Source: Anthopleura xanthogrammica
Taxonomy: Eukaryota > Cnidaria > Anthozoa > Actiniaria > Actiniidae
Assembly (NCBI GenBank): GCA_964019055.1
Contig: OZ025217.1
Span: 5,879,557 to 5,943,556, forward strand
Length of the DNA: 64,000 bases
Reading direction: 5' to 3'
A program made the position numbers and the translations under genes. Shown in pieces: positions 1-64,000 of the stretch (the stretch's first letter is position 1; every line of letters begins with the position of its first letter). The notes beneath the pieces are model-generated. The model was not told the origin of the DNA, searched no databases, and saw nothing but the letters and a program-made list of their open reading frames with translations.

Positions 1-619
1 ATCTCTCAAAATGTGTCTGCTTTTTGTTTTTTATTGCTCCATTATTTTTCTATCGAACTTCAAAGGTAAATCTAAATATTTTACATAGAGTTAAGCGAAC
101 TAAAAGCAAACCATTAACTTGTTAGCTGATAATAATGATAATATTTTTTATTTATATAGCGCCCTTTCCTTAAAATGTCCAAAAGCGCTTTACAAACAAA
201 TAATAATAGCTAATGATTAATAATAACAATATCAATAATATCTAAAAACGAAAAAGAGAAAAAAATCTATATCATCTAAAAGACAATAAAATATGAGAAA
301 CGATTAATAAAAAGCCTTCCTTTTTTTTCAAAAGACGGAGAATATAACTACTGATATCAGTGCTTTGAAAACGTACTACGTGACTCCTTTGGATCAATCA
401 CAGCGTGCAAACATTTATCGTTGAGTTGTAAGCAAATAAATTATATGGCGCATTTTCTCCTCGATTAAAAAAAGAAAACAATAAGACTAAATAGATAGTA
501 AAAGAAAGAAACAGCCAACACTATAGCTCTATGGAGAAACCCTCCAAAAGTAGGAAAATAGATATGAGACGGTTTATATCCAGTTGTATTGTCAGATAAC
601 ACAGCCCGGGAAGGGGGAG

Positions 620-880
620 GAGGGTACTTCGGGTCGTTTCATACGGGGACGCCGAAAGAGCGTACTTTTTTCAGGCCGCACGTATAGGAAAGGGGTGGAA
701 ATTTGTGAGTTTTGGTATAAAAAGGGGTAGATTTTCTTCAAAGGTATATGAAAGGGGTATCTTTTCAGGCAAAAAGGTATAGAAAGGGGCATCTTTTTGC
801 TGAAATTTGGTATAGAAAAGGGGAAGGGGTCGAGAGTCCTGGCAGAGCATCCCCGTATGAAACGACCCGAAGTACCCTCC
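620..880. mobile_element. MITE with about 30-bp inverted repeats
   Basis: Ends are inverted copies (GGGTACTTCGGGTCGTTTC... at 622 and its complement ending near 880). The interior has repeated AAAGGGGTAT-type motifs. A diverged relative occurs at 42540-42810. It lies in the probable 3' untranslated region of the STRA6-like gene, next to a C-tract at 880-924. Confidence 0.75.
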
Positions 881-941
881 CCCCCCCCACCCCCAACCCC
901 CCACCCCCCCCCCCCCCCCCCCCCAGGAACACAGCAACCAT

Positions 942-1243
942 TTATAATGTTGAAGTCTGCAATAACATGTCTTCGCCCTGACAATTATCTGCTTTCCTGT
1001 TGCGAGAATCAACGTCAATGCTCAATTGCAAGCTGTTTTGTGACTCAACCTGTCCTGGCAATAGAGATAAATCATTCACTAAAACACCCAGGGCTTCCAG
1101 AGGAGACTTGTGAACGAATTGTTCGTATTTTCGTTCTTCTTTCAGGCCTGGATTATTACTCAACGTCAGGTAAAGAGCCCAGCGATTCCTTATTCTCTTT
1201 TTTCTTCGATCTTGGTAAATGTTTGATGTAAATGTTTGTGCTT
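942..1243 (-). CDS. stra6: STRA6-like last exon, cytosolic C-terminus
   Basis: 302 nt, phase 1 to stop (TAA at 944-942), acceptor CTGGCAG. It encodes a basic stretch, RNRWALYLTLSNNPGLKEER and an acidic Ser/Gln-rich tail. The RxRW...LxNP motif marks the STRA6 C-terminus. A MITE begins about 60 bp past the stop, beyond a C-rich tract. Confidence 0.75.
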
Positions 1244-4200
1244 CTGCCAGGAAAGGAATACAAAGTCATTATTAATACTTAGATAGGACTATGCGTGCAA
1301 TAATAAGACCTTTAATTTTTTTTATTAACATTCATGTTTTCAAGCATATAATTTAGCTAGGTCTGTTAGCAACAAAAATTGTGGCGATCGTGTACTTTTA
1401 AGTACAAGCACCAAACTTAGCACAAATGTTCGTTCGGGGATACTAAGCAGATTTAGGGGTGGGTGCCAAAAAATGGTAGTCAGGGGGAGGCACGCCACAC
1501 TCGCAACTAGATGGATGAACTTTATCAAAATTTGTTTGAAGCTTTCATTCAAGTTTTAACGCTAACATGTAAGAGTTGTTTAAAAAGTCAGAATGGCGTT
1601 AGCAGTTTGTTGATATCGTTTTGTTACAGCGATATCAAAAATTTTCCAAATATGCAAATTTGCAACTTAAGACGTCATAAACGATAAAATGAAGTATCTA
1701 TTCTTAGAAATAAGAATAAAAATAAAAGTAAAAAAAGGAAGGAATTAGGAAAGAAAGAAAAAGAGAACGGAAAGAAAGAAAAAAGGGAGAATAAAAGAAT
1801 GAAAGGAAGAAAGATACAAACAAAGCAAAAAAGGAAGGAAAAAAAAAGACGTAACAATAAAGAAAGATCGAGAAATTAAACTGCAGTGCACACCATCTGT
1901 TCTTCGGTTAACGTGAAACTTATTCTAACATAATTTATGATAATGAAGACTCGGAAAATGCTGTCTATTATGATCTATTAATATCTGGATAGAAATTTCA
2001 GAAGACCGGAAATGACGTAGGTAGCAAACAATTATTAATAGCATGACGTCAAAAAAAGAAATATACCATTTTAACTTTATAGTTTAACAAGAAGAATCAA
2101 TCGATCAGACAACCTACCGTCGTCATAGGCCATGTTTGTAGAAGGCGTTTCTGAGAGTTTGCCACTTACACTATGAAGCAGTGCATTACAAAATGTGACC
2201 AAAACTGCATTGGAATGTGTGTGATCTAGATATAAGTACCCAACATAGGCACTGAAACCTGACGACGAAAGTAAAAATTTTAAAAGTTAAAACTTTCAAA
2301 AAAATATAAATACGATTTAATACTATAGACCCTACGAAAAAAGGTGTTCTCCTGGAATCTCTCTTTGTTAAGTTCTTAGTTATAATAATAACGGACGCTC
2401 CAGAATGTGTTTTTTATTTGATAGGGGTTAGTCCCCGAAAGTTTTGCCTAACAAGTTGTCGGCATACGATGAACATGGTATGCGTATGATGTTGGGATGA
2501 AATGTGTATATGATCGTACCATACTGTGAATATAAGTTGTCCGTATGAAACAAAGGCCGATGGGGGTGGTATGACAAGATCATTCAGTCCTTCAGGAAAG
2601 GGAATATTGCTGTACCAGCATCTAATTTACTTAGCAAGTCTTAAAATGGAGGAATTGCTGGAAATGTTTAAGAAAATTTATAACTGAGGGTGAAATCAAG
2701 GTCCAAGCACCGTTAAGTTTTATTTGTGGTTTACCTGGATCCTTGAGTTCAAAATCCCTGGGCAGCAAACTTTTCTGTAGTCGACCAAGAAACATAACTC
2801 CAATAACAGTACCAATGATAATCCTCTTCAAGCAAGATATCACTCCAAGGAAAATGTTGAAGAAGAATAGGAAATATGTGCAAATGTGGAAAAGTCGCCT
2901 GAAAATGTTTGAAAAGATTAGAAAACTTGTGGTTGAACATCGAATAACTCACCACTCGCCTTTAGGGCCCGCCTGGGTTAAGAGACCATTTTCGAATATG
3001 GCGTCTATGACGTCAAACGAGGAGAATGAGAATGTCCCGGATTTCGAAACACAATCATTATCATTCATAACATCCGGGACATTTTCAGACTCCTCGTTTG
3101 ACGTCATAGACGCCATATTCGAAAAGGGTCTATTCGATTCCTCAGTTGGAAATAAATTGACAACAAATGTGAGCAGATCCCTCCCTTAACTCAAGGGTTT
3201 TTCTTCATGTTCTTCGACTGTTTTCCCAAAACCCAACTCAAAGAATTCGGTTTCAATCTGTAAGTTAGCACGTGTTCTGTTCATCCCAGAGGATCATTAA
3301 TATTGATTCATTTTTTTATGCTTGATGTCAATTTTTCATGAAAACTAGTCAGTGCATGGGTGTTAAAAGGGTAACATGACAAACCTGTTGTTGAGAGCCA
3401 GAGCTGAACCACGATAATGTAAAAAGACAAACTTGGCCAAAAGATATTGGCATAGGAATAATATCAGTGAAACAAGTATGGCTGGCCTGTTGAAATAACG
3501 TATTAAGAGAAATATAGTTTAGACACTTTAAGTGCACCTAACCTCTGATACGATACTTTTACTATTGATTCTACATGAAGTGAATAGTTGAATGGTAAAA
3601 TATTAGTAATATAGTGTTGAGTCTTTACGTTATGAAGATTTATACTTTCCATATGTTAATGACTGTGACGTCATCGCAGGTTTTTGAGTGTATTTGTGTT
3701 ACTTGTAGTACTAAACACTGCATGGCAATTATGCAACACCAAATTTACAGTAAACACGAGCATAATGAAGATGCTTTTTAAATACTGTTTGTGTGAACCT
3801 ATCAAAGTTTGTATATTTAATGAAGCCAAGGATGATGTCACAGTCATTAACATATTGGAAATATAAACCTTAATAACTTAAAGACGCAACACTCAAATAA
3901 AAAATTATTTCATCATTCACTGACTATTCCCTTTATGTAGAACCAGTACTGAAAGTATCCGGCGTATCAGGATACTTGCAACTAAGCTAAATAGCTCTAT
4001 TAGTGCACTGAATTGTTATAAACTAGGAGATATGCTTGTAACCCTATAGGTGTCTGATTTGGTTAGCGTAGTTTTTAAATCTGGAATGTTTCAATATGCT
4101 AAACACAAGAAATGACCCATGATGACCCGAGGTCAAGGGGACCCATTGGATTCAAAACTTTTTTTATAACCAATATGGGGACCCATTGGATTTAAAACTT

Positions 4201-5206
4201 TTTTTATAACCAATATGGGGACCCATTGGATTCAAAACTTTTTTTATAACCAATATGGGGACCCACTGGATTCAAAACTTTTTTTATAACCAATATGGGG
4301 ACCCATTGGATTTAAAACTTTTTTTATAACCAATATGGGGACCCATTGGATTTAAAACTTTTTTTATAACCAATATGGGGACCCATTGGATTCAAAACTT
4401 TTTTTATAACCAATTTGGGGACCCATTGGATTCAAAAAAAAATTTATAACCAATATGGGGACCCATTGGATTCAAAAAAGTTTTATAACCAATATGGCCG
4501 CTGCTTGATTAAAGTGAATGGGATGCCAGTCCCTCCCAATATTTAGGTAGCCCAGAGAGTGAAAAGTCTTATTCTGTTACTCACCAAATGTTAAAGATTT
4601 GGACCCATAAAACGGAGTCGAATTTTCCTAGAGTCATAGGATGTATGATTTGAATGCCAATAACGGTACCAATGACAAATAGAAGAATGTGCAGAAAGAT
4701 ATAACCTATGGGGAAGAATATAAACAAATTAATACAAGTTGTTGCACTTAATTGGATCATATTGAACAAAAAACCCCGACAAAACCTTATAAAACATTCC
4801 ACTTTTTTTCAAGATTAAATCTTGTTTTTATTTTAATTGTACTTTTACTCTAAAATATTATCTCGACGTCTTCCCGATTATACGATATTTTCGATGACCC
4901 TCTTTTAAAGAAACATTTATTTAGGAAGAAGTAGAAGAAGAAGAAGAACAAGAAGAAGAAGAACAAGAAGAAGAACAACAAGAACAACAAGAACAACAAG
5001 AACAACGAGAAGAAGAAGAAGAAGAACAAGAACAAGAACAAGAACAAGAAGAACAAGAAGAAGAAGAAGAAGAAGAAGAGGGAGTATGTCAGTAAATGTA
5101 TGTCAGTATGTGCTTAAAGCAAAAATAAAAACAAAAAACCATGATGATGATGATGATGGTGGTGATGAGGATGATGATGAGGATGATGATGATGGTGATG
5201 ATGATG

Positions 5207-5238
<32 letters not shown>

Positions 5239-5311
5239 AACGATGATGATGATGATGATGATGGTGGTGATGATAATGGTGATGATGGTGATGATGATAA
5301 CGATGATGATA

Positions 5312-5349
<38 letters not shown>

Positions 5350-5350
5350 A

Positions 5351-5446
<96 letters not shown>

Positions 5447-8400
5447 GTGGTGGTAGTGGTAGTGGTGATGATTGTGATGGAAGTATTTTTTCTCAACAGT
5501 TCTCAACAAATGCCTGCGCATGCAGTAAATCAACTTACTCCAAGCAGTGTAAGCCACTTGATATCCAGAATACTTAAGAGTGGCGATGATGATGATGATG
5601 ATGATGGTGGTGATGATGAGGATGATGATGGTGGTAGTGGTAGTGGTGATGATTGTAATGGAAGTATTTTTTCTCAACAGTTCTCAACAAATGCCTGCGC
5701 ATGCAGTAAATCAACTTACTCCAAGCAGCGTAAGCCACTTGATATCCAGAATACTTAAGAGTTGCGACCTGAAAAGAAAAAAATAGCTAATACGCTTTGA
5801 AAAGTTCTTACTGCGATTTTCATAATTACGCGGACACTATTTGTTGTGATTTGCCCATTAGTATTCGCTTTTTCATTCCCGCCAGTCAAAAACATAAAAG
5901 TTACTGACTTATGATCTGCATTTACTGACGGCAGCGATTTGAATGCCGTTTTGCACGTTGATATTTTAACTTCGTCGTCCGCATAATAATGTAAATTTCA
6001 GTAATATTTTACCACAGAAGTTTTTTTTAAAAAGAAATAGTCGATGAATACTCGCAGCACTTCACTTGCAATATGCAACAGCTAGTGAATAATACTAGTT
6101 GCAAACGAACGAAAAGAAAAGAATGTAAGATAGAGTAACCGAAACAGCCGCGGTAAGCCAATTACTGCGAGCCCGTACTATCATTAGGGCATGTAAAATT
6201 GTGTAATCAATTGCAGCAGGTTAAAGGAAGAGGATGTATATTATATATGCTCATAAAACAAAGACACGACGACCTTTGCAAGCATGAATGTCAAGGAATC
6301 CTCTTTAAGGGCCAAGTGACAGGAGTATTTATAGAATATATACATACTGTGATAGAAGCGGGACTCTTCTCAAGGACTTGTACGGGCAAGAAGCTTTTAT
6401 CTCCTCGTTGCAGTCGTGCAAGATGCCCTCTTTAAAAATACCAATGAAAAAAGTTGTCACTTGTGATTGTGAAAGTAAACCAACCTCCTTTTCAAATTTC
6501 AAATAGTTACCTTACCTGTACCAGGACAGCATGTTGGCTATCAAAAAAAGGCTGTAAAGACTGCTTATGGCCAATGCTACAAACCATGCAACTATATATA
6601 AACAACAGAATAACATGGTTATGTTCGTTTAAAGCATTAAAAAGCTGAGTGTTATCTTATGGAAGGTAGAGAAATGGACCATAATCAAATGTAGCTCGGG
6701 GGGGGGGGGGATTCCCATGTAAAAGGTGGGGGAGATGCTCGTCGTACCCGCTTTTAGGGGTTAAATTTTCGTTCATGGGCAAAAGATCCAATCGTCAGAT
6801 TTATTTATTTTATCATTTCTATGATGAAAGAACATCATACTAGAAATAAAATGAGCCAATATAAAGTGGGGGTCCCCGACTTTGTTTAGCCGTCAGACTG
6901 CGTGGAGGTTCACCCTTTTAGCGGTAAAAACGCGCGAGCAACGCAAACATGGAAAGCTGTTTAAAAGAAGCCATATTTTACAGAAAAATAAATCATTTAA
7001 TATTTGACCCCATTTTTCACAGAACTCTAGAAAATGACCCAATAATTGCATAGCATTTAAATTTTATGTTAAAAATTAGAAATATGAAATGATATTTGGC
7101 TACAAGGTGTGATTTATGCACAAAATATGTGATTTCGATTTGATCCCATAGTCAGATTTTTTTCTGTAAAGTTAGTTAAGTCGAGAAAAATATCTAAGAA
7201 TTGCATTTTGCATTGCGGTATCACGTTCTGGGCTTGAAATACCTATATATATAACAATTGATGAGAAGGACCTAGGCCCTCCTTTTTCTTACAACACAGA
7301 ACTCCCAAGAAAGAAAAACAAGAGTTGCCTGCGAAGGAAACTAAATCCAAGCAACCTCACCTTGTGATGTCAAAGCATCTTTAGACCTATAGGTTTATTA
7401 AGGAATAAGTGGAGACTGAGCTCATCAAGAGACTTACCATAACCAATGAACAACCAATACTCAATTAACGACCTGTTAATCCCAAGAGCAACCAGGAGAG
7501 CTTCATTTGCAGTTAGGAGCATGACACTTAATTCGTATAAAATTCCTCCTAACACCACTAGACTTATTCCAACCTAAACCAAAAATAATTAAACCATGAG
7601 TGCGTTGGAAAGGATCGAGGAGCACCTTACAAAATAGCAGGGCTAAACCAAGGCTCATAAATTAAGGTTCACTGAAGACACTGTCATCAACGTCATTTGC
7701 AAATCACCCAAGCTCAATACTGGTACCATGCAAGACGACGAAAGGGGTATGGCTCCATGCAACTCCACCGTACCTGACCCTCCGATCCCTCTCCGCTCTC
7801 TCTGGTTAGTGTTCATTGAATTCAATTCTCTTTTTGGGCTAGCTGTGTGTTTCGAATCCATGGCCGTACGGTAAGCAGTAAAATAAAACATAGAATACGA
7901 AATTATTTCTTTTCTTATTGCACAGCACCGTAGATTCCGTAACCCATCAAATTTGAATGGAAAAGCTACTCTGATGTGAGAAAAGGGTATCTACTGCTTC
8001 TCAAGATTAGTGACGAAACCGCTTCACATCATACCTGGTATAAACTGAGAAAAATGACCACATACGTACAAACGACACGAGTGGAGTACTTGAATTCTGG
8101 TGGGAAATGAGGAGGAGAATAAGCATGATCATTCTGATGAAGATTGACATTAACCTGCTTTGACAAATAATGGGTAGATGGATGGATGGATGGACGGACC
8201 GACGTAAGGACGGAAGGCAGCTGGGACGCGGCATCGTAATAGCAAGGCTAACGCGTAACACAGGTGTGCTCTATTGGTAAAACATATACTGAAGGAAAAA
8301 CATAATTTCATAAAGCTAATAGCTCTTACCAGGCTTCCATTTGTACATCTTTGCTTTAATCTTGTTAACAGCGGTCTGTCCGCGACATCTATGAGATGAT

Positions 8401-11400
8401 AAGGTAAGTATATGGTATGGACTGGGCGAAATAAGAATTAGCCACGCCTCAAGACAATAAAAATATCATCATACCGCATGCAGTACTTACTCTTTTGGTA
8501 CAGCTTGTAGGAGTCTCTTAACGTACTTATATTTGTAAGAGGTTTTCCATAGTTCCACTTCCTATCAGTATTTTCACAATAAAAAGAGAATGAGAAATAT
8601 AGACACAAATGAAAATGTAAATAATATTGTCAGTACTTGTTTGGGATGACGGAGAATGCAACAGTTGAAGAACATCATGAATTTACTGTTGCATGCAAAA
8701 TTATGCCCATTGATTTGTCATGTTTCTGGTTTTAGTAGGAATGAAAATACAGAATATTGGGAAACGCTACAGATATAACAACAATACATACAAAGTATCT
8801 CACTTACATAGCTTTGCTTCTTTGTAGCCCTGAATCGGCGGGCGAAGTTAATCAGACCTTTAACCACGACTACGAAGTATGTACAAACGAGAACAATGAA
8901 GCATAAGAACACTGAGAGTGAAAAGGCAAAGTTATCTCCTGGATATACCTAAGAAAACAATTCAGATAGGAAAAACAAATAAATAACGTGGAGAAATGCG
9001 GGATCGATATCCACGCTTTCCTGGTGCCCTTCAAGATTTCTAACATCGGGTTTCATCATGCCTACCCAAATTTTTTTCATACATTTCTTTGTAAAGGCAG
9101 TCAACTTCCATATCTTTGGTGCTACTCAATAAAACCAATTCTAACTTTCCAATTTTACTAATTTTAGTATGCTCTTTTAGTAGTATGTGGGGCCTATGGA
9201 TAGACGCCTCATTAAATTCAATAACCATGGAAACCAGAGCAAAGGGAGGGGAGGGGAGGGGAGAGAAGGGAAAAGAAGGGAAAGGGGACAGACAGAACAC
9301 CAGCACATGCGCGGGGCAAACCCAAAGAGGAAGTGACGTCACCACATGCGCGCGCAGGTTTTTAAAAAATGAATTGCCGCACCAAGAAAATTCGCGTACA
9401 TGCAGGCAAAATATAAATAGATTATGGGAGACATGCAGACTGGCACGCAAGTCAGAAAGTGACGTCACCACATGCGCGCGCAGGTTTTCGAAAGAATGAA
9501 TAGCGATGCGCGGACTTTACATCACAAGATAACACCTCCCTCCCCCCCCCATCGTGAGTCGGACAAACAAACCATATTGATGGAGAGGAATGTATGGAGA
9601 TGTTGAGTGTTCGCTCAAAAAACTTGTTTTGGGCTGAAAATGATCGAAGTTTTTGATAGAAGTCGGGAGCTGACCCAGAAAATCACATTTATGAGCGAAC
9701 AACGGTTTATTCGTAAACGAGACTGAAAACATTATGTCACGTAAGGCAACCTATATTCCAATGAAACACACCTCTGTTTTTGTCCCTTTTGTCTCTCTTG
9801 TCCCTTTTGTCCCTCGAAATTTCGATAAAAGTCCTAGTTTTTAATTTTAAATTTCATTTTTTTCAACATCTTTGAGTTATATCATGAGTCAACGCGTTTG
9901 TAAAAGTTGCCCAGTACCAAATTGTGGCTCAAAATATCTTGTCAAACTTTCCAACCATCTAGCCCAAGTTCACGAGTTTTCTCCCGAACAAAGAAAACCT
10001 TTTTTACAAGAAGCTAAACTTTTAAAGTAACAGAAACTGAGTGGAATGAGCTTTATAGATTTAAGACATCTCAACTCCCAAGCGTTTTAGAAGACCTATA
10101 AAAGAAAGCGCTTTAAAATTTCTGTTTAGTTATCTTTGAGTCTTAGATCTATCCACGTCTCCAGCATGGGTTGTTTTCCACCGCCATATAAAATTGGATT
10201 CGAACGTTTATTCAATCGCATGCGTTGCATCTTGGCCTGCTGTGGAGGGACGATTGTAGTCAAAAACTCAGACATTTGCGATGGAAAAAGTACTCAACCA
10301 GATCTACTACAATCTTCGAAGCGCAGGAAGTTTTTCGGGTGTGGATGCTGTTTTCCGTGCCGCAAGAGAAAAGGGGTACAAGAAGATCAGTCGTAAACAA
10401 GTCAGAGACTGGTTAAAGAGACAAGAAGTATACACTTTACATAAACCTGCTCGTCGAAGATTTACTACCAATAGAGTGATTGTTCCTGGAATAGACGCCC
10501 AGTTTCAAGCTGATTTGGTGGATTTGAGTTCCTTGAGTAAATACAACAATGGATACAAGTACCTGCTGACATGCATCGATATCCTTAGCAAGTATGCCTG
10601 GGCTATTCCTCTAAAGACGAAGTCTGGGAAAGACATACTGGATGGCCTAGTTAGGATCTTCAAGTCTGGAAGGATTCCCAAGACGTTTCAGACCGACAAA
10701 GGAACAGAGTTTCTTAATCGCCTGGTTCAAAACTATTTCAAGAAAAATGATGTCCACTTCTTCGTTACTCATAGTGATAAAAAAGCCTCGGTGATAGAAC
10801 GCTGGAACCGCACATTAAAGACCAAAATGTGGAAATACTTCACTTTTAAGAACACTTGGAGATACATTGACGTGCTTCCAGACCTTCTCGAATCTTATAA
10901 CAATAGCTTTCACCGCAGTATTCAAATGAAACCCGTGGAGGTTAACAAGAAAAATGAATCGGTGGTTTGGCACACATTGTATGGAAAGAATTTCATACAA
11001 CCTATTCGTTACAAATTCCGTGTTGGCGATCAAGTCAGGATCAGTAAGGCTAAAAAGCTATTTGACAAAGGTTATCTACCCAACTGGACTACTGAGATAT
11101 TTGTCGTATCGGAAAGGCTTCCAAGACGACCGCCAGTCTATCGTCTAAAAGACCTACAAGGAGAAGTCTTGGGTGGCGTTTTTTATGAAGAGGAACTACA
11201 AGGCACTCAAAAGGACGATAATGTTTATCAAATAGAACTTATCTTGAAAAAACGAAAAGGAAAAAATCGCTTAGAGTATTTTGTTAAGTGGAAAGGGTAT
11301 CCAGATAAATTTAATTCCTGGGTCCCAGCCAAGGATTTAAAAGATGTGTAACTCTTTACAAATATCAAATAAAGTATTTATTATTCGAAACCCTGTTTTG

Positions 11401-14400
11401 TTTCAGTATAAATACCAATTGCAAATGCTAAAGCGCTCAAAAAAATATTGGCGTCATGGAGAACACACAGTTTTATGTGTGGCTTCCTTCTAACAGCAGT
11501 ATGGATGTATTTCCATCCAACACTCTCACAGAGTTTCGAGTACACCTTCCGCAACCCTTACAGTTAACGGGAGATTGGGAAGTGGCTTTGACAGAGATTC
11601 AGTACCCCCATAGTTGGAATAACGTCCGTGAAAATTTTTGGAATCGATTTTATATCAAAAAGGGGGATTGGATAGATGTGTTTATTGTACCCCAAGGCCA
11701 TTACACTTCATTGAAGAGCATCATCGACAAAATGAACGATTTGGTCAAAGCGACTAAATATAAAGATAAAGTGTGGCTCTCTTATGAAATGCGCAATCGA
11801 AAAGTTACAGTGCATGTGGAGAACCAATATTTTGTAACTTTCTCGGATTTTGGAAAGATGTTGGGGTTTTCTCGAGATGTTATACTTTCACAGACCACTA
11901 CGGCTGAACGAGAGGCAGACTTGGATTTGGGATTCCACAACCTCTACGTCTACTGTGATGTGGTTCAACCACAGGTAGTTGGAGACACCCAAGTACCCCT
12001 GATGCGAATAGTCCCTGTCGAAGGAAAAGATGGCGAACGGGTTAGTAGATCCTTTTTAACCCCACAGTACCTTCCAGTCAGCAGGAAACAGTTAGAGACC
12101 ATCGAAGTGAATATAAGGCGTGATACAGGTGATAAAATCCCATTTGAATCCGGGAGAGTGTTGGTTACGTTGCATTTCAAGAGAACATCTCCGTATTTCG
12201 CTTAACCATGCCACATTCGAACGCTGAGTATTACAGAAATTACTATGTTAACCAGGCCCAACAACGAGGAGGAAGTTTGTCCGCCTTCCACGGAGCACCC
12301 ATGCAGCAAGGATATGGGTTGGGCTCTATGCTTAAGGGTCTCTTTCGTTGGGCCATGCCTCACGTGACCGCTGGGGCTAAATCTCTTGGTCGTCAGGCAC
12401 TAAAAGGAGGTTTAGAGGTGGCTCGAGATGTTATGAGTGGTCAAAATGTAAGCAATTCCTTAAAGACAAGAGCAGGGAAAGTTGGCCAAGCTGTGATGAA
12501 GGACATGGTAGCCCAGAAATCAGATCAAACTGGGGGAGGACTGAAAAAGGCTACAAAAAGAAAGAATCAACGAAAACCTGCCATTTCGCGTCAAGCTAAG
12601 AAGCAGAAAACATCATCAACCAAGAAGCAAGACTTCAACTTTTTCTAATGGCACAATCAAAATTTCACGAATGCAGCAAGTCGGAGCTAGACTTGTTTGC
12701 TGTACCACATGTTCAGACCAACATCGAAAAGGGACAATGGGTCGAATATTTTCCTGTGTCTAACATTACCGACTCAGGCCCTATTGAATTCAGTGTATCA
12801 GGAAGTGGAGAGGAATACACCGATTTGAGACAAGCGTGGATATACGTTAAAGCTAAGGTCACCAAGGCCGATGGGGGCGATTTAGATTCTGCTACCGATA
12901 AAGTTGGACCGGTCAACCTTTTTCTACAATCACTTTTCAGTCAAGTCGATGTCAGCCTGAACGAAAAAGTCATCTCCGATTCCACCAATACCAATCCTTA
13001 TCGTGCTATGATCAGCACTTTATTGACTTATGGTTCTGATGCTAAAAAATCTCAACTCTCTGCGGAACTGTTTTACAAAGATATAGCTGGAAAGATGGAT
13101 CTGGCGGACCCACTCGCTACTGGCTACAATAAAGGCCTCAATACCCGATACAAGTTTATCAAAGACAGTTCTACAGTGGAGTTGATAGGACCTTTACATT
13201 CAGATTTGTTTTATCAGGATCGCCTACTGCTGAATGGTGTCACCATGCGCATACGATTGAATCGAAGCAAGAATGCCTTTTGTCTCTTGTCTGCTGTTGG
13301 CGGAGCGGATTACAAGGTGGTTATTTCACACGCCAGTCTGTTTGTTCGAAAAGTGAAGGTGACGTCAGACACGTTCCTTGGTCACGCAGCAGCCCTACAG
13401 CATTCGCCAGCCCTCTATCCCATACGAAGGATAGAGTGTAAAGTCCTTTCCATTCCCAGCGGTAACATGTCCTTCACCCCAGATGACGTATTTTTAGGAC
13501 AAATCCCCAAACGAATTGTCTTAGGTCTGGTTGAAAACGCCGCCTTCAATGGAACCTATAACAAGAACCCATTCAATTTTCAACATTTTAACGCCACACA
13601 GGTTGGAATTTATGTCAATGGAGAGGCTCAACCGATCAAGGCACTACAGTTAAACTTTGAAAAAGAACAACATCTTATGGGGTACATGAGTCTGTTTTCT
13701 GGAACCGGCACACTGTATCACAACCAAGGATGTGAAATCACCAGACAAGATTATTCAAAGGGCTACACACTCTACGCCTTTGACCTAAGTCCAGATCTTT
13801 CATCTGGTCCTCATATTTCCGCCATAAAGCAGGGAAATCTACGTATTGGTTTTCAGTTTGCCGAGGGTCTTCCAAGTACCGTTAACTGCATCATATATGC
13901 TGAGTTTGACTCTATGATTGAAATTGACTCGAACAGAAACGTCACTTACAACTGGAGCGGCTAGGGGGAATGAATACCAGACAGATTGTGGCTGTTTTAA
14001 AAGAGGACCCGTTCACAAGACCACAGTTCCAAGGTGTCTTTCCATCAGATTTATTGCCGAGACAGATACAGCGATACCCAGCAGCCTTTGTGGCTAACGT
14101 CGACCCGACAGGGCAACCTGGCTCACACTGGTGTGCCTTTTACTTTACCAAAGATCGAAAAGGCGAGTTTTTTGATTCATATGGACTCAGACCTCAAGAT
14201 TACACCCAGGCATTTCAAGATTTTTTAAGCAACAGCAGTATAGACTGGACCTACAACCAGAAATGTTTACAAGGCCTAGATTCTAACGTGTGTGGACACT
14301 ACTGTTTGTATTTTTTACTCAATCGATGTAGAAATGTAAGCATGAACGCGATTCTAGCTCGTTTTAGCCATAGTAAGATATTGAACGATAATTTTGTGTA

Positions 14401-17400
14401 TCGATTTATTGTGAAACATTTTAGCCGTACCTATAATTATCCTAAAAAACATATATGCCACCAAACGTCAAGGAAAAAGAATAAACACCATTAAGACAAA
14501 CAAGTTATCTTTTTATTAATTTTCAAGGCAACACTCATACAACACTGGAATCAAGAACGAAACGTTAGCCAACGTCTGGGAGGTTCACTCGGTCTTATAC
14601 TCCTAATAGTTCCTGGCGTCTTATCTGAAGAGGGTAGGGATGGTAGCTCACGGTAAACACTACGTTTGGGACTTGGGCCTCTTGGGGGAGGATTCGTAGG
14701 GGGAGGGGTAGGCAACCAGACACTTATATCTTCTTGGTCACCCATTCGAGATTTGAATTCTCGAAGTGCTCCCCTTCTTCGTTCATTTCTGACCAAATCT
14801 TCAGGAGCGTTCATCTTAGCAAGACCCCTTGCAAAGACTTGCCATCCTATTGGATCTATACCTTTGCGTTCTCTCATGAAATCTCCTATCAAATCAACAA
14901 TATGGGAGCCAGCAAGGGGTCGGTCTTCAAAAACCAGCTGCCCACGACTATCCCATTTCATGATTTCTGGATTTTCCTTTATTTTTTCAATGAGCAACTT
15001 GCCACGGTTTTTGAGAGTTTTGGGCAAGGAACTGACAATGTTGCGTTCGATTTTGTCCTGTACTTCCAGTCTTGGTGCTTCTGGTGCTGGTGGTATCTCC
15101 TCTTCTTCTCGTGGTTCCTTCTGATGTTCTGGAGTAGCTTCAAACTTAATTTTCATGGGTTCATCTTTTCTCTGATTGTAGTAAGTGAGATAGTTTTGAA
15201 GTGTTTGACTGTAGTGTTTGACTTTTTCCTCATCGGATAACTCTGTGCTATTTAATACATCCTCCATTTGATGATCAAGCCTATTTAGTCTTGACGTCAA
15301 GGGTGCTGTTTGGATCTTTTCTCGCTGTCTCAACCTTTCCAAAGCCTGTTCAGGGACCAAAACCATCTTTTTGGTAAAGTTCATTTTACAAAATGTTCTA
15401 TCACACTTAACACTGGAGGTAGCAGAAGAGATAGAAAATTTCCTCCTTTTTGGACCAACACCTTTCTCTTTTGTGACAAAGGGACTTGTTTGTCCACCAA
15501 CGATAACAAAGGCTTTTTAAATTTGTAGAGTTGTTTCTTCTGTCGTGGTGTGACGGGTACAGTGGACTTTAGAATATTAAACACGCATTCACAAATACTC
15601 TTGATTAGGTCGTCGTCAGCAACTTTCAGCAAGGCTTTAGCTTGAATGGGTTTGCTTGTAGATAACACCTTTAGATGATGGAAGTTGTTTCTCACTTGCC
15701 GACTCATGATCAACTAAATTCTTGTACAGGTGGCAAAATGCTTTATAGTTTTTTCACGTAGGCGTGCTGTGTTTCATTAGGAAAAATGTTTGTTCGGAGT
15801 CGAAAGTCTTCCAGAGTATCTGGTTTGAGGTCACAAAGCAGGTATCCGTGGGGCTCGGCTGTGGCGTCGTTGAAGGCTTCTTGCATGTACTTGACATAAC
15901 CAGGAAACATTTGCTTAGCCAAGTGGTTGATTTGACTGCTGTCTCTTGGAGATTTGAAGAGGACCATGTAATGAGCGTTGAGACTGATGTTTCTCAACTC
16001 TTTGCCTTGATGAAAAATATTTTGCAAAATAAAAATACACGAGAGGTTCTTGTGGTGACATCCTTTGGTGAAAATATTCGTTAAGCGTTTGTCATTGCTC
16101 AATTCGTTCATCAAATCGTCAATAATTACGATATTTCGAATAGATGGGTCGATACTCTCTTCCAAATTATGAGGAAGTCCTTCTACGAAATAAATAAATG
16201 GGATGGTAGCCATCATTTCTTCATACGCAGGTTGGTGCATGCCATAGCACCATATGATATTCTGAGGCGTTCCATCGAACATAACATTAGCATTTTCTAA
16301 AAGTCGTTTAACGAACTGAGTTTTTCCGCAGCAGGTGGGTCCAGCGACAATGGCTCCAAAAGGGTGTCCTAGTCTTGTGTCCATCTCAGCATCAAATGAA
16401 CCAAATCATTTATTGCCTGTTTTATAAAACTCTTTCTCGGATGGAATCAGACAGCAGTCAAAATGTTTTCTGGTAAATTCTCGAACGACTTTATATTTTT
16501 GAAGTTTAGCTTCTTGTAAAAAAGGTTTTCTTTGTTCGGGAGAAAACTCGTGAACTTGGGCTAGATGGTTGGAAAGTTTGACAAGATATTTTGAGCCACA
16601 ATTTGGTACTGGGCAACTTTTACAAACGCGTTGACTCATGATATAACTCAAAGATGTTGAAAAAAATGAAATTTAAAATTAAAAACTAGGACTTTTATCG
16701 AAATTTCGAGGGACAAAAGGGACAAGAGAGACAAAAGGGACAAAAACAGAGGTGTGTTTCATTGGAATATAGGTTGCCTTACGTGACATAATGTTTTCAG
16801 TCTCGTTTACGAATAAACCGTTGTTCGCTCATAAATGTGATTTTCTGGGTCAGCTCCCGACTTCTATCAAAAACTTCGATCATTTTCAGCCCAAAACAAG
16901 TTTTTTGAGCGAACACTCAACATCTCCATACATTCCTCTCCATCAATATGGTTTGTTTGTCCGACTCACGATGGGGGGGGGAGGGAGGTGTTATCTTGTG
17001 ATGTAAAGTCCGCGCATCGCTATTCATTCTTTCGAAAACCTGCGCGCGCATGTGGTGACGTCACTTTCTGACTTGCGTGCCAGTCTGCATGTCTCCCATA
17101 ATCTATTTATATTTTGCCTGCATGTACGCGAATTTTCTTGGTGCGGCAATTCATTTTTTAAAAACCTGCGCGCGCATGTGGTGACGTCACTTCCTCTTTG
17201 GGTTTGCCCGGCGCATGTGCTGGTGTTCTGTCTGTCCCCTTTCCCTTCTTTTCCCTTCTCTCCCCTCCCCTCCCCTCTCTTTGCTCTGGTTTCCATGGTT
17301 ATTGAATTTAATGAGGCGTCTATCCATAGGCCCCACATACTACTTCTTTTCAAATATTATATTTCCTTTTTTTGTTGGATTAAAATTTAAAATGTCACGC

Positions 17401-20400
17401 AAGACCTGATAAACCCTCATTCTAAATCTCCCAAACAAACAAACAAAATACTAACCCAGGTGACAAAGTAGTTTGGACACTCTGTTGCATAAGCTACACT
17501 CACAATTAACCTGAAATGAGAAATAATTTCCATGTTTTATTCTGCAATGTCTTTTCATGCGAAAATATACTCTAGGGAATGACGTGGTCTGAAATGGGAA
17601 AACATTGCGCCAAAGCTAAAAGGATCTATTTAATATGCTAGACCTTTCTCACGCAGTTGGCTGGAACAATATTCAGTCATTTGAAAAAACGTTGTCGTCG
17701 ACCGACTACGCGACTACGCGACTAGCCCAAACGGGAGTATGAGTAAAAATCACTGAAGTGGTTGAATTCTTCACTGATTAAATATGCGCCGGGCTTACAG
17801 TACGAAAATTCGCTGGCGATATAGTATTTTAATGACTTAACAGTTTCAAAATTGGGGACATCTTTGAATATTAATCATATCGACTTATGTCTTCCTTTCG
17901 CAAAACCAAAAGACGCACATTTAAAGGATTGCTGCTTCTATTATCTTATTAGTAAGCAAAAACAACTACTTCAGAGCGAATAATTAAGCGCTTCAGTGAT
18001 TTCTACCCATACTCCGTTTCGGTCCAGTCGCCGGCGTAGTCGCGGAGCCGATGGACGACAACGTTTTTTCAAATGACTGTATTTTTGCCCTGCTACCCTC
18101 GTATGCAAGCACTTCGGGATAAATATGACCGGGCGGAAACAAAGAATTTAATTGTCGTTGAAATATACATGGCTGCTGAAGTTTATATTTAGAAATGCAG
18201 AAATAGTTATAAATTCACCATAAGCTGCTGTAAAAGAAGCCAATGATTCCTCCTAACACTACGTATTCAGTCGACATACAAGCAAACAGAGGATAGTATG
18301 CCAAACCGATGATTACCATTGCCAGCATCTTCCAGAATACTGTAGAATGATATTATAATCAGGTAATCAGAAAATATCTCTGAACAAATACAATATTGGC
18401 ATCACTGTTTACTATAATATTAATCCTCACTATAGACTTCTTCATGGCCGAGCAGGTCATCCAAGTCAAACGAGGCCAAATTGTTCAAGTTGAAAAATGA
18501 AGGGATTGAGAAGAAAAAAATGACAAAAAGTTCCATGGCAAACTATTGTAAATCTGTGCAAAGTTTGAGATACCGCGTACAGGGATCCAAGTTCCCACCT
18601 GATATTACCCCCAATTTCATTGCTACGCGCCCGAGTTTGTTGGCCTTTGTCGTGCGAGTTGGTCGATTCTTCTCCGTCAATCAAACCGTTCGGAATTTTA
18701 ATATTTAAGTCGAGTGATTGGATGAAATATAGAAGAAATGTCTTCACATAGAAAATTGAGGAAAGAATACTGATACTTTGCGGTTATTTATTTATTTTTG
18801 ATGATCTGATTACTAGTAAAGCATCTTAGAATCTAAAATCATCTGAAATTATAAATTTCTGTGAACTCATTCTCATGCTCACAGAACTTCAAAGCTTGGA
18901 TTTTGGATTCTAAGATGCTTTATTAGTAATCAGCTGATCATCAAAACTATGTTCCAATTGCCGGGTTGATATTTTGATTATTACTTTGAGCACTAGCTTC
19001 TTACCTCCAAGCCATCCTGGGTTTGTTGGATCTTGCTGAACTGCATAAATATCTTGACTAAAAATTTCCTTGTAATCAGAGGCGATCAGAATATTCAAGC
19101 ACTTGGTGACGGTGGCGCCAAATGCACATGCGTAACCCAAACGGTTCTCATAACTGTCTACAAGGTTCAGTGGTCTGTCAAAGGTAGAAATATCATCCTT
19201 TTTATCTTTCAGAGCTCACAGAGCATATAAGAGGCATGCAAGATCCGATTTTTTCAAAATCAATAGCAATAGTAAAAAATCGCTTATTTATTTAGAGATT
19301 TACCGGAAAGCAGGTGAGAATACAAAAGGACACTAGGTCCCCTACAAGGTATTAACACTATGAGAAATTTACTCAGTTTTTTGTGTTCAGGAAAAGATCA
19401 TGTAGTATTGCCTCTTTTATATATACCTCTGCATCTGTAGATGGATGAAGATGCAAGTACGCGAGGTACCGAGAACCATCAAAATATTAGGTGTGGTGCA
19501 CGACACTAGAGAAAAACGTTTGCGCATGCGTGCCTTTCAGCACGCTTTCCAAGAATTTATAGAGTTTTAGTGAGAAAATAAATGCTTGTTTTCTCCGAGT
19601 ATACAAAAACATTCGTGGGTATACTTTTGTGAGACCAAGATAATGTGTTAATAAAGACAATATGAAAGAATTAGCCTTAAGTTTCAAGAACTGATCTTAA
19701 GTTTTGGCATTTTGTAAAGTCTATTCTTCAGGCAAGTGTGAAAGTCAAATTTGCATATTTTTACAATAGCACGAAGACGCTTTTGACTAATTTGCATGCG
19801 GACTTAGAGCATGCGCAGACGTTTTTCACGCGTGTCGTGGTGCACCATAGCAAGTGCAGTAGGTAAAAAAGCAAGTTTTTCATTTCCACCTATTTTCATG
19901 ACTACAGATGGGTATTACAATATGGATCTCTTGATCTCTCAAGAATAAAATTAACAATTATTAGAAACACACAGCTGACACTTACATACACAGCCCTGGT
20001 CGTCTCCACAAGACACCAAAGCGCTTCTTTGGACTTTGACGTTTTGCCAGTAAAGACAATAACAAGATGATGAAGAACTTTTGATTAAAAAAAGAATGCT
20101 TTGGTTAGCTTCATTTTAAAATCTTCTATGTCAGGGTTTTTCAGGATCTGCGGAGAACCTTCAGAATTTGGCTGCTAGGTTTTGAATATGTGTATCCGCT
20201 ATGTTAAATGGTTTTCATACAGCTACTTCAAAAAAATGTGGAATACTGAATACTGCATATTAGTGAATAGTGCCTTCCAAGACCAAAGAGCATTTGTGGA
20301 TCTCGTTAATTTGAAATAAAAAGTAAATATACAGTGATTTGCTCTCTATATGTCAGCTAGTAATTTTTTTCGGATGGGATGCATTAAAAAAAATAATCAT

Positions 20401-23400
20401 TACTTATTTAACTTTATACAATATTATCTATAGTCTCTCCCGCAGCCGTTTTTAGGGTCTTCACGCGACGCTCTCTCCCCACTAACGAATGCTCTCATTC
20501 GAACTACATTCCTTTCTCATTGTATTGATTGCACCAATCAGATCAAACTTATGGTATCCTATTACGCCAGTCAGAGCTTCCAAAAGTGGAAACATGGTGT
20601 TTTCGCGCGTACAGAAGTGTCAAGTCTGATCTGTAAATCATCAAAAGCGATCACTGCTTTATTTGTTGGACTAGTGAAGTTCGAAAGAAGGGAATAAACA
20701 CTAATATATATTTTAGAGGAAACGTTCTTTTGATTTTCCCCATTGTTGAAATCAGATCGTGTCTAGACGTGATCGAGTTGTTATTCTGACAGTGACCACG
20801 CGAGTTGTTTAACTGAGCTACGCCCTCAGCTCACTCCAATATATATAATATTGCTGCCGGCCTCAGCAACTATCTAATACATACTCGCGCAGATGTGGAC
20901 ACACGGTGCGCACATTGTGTTCACTTCGGAACAACTTTTTGCCATCAGTTTCGGCAAGGGCACTAAGACAAAGCCGTTGTTTCAATTTGTAATAAATGTT
21001 ACATGTTATTGTATTTATTTGTTGTTCTTTACTGGGAAAGAAGCGTTATTCAGTCTATTTGATCTTTTCTTTTTTCTTTTTATTTAGCCTCTGTTGTCTG
21101 TTGGAGGGCCGTCAAGCTTTGTACTTGCACGGTTCGTTAATATTCGAATCTAGTATGCTCCAGTTCTACTCGGCCAAAGTTACTTATTATCACTTTTTAA
21201 TAAATTAATGAAATTCGCCTTAAACCCAGGAAAAAAAGTTGGCAAGAAAGGTAAGTACTTCATGTATGACTCCATATAGTGGCACTAATGTATGATTCCA
21301 TATATACTAATGGCACTGATGTATGTTTCCTTATATACCAATATATTATGTACTTGTCTTACTTTTAAGTAAGATGTGCTTATCTTACTTTGCTGCTTTA
21401 CCGACTTATGTTGCTTGCCTTACTTCTGCTGCTTGATCTACTTATGTTGCTTGCCTTACTTCTGCTGCTTGCCTTACTTCTGCTTCTAAGCACCTCAAGT
21501 AAGCTAAGCACCTCAAGTAAGCCAAGCACCTCAAGGAACCCAAGCACCTCAAGTAAGCTAAGCACCTCAATCAAGCTAAGCACCTCAATCAAGCTAAGCA
21601 CCTCAATCAAGCTAAGCACCTCAAGCAAGACAAGCACCTCAAGGAAGCTAAGCACCTCAAGCAAGACAAGCACCTCGAGCAGGCTATGCACCTCGAGCAA
21701 GTCAAGCACCTCAAGCAAGCAAAGCACCTCAAGCAAGCTAAACACCTCAAGCAAGCTAAGCACCTCAAGCAAGACAAGCACCTCGAGCAGGCTATGCACC
21801 TCAAGCAAGTCATGCAGCATAAGTAGGTCAAGCAGCAGAAGTAGATCAAGCAGCAGAAGTAAGGACTGGAAGCAATGAGGTGGCACCCAATAGCGTCACA
21901 AGGAATATTTTTTTGATAATATGAAATGTGTACTATTTATGTCATAAAATGATAGATATCGATACGAAATAACGTAATTACAACTTTTGTTGTTTATGTG
22001 ATAAGTAATTTGCATTATACATAGCTATAATTAATAATAACCGCGTGGGGCCTGGTAATTACTCAGTATGCTCTTCTTTTCAGACGGTGAAATTTACTAT
22101 TTAAACATGAAATACTTATAAGATATTTATCACAAATGAATTTCATATGTTCACAGATCGCATAATCTTTCTGTAATAAGCAAACATACAAACAACTCAG
22201 TAAAAACACGATCGACTTATAGTAAAACATGTAGCGCCTGCTATAGACAATATATTGACGTCATTGCTTTAGCCTCTTTACATAGTTATATATCTAGTTC
22301 ACAATATAAAATCTAATTTGAAAGGATTTCGACAACATTCATGGGCTCGAGAATGCGCTTGCAAGCATGCAGTTATTTGTCGAGAAAAAGTATCACTTTT
22401 TAAATCCATACCTTCTAAATATTTCACGCGCCATTCTTATCTTAATGCTTGTTTCTCCCCCACCCCCGCCTTTATCTAACTTTCACATGTAATGAGATCA
22501 ATTACAAATTAATAAAAGTTTAAATTTCACATAATGTTTAACGCTTTTTTAAGTTGTTATATTTTGTCAGATGGATATGCATATTATTATTTTTTACAGC
22601 GATATTATATTCAATTTGTATATAATATTGGAGATATGCTTTGAAGCCTTTTAAATTCAGCTGACAACACTTACTTCTTGCTCTATAAGTTTAGGATTTA
22701 TAGATAAGAAAGACAAAATTGACTAATGTAGAAAATTTAAAACATAAACAAGGCCCTATTATAATATATAATAATATAATATAATATAATATTCAAATAT
22801 ATGTTTCTTTTTAACAAGTTATCGAGTCATGTAGTTGCTATTCAATATTCACAAAATTTCAAGCCCTAATGAAGCAGCAACAAAAAATCTAAAGTAACCT
22901 TTTTGAATTAAAAAAACAGGAGTAAGCACACATCCGATAAAAAAACTTTGATTTCTAGAGACAAAACATCCCGATTTCTTTCAAAAAAGCAGCAAAGAAC
23001 TTGTATACTATAGATAAGATATCGTGGACTTACATTTTTGTAAAATATTCTTTGCTCTTCTGAAAAATAGCCTTAACAGTCCCTTACATTTTTTTTCACA
23101 AAGCTATAACATATGCAAATGAGATTTCGCTTGTCGAAAATAAGTCAGCAAACTTCCAACTACAATTATCCATTTACCTTTAGAGCTAGACTAGTTGATT
23201 TGGTAGCATTATATCAAACAATTAAACGACAAATGCATCCTAAAGTGATATAGAAATCAAGGCTTTGTAACTAGAGGAAATACCCTAAATACGAAATGTT
23301 GACAAAAATTTATTGTATGTTTTGTACGTGTCGAATTTATAAACAGAAAACTTCAATTCTACACTGTTCCCGATCATTAAGGTCGACCAGCATCAAATCT

Positions 23401-25540
23401 ACACCAAAATGTCTGGAATAAAGTATAATTTATATTCTATGGAAATTTTACGATTTATAGATCAGTTTTCATAACTTATTTTGAATAAATATAAGTGGCT
23501 ACATGGTTACACAAAGTCGTGAGAAAGAAAATTATCAAAATCAAATGTATTCGAATCTCCTTTACTGATTTACTTCGACTACTGTATAGCTATGTGGCAT
23601 ATATACGGACTGATAATCGTATCTTGTGGTAAAAGACCGCTATTTAGGTGCAATTTTACAATACGCGCTAATGTTAGCTAATAAATGTGACGAGTTACAT
23701 GCAAATTCGCACTGCGCTTCATTTCTATTTATTAATATTTAATATAGAAATTATACAGATCTAACTATATTCTTTTACCTATAGTAAAACATATCCTCCT
23801 TCTTCACCATAAATAGAAAAAATCTTATTTTAGAAGCGTGTTGCTGCTAATAATAAATATTTATCTTGAACAAATTGCCGAATTTGGTATGCGTTTCACG
23901 TCATTGCTTCCAGTCTTGATAAGCACATCTTACTTAAAAGTAAGACGAGTACATAATATATTGGTATATAAGGAAACATACATTAGTGTCATTAGTATAT
24001 ATGGAATCATACATTAGTGCCACTAAGGCCTCTTCTATTGTCCTCTCGTCTGCTCCGATAATCCAATTATTTTGACGTTCAAGCAATTTGTTTACACAGC
24101 GCTACTTTTTTTACTCTACTTGATAGATAAAAGCGGCTCATAGCATGACAAATACTGGTAGATACTGCACAATTTTAAATTTTCTACAGCCGTTAATAAT
24201 TTTATGAGCTAGAATTTACTTTTTCTCTTATAGATCAACAAAAAAATGTGCTATGAGCCGTTGATCCCACAGAGACTAATTAAAAGGTCAAAAAGACTGA
24301 ATACCGCTTCATTCCAAGTAAAGAACAATTAACAGATAAGTACAATAACATATAACATTTATTAAAAATTCAAACGGCTTTGTCCTAGTGCCCTTGGTTT
24401 CGGCTCTTTTGTATCAACCCAGTTGGACTTCAAGCTACCTACCGATGGGAATAGACAGAAGGTTGTGAAATCACCTTCGTGGCTTTTTGGCATGCATATA
24501 TCGACCTGTGTACTAAAAACACCAGCGATTAATATAGAGAGAGGGGAATGATTATATCGCAAACTATGAAGCGGCTAGTTATCTCAGTTACAATCAATTT
24601 TCAATTTCAATCAATGTTATCAAATTCAGTATGTAAATAGTAATGACTAATGATAAATAATTATGCAGATCAACCACTGACAGTTTATACAGAGGTCTGC
24701 AGACAATTGACCAAATGGCTCTAGGTACAACCCAATTCAGTATTGGAATGACTAATGCCATGTCTACTATGTTGATTCTCTTCTATTTCAGACGTCATGG
24801 CGTGACTAAATGCTGAGCTAGAAATTATCGCATGAAATTTTATGCAACGCAGCGAAGCCCCCATTGAGTAAATATTAACATATTAAGCAGGCCTTCATTT
24901 AAGAAGAAATGTTTAAGGATCAAGAATCACGCATGCATCTTTTTTGAGGGGAAAAAGAGGATTAAGGGAGACTAGGGATCTAGTACTACTAGGAATATTA
25001 GGTAACACTTCACTTGATGGGATCAAAAAGTGTTCAGTGGGAAGTGTGGATGTATTAAAACTAATAATAGTCTGTAACTCGTCGTGACCGTGACATAACC
25101 ATCTTCTAATTTGAATCAAATTTGACGTACATACAGCAAATTAACATTCTGCCGATGACAATTTTAAAAACAACAAGTATAAAATCGCTACGGAAGTAGA
25201 ATCTGTGGAGTCTAAATAAGATTCGCCTTGCTTGGACTAGACGTTGTCCTCCATCGATTTTCTGGATCAATACAACTTACTTGTTAACGTTAGAAGTAGC
25301 ATTCGTAGAATAATTTGTAGGAGCAGTTGGCGATGGAGTTAAGTATTTCACCACCGTAAGATATAGCTGTAAAGCATCTGTAATCGTGTTGTTGTTTAAC
25401 CCAGATGCTTGTGCTATATGATTCAATATGGTTGAGTTTGATACGATGGTCGTAAGAACTTCAGACAAAGTCTTGTTTTGAATCAACTGAGGAAATCTGT
25501 AGACAGTCAGTATGACCTTGCCAATCACATCACTAGCCAT
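942..25540 (-). CDS. stra6: STRA6-like multi-pass membrane receptor/transporter, whole gene
   Basis: Spliced minus-strand gene. Exons, 5' to 3' on the minus strand: 25281-25540, (one unresolved), 24443-24505, 19986-20077, 19005-19174, 18219-18339, 17456-17510, 8808-8948, 8491-8561, 8330-8388, 8035-8096, 7438-7573, 6516-6591, 6348-6429, 5720-5768, 4585-4705, 2735-2898, 2118-2258, 942-1243. From 24443-24505 to the stop the phases agree at every junction and sum to 1905 nt (634 codons plus stop). The order fits STRA6: glycosylatable extracellular N-terminus, TM1 followed by RRPGL, an ENRLGYACAFGAT loop, many hydrophobic helices, a YKYKYVKRLL cytosolic helix, a RGDKSFLP loop, RDFELKDPGF, and a cytosolic RNRWALYLTLSNNPG tail. 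Known members bind retinol-binding protein and move retinol across the plasma membrane; the ligand here is not inferable. A Polinton sits in the intron between 17456 and 8948. Confidence 0.78.
2118..2258 (-). CDS. stra6: STRA6-like exon, post-membrane domain
   Basis: 141 nt, phase 1 to 1, acceptor CGTCAG, donor GTAGGT. It encodes GFSAYVGYLYLDHTHSN and LVTFCNALLHS followed by a Ser/Thr loop. A GTAAGT inside the exon (2164-2169) would cause a phase mismatch with the last exon, so read-through to GTAGGT is preferred. Confidence 0.7.
2735..2898 (-). CDS. stra6: STRA6-like exon, last TM helices and RDFELKDPG
   Basis: 164 nt, phase 2 to 1, acceptor TTTTCAG, donor GTAAAC. It encodes RLFHICTYFLFFFNIF, a re-entrant-like hydrophobic segment, then LPRDFELKDPG, matching the Leu-Pro...Leu-Asp-Pro-Gly junction that leads into the STRA6 C-terminal domain. 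Confidence 0.8.
2983..3130. repeat. Fold-back repeat with TATGACGTCAAACGAGGA arms
   Basis: Arms of about 50 bp (2983-3041 and 3074-3130) are near-complementary around a 30-bp loop. Each arm contains TGACGTCA. It is in an intron of the STRA6-like gene and looks like a small MITE. Confidence 0.75.
4137..4496. repeat. Minisatellite, 9 copies of a 40-bp unit
   Basis: Unit starts GGGGACCCATTGGATT and ends TATAACCAATAT; starts at 4137, 4177, 4217 ... 4457. Copies differ by few substitutions; the last two vary in the A/T run. Intronic. Confidence 0.95.
4585..4705 (-). CDS. stra6: STRA6-like exon, TM helix and luminal loop
   Basis: 121 nt, phase 1 to 2, acceptor CCCATAG, donor GTGAGT. Begins SYIFLHILLFVIGTVIG, a long hydrophobic helix, and ends WVQIFNIW. 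Confidence 0.75.
4925..5085. repeat. AAG/AAC trinucleotide microsatellite
   Basis: Interrupted (AAG)n and (AAC)n runs; intronic, no coding signal beyond repeat-driven frames. Confidence 0.95.
5141..5640. repeat. GAT trinucleotide microsatellite with embedded duplication
   Basis: Long (GAT)n array with GGT interruptions from 5141 to 5450, then unique sequence with the duplicated mini-exon, then a second short array at 5581-5640. Long open frames here (poly-Asp, poly-Ile, poly-His) are artefacts of the repeat. Confidence 0.95.
5539..5579 (-). pseudogene. Duplicated STRA6-like mini-exon lacking its acceptor
   Basis: Part of a 181-bp tandem duplication (about 5458-5579 against 5639-5760). It preserves the GTAAGT donor and reads KYSGYQVAYTAW, one residue different from the used copy. 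Upstream of it on the minus strand is a pure ATC satellite where the acceptor should be, so it probably cannot be spliced in. Confidence 0.7.
5720..5768 (-). CDS. stra6: STRA6-like mini-exon, KYSGYQVAYAAW (functional copy)
   Basis: 49 nt, phase 0 to 1, acceptor TTTTCAG, donor GTAAGT. It joins the RGDKSFLP exon and the SYIFLHILLF exon in frame. A second, older or broken copy lies 181 bp to the left; only this copy keeps an acceptor. Confidence 0.75.
6348..6429 (-). CDS. stra6: STRA6-like exon, RGDKSFLP cytosolic loop
   Basis: 82 nt, phase 2 to 0, donor GTATGT. It encodes HLARLQRGDKSFLP followed by SPASIT; a small loop with RGD-x-x-FLP separates the last two helix groups in this family. Confidence 0.75.
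6516..6591 (-). CDS. stra6: STRA6-like exon, TM helix
   Basis: 76 nt, phase 1 to 2, acceptor TATATAG, donor GTAAGG. Single hydrophobic helix beginning VAWFVALAISSLY and ending SWYR. Confidence 0.7.
7438..7573 (-). CDS. stra6: STRA6-like exon, hydrophobic TM hairpin
   Basis: 136 nt, phase 0 to 1, donor GTAAGT. It encodes GISLVVLGGILYELSVML and, after NEALLVALGINRSL, a second hydrophobic stretch ending FIGYG. Confidence 0.75.
8035..8096 (-). CDS. stra6: STRA6-like exon, FKYSTRVVCTYVV helix
   Basis: 62 nt, phase 1 to 0, acceptor CCACCAG, donor GTATGA. FKYSTRV starts a hydrophobic helix ending SLYQ. Two upstream AGs would give stops in the required phase, which fixes this acceptor. Confidence 0.75.
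8330..8388 (-). CDS. stra6: STRA6-like exon, basic cytosolic loop
   Basis: 59 nt, phase 2 to 1, acceptor CTCATAG, donor GTAAGA. Lys/Arg-rich loop ending MYKWKPE across the junction. Confidence 0.68.
8491..8561 (-). CDS. stra6: STRA6-like exon, YKYKYVKRLL cytosolic helix
   Basis: 71 nt, phase 0 to 2, donor GTAAGT. It encodes WKTSYKYKYVKRLLQAVPK, a basic cytosolic helix typical of the central STRA6 region. Confidence 0.75.
8808..8948 (-). CDS. stra6: STRA6-like exon, TM helix after the Polinton-bearing intron
   Basis: 141 nt, phase 0 to 0, acceptor TTCTTAG, donor GTAAGT. It encodes VYPGDNFAFSL, a helix rich in Phe/Val/Leu and a basic cytosolic end (RRFRATKKQSY). It joins the exon at 17456-17510 in frame if the Polinton and about 335 bp of original intron are removed. 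Confidence 0.75.
9173..9178. repeat. Target-site duplication of the mini-Polinton, left copy
   Basis: TCTTTT directly before the left TIR; the identical hexamer follows the right TIR at 17345-17350. Six-base duplications are the rule for Polinton integration. Confidence 0.93.
9179..10021 (+). repeat. Left terminal inverted repeat, 843 bp
   Basis: Mirror image of 16502-17344. I saw two mismatches (near 9244 and near 9314). It includes a G/A-rich tract, two copies of an AGTGACGTCACCACATGCGC motif 126 bp apart, a TATAAATA at 9412, and the first part of a zinc-finger frame that continues past the repeat edge. Confidence 0.95.
9332..9488 (+). promoter_or_regulatory. Paired CRE-type motifs and TATA box in left TIR
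   Basis: TGACGTCA at 9334-9341 and 9460-9467, each in the same 30-bp context running to GCGCGCAGGTTTT, with TATAAATA at 9412-9419 between them. TGACGTCA is the consensus for CREB/ATF factors. Promoter function is inferred. Confidence 0.5.
9884..10030 (+). pseudogene. Truncated 48-aa zinc-finger frame crossing the left TIR edge
   Basis: Starts with the same ATG and first 46 residues as the 77-aa gene at 16406-16639, including the finger C-x4-C-x11-H-x4-H. The repeat ends at 10021 and the frame stops at 10028-10030. In a shifted frame a further 25-residue stretch stays open to a stop at 10099-10101, hinting at a different former C-terminus. It may still be expressed as a short peptide. Confidence 0.6.
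10097..10103 (+). promoter_or_regulatory. TATA box upstream of integrase
   Basis: TATAAAA about 178 bp before the integrase ATG, just inside the left TIR. Function inferred from sequence and position. Confidence 0.45.
10281..11351 (+). CDS. Polinton retroviral-type integrase with chromodomain
   Basis: 356 aa. Catalyses insertion of the linear element into host DNA, producing the 6-bp duplication seen here. Residues 1-65 are a helical DNA-binding-like N-terminus. The RVE core follows with the acidic triad D78 (FQADLV), D139 (QTDKGTEF) and E173 (VIERWNRT). A C-terminal chromodomain, about residues 311-356, has the hallmark FVKWKGYPDKFNSW. The length is usual for metazoan Polinton integrases. 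An overlapping frame from 10165 ends inside it. AATAAA lies at 11368-11373, 17 bp past the stop. Fully open, so possibly active. Confidence 0.96.
   Translation: MEKVLNQIYYNLRSAGSFSGVDAVFRAAREKGYKKISRKQVRDWLKRQEVYTLHKPARRRFTTNRVIVPGIDAQFQADLVDLSSLSKYNNGYKYLLTCIDILSKYAWAIPLKTKSGKDILDGLVRIFKSGRIPKTFQTDKGTEFLNRLVQNYFKKNDVHFFVTHSDKKASVIERWNRTLKTKMWKYFTFKNTWRYIDVLPDLLESYNNSFHRSIQMKPVEVNKKNESVVWHTLYGKNFIQPIRYKFRVGDQVRISKAKKLFDKGYLPNWTTEIFVVSERLPRRPPVYRLKDLQGEVLGGVFYEEELQGTQKDDNVYQIELILKKRKGKNRLEYFVKWKGYPDKFNSWVPAKDLKDV
11407..11414 (+). promoter_or_regulatory. TATA box for the capsid gene block
   Basis: TATAAATA 42 bp before the penton ATG at 11456. The next three genes follow with minimal spacing, so this may drive the morphogenesis block. 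Confidence 0.55.
11456..12205 (+). CDS. Polinton minor capsid (penton-like) protein
   Basis: 249 aa. Expected to form pentameric vertices of the icosahedral capsid. The pattern is that of Polinton/adintovirus minor capsid proteins: N-terminal FYVWLPSNSS and LPQPLQLTGDWEVALTEIQ, a central YVYCDVVQPQVVGDTQ.PLMR-type segment, and a C-terminal strand set with PQYLPV and I.V.IRRDTG..IPFESG.V. The predicted fold, a single jelly roll, is family knowledge. The stop is separated by two bases from the next ATG, so it is probably co-transcribed with it. Confidence 0.92.
   Translation: MENTQFYVWLPSNSSMDVFPSNTLTEFRVHLPQPLQLTGDWEVALTEIQYPHSWNNVRENFWNRFYIKKGDWIDVFIVPQGHYTSLKSIIDKMNDLVKATKYKDKVWLSYEMRNRKVTVHVENQYFVTFSDFGKMLGFSRDVILSQTTTAEREADLDLGFHNLYVYCDVVQPQVVGDTQVPLMRIVPVEGKDGERVSRSFLTPQYLPVSRKQLETIEVNIRRDTGDKIPFESGRVLVTLHFKRTSPYFA
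12208..12648 (+). CDS. Small basic virion-associated protein (pVI/pX-like)
   Basis: 146 aa. N-terminus YYRNYYVNQAQQRGG, a Gly-rich middle with an amphipathic segment (GSMLKGLFRWAMPHV), and a very basic C-terminus (KKATKRKNQRKP). Adintoviruses and Polintons carry a protein of this type between penton and hexon genes; a role in DNA condensation or membrane disruption is inferred by analogy with adenovirus pX/pVI. It has candidate protease sites QRGG-S (22/23), LKGG-L (68/69) and QTGG-G (110/111). Its stop overlaps the capsid start (TAATG). Confidence 0.8.
   Translation: MPHSNAEYYRNYYVNQAQQRGGSLSAFHGAPMQQGYGLGSMLKGLFRWAMPHVTAGAKSLGRQALKGGLEVARDVMSGQNVSNSLKTRAGKVGQAVMKDMVAQKSDQTGGGLKKATKRKNQRKPAISRQAKKQKTSSTKKQDFNFF
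12648..13964 (+). CDS. Polinton major capsid protein (double jelly roll)
   Basis: 438 aa. Hexon-like capsid subunit. Conserved N-terminus SELDLFAVPHVQTNIEKGQW and EYFPV...SGPIEF, central QSLFSQVDVSLNEKVIS, and HSDLFYQDRLLLNGVTMRIR, the signature of metazoan Polinton major capsid proteins (often annotated as F54H12.2-like). Length is normal and the frame is open. The start overlaps the preceding stop by one base; six bases separate it from the protease. Confidence 0.95.
   Translation: MAQSKFHECSKSELDLFAVPHVQTNIEKGQWVEYFPVSNITDSGPIEFSVSGSGEEYTDLRQAWIYVKAKVTKADGGDLDSATDKVGPVNLFLQSLFSQVDVSLNEKVISDSTNTNPYRAMISTLLTYGSDAKKSQLSAELFYKDIAGKMDLADPLATGYNKGLNTRYKFIKDSSTVELIGPLHSDLFYQDRLLLNGVTMRIRLNRSKNAFCLLSAVGGADYKVVISHASLFVRKVKVTSDTFLGHAAALQHSPALYPIRRIECKVLSIPSGNMSFTPDDVFLGQIPKRIVLGLVENAAFNGTYNKNPFNFQHFNATQVGIYVNGEAQPIKALQLNFEKEQHLMGYMSLFSGTGTLYHNQGCEITRQDYSKGYTLYAFDLSPDLSSGPHISAIKQGNLRIGFQFAEGLPSTVNCIIYAEFDSMIEIDSNRNVTYNWSG
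13970..14494 (+). CDS. Adenain-like cysteine protease
   Basis: 174 aa. Expected to process virion proteins during maturation. The triad is visible: H53 in GSHWCAF, D69 in EFFDSYG, and C108 in SNVCGHYC, with Q101 available for the oxyanion hole. These are the C5/C48-type adenain motifs. A Lys/His-rich tail follows. AATAAA at 14480-14485 lies inside the end of the frame, and the opposing transcription unit begins its 3' end 57 bp further on. Confidence 0.95.
   Translation: MNTRQIVAVLKEDPFTRPQFQGVFPSDLLPRQIQRYPAAFVANVDPTGQPGSHWCAFYFTKDRKGEFFDSYGLRPQDYTQAFQDFLSNSSIDWTYNQKCLQGLDSNVCGHYCLYFLLNRCRNVSMNAILARFSHSKILNDNFVYRFIVKHFSRTYNYPKKHICHQTSRKKNKHH
14495..14550. terminator. Convergent polyadenylation region
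   Basis: Between the stops of the protease and the opposing 277-aa gene. AATAAA on plus at 14480-14485 and on minus (TTTATT at 14512-14517) give overlapping poly(A) signals for the two convergent blocks. Confidence 0.6.
14551..15384 (-). CDS. Polinton-associated protein of unknown function (277 aa)
   Basis: 277 aa, leftward. Starts MNFTKKMVLVPEQALERL. Features: helical N-terminal third, an acidic proline segment (EEEEIPPAPEAP), a central conserved-looking block (MKWDSRGQLVFEDRPLAGSH, then DLIGDFMRERKG), and a Pro/Arg-rich tail (PTPPPTNPPPRGPSP). Proteins with the MVLVPxxALxRL start and the KWDxxGxL block recur next to Polinton ATPases in animals. The biochemical role is unknown to me. Its ATG overlaps the stop of the upstream 108-aa gene (ATGA). 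Confidence 0.8.
   Translation of the reverse strand: MNFTKKMVLVPEQALERLRQREKIQTAPLTSRLNRLDHQMEDVLNSTELSDEEKVKHYSQTLQNYLTYYNQRKDEPMKIKFEATPEHQKEPREEEEIPPAPEAPRLEVQDKIERNIVSSLPKTLKNRGKLLIEKIKENPEIMKWDSRGQLVFEDRPLAGSHIVDLIGDFMRERKGIDPIGWQVFARGLAKMNAPEDLVRNERRRGALREFKSRMGDQEDISVWLPTPPPTNPPPRGPSPKRSVYRELPSLPSSDKTPGTIRSIRPSEPPRRWLTFRS
15381..15707 (-). CDS. Polinton-associated small basic protein with hydrophobic tail (108 aa)
   Basis: 108 aa from ATG at 15707-15705; an upstream TTG in frame is not needed. The pattern LLKVADDDLIKSICECVFNIL, VPVTPRQKKQL, then KRKVLVQKGGNFLSLLLPPV recurs as a small unassigned protein of animal Polintons. A QKGG-N site (89/90) matches an adenain-like cleavage pattern and would release the last 19 hydrophobic residues. 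A membrane-active or minor virion role is only inference. Confidence 0.8.
   Translation of the reverse strand: MSRQVRNNFHHLKVLSTSKPIQAKALLKVADDDLIKSICECVFNILKSTVPVTPRQKKQLYKFKKPLLSLVDKQVPLSQKRKVLVQKGGNFLSLLLPPVLSVIEHFVK
15743..16384 (-). CDS. FtsK/HerA-type genome-packaging ATPase (A32-like)
   Basis: 213 aa. Expected to pump DNA into the capsid. Walker A GPTCCGKT at residues 15-22; Walker B IVIIDDLM at about 85-92 with acidic D89/D90; then HHKNLSCIFILQN with the Gln of the sensor region and a C-terminal basic region. Length and motif spacing are those of Polinton and adintovirus packaging ATPases. The frame is intact. Confidence 0.95.
   Translation of the reverse strand: MDTRLGHPFGAIVAGPTCCGKTQFVKRLLENANVMFDGTPQNIIWCYGMHQPAYEEMMATIPFIYFVEGLPHNLEESIDPSIRNIVIIDDLMNELSNDKRLTNIFTKGCHHKNLSCIFILQNIFHQGKELRNISLNAHYMVLFKSPRDSSQINHLAKQMFPGYVKYMQEAFNDATAEPHGYLLCDLKPDTLEDFRLRTNIFPNETQHAYVKKL
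16406..16639 (-). CDS. Small C2H2 zinc-finger protein (77 aa)
   Basis: ATG at 16639-16637; a TTG start 12 bases upstream is possible but unnecessary. One finger CPVPNCGSKYLVKLSNHLAQVH (C-x4-C-x11-H-x4-H). The coding start lies in the right TIR, so the first 46 residues are duplicated at the other end, while the C-terminus is unique. Likely DNA-binding; a TIR-binding or regulatory role is inferred from position. Confidence 0.75.
   Translation of the reverse strand: MSQRVCKSCPVPNCGSKYLVKLSNHLAQVHEFSPEQRKPFLQEAKLQKYKVVREFTRKHFDCCLIPSEKEFYKTGNK
16420..16429 (-). promoter_or_regulatory. Palindromic TATA-like box before the ATPase gene
   Basis: TTTTATAAAA about 36 bp upstream of the ATPase ATG on the minus strand, overlapping the end of the zinc-finger gene. 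Confidence 0.45.
16502..17344 (-). repeat. Right terminal inverted repeat, 843 bp
   Basis: Same length as the left repeat. Contains mirrored CRE motifs at 17056-17063 and 17182-17189 and an inward TATA (TATTTATA on plus at 17104-17111). Ends ...CATACTACT followed by TCTTTT. Confidence 0.95.
17345..17350. repeat. Target-site duplication, right copy
   Basis: TCTTTT, identical to 9173-9178. Confidence 0.93.
17456..17510 (-). CDS. stra6: STRA6-like short exon, end of helix and ECPNYF loop
   Basis: 55 nt, phase 2 to 0, acceptor TTTCAG. The donor is GTTAGT, weaker than its neighbours. This is the last exon before the Polinton: the element's right end lies 111 bp from it. Confidence 0.65.
17674..18079. 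mobile_element. Fold-back MITE (CAGTCATTTGAAAAAACGTT ends)
   Basis: Ends are about 26-bp inverted copies; sub-terminal regions with GACTACGCGACTA-like and TACTCCG-like sequence also pair imperfectly. In an intron of the STRA6-like gene. Confidence 0.8.
18219..18339 (-). CDS. stra6: STRA6-like exon, LAYYPLFACMS helix pair
   Basis: 121 nt, phase 1 to 2, acceptor CTACAG, donor GTGAAT. It encodes two hydrophobic segments around YYPLFACMST and GGIIGFFYSSLW, matching in character the STRA6 helices following the AFGAT loop. Confidence 0.78.
18797..18946. repeat. Fold-back repeat with GATGATCTGATTACTA arms
   Basis: Left TGATGATCTGATTACTAGTAAAGCATCTTAGAATC pairs with the right arm ending CTGATCATCA, with a few mismatches. 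Intronic. Confidence 0.75.
19005..19174 (-). CDS. stra6: STRA6-like exon, ENRLGYACAFGAT region
   Basis: 170 nt, phase 2 to 1, acceptor TTGACAG, donor GTAAGA. It encodes IPLNLVDSYENR, GYACAFGATVTKC and a polar loop ending NPGWLGG. This is one of the most family-like stretches of the gene. Confidence 0.75.
19490..19851. mobile_element. MITE with TGGTGCACGACAC ends
   Basis: GTGGTGCACGACAC near 19493 and GTGTCGTGGTGCACCA near 19847 form inverted ends; CGTTTGCGCATGCG-like segments pair just inside. Intronic. Confidence 0.75.
19986..20077 (-). CDS. stra6: STRA6-like exon, TM1 and RRPGL motif
   Basis: 92 nt, phase 0 to 2, donor GTAAGT. It encodes one strongly hydrophobic helix (FFIILLLSLLAK), then a basic stretch and RRPGLC, continuing into IPLNLVDSYENR of the next exon. 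A basic patch followed by RPG after TM1 is typical of STRA6 proteins. Confidence 0.65.
21279..24023. mobile_element. TA-flanked 2745-bp non-autonomous DNA transposon
   Basis: 106-bp inverted repeats (21279-21384 and 23918-24023) start GTGGCACTAATGTATG and are flanked by TA on both sides (21277-21278, 24024-24025), as in Tc1/mariner-type elements. The interior has an 18-bp satellite and about 2 kb of AT-rich sequence; no transposase-like frame was seen. It lies in the longest intron of the STRA6-like gene. Confidence 0.8.
21488..21812. repeat. 18-bp satellite inside the TA-flanked element
   Basis: About 18 imperfect copies of AGCACCTCAAGCAAGCTA. The unit is a multiple of three, so all frames stay open (Ser-Thr-Ser-Ser-Lys repeats on plus). 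I treat these frames as artefacts. Confidence 0.93.
24443..24505 (-). CDS. stra6: STRA6-like exon, extracellular Cys segment before TM1
   Basis: 63 nt in phase 0 to 0, acceptor CACAG, donor GTAGGT. The translation ends DFTTFCLFPS and runs into the hydrophobic FFIILLLSLLAK of the next exon. Two Cys residues lie just outside the membrane. Confidence 0.6.
25281..25540 (-). CDS. stra6: STRA6-like exon 1: start codon and extracellular N-terminus
   Basis: ATG at 25540-25538 with A at -3 and G at +4. It encodes 86 residues with five N-glycosylation sequons (NKT, NST, NNT, NYS, NAT) and a Thr/Ser/Pro-rich end, as expected of an ectodomain. The donor at the left edge is GTAAGT (phase 2). The next firm exon starts in phase 0, so an intermediate exon is missing or a weaker donor (GTTAAC, a few bases upstream) is used. 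Confidence 0.6.
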
Positions 25541-28500
25541 TATTCAGGTCGAAGATCACAACAAAACACAGCTAGTGACAAGAGAAGAACGGAAGGGTAA
25601 TCGAAACACAGGTGTCAGAGTCTCCTCCACGTTTGATATTGAAGATTTTGATATTGAAGCATTATTTTGTTTCCAACCACAGGTAGCCCAAGCGTAGAAT
25701 TAGTGGGTTGTGACGTCATTAGCTTCAGTGAGGGAACTATATATTCAAATTTCATATGGTTTGAAAATGTGCTTTCAGAAAGACTTAAATCATTTAATGC
25801 TTTTAAATAAAGACTCTACAAATGTTGTTTGGTAGTTGAGAAACACTTTGGTGATGAAATATTGGCATGAAATTGTGTTTTTGAGGGGTATTGAGCGGTT
25901 TGAAAATTTGCTTCGCTCGCCCTATGTATATATTATGGGAAGGTATGAAACAGCGCCTCCAAATTTTTACACCGACCTTTACTTTCAGCTCCATATCTCC
26001 ACAACAACAAACGTATCGGAAAATTTAGCCCTAGAAATTTGAAGCTTTAGAGATTTTTTTTCGAAAATTCGAAAAGCAAGCCGTGGCTATGCGCGGAAAT
26101 TCAATACAGCCAAAAATCAAGAAAAGTATTCGGCGAAAAATACAAAATATACACGTAGTGGGGAGGGGACAGGCCAAATGTTATAAATTAAGTTAATGCT
26201 TCCAAATGTCCGGCGATTCTGCGTGATGACATCAATCTCTTAGTTCAATCTCCATATTTTGATCTTTTCATACAACTTTTTTCACAAGAATTGTTTACCT
26301 ATAGGGTATCATAATATTTCGTAAAAAATACTTGAAATATAGAACAGTATTCAAAATATTGGCTTTATTTAACACACCGATCCACGACGATGACAAACAA
26401 GAAATATGACGGAAATGAAGGAAAACATGAATATGTATTTGACTATATCAATAAAAAGTGTCTTGTCTTTGTCTTTGCCTTTTTTCCGCGCGCGCTGTTG
26501 CTTTTGACATCATCCCTACCACCTTAGAAGCATTTTTTTCATATTGCATTTAATATACTAACAAGGTAGCCAACTTCACGGGCTTCCTGTGGAAAATTCA
26601 AAATTTGATGAGGAAAACCACAAATTTCGCACGATAGTTTGGCTCCGAAAGAAAAAGAACCTTACAGAAAGTTGTACTCACATGTAACCTCTACTTTTAT
26701 ATAGTTTTTTTTTTTTAGAAGAAATGCTCTAAAAGTATGTTTTTTTAGGGGTTTTCCTACCTGAACCGATGTGCCGACAGTTAGGCTTGTCCTTGAGCGG
26801 GGCATGAGCACGAGAAATTGATAAAAACCACGTACTACCCCCCTCCCCAAGAAATTTTTGGTTCAAGCGGAAATGCGTCCCATTTCCAGATACATTTCAC
26901 TTCCGGTCTTTTTCAACCAATCAAGAGCGTCGTCTGCTTTGACTTGCAGGTCTTGGGGAGGGGAGGGATAGTACGTGTTTTGATCAATTTCTCGTGCTCA
27001 GGCCCCGCGCAAGCACAAGCCTAACTGTCGGCCTAACTGTCATAACAAATTTCTCTCTCTTTATTTAAATTTTTCCTTACCGTATTATTTATCACTAACT
27101 ATAGAAATCACTTATTTCTATATTGAATATCGTAACTATTGTCTTTATGATTTATTATCATTATTTATTATTCATACATTATCATTTATTTATTCCCTTC
27201 TAAACTGATATATTATTGTTGTATCGTAATGGAAAATAAAAATAAAAATAAAAAATAAATAAATAAAAAAATAATCATTTATTATTCATTATTGTATTTG
27301 TAATTTATTTTATTAAGCTGAATTAATTAAGACCCAAGTTACTATTATTTTCTCAATGCGTTTCTTGTAATAGGCTGACTACTGCAGGCACAAATAATTA
27401 AACATTTTCAATAGAAAATGTTTAAGGTCTAGAACTGAGATTGCTTTCATATCAACGTAACTTACTTTTATTACACGATCAGAAAATAGTTCAATACAAA
27501 TTGTACTTCCTTTCTTTCTCTTTAACTTACTTCAGTTCTTCCTTCTTTCATTTCTTTTCTTCCTTCATTTCTTTCTTTCCTTCCTTTTCTTTTTACCTTT
27601 TTTATTATTCCCTTCTTCAATCCTTTCTTCATTTCTTTCTTTCCTTCCTTTTCTTTTACCTTTCTTCTTATTCCCTTCTTCAATCCTTCCTTCATTTCTT
27701 TGTCATTTCTTTTTCTCTTTTACTCGCTTTCTTATTCTTTTTCTCTCATGTTATTTTCTTTCTTTCTTTCTTTCTTAATTCCTTTCCTCTTTGAACTAGC
27801 AGGACTGAATAAGTTAAAATAGAGGAATTATTTGCAAAGTAAGATATTTCATTAAAAACAAATGTTGACATTTGAAAGCTTCTACAGCATACATGTATAT
27901 ATAACCATATCTGACACATATTTAATTATTTTGGCGCTGTTTCTTTATTGTATTTAGGATATCAACTGTCAACTGTCAAGATTTAACAAAATGTATCATC
28001 ATCTTTTACATAGAATTCTGGGTTTTTGGTTAACTAAAAAATATTATCTCAGATCCTTGGAAATTTGTACCAAACATTTCCTTTATTTTATTATGACGAT
28101 CATTGTCACCATCATAATCATTATCATTATTACAATTATCTTCATCTTTATCATTCAAAACCGAAGAGATAATTGACAGTAAAAGTCTATGTAATCAGAA
28201 GATATAATTTTTATAAGTTTTAGAAATCCCTGCTATTTTTGCCAAAAAAAAAAAAAGTGCAATTTTCGAAAATTATACTATCATTGATATCTTTAGAGTG
28301 CAAACATTTTTTTCAATTATATATCTCTTCGGTTTTAAACATATCTCAAGGACTTCTTTCGAATGCGCTTATTTTTTTCATATTTTCGATTTCCCACTAA
28401 AATGGTGACGTCATTTCCCGCCCAAACAACTCTATATTGGTAAAAATTAAAACATGTGAAATTTTAATTAAGTTGATCTGACTTTGTTAAAAAAAAATTC

Positions 28501-29346
28501 ACGCTTCAAAACTCGCATTTCAACACATTGTCATGCTTCACTATTCGGTTTGGTCAAAAAAAAAAGACACAAAAAAATATAATGGAAATGAAGATAGCAA
28601 AAAAAAAATTAGCTTTCACACCTGGGATATAAAGATAATGCTTCCTACGTAATTAAATGTTTGATTTGGCAGTTGAAAACATCTTTCCAGTTTTCCAAGA
28701 AAATACAATTTTCAGTCGTTGTTTACAGAAAAGTAAGCTTGAAGAGATCCGGTAAAGGCAGGTGTTAATCAACTATACTAATACTTGTGTTTGTGACGGT
28801 GAAAATTGAAATTCACAAGCTACTGATCTTACACAGAAGTAAAAGGGACGCCGCAAGAGAGGTAGGGGTTTGTAAAACACTGTCACGTACTATAACGTGA
28901 ATACTTTCAATTTTTTGTTCTTTTCTCTAGTAGCTTCGTGTTTTAATATTTTTATTCTTTTTTCGTTTTTCCTTTTCTTTTTTACTTGACTGGCAGCTGA
29001 ACGAATCAATGCTTTCCTATTGCTTTTGCTTTACAATTTCTAACTTGAAACATTGTGTTAGACATGCTTTGGAAAGCTCTTCAGCAACTAAAACAGCACT
29101 CGTTGCCTACCCTATTTAGTGTACAAGTTCACAAATCCAGCATAAAAGGCAAAGCAAAATGACACAGAAGAATGAAGAATATGAAAATCTTTTGATTTCA
29201 CGCTGCATAAAAAAATCAAGTTCAAAACTTGAGTTTCAAGCACTCAATCAAAAATGTCGTGAACCTTAATCAATCGAAAAATTGTGATTTCTTCATAGAG
29301 CAGGTTGTTTTACAATATCTGTGAATAAAGACACGACAACAGTCTC
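25541..29346. other. Intergenic region between divergent host genes
   Basis: No supported exon. Contains the shared upstream space of the minus-strand STRA6-like gene and the plus-strand GPCR gene, a MITE at 26776-27036, AT-rich sequence at 27040-27330, and a CTTT/TTCC microsatellite at 27510-27790. Confidence 0.65.
26776..27036. mobile_element. MITE with CCGACAGTTAGGCTTG ends
   Basis: GCCGACAGTTAGGCTTGTCCTTGAGCGGGG-like left end pairs with CAAGCCTAACTGTCGGC at the right; inner arms with ACGTACTA and CTCCCC/GGGGAG also pair. Confidence 0.8.
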
Positions 29347-29434
29347 ATGGATGCTGCTCAAGCACTGTATTTGATGATTCTAATCATTCTAGTGACAGCC
29401 ATGGAAAGGACGGAAGGCACAAAAACGTCCAATG
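29347..29434 (+). CDS. GPCR exon 1: start and signal peptide
   Basis: ATG then [18 protein letters not shown], a classical hydrophobic signal core; donor GTAAGA in phase 1. No upstream in-frame coding exon was seen. Confidence 0.75.
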
Positions 29435-32400
29435 GTAAGATGTGTGGCACGAATCATGATATATTGTAGAAAGATATCAATAAGAATAGAAAGTATAATA
29501 TCTAAACATGATAAAAAAATGAAAGATAGAAAAAACGATGTCATATACGACTCAAATATATACCAATCCTAAAGTTTCATATATCCGACATTTGGACAGG
29601 TTGACTAAACTATCCAGCTCAGTGCAAATAATTAGAAAAGCAAGGAGCATGCGCATTACAAACTGCTTACCTAAAAATGATACTTGTTTACCTACCGCTG
29701 ATCTATGTAAACATGGACTTGAATCCATAGAGGCAGGAAATTAAGATAATTGTTTAAAGCAGCTCGGATACTGCTCACATATAAGAAGCACAAAACATTA
29801 GTTAGGGAATTACGTGATAATGTGCCTTAAAGGGGATCTCGTCATTTTTTGGTTTCTTTGTTTGTTTGTTTGTTTGTTTTTGTCCAACGCCCTACCACGT
29901 ATTAAAGAGTTTCTGGTGGTCCTGTAGAGGGTTCCTAATCGCATTCGTCCCAGCCCAAAATTTCGCAAAATCCCAGTTCCAGTAATGCAAAAAAAAAAAA
30001 ATCAACATGTGAGTGAGTGTTGTGTGCATAAAATACTGAATGTAGTGGTAGTGTGTGTGAGTGATAGTGTCCCCAATTAGTGCGAAAAGCGCTACAAAGA
30101 CTAGACACTTAAATAAAGAGATTTTTTGTTATGCAAAATCTCTGTCCGTGCTATAGAGTTGGAGTTAGAGATTTTGCGAAATCCCAATCCCAGTAATGGC
30201 TAACTCCCAGTCCCAGTACATTAAATCCCATTTTCCAAGCCCAAAAAGACGAGTCCCAGCGTCCATTCTACCCGTTTAGTACCCTCTTTTTTGCCAGGCT
30301 TTAAGCATCGGGAAAAAAAGCTTGCTGTTCAGTCACCACCTATATACATGATATTTCCCTCAATCTTGTATACACAAACTTTTTTTTGGATTGAGCAGGG
30401 AGGTACATCTTACCCTGCTAGAAAAGGTCATTTATTTTTTGGTCCTCAGCTCTTGGTTGCGTCTTTTTCATTCTGAGCTACTAAGGCGCATGCATGTCGT
30501 TCTCCGACCAAAATCGAGTCCGCGACATTCATGGACATAACTTAATCATCTAATAACCGGCCATTAATAATCCTTCTTTCTTATTTGCATGTTACTATAT
30601 GACGTACCTGCAGGTGGTAAGGGAAATAAACATGCATGAATGAATGGAGTGACAATAGTATGAAAGAATGGCAGAATGGCAGAAGGGAGGAAGGTTTTAA
30701 AAATGAAGAAGAGAAAAAACGACGCGCCTACTTTCCCGCTTTTTTGCGTCCATCCATCAAACCCACGAATATGTGATTCACTTAAGATAAAACCTTATTT
30801 ACAAATTTGAAACTCAAAAAATGCTCTAATGTGGAACACATTAAAGTCTGATAATATATTTTTAAAAGGTACACAAGCTGACTGCAACTTTGATTCCGGA
30901 ACTTTATGTAACTGGACGCATGATCAAAGTAAAGAGTTGTCCTGGATCCTGAGAAATACTTCAACTCCAAATAAAGGCACAGGACCTTCAAGCGACTCAT
31001 CAGGTGAGAACAACAACTAGAATATTGTTATACTCTCTCCTTCCTCTCCTTTCCCGCGCTCCCTGATTTTACAACAGTAAAAGATACAAGCGGTTGATAT
31101 GTAGTATATAAAAAACGAGTAGCAGTGTTTTATCAAGGATAAAAACCCGAGCGCAGCGAGGGTGTTTGATCCTTGATAAAACACGTGCTACGAGTTTTTT
31201 ATATGGCTTAAAAAAGCTCATTAATGTTCAATAGCCATTTTGTTCAATATCGATAGAAAACAATGATTAAAAAATGCTTTTGAATTAAAAAGAGATGCGT
31301 CGATCGTTTTCACTTGGGAATTTGCTTTATTTAGCAATAACAATGAAATGGTAATGCCTTAAAAAATCTCATTAATGTTCAATAGCCATTGTCAGCACCC
31401 GGTGGAATATTTAATAATTGCGTATTTCATTTCACTCGCTAATAGAACTTGAACTGACATAGTCAAGCATAGTCATAAATAAGATAAGAAATTAGGTTAC
31501 CAACAAATACAGTTATGTTCAAAGATAAATAGCATGATTTGCAATTCGTATGATATAAATACTGTGGAACTATAGTATAAGAACGTTGTATTTCTTTATC
31601 TATCTCCACACGTACCTTTATATAAAGACACATGTAACTTTAGATATAGATTAAAGCTCATTAAAAACCATTGTCTGTGTATTATACCCCGTTATTCCCC
31701 TGGGCTGAATTCAAATCCCTCCCCGCGCTTTAAATTTGTATAGTACTTTATAGAGTATAAAGTGCTCTCCACGTGACTACTGATGAGTATCGGATTGGAC
31801 AAAATGGCTATTGAATATTAATGAGTTTTTTAAACCTACATAAACATTTGTCATATACATACACATATGTATAAAAGATGAGCTACATTTTACATATTAT
31901 GATATCATTAAATTTAGCTAAAATTGAAAACGTCGCCGAAATTTATAATATGACTTAACAAGAAATGTGTCTAGCAATTCTAATTTACAATATAATGGGT
32001 TCAGAAGTACTTTAGTGTTATTTGGAGCAAGTAACCGAATGATTGTACGTGCATGCCACACTCTCTTTGCAACTTGTGCAGCGCCGCCTAAATTTTGTCA
32101 TAGAATAGTCGTTAAGTCAGTTCTCGTCTTTATTATGTTATGAACTAAAAGCCAAAGCTTTCAAGCTTTAAAGAAGCTGTAAACATCCCTTTCTCTATTT
32201 TGTTGGCCGGTTTTTTGTTCTTTTTTTGGTTGGCCGTTTTTTTGGTTCTTTGGTTCATGTTCTGAAAACGGGTTTTGCAACCCCCCTCCCCTCCCCCCTC
32301 CCCCCCCCATAACAAAATCCTGGCTTCGCCACCCTGGGAATCACGCCTTTTCTTTCTCTGTAGGTTTTGGGTTCTTTCTGTATATTCCTGGACAATCAAG

Positions 32401-33629
32401 TGTACCTCTAAGAAAAGGATATTCAGCAAGATTGATAAGCCCTGTTCTAAATGGACCAAAATGCCTGACATTCAAATACCACACCTATGGAAGGAACATT
32501 GGTCTAATCATCGTGTATGTCAAAACAAATAATACTTTGGATCCAATGTGGCTTACGTCACTTTCCCAAGGTAACAAGTGGAAAGACGCTGATGTATATA
32601 TCCCCAATGAAGCTGATTACCAGGTACATTTCCGTAAAAAAAAAATACAATAATTAATAAGTTCCCCTTATTACCATCGACTTGATACCAATAATGCCAA
32701 AAATGTATTTTAAAATTATATTTACTTGCATAAATATTTAAATGAATTATTTTGAGAGTCCAACAATAATCGTGGAGTTGATAAGGCAGAAGAAAAGAAA
32801 CTAATACGCCAGTGGCATTGACATCGTAATCATACATCAAAGGAAAAAAGGCTCGATCCGAAAATTTTAGGTTGGGAAGACCCCCCTCCCCCCCCCCCTC
32901 GCTATGCCACTGCTCATAACTAGACAGCTAATTAAACCTGAATTTGCAAGGGTAAAACGTAGCTTAACTTTCACCATAAAATCATTTGCCGCATCAAAGC
33001 AACATCTGTGAAAACATATTAACCTCACAATTCCAAAATATCAGGTTTTTATCGATGGAATTTTGGGATCCATTAGTACTGTTACAGCTATTGATGCAAT
33101 TTCGTTTCTTGAGGGACGATGTCAGCCAACTTGTAAGTGTTTTTGCTACACATATAAGATGCATACTGATAACTGATTATACATAAACATACCTTATTTA
33201 ATTTATGAGCATCATTAGTGCGAGTGAATTAAAACCCATTATCAGTACAGCTTAAAATTCATAGCTCACACTACCAGACTTCAAAATTCGGCCTTCCCAG
33301 GAACAAGTTCAATTCTTCTTTGTACCAATACGAAAACTTATGCCCGAGACCTCTGAGGAAGAAAAAAACTATGAAGAGATCACTGGACTGTCTAAAATAC
33401 AATTACAAAAGGAAATGCAGGACAAAACACGATTCCCGCTCATATTAGAAAGAATCCTGGGCACCAAACCTGCTGCAACACCTTTGAAGACAACATTACG
33501 TTAGGTCTTGTATTGATGGAATGCTGTATAGAAGAACGGCTTCTAATAGTCACAAGAGTAAAGAGGATGAAATAATCTAAAATTTCGTCGAAACGTTGTC
33601 TAGAAGGAGACAGAAATAATGCAGGTTGA

Positions 33630-33722
<93 letters not shown>

Positions 33723-36494
33723 CGCGGTTTTGTCTGTGAGAGCGAGTTGGTTAGGTATCTCTTTTGTTTCGAGGGTTTTCCTCCTTACGAAGAACCTAGC
33801 GCGTTTTCAATTCGATCTATGAGTTTACTGTGCCCGAAGGTTGTTTCAGGGTAATGATACAATTTGAAAAAAAAACTTTCCATTCATGTAGGCTTTCTTT
33901 CTATTTTTTGTAGATCCCATAACATTTTATGTTGGTTGGAGACCTACACTCAACGCACGAGTAGTAATCATGGGTCGCTTCCCCTCTTATTATTTCATGG
34001 AAGCGTTCTCTTTTACCGCTAGCATAACCAAGAACAACCCAGACGACAAGATCTACTTTTACTCTTATTGTATAACGAAAGACTTCATTGTCTCAAGTCT
34101 TCCCCAGAATTTTACATCATCATCTTTCTGTACACCAAATGAGTTTTTCTTCGCATCCAGAACAGAACGGAGCGGTCTTCGAAAGGTTTTGCTTATTGGG
34201 GATAGTTTTTCGTATTCAGCTCAAAAAGTGGCATTGGAGAAGCATGCCGAATGTTGTGGGGAAACTGGAATTAAAGATTATTTTTACGTTAAAGTTCAAG
34301 ATCGTAAGTGCTGTAAATTCTCAAAGTGCTGAAAATCTCTTTTTTAATAGTGGGATACAAATTCAGCGACTTATTTTCTACTGGTTTCCAATGCACCCTT
34401 CTCAAAATTATCTTGGATGCGAGGTTAATCACACTTTTTCTCGATGGAATTTGTGGCATTTCTTTTGTGTTCCATGTTAGCCTCGCATTCTGAAGATAAT
34501 TTTGAGAAGGGTGCATGGCCCACTGTTACTCACACGCGCTACCACCATATACATTATATATTCTATGCATACAACTCTCGACTCGCATGTTGATTTTTGG
34601 CAAGGGAGAGAACAACACATCAAACAAACTAAACCCTGATACGATCCAACCCGAGCCGGGGCTCGAACCCGGACGAGCGAGCGGTCAACCACTACGCCAC
34701 CCATTGAAAACGTGGGAGCAATTTATAAATGTATTACAAAGTCCTTCCTTTCTAGAATAATGTTTGTTCAATTGGTGCATTTAGAATTGAAGGTTATCTT
34801 ATAATATTCTTATATATATACTTTCATATTTTCCGCACTCTTTCCCAGAGAAAGTAATTTTCACTTGACAATAACCAACTCCGAAGTCGTCGTCTTTTTT
34901 GTTTTTGTTCCATTTGCTTGAACTCTTGTATGTCGGTGGCTGTTCTTACTTTCGCATACCCAGGTTTCCAGAAGCTCTGTCGCTCGAGTACTTCTCGGTC
35001 GTAGATTAAATTTTGTCGTACTGCCCATACTTTTTTCCGAGAGAAACTTCGGGGAAACGTTTGACAATTAAATGGTAATTATCTCTATACATTTGTTTTT
35101 AACTTTTTTTAAAAAGTTAATTTGTATTTTCTTTTTGTCAGAAAATTTCCGCTCTTGTCTTCCTGGATGGAGTTTTATTGGCAGCTCGTGCGTTAAATTA
35201 ATATCTTCTCCCACTTCCTGGGATAGAGCTCAATACGGCTGCTTAAGGCAAGGCAGCAAACTAGCTACTTTTACAACGCTCAAAGAAAAGAATGAATTGA
35301 GTAACTACCTTAGAGGTATGTTATTCAAGGCAGGCGCGTTTGTCCTTTTGGGTGGTACTGAAAGTTACCCATATCATTGGCGATGGGTGAATGATAAGGC
35401 AATGACAACGACACCTACCTCGATCTTCTTCAACTCTACTAAAAGTGAACTCTGTGGCAGGCTTGGGAGATCAAGAAAGTTGGAATACGGATCTTGTTCA
35501 AGTGACAGAATTGGATTTGTGTGCCAGATGAGGGTCTGTAAGTATCCTCAGCCTGTTGACTCAGCTAGTTTACAATAGATGTGTTGTCTCATTGAATGAT
35601 ACACGTGGAACATGTTTCATTGAGCACATGGCATTCTTCCTTCTTTTAGACGTTAGAATGGCAAACTGCAAGAGAAAATGAATTAAGTGAAATAATCTCT
35701 TGTATCTAGGCTTGTAACCATTATAGGCACTGTCTGATGCTATTTTTATCATCATTCATTTGATCGTTTATTTGCAGCTTACGCATTGTGCGTTGAAATA
35801 GTATCAAGCAGTGCTCATGATGCCGCACGGGGATTCACTCTCTTTGTTTATTTTCTCTTGCTCACTGTCAATGTAAATAGGGGTACATAAGAAAAGTTCT
35901 GACACTCACGGTAAATAAATCATTGAAGCTGAGCTTAATTCCCTAGTTTAATGATTTAACCCTTCCCGCGGCATTACTAAGCTGTCATTAATCTCTTTCA
36001 TTACACTCATTCTTATTTACAGCAAAAGACTTTTGTGGGCAAAATAGATTTACCTATATCAGTGGATTCTGTTACTATTTTCAAGTTAACAACCGCAGTG
36101 TGTCTTGGTATTCCGCCAATAAATACTGCATCAGTAGAAGATCATCTCTTGTGGTACTAGAGACCGATCGACAAGTGGATGTATTCAGGAGTCACCTGGA
36201 CCGTTATTTGCAAACTCGGAATCTCAGTATGGTAAATAGTATTCATATTGGTCTCAAATCTGTTGGAAAATATCGATGGATAACTGGAGAATTGGTTCCA
36301 GAAAGTTTCTGGACTTCTCCGAAAAAGTTCGATGACTTAAAATATGTTGGATTGGCGTATTCAAGAAAGAAACGATCATGGGAACTACTACAGCTGAAGG
36401 GAACACTACTGGATAGAGGCTCTTACTTATGTCAAATGAAAGATCGTAAGTACTTACTGATAACATTTTCAAGTATTATTATTACATTTCTATT

Positions 36495-36536
<42 letters not shown>

Positions 36537-37460
36537 TTATTATTATTATTATTTATATATTTATTTTATGAATAATTAATTAGGAAAACGACCATAGAAA
36601 TCTATCAGTCACCCACGAGAAGCCTATAAATCTGATATAGCATCGTCCTCATTTCCATTTATTTTTACATAGTCTCGCGCCTCTTAACCATACAGATCGA
36701 AGTTTCATGATCATATTGTATATATTACTTACAGTAATTAGAGTTAGATCTTTATGATTTGTTTATAGGACGTTTGCATGATGGCGCCATTTGAACACCA
36801 CTACACCAGAATGCTTTTCTTTCATGTTCTAATTTGTATGTCTTCATGAGAATAGTAAGAAAATAGATGCTAATGAACTAAAAAGGAAGGGTGTAAGGGA
36901 TTCTGGTAGTAGAAGTTAAAGACGCCATAATGCAAATGTCCTCTTTGAACGTATGTAGCCAGAATGTTTTCAGGACATGTGTTGGAGCATGCGCACTCAC
37001 AAACACCTGTTCGATACTTGGCGATTTGATAAACGATTTTGTTGGAGAAGACGCCAAATAATGCGAATTAATAAACATTAATTGGTTATACACAAATGGT
37101 TTAACGTTTAATTTGTTTTCATAATTGATCATTTCTGTCCATTTTTAGGAAACAGAGCTTTTCAAAGACCAACTTTGACGAACGACAGTCCTACCATTGG
37201 GAAAGCTGCAAACCTGGCTGTGGATGGTATCATTTCAACGTGTTTTAAAGCAACGGTAATTTAGATTAAATCGTCATTCCACATGGCCAGCAATTATTTT
37301 TTTCTATTAGGAATGACTCCAAACCACTTATAGTGAACATCCTCCAACATGGCGGCCACTTTTGCTCCCTTAGGAAGACCAAAACAATCTATAGTGAACA
37401 TCATCCAACATGGCAAGGCATCCAATTTCCTTTATTGTAGACATTATGGAAACTTACTTC

Positions 37461-37520
<60 letters not shown>

Positions 37521-37526
37521 CTCTCT

Positions 37527-37614
<88 letters not shown>

Positions 37615-37620
37615 CTCTCT

Positions 37621-37684
<64 letters not shown>

Positions 37685-40600
37685 TTGTTTCCTCAATTAC
37701 ATTATTGCCTGCAAATCACCAATCATCAATATTGCATCCATTTATCTTTTTTATTGCATATAACAGGGAGAGTCACCATGGCTGAGGATAGAACTAGACG
37801 AAGAGATCTTCATCGCTTATTTGCAGATTTTTATCAGACCACTTTGCTGCTTGAAAGAAAATTATAATTTACATGTGCTTCTAGGGAAGGAAGGTTTGCA
37901 TCATGCAGAGTGCGTGGTATACAGCAACCTTTACGAAAAAATGTACACCCTTCTGGTGTGTAAACCATCGATGAAGACTCGTTACGTCTCACTGGAAGCA
38001 CGGGGAATGAACCAAGTTCTGACTATCTGCGAAGTTTCGGTACATGGAGGAGGTACATTCGAGATGTTTGTTTAGTCTTAATAGCTGGGTTTCACTTGAC
38101 GTCATTTCCTGTCTTGTGCGGAATATGTTCATCAGCTGAATCACAAGTTTTCAATAGAATTTTTTCTGGTTGACAGCACATGGTGGTCAGTGTTTGACCA
38201 CCATTTGGAGCAGATAATGAGATTCAAAGCCTTTTATCAGCTGATTGAAACCCTGCTATTATATTATACATTTCATAATACTCGTATTGGGATTTTTACA
38301 TGATCGATTATAAATTTTATTTGGATTCCTCTTTTGAAAAGAGGATTTTTTCCTTAGCTTTGTCTTGGAAATCAGTATTGTCAAGAAAATCAATCATTAT
38401 ATAGTATGTTTATTGCTTAGATTAAGAGTAAGATTATAAGCGACCAGAATATAAGAGCAGGCCGTGGGTAGATTGGTAGTGGGTCTCGGTATGGGCACGT
38501 ATCATGATATATGACCAGCTGGCTCAGCTGCTAGGAGCATCGGTAGTACCAATCCGGCCAAGATCCATGAGTTAAATGTACAAACTTATCCCTATAAATC
38601 AGTAGCATCGGAATACTAGAAGTTGAGGTTCTTGGGTGCAATATTTATTGATGCTGAAAATTATCATGAGTGTGCCCACGCCCTACTGTCAGTCTCACCA
38701 TGAGTGTGCCCACGCCCTACTGTCAGTCTCACCATGAGTGTGCCCACGCCCTACTGTCAGTCTCACCATGAGTGTGCCCACGCCCTACTGTCAGTCTCAC
38801 CATGAGTGTGCCCACGCCCTACTGTCAGTCTCACCATGAGTGTGCCCACGCCCTACTGTCAGTCTCACCATGAGTGTGCCCACGCCCTACTGTCAGTCTC
38901 ACCATGAGTGTGCCCACGCCCTACTGTCAGTCTCACCATGAGTGTGCCCACGCCCTACTGTCAGTCTCACCTTGTAGGTAAATACGTTTTGTTTCCACGA
39001 GTAAACTTCATTACAATTTTTTAGCAGTACTTTTCCTTCAATTGCTTTAATTCTATAGGTGAAGTACAGTATTTTCAAGGGGTATACCAAGAGGTTTCGT
39101 TCGAAAGACGGGCCGCCATAGACTCTGTTGTGACATTCAAAGACTTTGATGATCCTCACAAAATGTCACATTTTGATCAACAGTTGACTGCATATTTACA
39201 GGTGAAAGACTTTCAAAGCATCTTTTTTTTCTTTTTGAAAGTGAAAAAATAACTGACGTCAAAAAACATGAAGATGAAATAAAAACGACAATGAATATAA
39301 AAGACATTTTAAAAAGATATTTCATTCTTGGTTTTAAATTTCTCGATTTTATGACTCTCCTTTTAGGTTCCGACCAGCGGAAATTATACATTTTACATCG
39401 CTTGCGGCGGAGGATGTACTCTTTGGCTTAACAAGGGTGTAGTGCCAAAACAAAGCCAGCCAATGCGGCTAGCTTACCTTCCTCATAGTTATCCAGTTCC
39501 TCACCTAGAATGGGATAGGTAAGATAGACCAATAACGGACGAACGGTAGAGAGAACATGTTGATACCGGAAGGACTATTTGTTGCTCAAAAACAAAGAGT
39601 TTTACCGCCTAAAAAAATTGATTCTAGGTACCCAAGGTATCAAAGGTCGAATCCCGTATACTTGAGCAGATGTCAACTTCACAAGTTAACCCTTTTGAAC
39701 CAAGAAAGCTTCCGTTCTTTGTACCATAGTGCTTCAGTGGGGATAAAGCTGCCTAACGGGACTCTGGAGAGACCAATCCCAGCAGGACGACTCTTTTGGA
39801 TACACCCAGGTACTATATATGCCGAGTATGATTGGTTATATAAAGTATACTGAGTAAGCTTTATTCAGTGATTTTAAATTAGTTATCACATTTTGTAAAT
39901 ATTTATTGCATAGTTACAATTCCGGGTACAATTGTTGTTGTTGTATAACAATACTACGTTTAGTGTATTCTGGGTTTTTGTAGTGTTCCGCAAAAATATA
40001 TATCTGTTACTTACTAGCTACCGATGAGCGGTCTAATGAGACAATGCAATATTAATAAATAATTACTCTGCTGCTTTTAGTATTACTTGATTGATATTTC
40101 ATTTCACTAACAAAATGCGATATCAAAATCAGGAGTCGAGGATGTCACGTTTTCTTTTTTTGGACAAAAGGATGACATTTTTGCAGAGGCAGGAAAAACC
40201 TTTCCCATTAAAGGTAAGTGTCATTGACAACAAAACGACTAAAACATTTGACCAGTCATTATTCACCGCCTTGGGGTGAGGGATGGGGGTCGGAGGTCGG
40301 AGCTCGGGGGATTTTTGCTGGCCCCCCAAGAGGCACTTTCTTTGTTATTAATGTATTTCACGGGTCTATAAAAAAACACTTTTTCAGCTGCAGAGTATTA
40401 CTACATTGCCTTCAAACAAATGTTTCAAGTCGAGGCATTTGGGTCAACAGTACAGTGATGTAAACGGAAACTAACCCAAATGCAACAATTTATTAAAGCA
40501 GCTGTTTGAAGGCAATGAATTGTAACTCTGATATCTGCTATTACAGAAAACGTACCCTCACTCACTAAATAACCGAGTCAAGTCACCAGAGGATATACAT

Positions 40601-43600
40601 AGTTTAATCATAGTTTAATTTATAGAGAAATTTAATTTTTTAATTTCTTTGGAAAACCTTTTTGTTTTTCAGCTTTGTATAAGTATTGCTGTCGTGGCGT
40701 CTACTGTCCAAACTGTCCAATCAAACTATTTTTACACGTTATTGATGAGGTGCTTGTGGTAAACGAAAGTCTGGTAATGGACTGCAAGGAAAGGACGTTT
40801 GAAGCAAAACTAAACAACTTGTTAAAACTAGGTGCCCACTCAATATCGGTAGGCAATGATAATTCAGTGGTTCCCAAAATAATGATAATTGTAGACAATG
40901 ATATTACTTATATTTAGGCCAAGTTCAAACGTCGATCTTCTCATGAGGAGAAGATCGACGTTTGAACATGAGCCGGACCTAATACCCTTAACATCGAACA
41001 AGGATTCAAAAAATTCCTACTTGACTATTGATTCAGATGTCGAACCTCCATCGTATTCAGTCGATCCATTAAGATATTTTGAAGCCAAGCAATTGCGACT
41101 GAAAAAAATGAAAATAATTAACTATGATTTATGCATTACGATCGATTAAAGACAAAATTTGTCGTTTGAATCACAGAAATGATCCAAAGTCGGAATTACC
41201 GCGAGCTCCATTCAAACACAATTAGTGTCGAACTTAATTGATTCAGAAGTCGTAGTTCTCATGAACTTATCGCGGTATTAAGTTTGGCTAATGAGAAGTT
41301 CGATATTTGAACTAGGCCTTACACATTACTGGTAATCATATCACATGAGTAAGGGTAGAAGCGGTTGAATGTTCTACTACAGAGTTTTAATGTTTGCTTG
41401 TTATCAGAAAACATTTTATGTCGTGTCATTTTTTGCAGGCATTAAATTTTTTTCAAAGTTGCAATTGTCATTCATTGTTTTGCTTTAAAGATAAAGTATT
41501 TTGTGAATGAAAACTCGAGGCACGTGGTCACCAAAAAAGTTGTAAAACTTACCGTATTGCGTAAGTATGACAGTAACTTCCTAATGTTGAGGCTACAGTA
41601 GTTGCTCAACATATATATAGAGTCAATCAATTATCACTCACGTATCAGTCTCTTTCATTCACATTACCTTATCTATGCCAACAGCAAAAACAGCCCTTAC
41701 TACTTGTAACTTTACAAAGGACATTTGCTCCTGGGAAAACAAAGTAGAAAAAGTAAACGTTGGGTGGCAGCTTACTGCAGACAACAAAAAAGGTACACTG
41801 TAAAAGTATGGTTTGCATAAACTTCTCTATGCATGCATTTTGTATGCACTTTCATTGTGCAAATTCCTAAGGTGACGGTGCGCATCAGAAAACGATCTCG
41901 CGCATCGTGACGGTCTCGATGTCGCCGTCCTCAATGCTTCTCTTAAAAGTTACCCTACTTGATACACCTTGTTTTGGACCTCAAACCAAGCAAGGAGACA
42001 CTCTCATAGCTTGTGCTTTGGAAAGTAATAAGTGAATGGCTTTCGGAATATTTTCAGGTCATTTTCTTTCCCTTGGTGGGAATAATAAAATTGGTTATTT
42101 GGAGAGTATATGGATAGCGAATGACCACCTTTCAAGGTCTCTTGGTCTTTGTCTTTTGTTTGATTTCTACCTTCCAACCTTCACCGATTCAAGTCTTCAA
42201 GTATATTTAAGGACTTCTAATGGACAGAACGATTCCTTAGTGTGGAGCCTTAAAGGTTATCAAGGCAACAATTGGGTCAAAGGACAAGCATCTTTAGATC
42301 CATCTGCTGAAAAAATTAAGGTACAACAAAAACACACATTTTCCTTTTGTTTCCGATAAAAGCTTCATTCTCAGATCAGCTGTAAGTAATAAGGGAAACT
42401 GTGTTTCTCAGTGTGTTTGCAAACTGCATCAGTGTATGTAACATTTACGTATTAACATTAACGTATTCATGTCGTTACACACACCTCAGGCATGAAAGAA
42501 GTGAAAGAAGCTCATTCACGGGGGGCGGGGGGTTTCTCCCTATTTTGAACTATATGGGAATGCTCCGCCCGAAAGGGGTACATTTTTCAGGCCGCAGGTA
42601 TAGAAAAGGGGTGGGTATTTGTGAGTTTTGGTATAAAAAGGGGTATGTTTTTTTTTCAAAGGTATATGAAAGGGGTACCTTTTCAGGCAAAAAGGTATAT
42701 AAAAGGGGTACCTTTTTGCTGAAATTTGGTATATATAAAAGGGTAAGCGGTCGAGAGTCCGGGCGTAGCACTATCCCCGTATGAAACGCGCCGAACTACC
42801 CCCGTGCTTATTCAAGCTTCCAGAAATTTATAAAACTCTCATACAGGACTCTGGCACATGCACGCGCTATTGAAAACGCACGTGGTTCAACACCAACGGC
42901 ACACTGAACCTCCAAAATCACAGGTCCAAACATTTGAAAAATATTTTAAATGTTACAAGTCCGAACTGAGTAACAAATTCTAACTAAAGTATCTTAAACA
43001 GGTTATATTCATAGGCAACAACACAAAGGTCAATAATGTTTCGGTTGGCATTGATACGCTAAGTGTCATCACGAAGAAATGCATCCAGATCCCTGCCCAC
43101 AGTCAGCCAGGTAATATGTATTACGATATCAAATTAATACCAATTTTATTAGTAGAATTTGTAAATGCTTTAATTTGCTTTCTAATAAGCATAATAACTT
43201 GGAATCCAGAATCGGGCCATCGTTATATGCATGTGGTGATATATGTGGTATATGATGTGTTTCTCAACCTGCTATTTCTCCTTTCAGTTTTCTATAATTA
43301 TGGAGAACTCAAGAAATATAATCTTTAGCTAATCTGACTAGTGATCTGACTAGGCGCGCAAAGCATGATTTCCTGGTCGGAAAAATAATACATCCCAATA
43401 TACACCTCGATCTCAATTCACTTGATTTTCATGGCGGCCATCTTGAAAATAGGCTAAATATGAGCGACTTTCTCGCCAATAATTTTTTTCTTGCTTAAAA
43501 CGAGACACTCTAAATAACAGATATAAGAATTTTTGTAAGGTTCAAAGCATCCTGGAGATTGCTAAGGATCAAAGAGCAGCGTAAGATGTGGAAAATTTAG

Positions 43601-46600
43601 TTAAATCCTGCCAAGGAATCGAGAAAGCTTTTCAGCAGCTTCTTCGAGATCGTTTCAACGGTAATTCTTTAATACAAAACCATGAATATTAACCTAATCC
43701 ATTAGAATATATTCCTAGTCCCATTTAATTAGACAACATATTCTTTTAAGTAGAAACACTTTCAGCCTTAAATCTTCGGCTAAATGACCTTTCTCCTTGC
43801 ATTATTGTACTTGTATGCTATTTTGTTTTGTTTTGATTTTCCCCTGTTCATCCATGATTGAGCTCGAAAAGACGCATGGGATTGATTCTTTTTCAGAAAA
43901 TTCATTCGCAATTTGATTGTGTAATCGTTTTTCCTCAGATTACTTGGTTCGATATTGACACATTACAGATATGTATTTAAACTCCTAGAGTAACTTAAAA
44001 CTGCTTTGTTGGTTTAGACTTTAAATGTAAGAGTGAATCAGAATTCCAATGTGAAAATGGTGAGTGCATCAGGAGTTTATTGGTATGCGATGGAGACCCT
44101 GCATGTACTGACGGATCAGACGAAAGCAAATGCCAATGCCTATCGAACCAATTTGCCTGTGGGGATGGGAAATGCATTGAAACAACTCAACTTTGCAATG
44201 GAAAACTAGAGTGTAAAGACGGCTCAGATGAAGCCTCATGCAGTAAGTATGCAATCCTCTGTGTTTTCCAAAAGTTTTATGACTATAAGGCTTTGTCATT
44301 TATTTGATTTACTGGTATTGGCTTTTCCATCAGAAAAACACTGTACCGGAAGCAAGTTTCAGTGTATCAGTGGTGAGTGCGTCCCTTGGTACTTGACGTG
44401 CAACGGTCAACCTGACTGCGAAGACCAAACAGATGAGCTCCAAATATGCGGTAACACCTGAATATCTTACTTGTTATAAATTAGGGAGCATGACGCTAAT
44501 AAGAATTAAAGTTTATCTGTGTCCACCACTCTGGATAAGTGCTTGTTAATAATTTCTGGTCTAAGGAACGTCCTCAGTGTTGAAGGGCCGAAACTTCTCC
44601 AAACTATTGACGCAAAAATGTGTAACTCAGAAACAAGCCTTTTCAAGTACTGATACAATCTATCGTATCATTTCTTTTGTTTTCGAGTGAGAATTGAGTT
44701 ATGTGGCCATGCATTTTATTTGCAAGTGATGTGATATGCATTGTACGAATATCGGTTTCAGGTGCTGATTTATGTCCACTTAGCAATCTCAGTTGCTCGT
44801 CTACTCAGGAATCTGGGTTTGTTCAAAGATGCAAAAGCAGAAGAGGTATGTGTTCGAATAAACCGTTTCCAAGTTTAGGAATAATAACACTTCGTGCTAA
44901 ACCTGACAAAAGCCACTCAAGTTCTTAAATCATATATGAGAATGTGCTATCGACTTCCTAAAAATATTTTCGCACAGTTCAGAAAAAAACACTCGTTCAC
45001 TGCTTATAGTTCCATCATTACAAATGGCACCTTTTAAATAACTTAAATAAGGTCCTCATTTTGTAAAGAGAGCGATAATAACACCAAATTGAATGACTCG
45101 TCACATGAAATGGAAAACATTGTATTAACTATCTTTTATTGATCACTTCTAGTTCAATGTGACTTTGAGCAAACCACATGTGGGCTGTTGATAGCACAAG
45201 ATACAAACATGAAATGGCAAATAAACTCAGGGCCAACACCAACCGAAGGAACAGGACCTGATTTTGACCACACAACTTTGAACAGTACAGGTAGTAAATT
45301 TTTTTATTACCATTTTTATTAGCATCCTTTTTGGTGGCAAGGACCCTAAGAATTTCATTTTTTTTTTTCACTGTTCATCAGGACGATACCTCTATATTGA
45401 AGCCTCCGGGAAACAACCGGGCGAAACAGCAATGCTTTCAAGTGATTACATAAGAGGCGGTCAAGACGTCTGTATCCAGTTTTGGTATCACATGAATGGG
45501 ATAAATATTGGAAGACTCAGTATCTATGTGGAGGTTGACAATGCGATGACGCTGCTTTGGTCTCGTTCCGGTGACCAAGGCAACACCTGGCATTTTGGAC
45601 AAACAGGCTATAAATCCTCCAGTTCTTATAAGGTATACATATACACCTTTTTCAATTAACGTTGATCGATAATTAACGGGATATCTGGAATGGTCGATCT
45701 GAGACCAAATGGAATTGGTGGGTGTCAACATGAATTTTTATGAATTAATGCGATACTTGACACAAATTAGCAATTCAATACCATTCAAGCGTGATTGCAA
45801 CTATGTATTTGCAATATTCATGAGGTGAGCATTCAGGCTCCCACGTTTCCTATTGGTCTCAGATCGACCATTTTATAGATCTCCCGTTATCAACGTTAAT
45901 TGAAATATCAATGTGTATAGAGGAGTAGGGATTTAAAATACTTTTTACTGATTTTAAACAGCAGGGAAAAACCACAGAAGAATTACCCAGTAGACTGAGC
46001 TAATGAAAACAAATTAGTAGAAATCATCATGAGACTCAGAGTCAATAAAGTTGACTATACGCGAACCGTAAGATAAGCACAGAAAAGCCTGTAAAGGTGC
46101 ATTCATAATTCGCTGTTTGATTTGTTGTAGATATTATTTGAAGGTGCCAGGGGATCTGGAGCGTATGGAGATATCGCATTAGATGATTTATCACTTTTAA
46201 GTGAGCCGTGTAATACTCTAAACGAAAAAGGTGAACCAGTTTGTTGTTTATTAAGGTGAAATAGGAGGTGTTGCCTTATACCTTCTTTCATAATATAAGT
46301 TGGCTTATGTTATCCTATGTTCCCTTTAAACGCCCGATATGCTGCACCTTGGGTCCATATGTTTCCTTGGTTTAGCATATACTTCCTTTTGTACCCTATG
46401 TTGCCTTAGGCCCCCTACGCTGTTAAAGGTCACCGTCTTTCCTTACAATACCATATGCTGCCATAGGTATATAGCTTATGCAAGCTTACAGTCAAACTAA
46501 GAAAACCATGAACACATGAAATATGTCTGGAATGTTTATTTAGACCGTTACATGTAAAAAAGATGTTTCCCACCACCATGAAAAGAGTTTGTACTGAATC

Positions 46601-47615
46601 CTTCTCTCGTGTATCCGTCTGTCTCGAATAGAAATTTCTAATTTCACGAGAATTAAATCAAAATATGAAGTTTGAAACTTTTAAATGGGAAAACACTTTG
46701 CGTGACCGCGCTGTGATCAAACACATAAACATTCCAGACATATTTTAGGTGTTCACGGTTTTCTTAGTTTGACTGTAACGCCTGTGAAGGCCTTTGATAT
46801 CCTTTTCCTTTGGTGACTTCAATGTGGCCTTAGGTACCTTATGCTGCGGATTTAACTATCCTATGCTGTCTTATAGGCCATTGTAGCTGTGTTCCCATAT
46901 ATTACTTTAGGTTACTCTATTCTTTTGTTTTCTTATATTAGTGATACCGGGCTGTTACTTTGATGACGACACGTGTGGATGGAGGCTTACCTCCGGATGG
47001 AAGCTAATTCAATCAAACCTTCATAACAAAGTATATGACTGGCAAGGAGCAAAAGGTGAGTGCGCGTAATCAAACATATATAACAACCATAGCCCGTAAT
47101 AAAAAATTCTTCTAATATCAATGCAATGGTAGTCGATCAATAGTAAGCGCACGGCGCAATGTTGGCAAACATAACTGATTACGATTTTGCGCCTGCAGTG
47201 CTAGCTCTCTCAAGTCAGAGTCAGTCAACTCTGGTTGGAACTTCAAGATCACAACTCGAAGAAGTCAACCCTTGTAAAAATTGAGAAAAATGTATTTCCT
47301 TTCTACTATTTAATAAATGAATGACACTTTCTTTTTTAGGAGGATACTTACATGTATCCCTATCCAACAACCGTCCATGGGAAAGCATACGAAGTCCTAT
47401 CATCAAACATGGTCATCGTTTCCGATGTCTAAAATTTTGGTATGCTGCTGTAAAGAGTGCTCGCATCAAAACTTTGGTTCGCGTAACGTTTGTTACACGA
47501 AATTTAATGGAAATACTTTGGCAAAAATCGTCGACAAGATCACACTGGCAATATGTTCAAGTTCCACTTGATGACCGCTTAATAATGGGCAGGGATTTTG
47601 CAGTAGGTTGTTGAA

Positions 47616-47703
<88 letters not shown>

Positions 47704-50700
47704 ACGCGATTGGCCAAAAAAGATTGTGCTAACCTAAACAAAAATCAAATTTTGAATATTTTAACATTTATGCTCAAATGAACACTGGTAATAACCTCAT
47801 GGTGATCAGTATTGTGCAACTTAATGTAAAGACCTGGAATGATGGCCTGCTTTAATCTAATTCCACACTCCACACTCCACACTATTGTGTAATAGTGCAA
47901 TCACCAATTGCTCCTTTACACTTTTTACACTTTTTGGTAGTCAACAACTTCCATAGTGTTTACGGACGTTCCCTGACATAGACTCCAACCTTTTGATTAT
48001 AATGCAATGAGAGCATAGATAATGAATTGAATATTCTATTTCTAACACAGGTTTCAATTGAAAGTCGTGCAGAAGAAAGTTCTTATCAGTTGATGTTGGA
48101 TGATGTCACTTTTGTCAAAGAAACTTGTGAACAAATACCGAGAATAAGTATGAAATTATAATCTTATACAATTGGAAGACACAGCTTGTTTCAAGTTGTT
48201 CTTGTTTTACATTTCGTTTTTTATCTAAGCAATATTAACCACATTCTTCGCCACTTAAGGACGTTTGCGGGCAAATGGCTTGAGTTCCCCATGTTTTCTT
48301 CCTTCAGACTTCGCATGGTGAAATAAGTTTTGAAAAACATAGGTCACTTGCGCGAGCGCGCTTTCACGCCATAAGCGTGAAAAACAGACGCTAACAAACA
48401 ATGCCACGAACCAAAACCAACCAGAAAATCATCAGGAAGTTATCAGTTTGTATGAATCTAAAAAAAGATCATAGCCTTTGCGATATATTTTGTGTGCAAA
48501 CTCTGTCTAGTCTCTTTCTGGTGACTACAGTTCGAGGACAAAATTCGTACACGGTAACCTGATCTTTTTTATTTCAGTAAATCAAAAAGGAATAGGTTTA
48601 CTATCATATATCCTAATTCAAACAAAATTTTATGTTCCTAGTTCGAGATATTCCCAAAAGTATACTGCGGAAAACTATTTCCAGATCAATAATAGGGTGC
48701 ATTTTCTGGAAAAAAAATGGCATCAAATTGTTGCTTTGCTTCATAAAAGAAAGAATAACGGTAATATTCAAATGTTAGCTATGACTTCCTAAAAGTGGTG
48801 GGGCCTTTTTTTCGATTCTCATGATTCGAAAATTGCTGCGCACGATCCCATAATTGCCATTATCTACTGTTATCTATAGTGCAAAAACAAGTGAGTGAGT
48901 AGCATTAAATTAATAACTGCGCAAAGTTTTATTAAGTTTCTATGTTAGGATCAAGAACACATTAAGCAATTTCATTGCTTGCCATTTTTGGCGTTTGTTT
49001 TATCTCTATTTCAAGTCAGAGTGCTATAAATTACATATTACATTATTGCCTTAAATGTTAATACTTTCCTTGGTGCTTTATTTTATCTCAGATTTCATGC
49101 CAGAAAATACAGGATCTTTTGATGCAATTATGCACCTTAAGTTGGATGGTACAGACAAGAATTTAACGTATGTAACCTATATTTAGGTTAAAGAGATGAT
49201 AACTAGCGGTAAGCTAGTGTGGGCTGCGTCGGTGTTTGTAATGAAACAATATGGATTAAAAGTTAAATTTTACACCGTAAAAAATAAGAGAGATCACTTA
49301 CTGACGTTTCGGACGCTAGTCCTTCGTCGGAGTCTTTTACTCCGACGAAGGACTAGCGTCCGAAACGTCAGTAAGTGATCTCTCTTATTTTTTACGGTGT
49401 AAAATTTAACTTTTTATCCATATATATTTAGGTTATTTTGTTCGGTTTACTTTTTATTTTGTTTTGTTTGTTGTTTTAGCTTTGTCGTTGTTCTTTGCTT
49501 TTCTTTTCTTTTCCTTTTTTCCTATTCTTGTGAATAGACTTTATTCCAAAATGGCGGCCGAAAATTCGAATGAGTTAAAATTAAAAACCAATACGTACTA
49601 GCACTAGAAAGAGCACCTTTACTTTAGTAACTCTGCAAAGATTCATTATGTCAGGTGTAATATAGCGTATACCCCAAACCATACAAACGTCTGTAAATTT
49701 GTCGATTTTCAAAAAAAGTTTTCTCGGCCGATATAATACCTGTCATAATCAATCTTCGTAGGGTTACTAAAGTAAAGGTGCTCTTTCTAGTACTGGTATT
49801 GGCTTTTTACTCATCTTAATTTTAACTCAATCGAATTTGCGGCCGCCATTTTGGAAAATATGGTCTGTTGTTACAATACAGGGACTGCAGAGAGGGGATG
49901 GAACGAATAGTAATAGACTCCAACTTTTTGCTACTATCCCGCACTAAATCCAGCCTCAACTGAGAGTGTTATTGTAGTCTTATTCATACTTCCCTGCTAT
50001 TCTTTCCAATTTGCTTCTCTCTCTTTCCATTGCCAACTTCTCAAGGTACATTGTGGTTGTAGTTGTATAAAGATCTAAAGATAGATAAGAGGTAGTAGTG
50101 TTGAGTATTGTTGTCAAGCTTTTGCACTTGATTCTCGTTCACTAATGATTTGCTTATTAGAATTAGCAGTTTTACTGTTTCATTCTGTGATACCCAATAC
50201 ATACTTGCCTCGAATTGGACCTGCCTTGACCTGCCTTGACCTGGAAAAAAACCTCAATAAAAGATTACGTGACGTCCTCAAACGGATCATTTCATGAAAT
50301 TATTAAATCCTGGCAAAAATAATCAAATCCTCTTCAATCCTCTTCAAAAATTAGTCATCCATCCTCAAAAATTGGGGTCGTTTATACGGTCCCAACACTT
50401 CTACTCCAGATAGATGACAAGCAAACGGACGACAAACAAAATGACGGACCAATGGGGAAACAGGCAAGATAGGAAACAAATGGATAGAAAGTTATTAAAC
50501 TGTCTAGGTTTTAATTAAGGGAATAGACAGAATAAGAAAGTAATACATGTGACATAACAGAAAAAGAAAAGTTTATAGAATTTTTTTATTGAAAATAGTC
50601 TTATCACATCTAAAACCTCTTCTAAATTTTTGCTGTTTTTAGGACACAGGGTTTTCGAACTTATAAAGAAGATAATGGTCGCAAAGCAACATGCTTTGCT

Positions 50701-51694
50701 GGGCTTAGTGCCATTCTACAAAGCAAGACCTTCCACAAGGACCTGTCAAACAAGGATTTCTCACTTCTTTTCTGGGCCAGATCGGAAAGCACACAGGCTG
50801 ATTACCATTATTTCCTTATACTTAGGCTCAAATCTTTTACAATCTACATTAACTTTTTCGCACCATATTTGTTTACAGCTGAGCTAGCAGCTACTGGAGG
50901 GAGCCCTAAATACTATAGAAAATATGCTAAAATGTAAGAACAAATTATTTACTTTTCAATAAGATTAGTAATGTGACTTAATTTGGATTGCAAAAAAAAA
51001 AATGTCTGATAACGTTAACGTTTATCGATTTCAATCATTTTCAAAATGCTAGCCTGACATCAGTATGCTACAGATTGTTAGATATTACGTATTTCGAATT
51101 TTGTTGCTTTGCCAATTTTAATTAATTTTAATAAATCAACTGCAGCTTCTTCAGTTCCCACAAATCCGAAGCGAATGATATTATAGTAGTTAAGCTCTAG
51201 TTTATTCATTTTCATAAGGTTTATAATATGCATGAAAAGACTACTCGAATTTGATTGGCTTAGAGCAGTGCAGCTCAAGTGTAACACAATGCAAAAATCT
51301 GTAACAAAGTGCAAAAAAGCGTACGTAATACAGTTCAAACGACATTTACCGAAAATGGTCTTGAAACCAATTTTTTTTTATTTTGCTGTTGATGACATTA
51401 TTAAGCATTAAAACTATGCATCTTCCGAACACGAAGGAGCAAGATTAAGTGGCGAAAACGTTGATGATTTGGTTTGTTTTTTTACGTCCCACGTCACTCG
51501 TTCAATTTGGGATTAATTCGCACAAGTGTATTTTTCAAAGAGCTCGATCAAATTGCAGGAGACCGTCAACTATATGATTACCTTTCCTTATAGAACACAC
51601 AGCATTCATTCATTAAAATTATAATTTTTTGAAAAGTATTTGAATTTAACAAGTCTTCTTCACGTTAATTTTATTAATATATTTTAATTCGAGC

Positions 51695-51734
<40 letters not shown>

Positions 51735-53580
51735 TCGCAATCAGAAATGTTTTTTTATTACAATTCGGTAAGATTGTTAGATACACTGATACCGCAAGCC
51801 AATAGCTGTCCTATATCAACAACAACAAAAGAGCTTTGACCTGCTTGATCCCATTCTGTGCCGTTAAATCCACAACTGATACATATGTTTCTGATCACCT
51901 GTAACTTCTTTCCTCTTTCATTGCCAGGAAAATGAGAGCGAAACGATGGTATCTTTTTAGCTTTTCGGTAAGAGCTAAAAAGGCCAAATTTAGTATTGCT
52001 GATCCATACATACCAACGACGTACGATATCGAAAGTCCCAAACGATGCTTCAAAGATCTGATGTTATTTGACCGTGCATTAAGTGATGGAGAACAACTTA
52101 TCTTACAAAGTAAGTATAGCTTTAAACAAAACTTCTTAGTGATTTATGATTTATATAGCGCGGCCCTTTCTATATGTATATAATCAATAGGCACTGAGGG
52201 TGGTCCCTGCCAGGGTTTCTTTACGTCTTACATCAGTGGTTCTTTTACGTCCCTCCGATATTGGCTAGTAACGATAAAATGTAGCCGACGGGACCGCCAT
52301 TTAAAGTGGTCATTCGTAGTGACCATTTGTAGATGTAATTACAAAGGCAGCACTTTATCCTCAGTTATTTAATAGTAATACCCTGAGTGTTGTTCCGGCC
52401 AGGACTCGAACCGCGCCCTCTAGATCTCGCACGAAAGTTCTTAGCTTTTTCAGATTTTTATTAGAAGTGTTTATAGATGTAAATATGTTTTACCTCTATT
52501 ATCAATAGCTTATATACACTCGATTGCAGAAACGTTGTAGTATACATCTATACATATATAAAAAAATACCTGATGAGATGCAAAAACATGAAAAAATTAA
52601 TATCTCTGTATCCATTGATGCATATCTCACAAAATAATATTTTTCAAGATGTTTTCTCAATAAAGAACACGAAAAATATGATTTAAGCTCTATCAGATAT
52701 TATTAAATATATGTTATAGAGTTTTTAGGCCTAAAAAGTGAAAATATATAAATAAATATAATTTATTAATATCTGATGCTTCAAAACCTTATGTATTTGA
52801 CGTGTCTTGTATCAAAGTAAGGCATAGAAGTGTTTTTGGTAACTTTTAAAACTACACAATCATATTTTAGGGCTTTTTCCGTTTTTGCATCTCATTAGGT
52901 ATTTGTATACACGCATCAAGAATTCTGCGCTGCTGCTCAATGCGCATGCTCAGGGGATTAAAAAGTGAGATAAAATTTGTAAAATATGCTATATTTTAGT
53001 TGTATCTTTCTTGTCAAGTACAATTTTCACTAAATATTCAAGATCGCGTACCGTTAAGCGAATTCTGAATCAAATATACCGAAAAATTGCATATTATACA
53101 AAATATTATCCCACTTTTTAATCCCCTGAGCATGCGCATTGAGCAGCAGCGCGGAATTCTTGATGCGTCTATATATGTATAAATGTATACTACAACGTTT
53201 CTGCAATCGAGCGTATATATACATATATATATATTTTTTTTCTTAGTTGATAAAGTTATGTTGTGTCCCCTATTAGCTGCATAGCTATAGTAATAAAGCT
53301 TATTATTATCATTATTTATTTATCATTGTTATCATCGTCGTCATCATCATCATCATCATCGTCGTCGTCGTCATCATCATCATCATATCATTATCATCAT
53401 CACCATCCTATCATTATTATCATCATCATTATAATCATCATCATCATATCATTATCATCATCATCATCATCTTATCATTATCATCATCATCATTATAATC
53501 ATCATCATCATATCATTATCATCATCACCATCCTATCATCATCATCATCCTATCATCATCCTATCATCATCGTCATGATT

Positions 53581-53617
<37 letters not shown>

Positions 53618-56600
53618 CCAACTGAGCCAACCCGGTTGCGGTTTTTATTCAACCTGTCTACAACACCATGACTTTTTTAGGTCCTTCCAAAGCCCATTGT
53701 CCCATTCGTCAAACAACAACTAGTGAATGCTGTGTTTTGCCATTCATTTTTCGAAATAAAACGTACACTACCTGTACCCCTGATGCTAATAAACTCTGGT
53801 GTGGCCTGGCGTCGAACCTTGATCAGGAGAGGAAATCGGGTACATGCAAAGGTAAGAAACGTAATTCTTATACGAAACGTGCGGTGCTGCAAAAGGATAT
53901 AAAGATGATATCATCTCTAAAAACATGTATTTATACAAGGAGCAGGACTATTTCAAAAATTACGTATACAACCGGCCCTCACTTGTACTGACTCAGTATA
54001 AGATGTCACAACGTTTTGTTGTCACGAGACGGTTAATTGTCGCCAAATGGCAAACCTTTGGGTTTGATTTTGGTAACCATATCGGCCTTTCTTATAAATA
54101 ATTTATTCATGAAGTTCTTAGCCTCACCTTTATGCAGTTATGACCACATTAAATGTATTCGCATACTTCCATGCACGGGCTTTTTGATGCCAAACTGGCT
54201 AGTTATACCAAATAAAGCATGAACAAGCTTGTTTTGCAGCAAAAAGCGCGTACATACTAGTTATACAATGGTTTTGAGTGGCATACTGGGGAATATCCCA
54301 CGAGTCACTTGTAGTTTCTAGTATACACACGAGCCTTTAGGCAAGTGTGTATGCAAAGAAAATACAAGTGATGAGTGGAATATCCTCGGTATGCCACGAG
54401 AAACCATTGTATAACCATTTTATCTCACACCATAGAAAATACAAATGCGCAGATTCAACGCGCACTACATGATGGGAAGAAAGAGTGGAATACCGACGAA
54501 TATACAACGGCTTTCCTGCTTTCTGATTGGCTGTATTTTCTATGGTGTGGGATAAATAGAAGTATGCGAATACATTAGATGTGGGCATAGCTGCATGAAC
54601 GTGAATCTACGCACTTCATGAATAAATATCAAGAAAGACCCGTTTCACGTGACGTGACGTCGAAGCAGCTCAATTTGTAGGACAAAACAAAAGAATATTA
54701 TCCTCCTGAGAATTGGAAACCTATGATTGTTTTTTCCTCCAAATTGAGCTGCATTCCGAATTTGTGTAAAGGATCTATAGTAAGCGAGACTATCATGCAG
54801 TTGTTATTATTTGGATTCCAATAAATCCTGTGAAGACGATTATATTTAATTATACATTTTTTCACAGCGAGTTATTTTTGTTGTGTGTCATATCATTTGT
54901 AGTGAAAGAAGAGTGCAACAGTTTGGATAATGGATGGTGCGGATGGACAAGTGATGTATATAATGGGATCCAGTGGAAAAGATCCCCTAATAACGTTATT
55001 CCTTTTGAATTTGCAAAAAAGAAATTTGTAGCTCAATGCCGATGTAAGTGCAGAAAGATTTTTTTATAAATCGTTATCCAAATTCTAAATTTCTAATAAT
55101 CTCAGTTTTATCATGAAACCTTGAAACAGCCGCCACTTGGCGGATGGAATTCAGGGCACAGCTTTGGTCTTCATTGGGCTGCGTACGTCTGTACAGGGAA
55201 TTACGGTGGCTATTTTTACGCGGATAGAATAACAAAAAAAATATCGGAAAAAAAATATAGACTGATCTATTGCGTTCCCTACCTGGCTTCTGCCAAAGCA
55301 AACTTTTTTTTTGTAATTTAGGGGGGCAAGGTCTACTTAAGCGCACAGAAAGATGATTTGAGGCCGTTTAGCAAACAGTTTTATAGAACCTATCTGAGAG
55401 AACCTACCTCAAAGAAATCATTAGAGTAAATTACTGCGATTCTCAATATTCTGCGAACTCAAACATTTAAACGGCTTGCTATGAAATTGGTTATTCGCTG
55501 CAGTCAATCAAAACTAATCAGTCGGTACCTTTTATATTTTTGAATGACGGCAGCGAAAAACCAAATTCCAACGGGAAACTCGCAACTACCGAGTTCGCAG
55601 AATATTGAGAATCGCAGCAAGATCTTTTTTATATTAAGGAAAACTTTCAATGCGAATGGCAAAGCAAAAGAGGGATCCCCTATCTCTTCTAGAATACCTA
55701 TTAGTTTCATATTTTTGCATTTGTTTTTCAGCACCATGCGTCTTACTTCACTCTAACCAGAGTAATCCTAAAACCTCTTCTGGTATAGCCTTCACTAGTC
55801 CTCCATTCAACAGAGCAATGTATGGTACAACCCACTGCCTTAAGTTTCAGTACCTAACTTTTGGTAATGGCACTCGCAACATCTTCCTTTTCCAACAACT
55901 AAAAATAAACAACTATACAAAAGAACTGATGTGGAAAATAAAGGAAATCTCAAATAGCAGTCAGTGGAAAAATGGGCAGGTTCAAATATCTGCGATAAGC
56001 ACATATAAGGTATTTTCGTATTTCACATCTGATATATAAACAGCAAACATGCTGAAATTCTAGGCAATTATAATTTAGTTGCCGATAATATTCATGCAGT
56101 TAATTTTCACTGAGATTCTATATTTTTTCCGTGATGATGGCTGTCACAAGAATAGCCGAAACGCCGATAGCAATTTTAAACTGAGTTTAAATGTGGCAAC
56201 CCTAAAACCTCGTAAAAACACTATATCTTTACCAGATTAAAGTCTTAAAGTATTATATTTGGATTTTGTTGCACTGCGTGTACCGCGTAAGAACATGACA
56301 GTTAATGTTACATCGCAAAAAACATTTGTCTTAAAATACTATATCTAGATTTTGTTGCACTGCAAGTACCGCGAAAAGACATGGCAGGTAGCATTATGCA
56401 TCGCAACAACATTGGTGCACTACAACTACTCTACTCTTGACGCCACTATGAAGAGACTACATATGAAGAGACTACATATAATATCCTACATGAGCAGCAA
56501 ATTCTTGGAAAGTACAGGAGTGCATGGCCTTTAGATTTTTGTCTAATGATCTCTCTCAAATTCTGGCACTTTGGTGACAGAGATGGAACTTTACGGTCAT

Positions 56601-59600
56601 TAATTAAGTGTTCATTTATTTTTTAATTTGTGTCATTAGAAAATAATAAAGTATTCTCTACTTGTTACAGATATTCTTCTGGAGTAAAGATATCAGTGTT
56701 CCTGGGGTCATTGCACTTCAAAACATTCAAGTTAGGAACCAGAAATGCAGAAATTTTCCAGAAACAGCTGTCAGAGGTACTACTTTAGATCGTATGTCTA
56801 TGTAAAGCTTGTTTTAGCAGGTTCTACTTACATGCTATAGCACGAGCCAAAATATGATCATAATATCTATAAAACTTAACATAAATCTTAAAAGTACGCC
56901 ACACTTCGCCTGAAACTGTGCAAACCCAAGAAATTCTCGCCCAAGGTAAGGGAATCCGGAATCCGGAATCCACGAAAAAATTGACTTTGAAATCCGAATT
57001 TTAGCCCTTGGAATCAGGAATCCAGGTTAAATTTGAATCCGAAATCCAGGTTCAATTGGAATCCGGAATCCAGGTTCAATTGGAATCCGGAATCCGGCAC
57101 CATTGAATCCAGAATCCGGCCCTTGGAATCCGGAATCCCGCATGGTTCCAGATTCTCTTACACGGGGCGAAAATTCCATGTAGACAGAAAGTATAACATG
57201 TAAGAATGAAGTGTTACTCATCGTTGTAAATGCGGTTCCAAAGACCAACAATTTTATTACACATGCCTTATTACTACCTTCTCATCGTCCCTTCCTTTCT
57301 CTTCATTGCTATTTTATCTTAGTTTGTGGCAAGAATATAAGTGCAGTCGACAGTGGGTTTCTGTTTTCCCCATCCTATCCCGACTACTACCATAATGGTG
57401 ACATTTGCCGATGGTACATCACGGTTCAACCTGACCACATCGTTCGCTTAGACTTCTTCTACTTCGAATTAGAGGACTATCCAGCCTGTTTCCATGACTA
57501 CCTCTCAGTCTATGACGTAAATGCCGAAAAAATCCTCGGTAAATACTGTGGTAGTCGATATCCAACATTCTTGGAGTCCTCGGGAAACAAAGTTGTGGTG
57601 ATATTTAAGAGTGACGACAAGATCGTGCGTTCAGGCTTTAAAGTACAATATCAGCCAAAACCAAGTAAGTTAAAAATACATCGTCATCATCATCATTCAT
57701 TGGTCATCATCAGCAGCATCACATTATCATTACCACCAACAGCAACACCAACTCCATCATCATGATCATTATCAACAACTTTCAATGTTAATCATGAGCA
57801 TCACATCACCAACACCATCATCATCCAATGATCATCATCATCAGCAGCGACTGACCATCACCAGCATATCAGCATCACATCACCATCACCACTGCCGTCA
57901 TCACAATCATCGCCCTCTACCTTAAGACCAAAAAGTGTAATAGTTATCAACATCCGATGGCCATCATCAGGATAAACATCACGTCATACCCACCGCGACC
58001 ACTGCCGTTATCACCATCATCGCCCTATTCCTTTGGACCAGAAAGTGAAGTGTAAAAATTAGATATTTGAATAGCTGTAACCATAGTACATAACATTGTT
58101 GTTATGAAAAGCTCCTGTACCCTTATACGTTACTCGTATAGTTCCTGCATAGCTAACATTTTAAAACGTTTTGTCTTTCATTAGAAATCAGTAATAACAC
58201 CGATTCCTGCATATCCTATGAAGGTAGGTAACAAGAGCACACCAGTGGCGGATCCAGGGAGTGGCCCCTTTTTTAAGTCGATTACAACAGCTTTTTGGCG
58301 GCCATTTCGGAACCTCCCTTTTTACCTGGATCCGCCACTGCACACACAGATGATATGGATGAAATGTTGTACGCCAATAATGGTATCCAAAATATCTCTA
58401 ATGACGGAAGCTTTCTGAAATTAGTATTTGCAGAGGTAAAAATATAGAAAAATGAAAAACAAATCTACCATAGGATTGAACGTGGAATAATGAGTTGAGC
58501 GAAAATTCCCAATTTTAATAGTTACTATGAGTCAAGGCAAAATAAAGTAAAGAAGTCCCTGTAGGATTCGCCACTAAAGCCAATTGTTTTTGCAGATTAG
58601 TACCATATATCGGAGTGAACGTGGTTATGGGGCATACTGACTCGTCATAAATCCTTCCTCTTCATGTTTTTCCTCTATATAGGTTGTCCATTGGGCTGCG
58701 AATGCAACATTCTTTCCGGGGATACCATAAGTTTCGCCATTAAATCTCACAAACATGCAAGACTAACGGCAATCCCAATAAACTTGCCCGAAAACACAAA
58801 AGCCTTGTAAGTAATAAACTATAAATTTCAAATACGTTAAAAGATTGTGTCAGATATTGAGAAGGAATAACTTAATGTTAGTCACAGTCCCCTCCACAGT
58901 TCCCTGCGCAATTTTGAAAGGTTGCCGTGCCTTTACATGTAAACGAGACAAGGGTGAGCTCGCAACGATAAAGACATTTGAATGATGTCAAAGGTCTAAA
59001 AAGAGGTCGCAATCATTTCAAGTTTACCCGTTGGTCCCACTTCGAAGCAAAGGCACGGATTCCTTTCAAGATAGCGCAGGGAACTATGAATTAAGGGGAC
59101 TATTTCTACTAACACTGTACTAAGGACACCAAACCAAAACAACTGTACAAGTGACCTTTTACTATTTGTTTTCTGGAATTTTTTTTCTGGATCAGATTGC
59201 TCAGCGGTAATAGAATATCACGAGTCAATCCACGTGCTTTCTTGAAGTGCAGTCAAAGTCTTGAGCTCCTGTAAGTATTCAAAATATGCTTATTCGTTTG
59301 CATAAACATTATAAGCTCCGCTTGCTGTTGTTAACACCCTGTGAGTAAAAATACAAAGCAGTTCCGTGTTAAAACCTCATTTGGTTTGGTGCTTTTCTAG
59401 GGACTTGTCTTACAACAACCTGATGAACATCGAAACTTCCGCCTTCCAGAATCTTGGACAACTAAAAACTCTGTAAGTTTTCTTGTCCATTTTTCTTAGA
59501 AATAACTTTCATAATTAAGGCTAATAGACGAGGTGTAAGGTATATTTAACAATTAGTCCTCGAGTCCGAATGGTCTACGAGTCAATAGCCGATGAGGCCG

Positions 59601-62600
59601 AAGGCCGAATGGGCTATTGACTCGTAGGCCATGAGGGCGAGAGGTCTAATTGTTTTAGTAAAAACCTACTAATCGGTCCAATAAAAGGATGCAAAAAGTT
59701 TTGGATTTTGCAAAACGCGAATTGTCCGCCATTGTTTTGGTTTTCAAAACTGGCGCTTTTCGCTACTAGAGGTCTATCACTAATAGACCCCTAGTAGCTC
59801 AGCCAATCACAGGGCTCGATTGGAGATAGACCATTAGTAGGTTTTTTCTAATATACCTTAGTCCTACTTTAAAAAAAAATCAGAAATTACAAAATGATAA
59901 TTCTAAGAGCAAGACAGTGACTAAGCAAAGACTTTTTCTCCAGCCACTTTACTTGCTTTAACTATTTAACAGATTGATAATTTTATTTTCTTTCTTCAGG
60001 AGACTGAACTCCAATTTTTTAAAAGTTTTACCTGTTAACTTGTTTCGAAGAACGTATCAGTTGAGGAACATGTAAGTGGCTGCTTGCGAGTAAACAATTG
60101 CAAACGATGGATTAAACGTAACGGGCAAGCGAGCGAAGAAACTGACTGGCAGGCAGATGAACGAATGAATGATACCATAGGACGAACAAACGAAGAAAGC
60201 AAACGAAGAAAGAAACAAACAAGCGCAAAAGTAAAAATTAAGACGGGCAAACAAACGAACGAACCGGATGGATTGATTGAACAAAGTAAACAAACAAATT
60301 GAGCTAGTCCACAGAAGGATCGAGGAATGGATAAAGAAGATCATTTGCACACATTTACCGGTCACATCGATCGAATCTTTTAACAAAACATTTTACTTTC
60401 AACAGAGATGTCAGCAATAATCTTCTTAAGGCCATACCACCAGGAATATTTAACTCATTGAGATCAATAAGAACAATGTAAGTACCCAGCTACCCAGTAT
60501 CAGGTAGCATTCATAGGCATCATGGAATGCAGACTTTGACCAACAACAAATGGCGTAAATATACTCAACTATATTTAAAAAAGAAATGCTGGTGAAGGAT
60601 TTGTTGCATGTTGCATGCCAAGCTTGGAATGTATTGTGGATCAGATGTAAAGAAAGTCAGCACAGAAGAAAATAGATTTTTAATCGTTGTGACCTTTCGC
60701 TGCTTGCATTCACATCGTCCATAGTCCATTTTGAGCTCGGCATGCAACATGCAATAAAACCTTCACCAACAACTTTTAAAATGGCTGTATATCGAGTAAA
60801 ACTCACAAGGTGAAATGCACTAGGGCGTTATTACCCATTTCCAATTCTCACCTCTTTTCGTGAGAGTAAATTACGTGAGAGTAAGTTCGAAAGAGTAAAT
60901 ATAATCCACATATTCAAACTTGACCCATATATAGGATGTTAATCAAAGGTCTCAATCAAGGAGACAATCAATCAATGCTTCTGCACTTAGATTACTAGTT
61001 CATACCCCTTTTTGCATCCTGGTTTGTGTGAATAACGCATTAAACCTAAAGTGGTATACTCATCAAATGTGTGTTGTTATTGTTTCTTTTATCAGAAGCC
61101 TTCGATCAAACAAGTTACAGGTTTTGAATAAGGACACCTTCAGAAACATCACTAGCCTTATATCTTTGTAAGTTGCAATCTGTGCGTAAATGTGCATCTG
61201 CGCAAATTGTTTTACCGTCTCCGTCTTCACATTCGTCTTTCTAGTTACAGGGAACACCGCGGATGTAAAGTACAGATGATCACAAATTAATTAATCAATT
61301 AATTCGACAAAACTCTCCTCCTTATTTCTTATTTATTATTTATCTTTTTTCACTAGGTATCTTGAATCAAACGAAATTCATTCGATACCTGATTTTCTGT
61401 TTGCTGAGCTAAAGCACCTCGCAGTGTTGTGAGTCACCTTGATTAGTTTATCATTTCATATTGTCTACAATCATATAATCATTCATTTGATTGAAAAACA
61501 ATCACAAAGTACATACATATCCTAAAATTTTCGACCAATTTTCAACTAAACACGTCAGTTTCACCTTACATGTAGCAGCGTCTTATGTCAGTTAAACCCG
61601 CCCAGTGGTCAACAAGATACTTTAGTATACCCCATAAATATCGGCAGAGATACCCAATACTGACCTAGGTTGCAAGTGCCCTGATACCAATATACCCGAA
61701 AACCCTGGCCGGGTCTGGTCAGTATAGAAATGTATCGCGATTGTCCTATAAGTTTGATCGGGAGAGAGCCGCCAATATAAACCCGTATTGTCGGCTCAGA
61801 ATTGCCGCACGATAGGAAAATCGCGACTACGGTCAATAGGGAATATATTTTCTCCCAACTAGCCGTCAATATAACCCGTATTGGCGGCTCAAAATCGCAA
61901 TAAGTTATAAGGTTCACAAACAGTGGTATTTATAGATATATAACCTAAAGTAAAAAAAGGTGATATGATTCCATTCTCTTTTCTAGACGCTTGAATGACA
62001 ACAAGATTAAAAAGTTCACCGCTAAAATGTTTATTGGATTGGGCTACCTAAAAAAGCTGTAGGTTTGCTATATATACCGTGCGCATTGTTTGTTCCATTT
62101 TTGCCACAACTTTTTTTACCTATATACTAATTTAGACAAAAACTAATGCTAACCTTCAACTTTTGGTAGGTATTTGCACAACAACTATCCTGTGGATTTC
62201 TCACCAGATGTGCTTAAAGTGTTCAAATCCCTGAAAGTATTGTACGTTATTTACTTGTTAAAACTTTTGTCTAAGTGTAAAACAAAAAATATTGTATATA
62301 CAATTAATGGATGAAGAAGTGGAATGGATGGATGGGATCGATGTTGCACATTCAATTATAAATCTATTCATTTTTTCACAGACAAGTCGATGGATTTTTT
62401 CTCTGTTGCTACGCCAAGAAAGCCATCTCAGACATCAATTGCATCTCACCCAAGGGTTTCTTCTCAAGTTGTACAGACTTAATGAAAAATAAGACCCTTC
62501 AAATATTCATATGGGTTTTGGGTCTTTCTGCACTTCTCGGCAACATCTTTGTTATAATACTACGCTCTGTATTTAAGGAACAAAATCCTGTCGATTCATT

Positions 62601-63939
62601 CCTTCTCACAAATCTTGCCGTAGCAGACTTCTTGATGGGTCTATATATGCTGATAATTGCCATCAAGGATGTCGAATTCCAAGGGGAGTACTTCAGGCAC
62701 GACTTGGAATGGAGAACTGGCAAACTTTGCCAACTTGCTGGTGCGTTATCGTTGCTGTCAAGTGAAGTATCGGTCCTTCTTCTGACATTGATTACCGCTG
62801 ATCGATTCAAGAGTATAGTTTTTCTGCTTCGTTTTGAAAAACTGACTTACAGAGCCGCATGTATTGCGGTTGCTGGGATATGGACGGCAGGGATAATTCT
62901 CTCAGTGGTCCCAATGCTGAGCCTTGGGTATTTCTACGATGACACGCGCAGAGTTGGATACTATGGCCGATCAGCTTTGTGTCTTCCATTGCAGCTCACA
63001 CGGGACAAACTTGCTGGCTGGGAGTACTCCGTGACCATCTTCATCGTCCTCAACTTGATGTCCTTCTTGTTCATTCTTTTTGCCTATATGATGATGTTCA
63101 AGAAAGTCAAAGTTTCAACTAACTCCATCCGTTCCACCTCGATGAAGAGAGAATCACGAATGGCGAAACGTATGGTTTTCATCATCGCAACAGATTTCTT
63201 TTGCTGGATGCCTGTCATAGTGATCGGGATTCTTTCTTTGCTGGACATGTTTCATGACCCAGAACAACAGGTTTATGCCTGGTTGGCTGTTTTCGTGCTT
63301 CCTCTCAACTCGTCTATCAACCCTATTCTCTATACATTCTCTACGCCTATATTCCAGCGAAAGTCTAAAAAGATCAAAGCCATCAGCAGCAGGGAGACCA
63401 ATAGCAGTACGTTTCACACTTTTAACAAATTGCTTTTCAGCTTAGCATCTTAAGACAATAGCTGACATAAAATAACCGTCAAAGGGGAGGGTCGGTCGCA
63501 CTCGAAGAATTCACTAAGAAAAAAATATATGATTTTTTCATATCATTTCTGGTATGTTAAAATAAGTATAAGGAAAAGGGAGATCAGAAAATAATTCCAT
63601 AAACTTCTTGTGTTCCATTGATGAAATGTTAACGTTATCGCAAGAAAATCAAAAACAGAATTTGAAGGGCTTGAGATAAATATCCCGTTCAAAACAGTAT
63701 AGATGTTATATTTTGCACACTCAGATTTCTAAAGCCAGATTGATACATTATTAGTCTTGGTATTTATCTAATTGCAATTTTTTATGTCTATTTCAGTGAA
63801 ACTTGAGGATACAACAGGAACGAAAGTCGACCAACCACAAATTGAGATGAAAAGCCAGTCCAGTAGTAAAACAAGAATAGCGATAACCAAGAAAAGTTCA
63901 AGAGTACACCCGAGCACACAGAACGAAGCAAAACTTTGA
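29347..63939 (+). CDS. Giant mosaic LRR-containing GPCR, whole gene (47 exons, 2780 aa)
   Basis: Forty-seven exons with GT-AG borders: the first encodes a signal peptide and the last ends in TGA at 63937-63939. All phases agree and the sum is 8343 nt. Module borders up to LRRNT are phase 1; LRR exons are phase 2. Order by residue: signal 1-25, MAM 31-190, unknown 191-320, CTLD 321-452, CTLD 453-593, FTP 594-724, PA14 725-883, unknown 884-992, MAM 993-1152, LDLa x3 1153-1266, MAM 1295-1457, MAM 1458-1615, LamG 1616-1798, FN2 1799-1855, MAM 1856-2030, CUB 2031-2144, LRRNT 2158-2198, eight LRRs to 2391, hinge, 7TM about 2430-2715, tail. It is closest in concept to relaxin receptors and molluscan GRL101. 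Ligand and coupling are unknown. Confidence 0.85.
30869..33132 (+). CDS. GPCR exons 2-4: MAM domain 1
   Basis: Exons 30869-31003, 32364-32623 and 33045-33132, phases 1-1, 1-0, 0-1. [15 protein letters not shown] starts the domain and [19 protein letters not shown] follows; [18 protein letters not shown] and [11 protein letters not shown] close it. MAM domains mediate adhesion or dimerisation. Confidence 0.85.
33301..33504 (+). other. Unassigned open fragment in GPCR intron 4
   Basis: An AG-preceded frame of 67 codons ([20 protein letters not shown] ... to TAG) with protein-like composition. It cannot be an exon of the GPCR in the required phase because that gives TGA at once. It may be a retroposed gene fragment; I do not recognise it. 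Confidence 0.3.
33625..33718. repeat. GA dinucleotide microsatellite
   Basis: About 45 GA units with one interruption; intronic. Confidence 0.97.
33914..34303 (+). CDS. GPCR exon 5: unrecognised 130-residue module
   Basis: Single exon, phase 1 at both ends, acceptor TTTTGTAG, donor GTAAGT. Begins [18 protein letters not shown] and has four Cys (YCITK, SFCTP, ECCGE), an NFT sequon and alternating hydrophobic residues that suggest beta strands. It is an exon-shuffling-ready module of unknown family. Confidence 0.7.
34391..34516. mobile_element. 126-bp fold-back MITE
   Basis: GCACCCTTCTCAAAATTATCTT at the left and AAGATAATTTTGAGAAGGGTGC at the right are perfect inverted copies; GATGCGAGG/CCTCGCAT pair inside. 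Intronic. Confidence 0.9.
34517..34706 (-). mobile_element. tRNA-derived SINE
   Basis: On the minus strand an A-box (TGGCGTAGTGG) and a B-box (GGTTCGAGCCC) stand at tRNA spacing at the head, followed by about 130 bp of unrelated body. This pattern indicates a tRNA-derived SINE rather than a functional tRNA, since no 3' acceptor arm pairs. Confidence 0.6.
35142..35537 (+). CDS. GPCR exon 6: C-type lectin-like domain 1
   Basis: Phase 1-1. [15 protein letters not shown] opens it; [33 protein letters not shown] and GFVCQM are canonical CTLD positions. Calcium-site EPN/QPD motifs are absent, so classical Ca-dependent sugar binding is doubtful. A strong donor GTAAGT ends it. Confidence 0.88.
36023..36445 (+). 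CDS. GPCR exon 7: C-type lectin-like domain 2
   Basis: Phase 1-1. [17 protein letters not shown] start, [37 protein letters not shown] and YLCQM end. As in the first CTLD, no clear EPN/QPD. Confidence 0.88.
37149..38052 (+). CDS. GPCR exons 8-9: fucolectin/F5-8-type (FTP-like) domain
   Basis: Exons 37149-37255 and 37767-38052, phases 1-0 and 0-1. [20 protein letters not shown] and [12 protein letters not shown] match the start of FTP/discoidin-like domains; [19 protein letters not shown] and [11 protein letters not shown] match the W-x-V-D-L strand and the C-terminal strand. Likely glycan binding. Confidence 0.75.
37456..37684. repeat. CTTT and CT microsatellite, duplicated block
   Basis: (CTTT)n-(CT)n pattern occurs twice in succession, suggesting a segmental slip of about 105 bp. 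Intronic; open frames here are artefacts. Confidence 0.95.
38665..38970. repeat. Minisatellite, 9 perfect copies of a 34-bp unit
   Basis: Unit CATGAGTGTGCCCACGCCCT plus 14 more bases, starts every 34 bp from 38665. Copies look identical. Intronic between FTP and PA14 exons. Confidence 0.97.
39059..39809 (+). CDS. GPCR exons 10-12: PA14-like domain
   Basis: Exons 39059-39201, 39367-39518, 39628-39809, phases 1-0, 0-2, 2-1. [20 protein letters not shown] followed by [12 protein letters not shown] is the PA14 core strand pattern; [15 protein letters not shown] and [12 protein letters not shown] continue it. PA14 domains bind carbohydrate. Confidence 0.78.
40133..41560 (+). CDS. GPCR exons 13-15: second unrecognised module
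   Basis: Exons 40133-40213, 40673-40848, 41491-41560, phases 1-1, 1-0, 0-1. About 110 residues with a Cys cluster ([14 protein letters not shown]) and alternating hydrophobics ([32 protein letters not shown]). An Ig-like or other beta fold is possible; I cannot assign a family. Confidence 0.6.
41685..43110 (+). CDS. GPCR exons 16-18: MAM domain 2
   Basis: Exons 41685-41792, 42058-42320, 43002-43110 with the same 1-1, 1-0, 0-1 phases as MAM 1. [14 protein letters not shown] start, [20 protein letters not shown] middle, [13 protein letters not shown] end. Confidence 0.82.
42540..42812. mobile_element. Diverged relative of the 620-880 MITE
   Basis: Shares long stretches such as AAAGGTATATGAAAGGGGTA, TTTTTGCTGAAATTTGGTAT and CCCCGTATGAAACG. 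The left inverted end is not clear. In an intron of MAM 2. Confidence 0.75.
44018..44450 (+). CDS. GPCR exons 19-20: three LDL-receptor class A repeats
   Basis: Exons 44018-44242 (two repeats) and 44334-44450 (one), phase 1-1. Six-Cys spacing with [20 protein letters not shown] and [11 protein letters not shown]. The calcium ligands (D-x-S-D-E) are complete in the first two and altered in the third. LDLa modules are required for signalling in relaxin-family receptors. Confidence 0.93.
44762..44845 (+). CDS. GPCR exon 21: short Cys-containing linker
   Basis: 84 nt, phase 1-1, [16 protein letters not shown]... with three Cys. Acceptor TTTCAG, donor GTATGT. It may be a partial LDLa/EGF remnant. 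Confidence 0.65.
45153..46230 (+). CDS. GPCR exons 22-24: MAM domain 3
   Basis: Exons 45153-45290, 45382-45632, 46131-46230; phases 1-1, 1-0, 0-1. [48 protein letters not shown] and [12 protein letters not shown] are textbook MAM motifs; this is the best-conserved MAM of the five. Confidence 0.93.
45651..45904. mobile_element. Fold-back MITE (CAATTAACGTTGAT ends)
   Basis: Arms at 45651-45713 and 45860-45904, including ATGGTCGATCTGAGACCA and its complement. Intronic. Confidence 0.85.
46489..46775. mobile_element. TA-flanked MITE with CAGTCAAACTAAGAAAACC ends
   Basis: 287 bp, inverted ends CAGTCAAACTAAGAAAACC, flanked by TA at both sides; CATTCCAGACATATTT-type arms pair inside. Intronic. Confidence 0.88.
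46942..48147 (+). CDS. GPCR exons 25-27: MAM domain 4
   Basis: Exons 46942-47055, 47340-47602, 48051-48147; phases 1-1, 1-0, 0-1. [16 protein letters not shown] start, [14 protein letters not shown] middle, [15 protein letters not shown] end. Confidence 0.82.
47621..47701. repeat. GA dinucleotide microsatellite
   Basis: Pure (GA)n of about 40 units, 18 bp after a coding exon's donor. Confidence 0.97.
49092..52109 (+). CDS. GPCR exons 28-30: LamG/concanavalin-like domain
   Basis: Exons 49092-49167, 50643-50933, 51928-52109; phases 1-2, 2-2, 2-1. [10 protein letters not shown] start, [11 protein letters not shown] strand, and [16 protein letters not shown], the typical LamG/pentraxin-like ending. 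Confidence 0.75.
49261..49411. repeat. Perfect inverted repeat: 73-bp arms, 5-bp loop
   Basis: 49261-49333 equals the reverse complement of 49339-49411 at all 73 positions; loop CTTTT. Contains GACGAAGGACTAGCGTCC. Intronic. Confidence 0.97.
49535..49862. mobile_element. MITE with CCAAAATGGCGGCCG ends
   Basis: Outer arms CCAAAATGGCGGCCG / GCGGCCGCCATTTTGG and inner arms AGAGCACCTTTACTTTAGTAA / TTACTAAAGTAAAGGTGCTCT are inverted copies. Intronic. Confidence 0.9.
52508..53215. mobile_element. Nested fold-back MITE, about 700 bp
   Basis: Outer arms include CGATTGCAGAAACGTTGTAG and its complement; a second inner element has arms GCGCATGCTCAGGGGATTAAAAAGTG and complement at 52940-53160. Intronic. 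Confidence 0.85.
53338..53620. repeat. ATC trinucleotide microsatellite
   Basis: Interrupted (ATC)n in an intron just before the FN2 exon. Confidence 0.95.
53681..53851 (+). CDS. GPCR exon 31: fibronectin type II domain
   Basis: Phase 1-1. [17 protein letters not shown] followed by [19 protein letters not shown] shows the four-Cys FN2 pattern with the PF and WC aromatic sites; collagen or glycan binding is typical for the family. Confidence 0.83.
54258..54420. mobile_element. Fold-back repeat (TATACAATGGTTTTGAGTGGC arms)
   Basis: TTATACAATGGTTT..GTGGCATAC / GTATGCCAC..AAACCATTGTATAA arms with GGAATATCC inside. Intronic. Confidence 0.8.
54903..56776 (+). CDS. GPCR exons 32-34: MAM domain 5, divergent
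   Basis: Exons 54903-55043, 55732-56009, 56671-56776 with the MAM phase pattern 1-1, 1-0, 0-1. [14 protein letters not shown] start, [12 protein letters not shown] middle, [15 protein letters not shown] end. First-exon sequence is less typical. Confidence 0.72.
57323..57664 (+). CDS. GPCR exon 35: CUB domain
   Basis: Single exon, phase 1-1. [19 protein letters not shown] start; four Cys; FFYFELED and [10 protein letters not shown] carry the acidic residues of calcium-binding CUBs; [12 protein letters not shown] and GFKVQYQ end. Confidence 0.95.
58185..58223 (+). CDS. GPCR exon 36: 13-residue linker
   Basis: 39 nt, phase 1-1, [13 protein letters not shown]; acceptor CATTAG, donor GTAGGT. Required by nothing in phase (39 is a multiple of three), so possibly alternative. 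Confidence 0.5.
58240..58345. mobile_element. Short MITE with CAGTGGCGGATCCAGG ends
   Basis: Inverted ends CAGTGGCGGATCCAGG / CCTGGATCCGCCACTG; intronic. Confidence 0.88.
58683..58806 (+). CDS. GPCR exon 37: LRR N-terminal cap
   Basis: Phase 1-2. CPLGCECNI cap followed by [15 protein letters not shown], the run-in to the first LRR. Phase change from 1 to 2 marks the join between the shuffled ectodomain and the LRR-GPCR core. Confidence 0.9.
59196..62241 (+). CDS. GPCR exons 38-45: eight leucine-rich repeats
   Basis: Eight exons, one LRR each: 59196-59270 (75 nt), then 72 nt each at 59401-59472, 60000-60071, 60406-60477, 61096-61167, 61357-61428, 61987-62058, 62170-62241. All phase 2-2. Consensus [20 protein letters not shown]; the last repeat is atypical. 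One-LRR-per-exon with phase 2 is the organisation of LGR genes. Confidence 0.95.
59538..59862. mobile_element. Fold-back MITE in LRR intron
   Basis: AAGGTATATT at the left and AATATACCTT at the right; inner palindrome ATTCGGCC..GAGTCAATAGCC / GGCTATTGACTC. Intronic. Confidence 0.75.
62382..63406 (+). CDS. GPCR exon 46: hinge and seven-transmembrane domain
   Basis: 1025 nt, phase 2-1. Hinge [12 protein letters not shown] then SSCTDLM as in relaxin-receptor-type LGRs. TM1 [16 protein letters not shown]2 [14 protein letters not shown]3 ending TADRF (variant of DRY), TM6 [10 protein letters not shown] with CWxP, TM7 [10 protein letters not shown] (NPxxY type). Class A rhodopsin family; single-exon 7TM is usual in LGRs. 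Coupling cannot be told. Confidence 0.95.
63797..63939 (+). CDS. GPCR exon 47: cytosolic tail and stop
   Basis: Phase 1 to TGA. Ser/Thr/Lys-rich tail ([19 protein letters not shown]). Without splicing, exon 46 would read 15 codons into the intron to TAA at 63451-63453, giving an alternative shorter tail. Confidence 0.75.
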
Positions 63940-64000
63940 ATATTTATCTACTGACCATGTCAAACCCTGACAATCAATTATCCCATTTATGGCCATTTAA

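What the first reader, a model, noticed from the sequence alone, without database searches (positions are those of the whole stretch)
9179..17344. Compact 8.2-kb Polinton with full virion gene set but no DNA polymerase B
Seen: perfect 6-bp TSD, AG/CT ends, 843-bp TIRs with two differences, and intact integrase, capsid, penton, protease and ATPase genes. Known: animal Polintons and adintoviruses replicate with a protein-primed PolB and are about twice this length. Inference: either a very young deletion derivative that kept every morphogenesis gene, or a distinct lineage that uses host or helper polymerase and behaves like a packaged satellite. Keeping capsid genes while losing PolB is the reverse of ordinary non-autonomous decay.
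Basis: partly seen in the sequence, partly recalled or inferred. Interest (0 to 1): 0.88.

Follow-up and report, generated by a model that had tools for sequence, protein, structure and literature searches.

The report
Polymerase-less Polinton family keeping capsid genes
In an anthozoan-like animal genome, a virus-like mobile element that has lost its own DNA polymerase but kept its integrase and shell-building genes sits at seven separate sites, and its genes look selected to stay working, as if it were a satellite that borrows another element's polymerase.

Summary
In detail: 8,166 bp, 6-bp TSD, AGTAGT/ACTACT ends, 843-bp TIRs with two differences, eight long open genes, no PolB. It is not unique: the 290-Mb host genome shows seven TSD-flanked copies, six full-length and one internally deleted, none with a PolB match within 15 kb. 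Left TIRs of different copies differ by 2.5%, the two TIRs of one copy by 0.28% (one odd copy excluded). Substitutions shared by several copies show purifying selection (omega 0.24; virion and packaging genes 0.26). PolB-bearing relatives in the same genome carry PolB between ATPase and right TIR; one of them has all eight long genes, so no substitute replicase was gained. Right-end sequence was copied onto the left end, as panhandle replication could do. Best reading: a deletion-born, capsid-encoding satellite Polinton using a PolB in trans. Helper dependence and particles are inferred; no helper was identified. Other PolB-less, TIR-extended forms with open capsid genes occur in this genome.

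The parts
9173..9178 (.). left target-site duplication TCTTTT
9179..10021 (+). left TIR, 843 bp, begins AGTAGTATGTGGGG
9884..10030 (+). truncated 48-aa copy of the zinc-finger ORF, duplicated from the right end
10166..10396 (+). overlapping 76-aa ORF (MGC start, Cys-rich), same length in two relatives
   Evidence: before the INT start, pS 0.455 / pN 0.069 against the C3 relative
10281..11351 (+). integrase with chromodomain
11456..12205 (+). penton-like minor capsid gene (named by position and homology to relatives)
12208..12648 (+). PW-like gene (by position)
   Evidence: gene order in PMC8097293 section 7
12648..13964 (+). major capsid protein, DJR type (weak by Pfam; 3,258 homologues)
13970..14494 (+). 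maturation protease (by position; no Pfam match)
14551..15384 (-). PZ-like gene (by position)
15381..15707 (-). PM-like gene (by position)
15743..16384 (-). packaging ATPase
16406..16639 (-). zinc-finger ORF, 77 aa, 5' part inside the right TIR
16729..16730 (.). junction: homology to both PolB-bearing relatives ends here (within one base); they have PolB further out
16502..17344 (-). right TIR, 843 bp
17345..17350 (.). right target-site duplication TCTTTT

Best explanation
The element belongs to a family of PolB-less Polintons that behaves as an endogenous, capsid-encoding satellite. Shown from sequence: PolB-bearing relatives have the order left genes, INT, penton, PW, MCP, PRO, then on the other strand PZ, PM, ATPase, zinc finger, PolB. 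In this family PolB is missing at the right end, and about 230 bp of right-end sequence, with the 5' part of the zinc-finger gene, is duplicated at the left end where relatives have accessory genes. The 8.2-kb form sits at seven sites with 6-bp TSDs, and its integrase and virion genes stayed under purifying selection. Inferred: new copies are made as linear DNA by a protein-primed PolB supplied in trans by a co-resident or infecting Polinton; ends stay matched through panhandle replication; DNA is packaged by the element's own ATPase, capsid and protease and integrated by its own integrase. Capsid genes would be kept because the element must bring its own shell into cells where a polymerase, but no usable shell, is available.
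For: Seven insertions with perfect 6-bp TSDs, one of them (C18) inside a GACGGA array and so less telling. No PolB match within 15 kb of any of their seven ATPases. Shared variants 19 synonymous/17 nonsynonymous, omega 0.24, p=3.5e-5; virion and packaging genes 15/14, omega 0.26, p=3e-4. TIRs match within copies (0.28%, C1 excluded) but differ between copies (2.5%). All eight long genes are found in the PolB-bearing C4 relative, the zinc finger in the C3 relative, the 76-aa ORF in both, so nothing replaced PolB. Homology to C3 and C4 ends at the same place to within one base. Possible helpers exist: 39 of 81 PolB matches lie in open frames of 1,000 aa or more without stops. Terminal AGTAGTA is shared with PolB-bearing C3 and C4.
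Against: No helper identified: within 3 mismatches the terminal 21 bp occur outside the family only once above chance (C8:6537338, 1 mismatch; the 8 with 3 mismatches are at control level). The outer 615 bp of the TIR match neither C3 nor C4, so their origin is open. Singleton changes are less constrained (16/31, omega 0.53) and the two classes do not differ significantly (Fisher p=0.12). PW (1.14) and PZ (0.64) show little or no constraint pairwise. Four of six full-length copies have at least one broken gene. No reads, transcripts or particles were examined.
Confidence: 0.6

Rival explanations
1. Defective-interfering by-product: PolB-less molecules arise often while PolB-bearing Polintons replicate, integrate as dead ends, and owe their intact capsid genes to youth alone.
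For: Several PolB-less, TIR-extended forms occur in one genome; within-copy TIR divergence is low, so insertions are young.
Against: One shared junction and between-copy divergence about nine times the within-copy TIR divergence point to one lineage that kept multiplying; shared variants are constrained in virion genes.
Confidence: 0.22
2. Host-polymerase transposon: the integrase mobilises the element and host enzymes copy it; capsid genes are passengers.
For: INT is constrained (pairwise ratio 0.20) and no element polymerase is needed in this model.
Against: MCP is at least as constrained (0.14); ends match within copies but not between copies, which a copy mechanism acting on linear ends explains more simply.
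Confidence: 0.12
3. Multipartite virus: gene sets are divided among several integrated elements of one virus, this one carrying INT and virion genes, others PolB or ATPase.
For: Only 10 of 53 ATPase loci have a PolB match within 15 kb, and a 6.5-kb form carries only a zinc-finger/ATPase fusion and two small genes.
Against: This element has its own ATPase; the forms share no TIR beyond the end motif; most PolB loci are of a distant type whose ATPase and capsid genes my queries would miss.
Confidence: 0.06

Closest known systems
Polintons/Mavericks of animals (vertebrate set in PMC8097293; section 7 and passages read)
   Same: 6-bp TSD, (AGT)2//(ACT)2 ends, TIRs, two facing gene modules, INT with capsid, protease and ATPase genes
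   Different: No PolB; 8.2 kb against 12.7-24.6 kb for intact vertebrate elements; accessory regions lost
PolB-bearing relatives in the same genome (C4:11276168-11288308; C3:4190539-4210574)
   Same: Same gene order; C4 at 51-84% protein identity, C3 at 84-94% for six genes (penton 56%)
   Different: They carry PolB outside the ATPase and other TIRs; PW was not detected in C3
Polymerase-less integrated elements of protists (PMC10120064; passages read)
   Same: Capsid-bearing integrated elements without a detectable DNA polymerase; the authors leave the replication mode open
   Different: Protist hosts, no family history or selection test seen in the passages; here the lost PolB and the breakpoint are placed against relatives
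Virophages and satellite viruses (recalled; related passages in PMC10120064)
   Same: Own capsid with replication help from another agent is the proposed way of life
   Different: Animal host, Polinton relatives, helper unidentified and dependence untested

Membership tests
Polinton/Maverick | 6-bp TSD and TIRs with (AGT)2//(ACT)2 ends | tested here: met
   motif from PMC8097293 section 7
Polinton/Maverick | rve integrase with chromodomain | tested here: met
Polinton/Maverick | double jelly-roll MCP | tested here: inconclusive
   Pfam DJR-like E 0.0083, below cut-off; 6 of 33 aligned members match at 0.01; no structure could be predicted
Polinton/Maverick | packaging ATPase and adenovirus-type protease | tested here: inconclusive
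   ATPase Pox_A32 21.8 bits against cut-off 22.8; protease no Pfam match
Polinton/Maverick | protein-primed PolB | tested here: not met
Adintovirus | PolB with OTU-like domain, with hexon and integrase (definition in PMC11071296, passages) | tested here: not met
   no PolB
Satellite virus | encodes its own capsid | tested here: inconclusive
   MCP gene present, open in 5 of 6 full-length copies and constrained; no particle seen
Satellite virus | multiplies only with a helper | not testable with these tools
   needs samples and reads

The most novel reading that the evidence does not exclude
Animal genomes host lineages of satellite Polintons: elements that encode integrase and capsid but no replicase and spread as particles using the PolB of other Polintons. 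They arise repeatedly because panhandle replication can copy one end over the other, and PolB sits at an end. This genome would then hold a tiered community of PolB-bearing helpers, capsid-bearing satellites and capsid-less ATPase-only elements.
Probability: 0.42. Interest if true: 0.85.

Novelty: new variant of a known kind. Interest (0 to 1): 0.68.

Why it matters
In a set of 72 Polintons, nine elements without MCP had also lost protease and ATPase (PMC4028283, section 4): loss of the virion set. A family that instead lost the replicase and kept its virion genes under selection argues that particles, not transposition alone, drive its spread, and offers an animal setting for virophage-like parasitism among integrated DNA viruses. 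It also suggests why integrated elements without a detectable polymerase exist: the polymerase gene lies at an end that terminal copying can replace.

Tried and rejected
A chance deletion in one copy: rejected, seven copies share the structure. A substitute replicase: rejected for the long genes, since all eight are in the PolB-bearing C4 relative. Segmental duplication of one insertion: rejected, each copy has its own TSD. Assembly artefact: unlikely, seven sites on seven contigs. IMG/VR: no relative confirmed by protein or alignment. Ends of two further PolB families (C18, C19) were sought in stretches; no TIR was found. The relative at C12:8191419 ends inside the ATPase, so its PolB state cannot be told. 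C5:13.05M gave no useful ORF. Host identity is not settled: closest named MCP hits are Actinostola (68%), Oculina and Porites, and a GPCR exon has Nematostella at 60%: anthozoan-like, inferred. Literature: no title or abstract listed describes a replicase-less, capsid-retaining Polinton family in an animal; (adenovirus defective genomes) gave nothing that I read further. I saw listings there; of the papers cited I saw passages or single sections, none whole, and many subscription papers are not held.
Full report
1. The observation. Window 9179-17344 is an 8,166-bp element with a 6-bp direct repeat TCTTTT on both sides, ends AGTAGTATGTGGGG, and 843-bp TIRs with two differences. Between them lie eight ORFs of 108-438 aa. 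Integrase core and chromodomain are clear by Pfam; ATPase and MCP matches lie below Pfam cut-offs; penton and protease are named by position and homology only. The MCP has 3,258 homologues among 8,000 scored candidates; closest named ones are from Actinostola, Oculina and Porites. The names PW, PM and PZ are given by position, from PMC8097293 section 7. No long ORF is a PolB, and the PolB C-terminal piece of a relative gives only chance matches.

2. It is a family. The host genome has 289.8 Mb in 125 contigs. The first 622 bp of the TIR find seven insertions: C12 (window), C14, C3, C11, C1, C18, C6 (lower bound). All seven have perfect 6-bp TSDs, though C18 sits in a GACGGA array. Six are full-length. 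C1 also has an 868-bp insert with inverted ends in INT, and C1 and C18 each have one longer TIR arm with a repeated stretch. C6 is internally deleted (4.4 kb). No PolB match lies within 15 kb of any of the seven ATPases.

3. Coding state and selection. Of six full-length copies, two have no lesion in the eight long ORFs. The others have a nonsense codon in MCP (C14), frameshifts in penton and PM (C3), the insert in INT (C1), and a frameshift in PZ plus a changed PRO start codon (C18). Pairwise pN/pS over all genes is 0.34 (INT 0.20, penton 0.35, PW 1.14, MCP 0.14, PRO 0.36, PZ 0.64, PM 0.48, ATPase 0.36). Variants seen in at least two copies are 19 synonymous/17 nonsynonymous (omega 0.24, p=3.5e-5); singletons are 16/31 (omega 0.53, p=0.03). 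The two classes do not differ significantly (Fisher p=0.12). For virion and packaging genes alone, shared variants are 15/14 (omega 0.26, p=3e-4). The two TIRs of one copy differ by 0.28% (12 of 4,212 positions, five copies; 0.65% with C1), while left arms of different copies differ by 2.5% (15 pairs). So most divergence appears to predate the present insertions, in molecules whose ends stayed matched. The tests treat changes as independent and are not polarised on a tree.

4. Where PolB went. The relative at C4:11276168-11288308 (12,141 bp, 582-bp TIR at 100%, TSD CTCCAT) has all eight long genes in the same order at 51-84% protein identity, accessory ORFs outside INT, and a PolB outside the ATPase. 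The PolB C-terminal 251 aa (DTDS motif, recalled) has no Pfam match of its own. It is homologous (about 29%) to 1,025-aa frames at C9 and C11 that pass the PF03175 cut-off. The closest relative read, C3:4190539-4210574, has INT 89%, ATPase 91%, MCP 93% over 268 aa, PM 94%, PZ 84%, PRO 84%, penton 56% (gapped); PW was not detected. It has PolB pieces outside the ATPase, a gypsy-type insertion between INT and penton and an RT-like insertion in PolB (the first by Pfam; the second by eye). Homology of the compact element to both relatives stops at window 16729 (within one base), about 100 bp (C3) or 242 bp (C4) short of their PolB stop. Beyond it, 615 bp match neither relative.

5. How the TIR grew. 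In C3 the zinc-finger gene lies between ATPase and PolB. In the compact element its 5' part is inside the right TIR, and a 48-aa truncated copy sits in the left TIR. So right-end sequence was copied to the left end. In C4 the opposite is seen: a truncated copy of its left gene lies in the right TIR. Annealing of TIRs during protein-primed strand-displacement replication would allow such copying (known for adenoviruses; recalled).

6. Other PolB-less forms here. (a) C5:10889200 to about 10900490: INT 52%, MCP 48%, ATPase 49%, all open; no ORF of 100 aa between the right end (taken from the AGTAGT motif, TSD not checked) and the ATPase; 925 bp of TIR seen, about 2.1 kb inferred; the outer part of the left arm was not fetched. 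C9:12.12M and C100 have the same three genes open and no PolB match within 15 kb. (b) C9:11086541-11097775: INT and MCP in both arms of an inverted duplication around one ATPase; penton, MCP, PRO, PZ and PM on one arm read by eye. (c) C10:6836077-6842613: 6.5 kb, 1.66-kb TIRs (99.8-100%), only a zinc-finger/ATPase fusion of 506 aa, a PM-like gene (33% over 75 aa) and a weakly PZ-like one. It is one of 24 of 53 ATPase loci, at 51-54% identity, with neither INT nor PolB match within 15 kb; the other 23 were not read. Overall 10 of 53 ATPase loci have a PolB match within 15 kb; 87 PolB loci were counted, 64 with an INT match within 15 kb. Hit lists are capped and distant genes are missed, so these shares are rough.

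7. Mechanism. Best supported: a deletion-born lineage that multiplies with a PolB from another Polinton, keeps matched ends by replicating as linear DNA, and is packaged and integrated by its own proteins (0.6). Shown: family, PolB loss, end copying, constraint. Inferred: trans-acting PolB, particles, reason for capsid retention. Possible helpers are present (39 of 81 PolB matches in open frames of 1,000 aa or more), but none was tied to this TIR. Rivals: defective by-products (0.22), host-polymerase transposon (0.12), multipartite virus (0.06).

8. Relation to the known. Intact vertebrate Mavericks measure 12.7-24.6 kb and share end motif and gene order (PMC8097293 section 7). Krupovic et al. 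2014 report joint loss of capsid, protease and ATPase genes in nine elements (PMC4028283 section 4), the reverse of this case. Bellas et al. 2023 say that many protist elements lack a detectable polymerase and leave the replication mode open (PMC10120064 passages). The element is Polinton-derived but fails the PolB criterion, so I file it as a new variant.

Noticed in passing
window 10166-10396 (+): A 76-aa ORF beginning MGC and rich in Cys overlaps the integrase start in another frame; the C3 and C4 relatives have it at the same length, and the part before INT shows pS 0.455 / pN 0.069 against C3. It looks like a real, unlisted gene.
   Followed up: partly
L053-L055, G000 C10:6836077-6842613: A 6.5-kb element with 1.66-kb TIRs carries only a zinc-finger/ATPase fusion and two small genes, no INT, capsid or PolB; 23 further ATPase loci of similar identity were not read.
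   Followed up: partly
L062, G000 C9:11086541-11097775: A palindromic Polinton with INT and MCP in both arms around one ATPase and no PolB match nearby.
   Followed up: partly
L060, L061, G000 C5:10889200 to about 10900490: A second PolB-less family with open INT, MCP and ATPase at three places and a long TIR next to the ATPase.
   Followed up: partly
G000 C14:9315515-9316427 and C14:9334825-9335737: Two places with MCP pieces 90-92% identical to the window's, near-duplicates of each other.
   Followed up: no
window 9328-9367 and 9454-9493, and the right TIR: Two 40-bp direct repeats 126 bp apart in each TIR hold TGACGTCA; copies C1 and C18 have one TIR arm with an extra repeated stretch.
   Followed up: no
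L045, L048, L049: PolB of the C3 and C4 relatives runs over several frames with breaks at what look like corresponding places, which suggests introns (by eye).
   Followed up: no
L047, G000 C8:6537338: A lone related TIR end (74% over 138 bp) with no element genes seen in the 1.8 kb read.
   Followed up: partly
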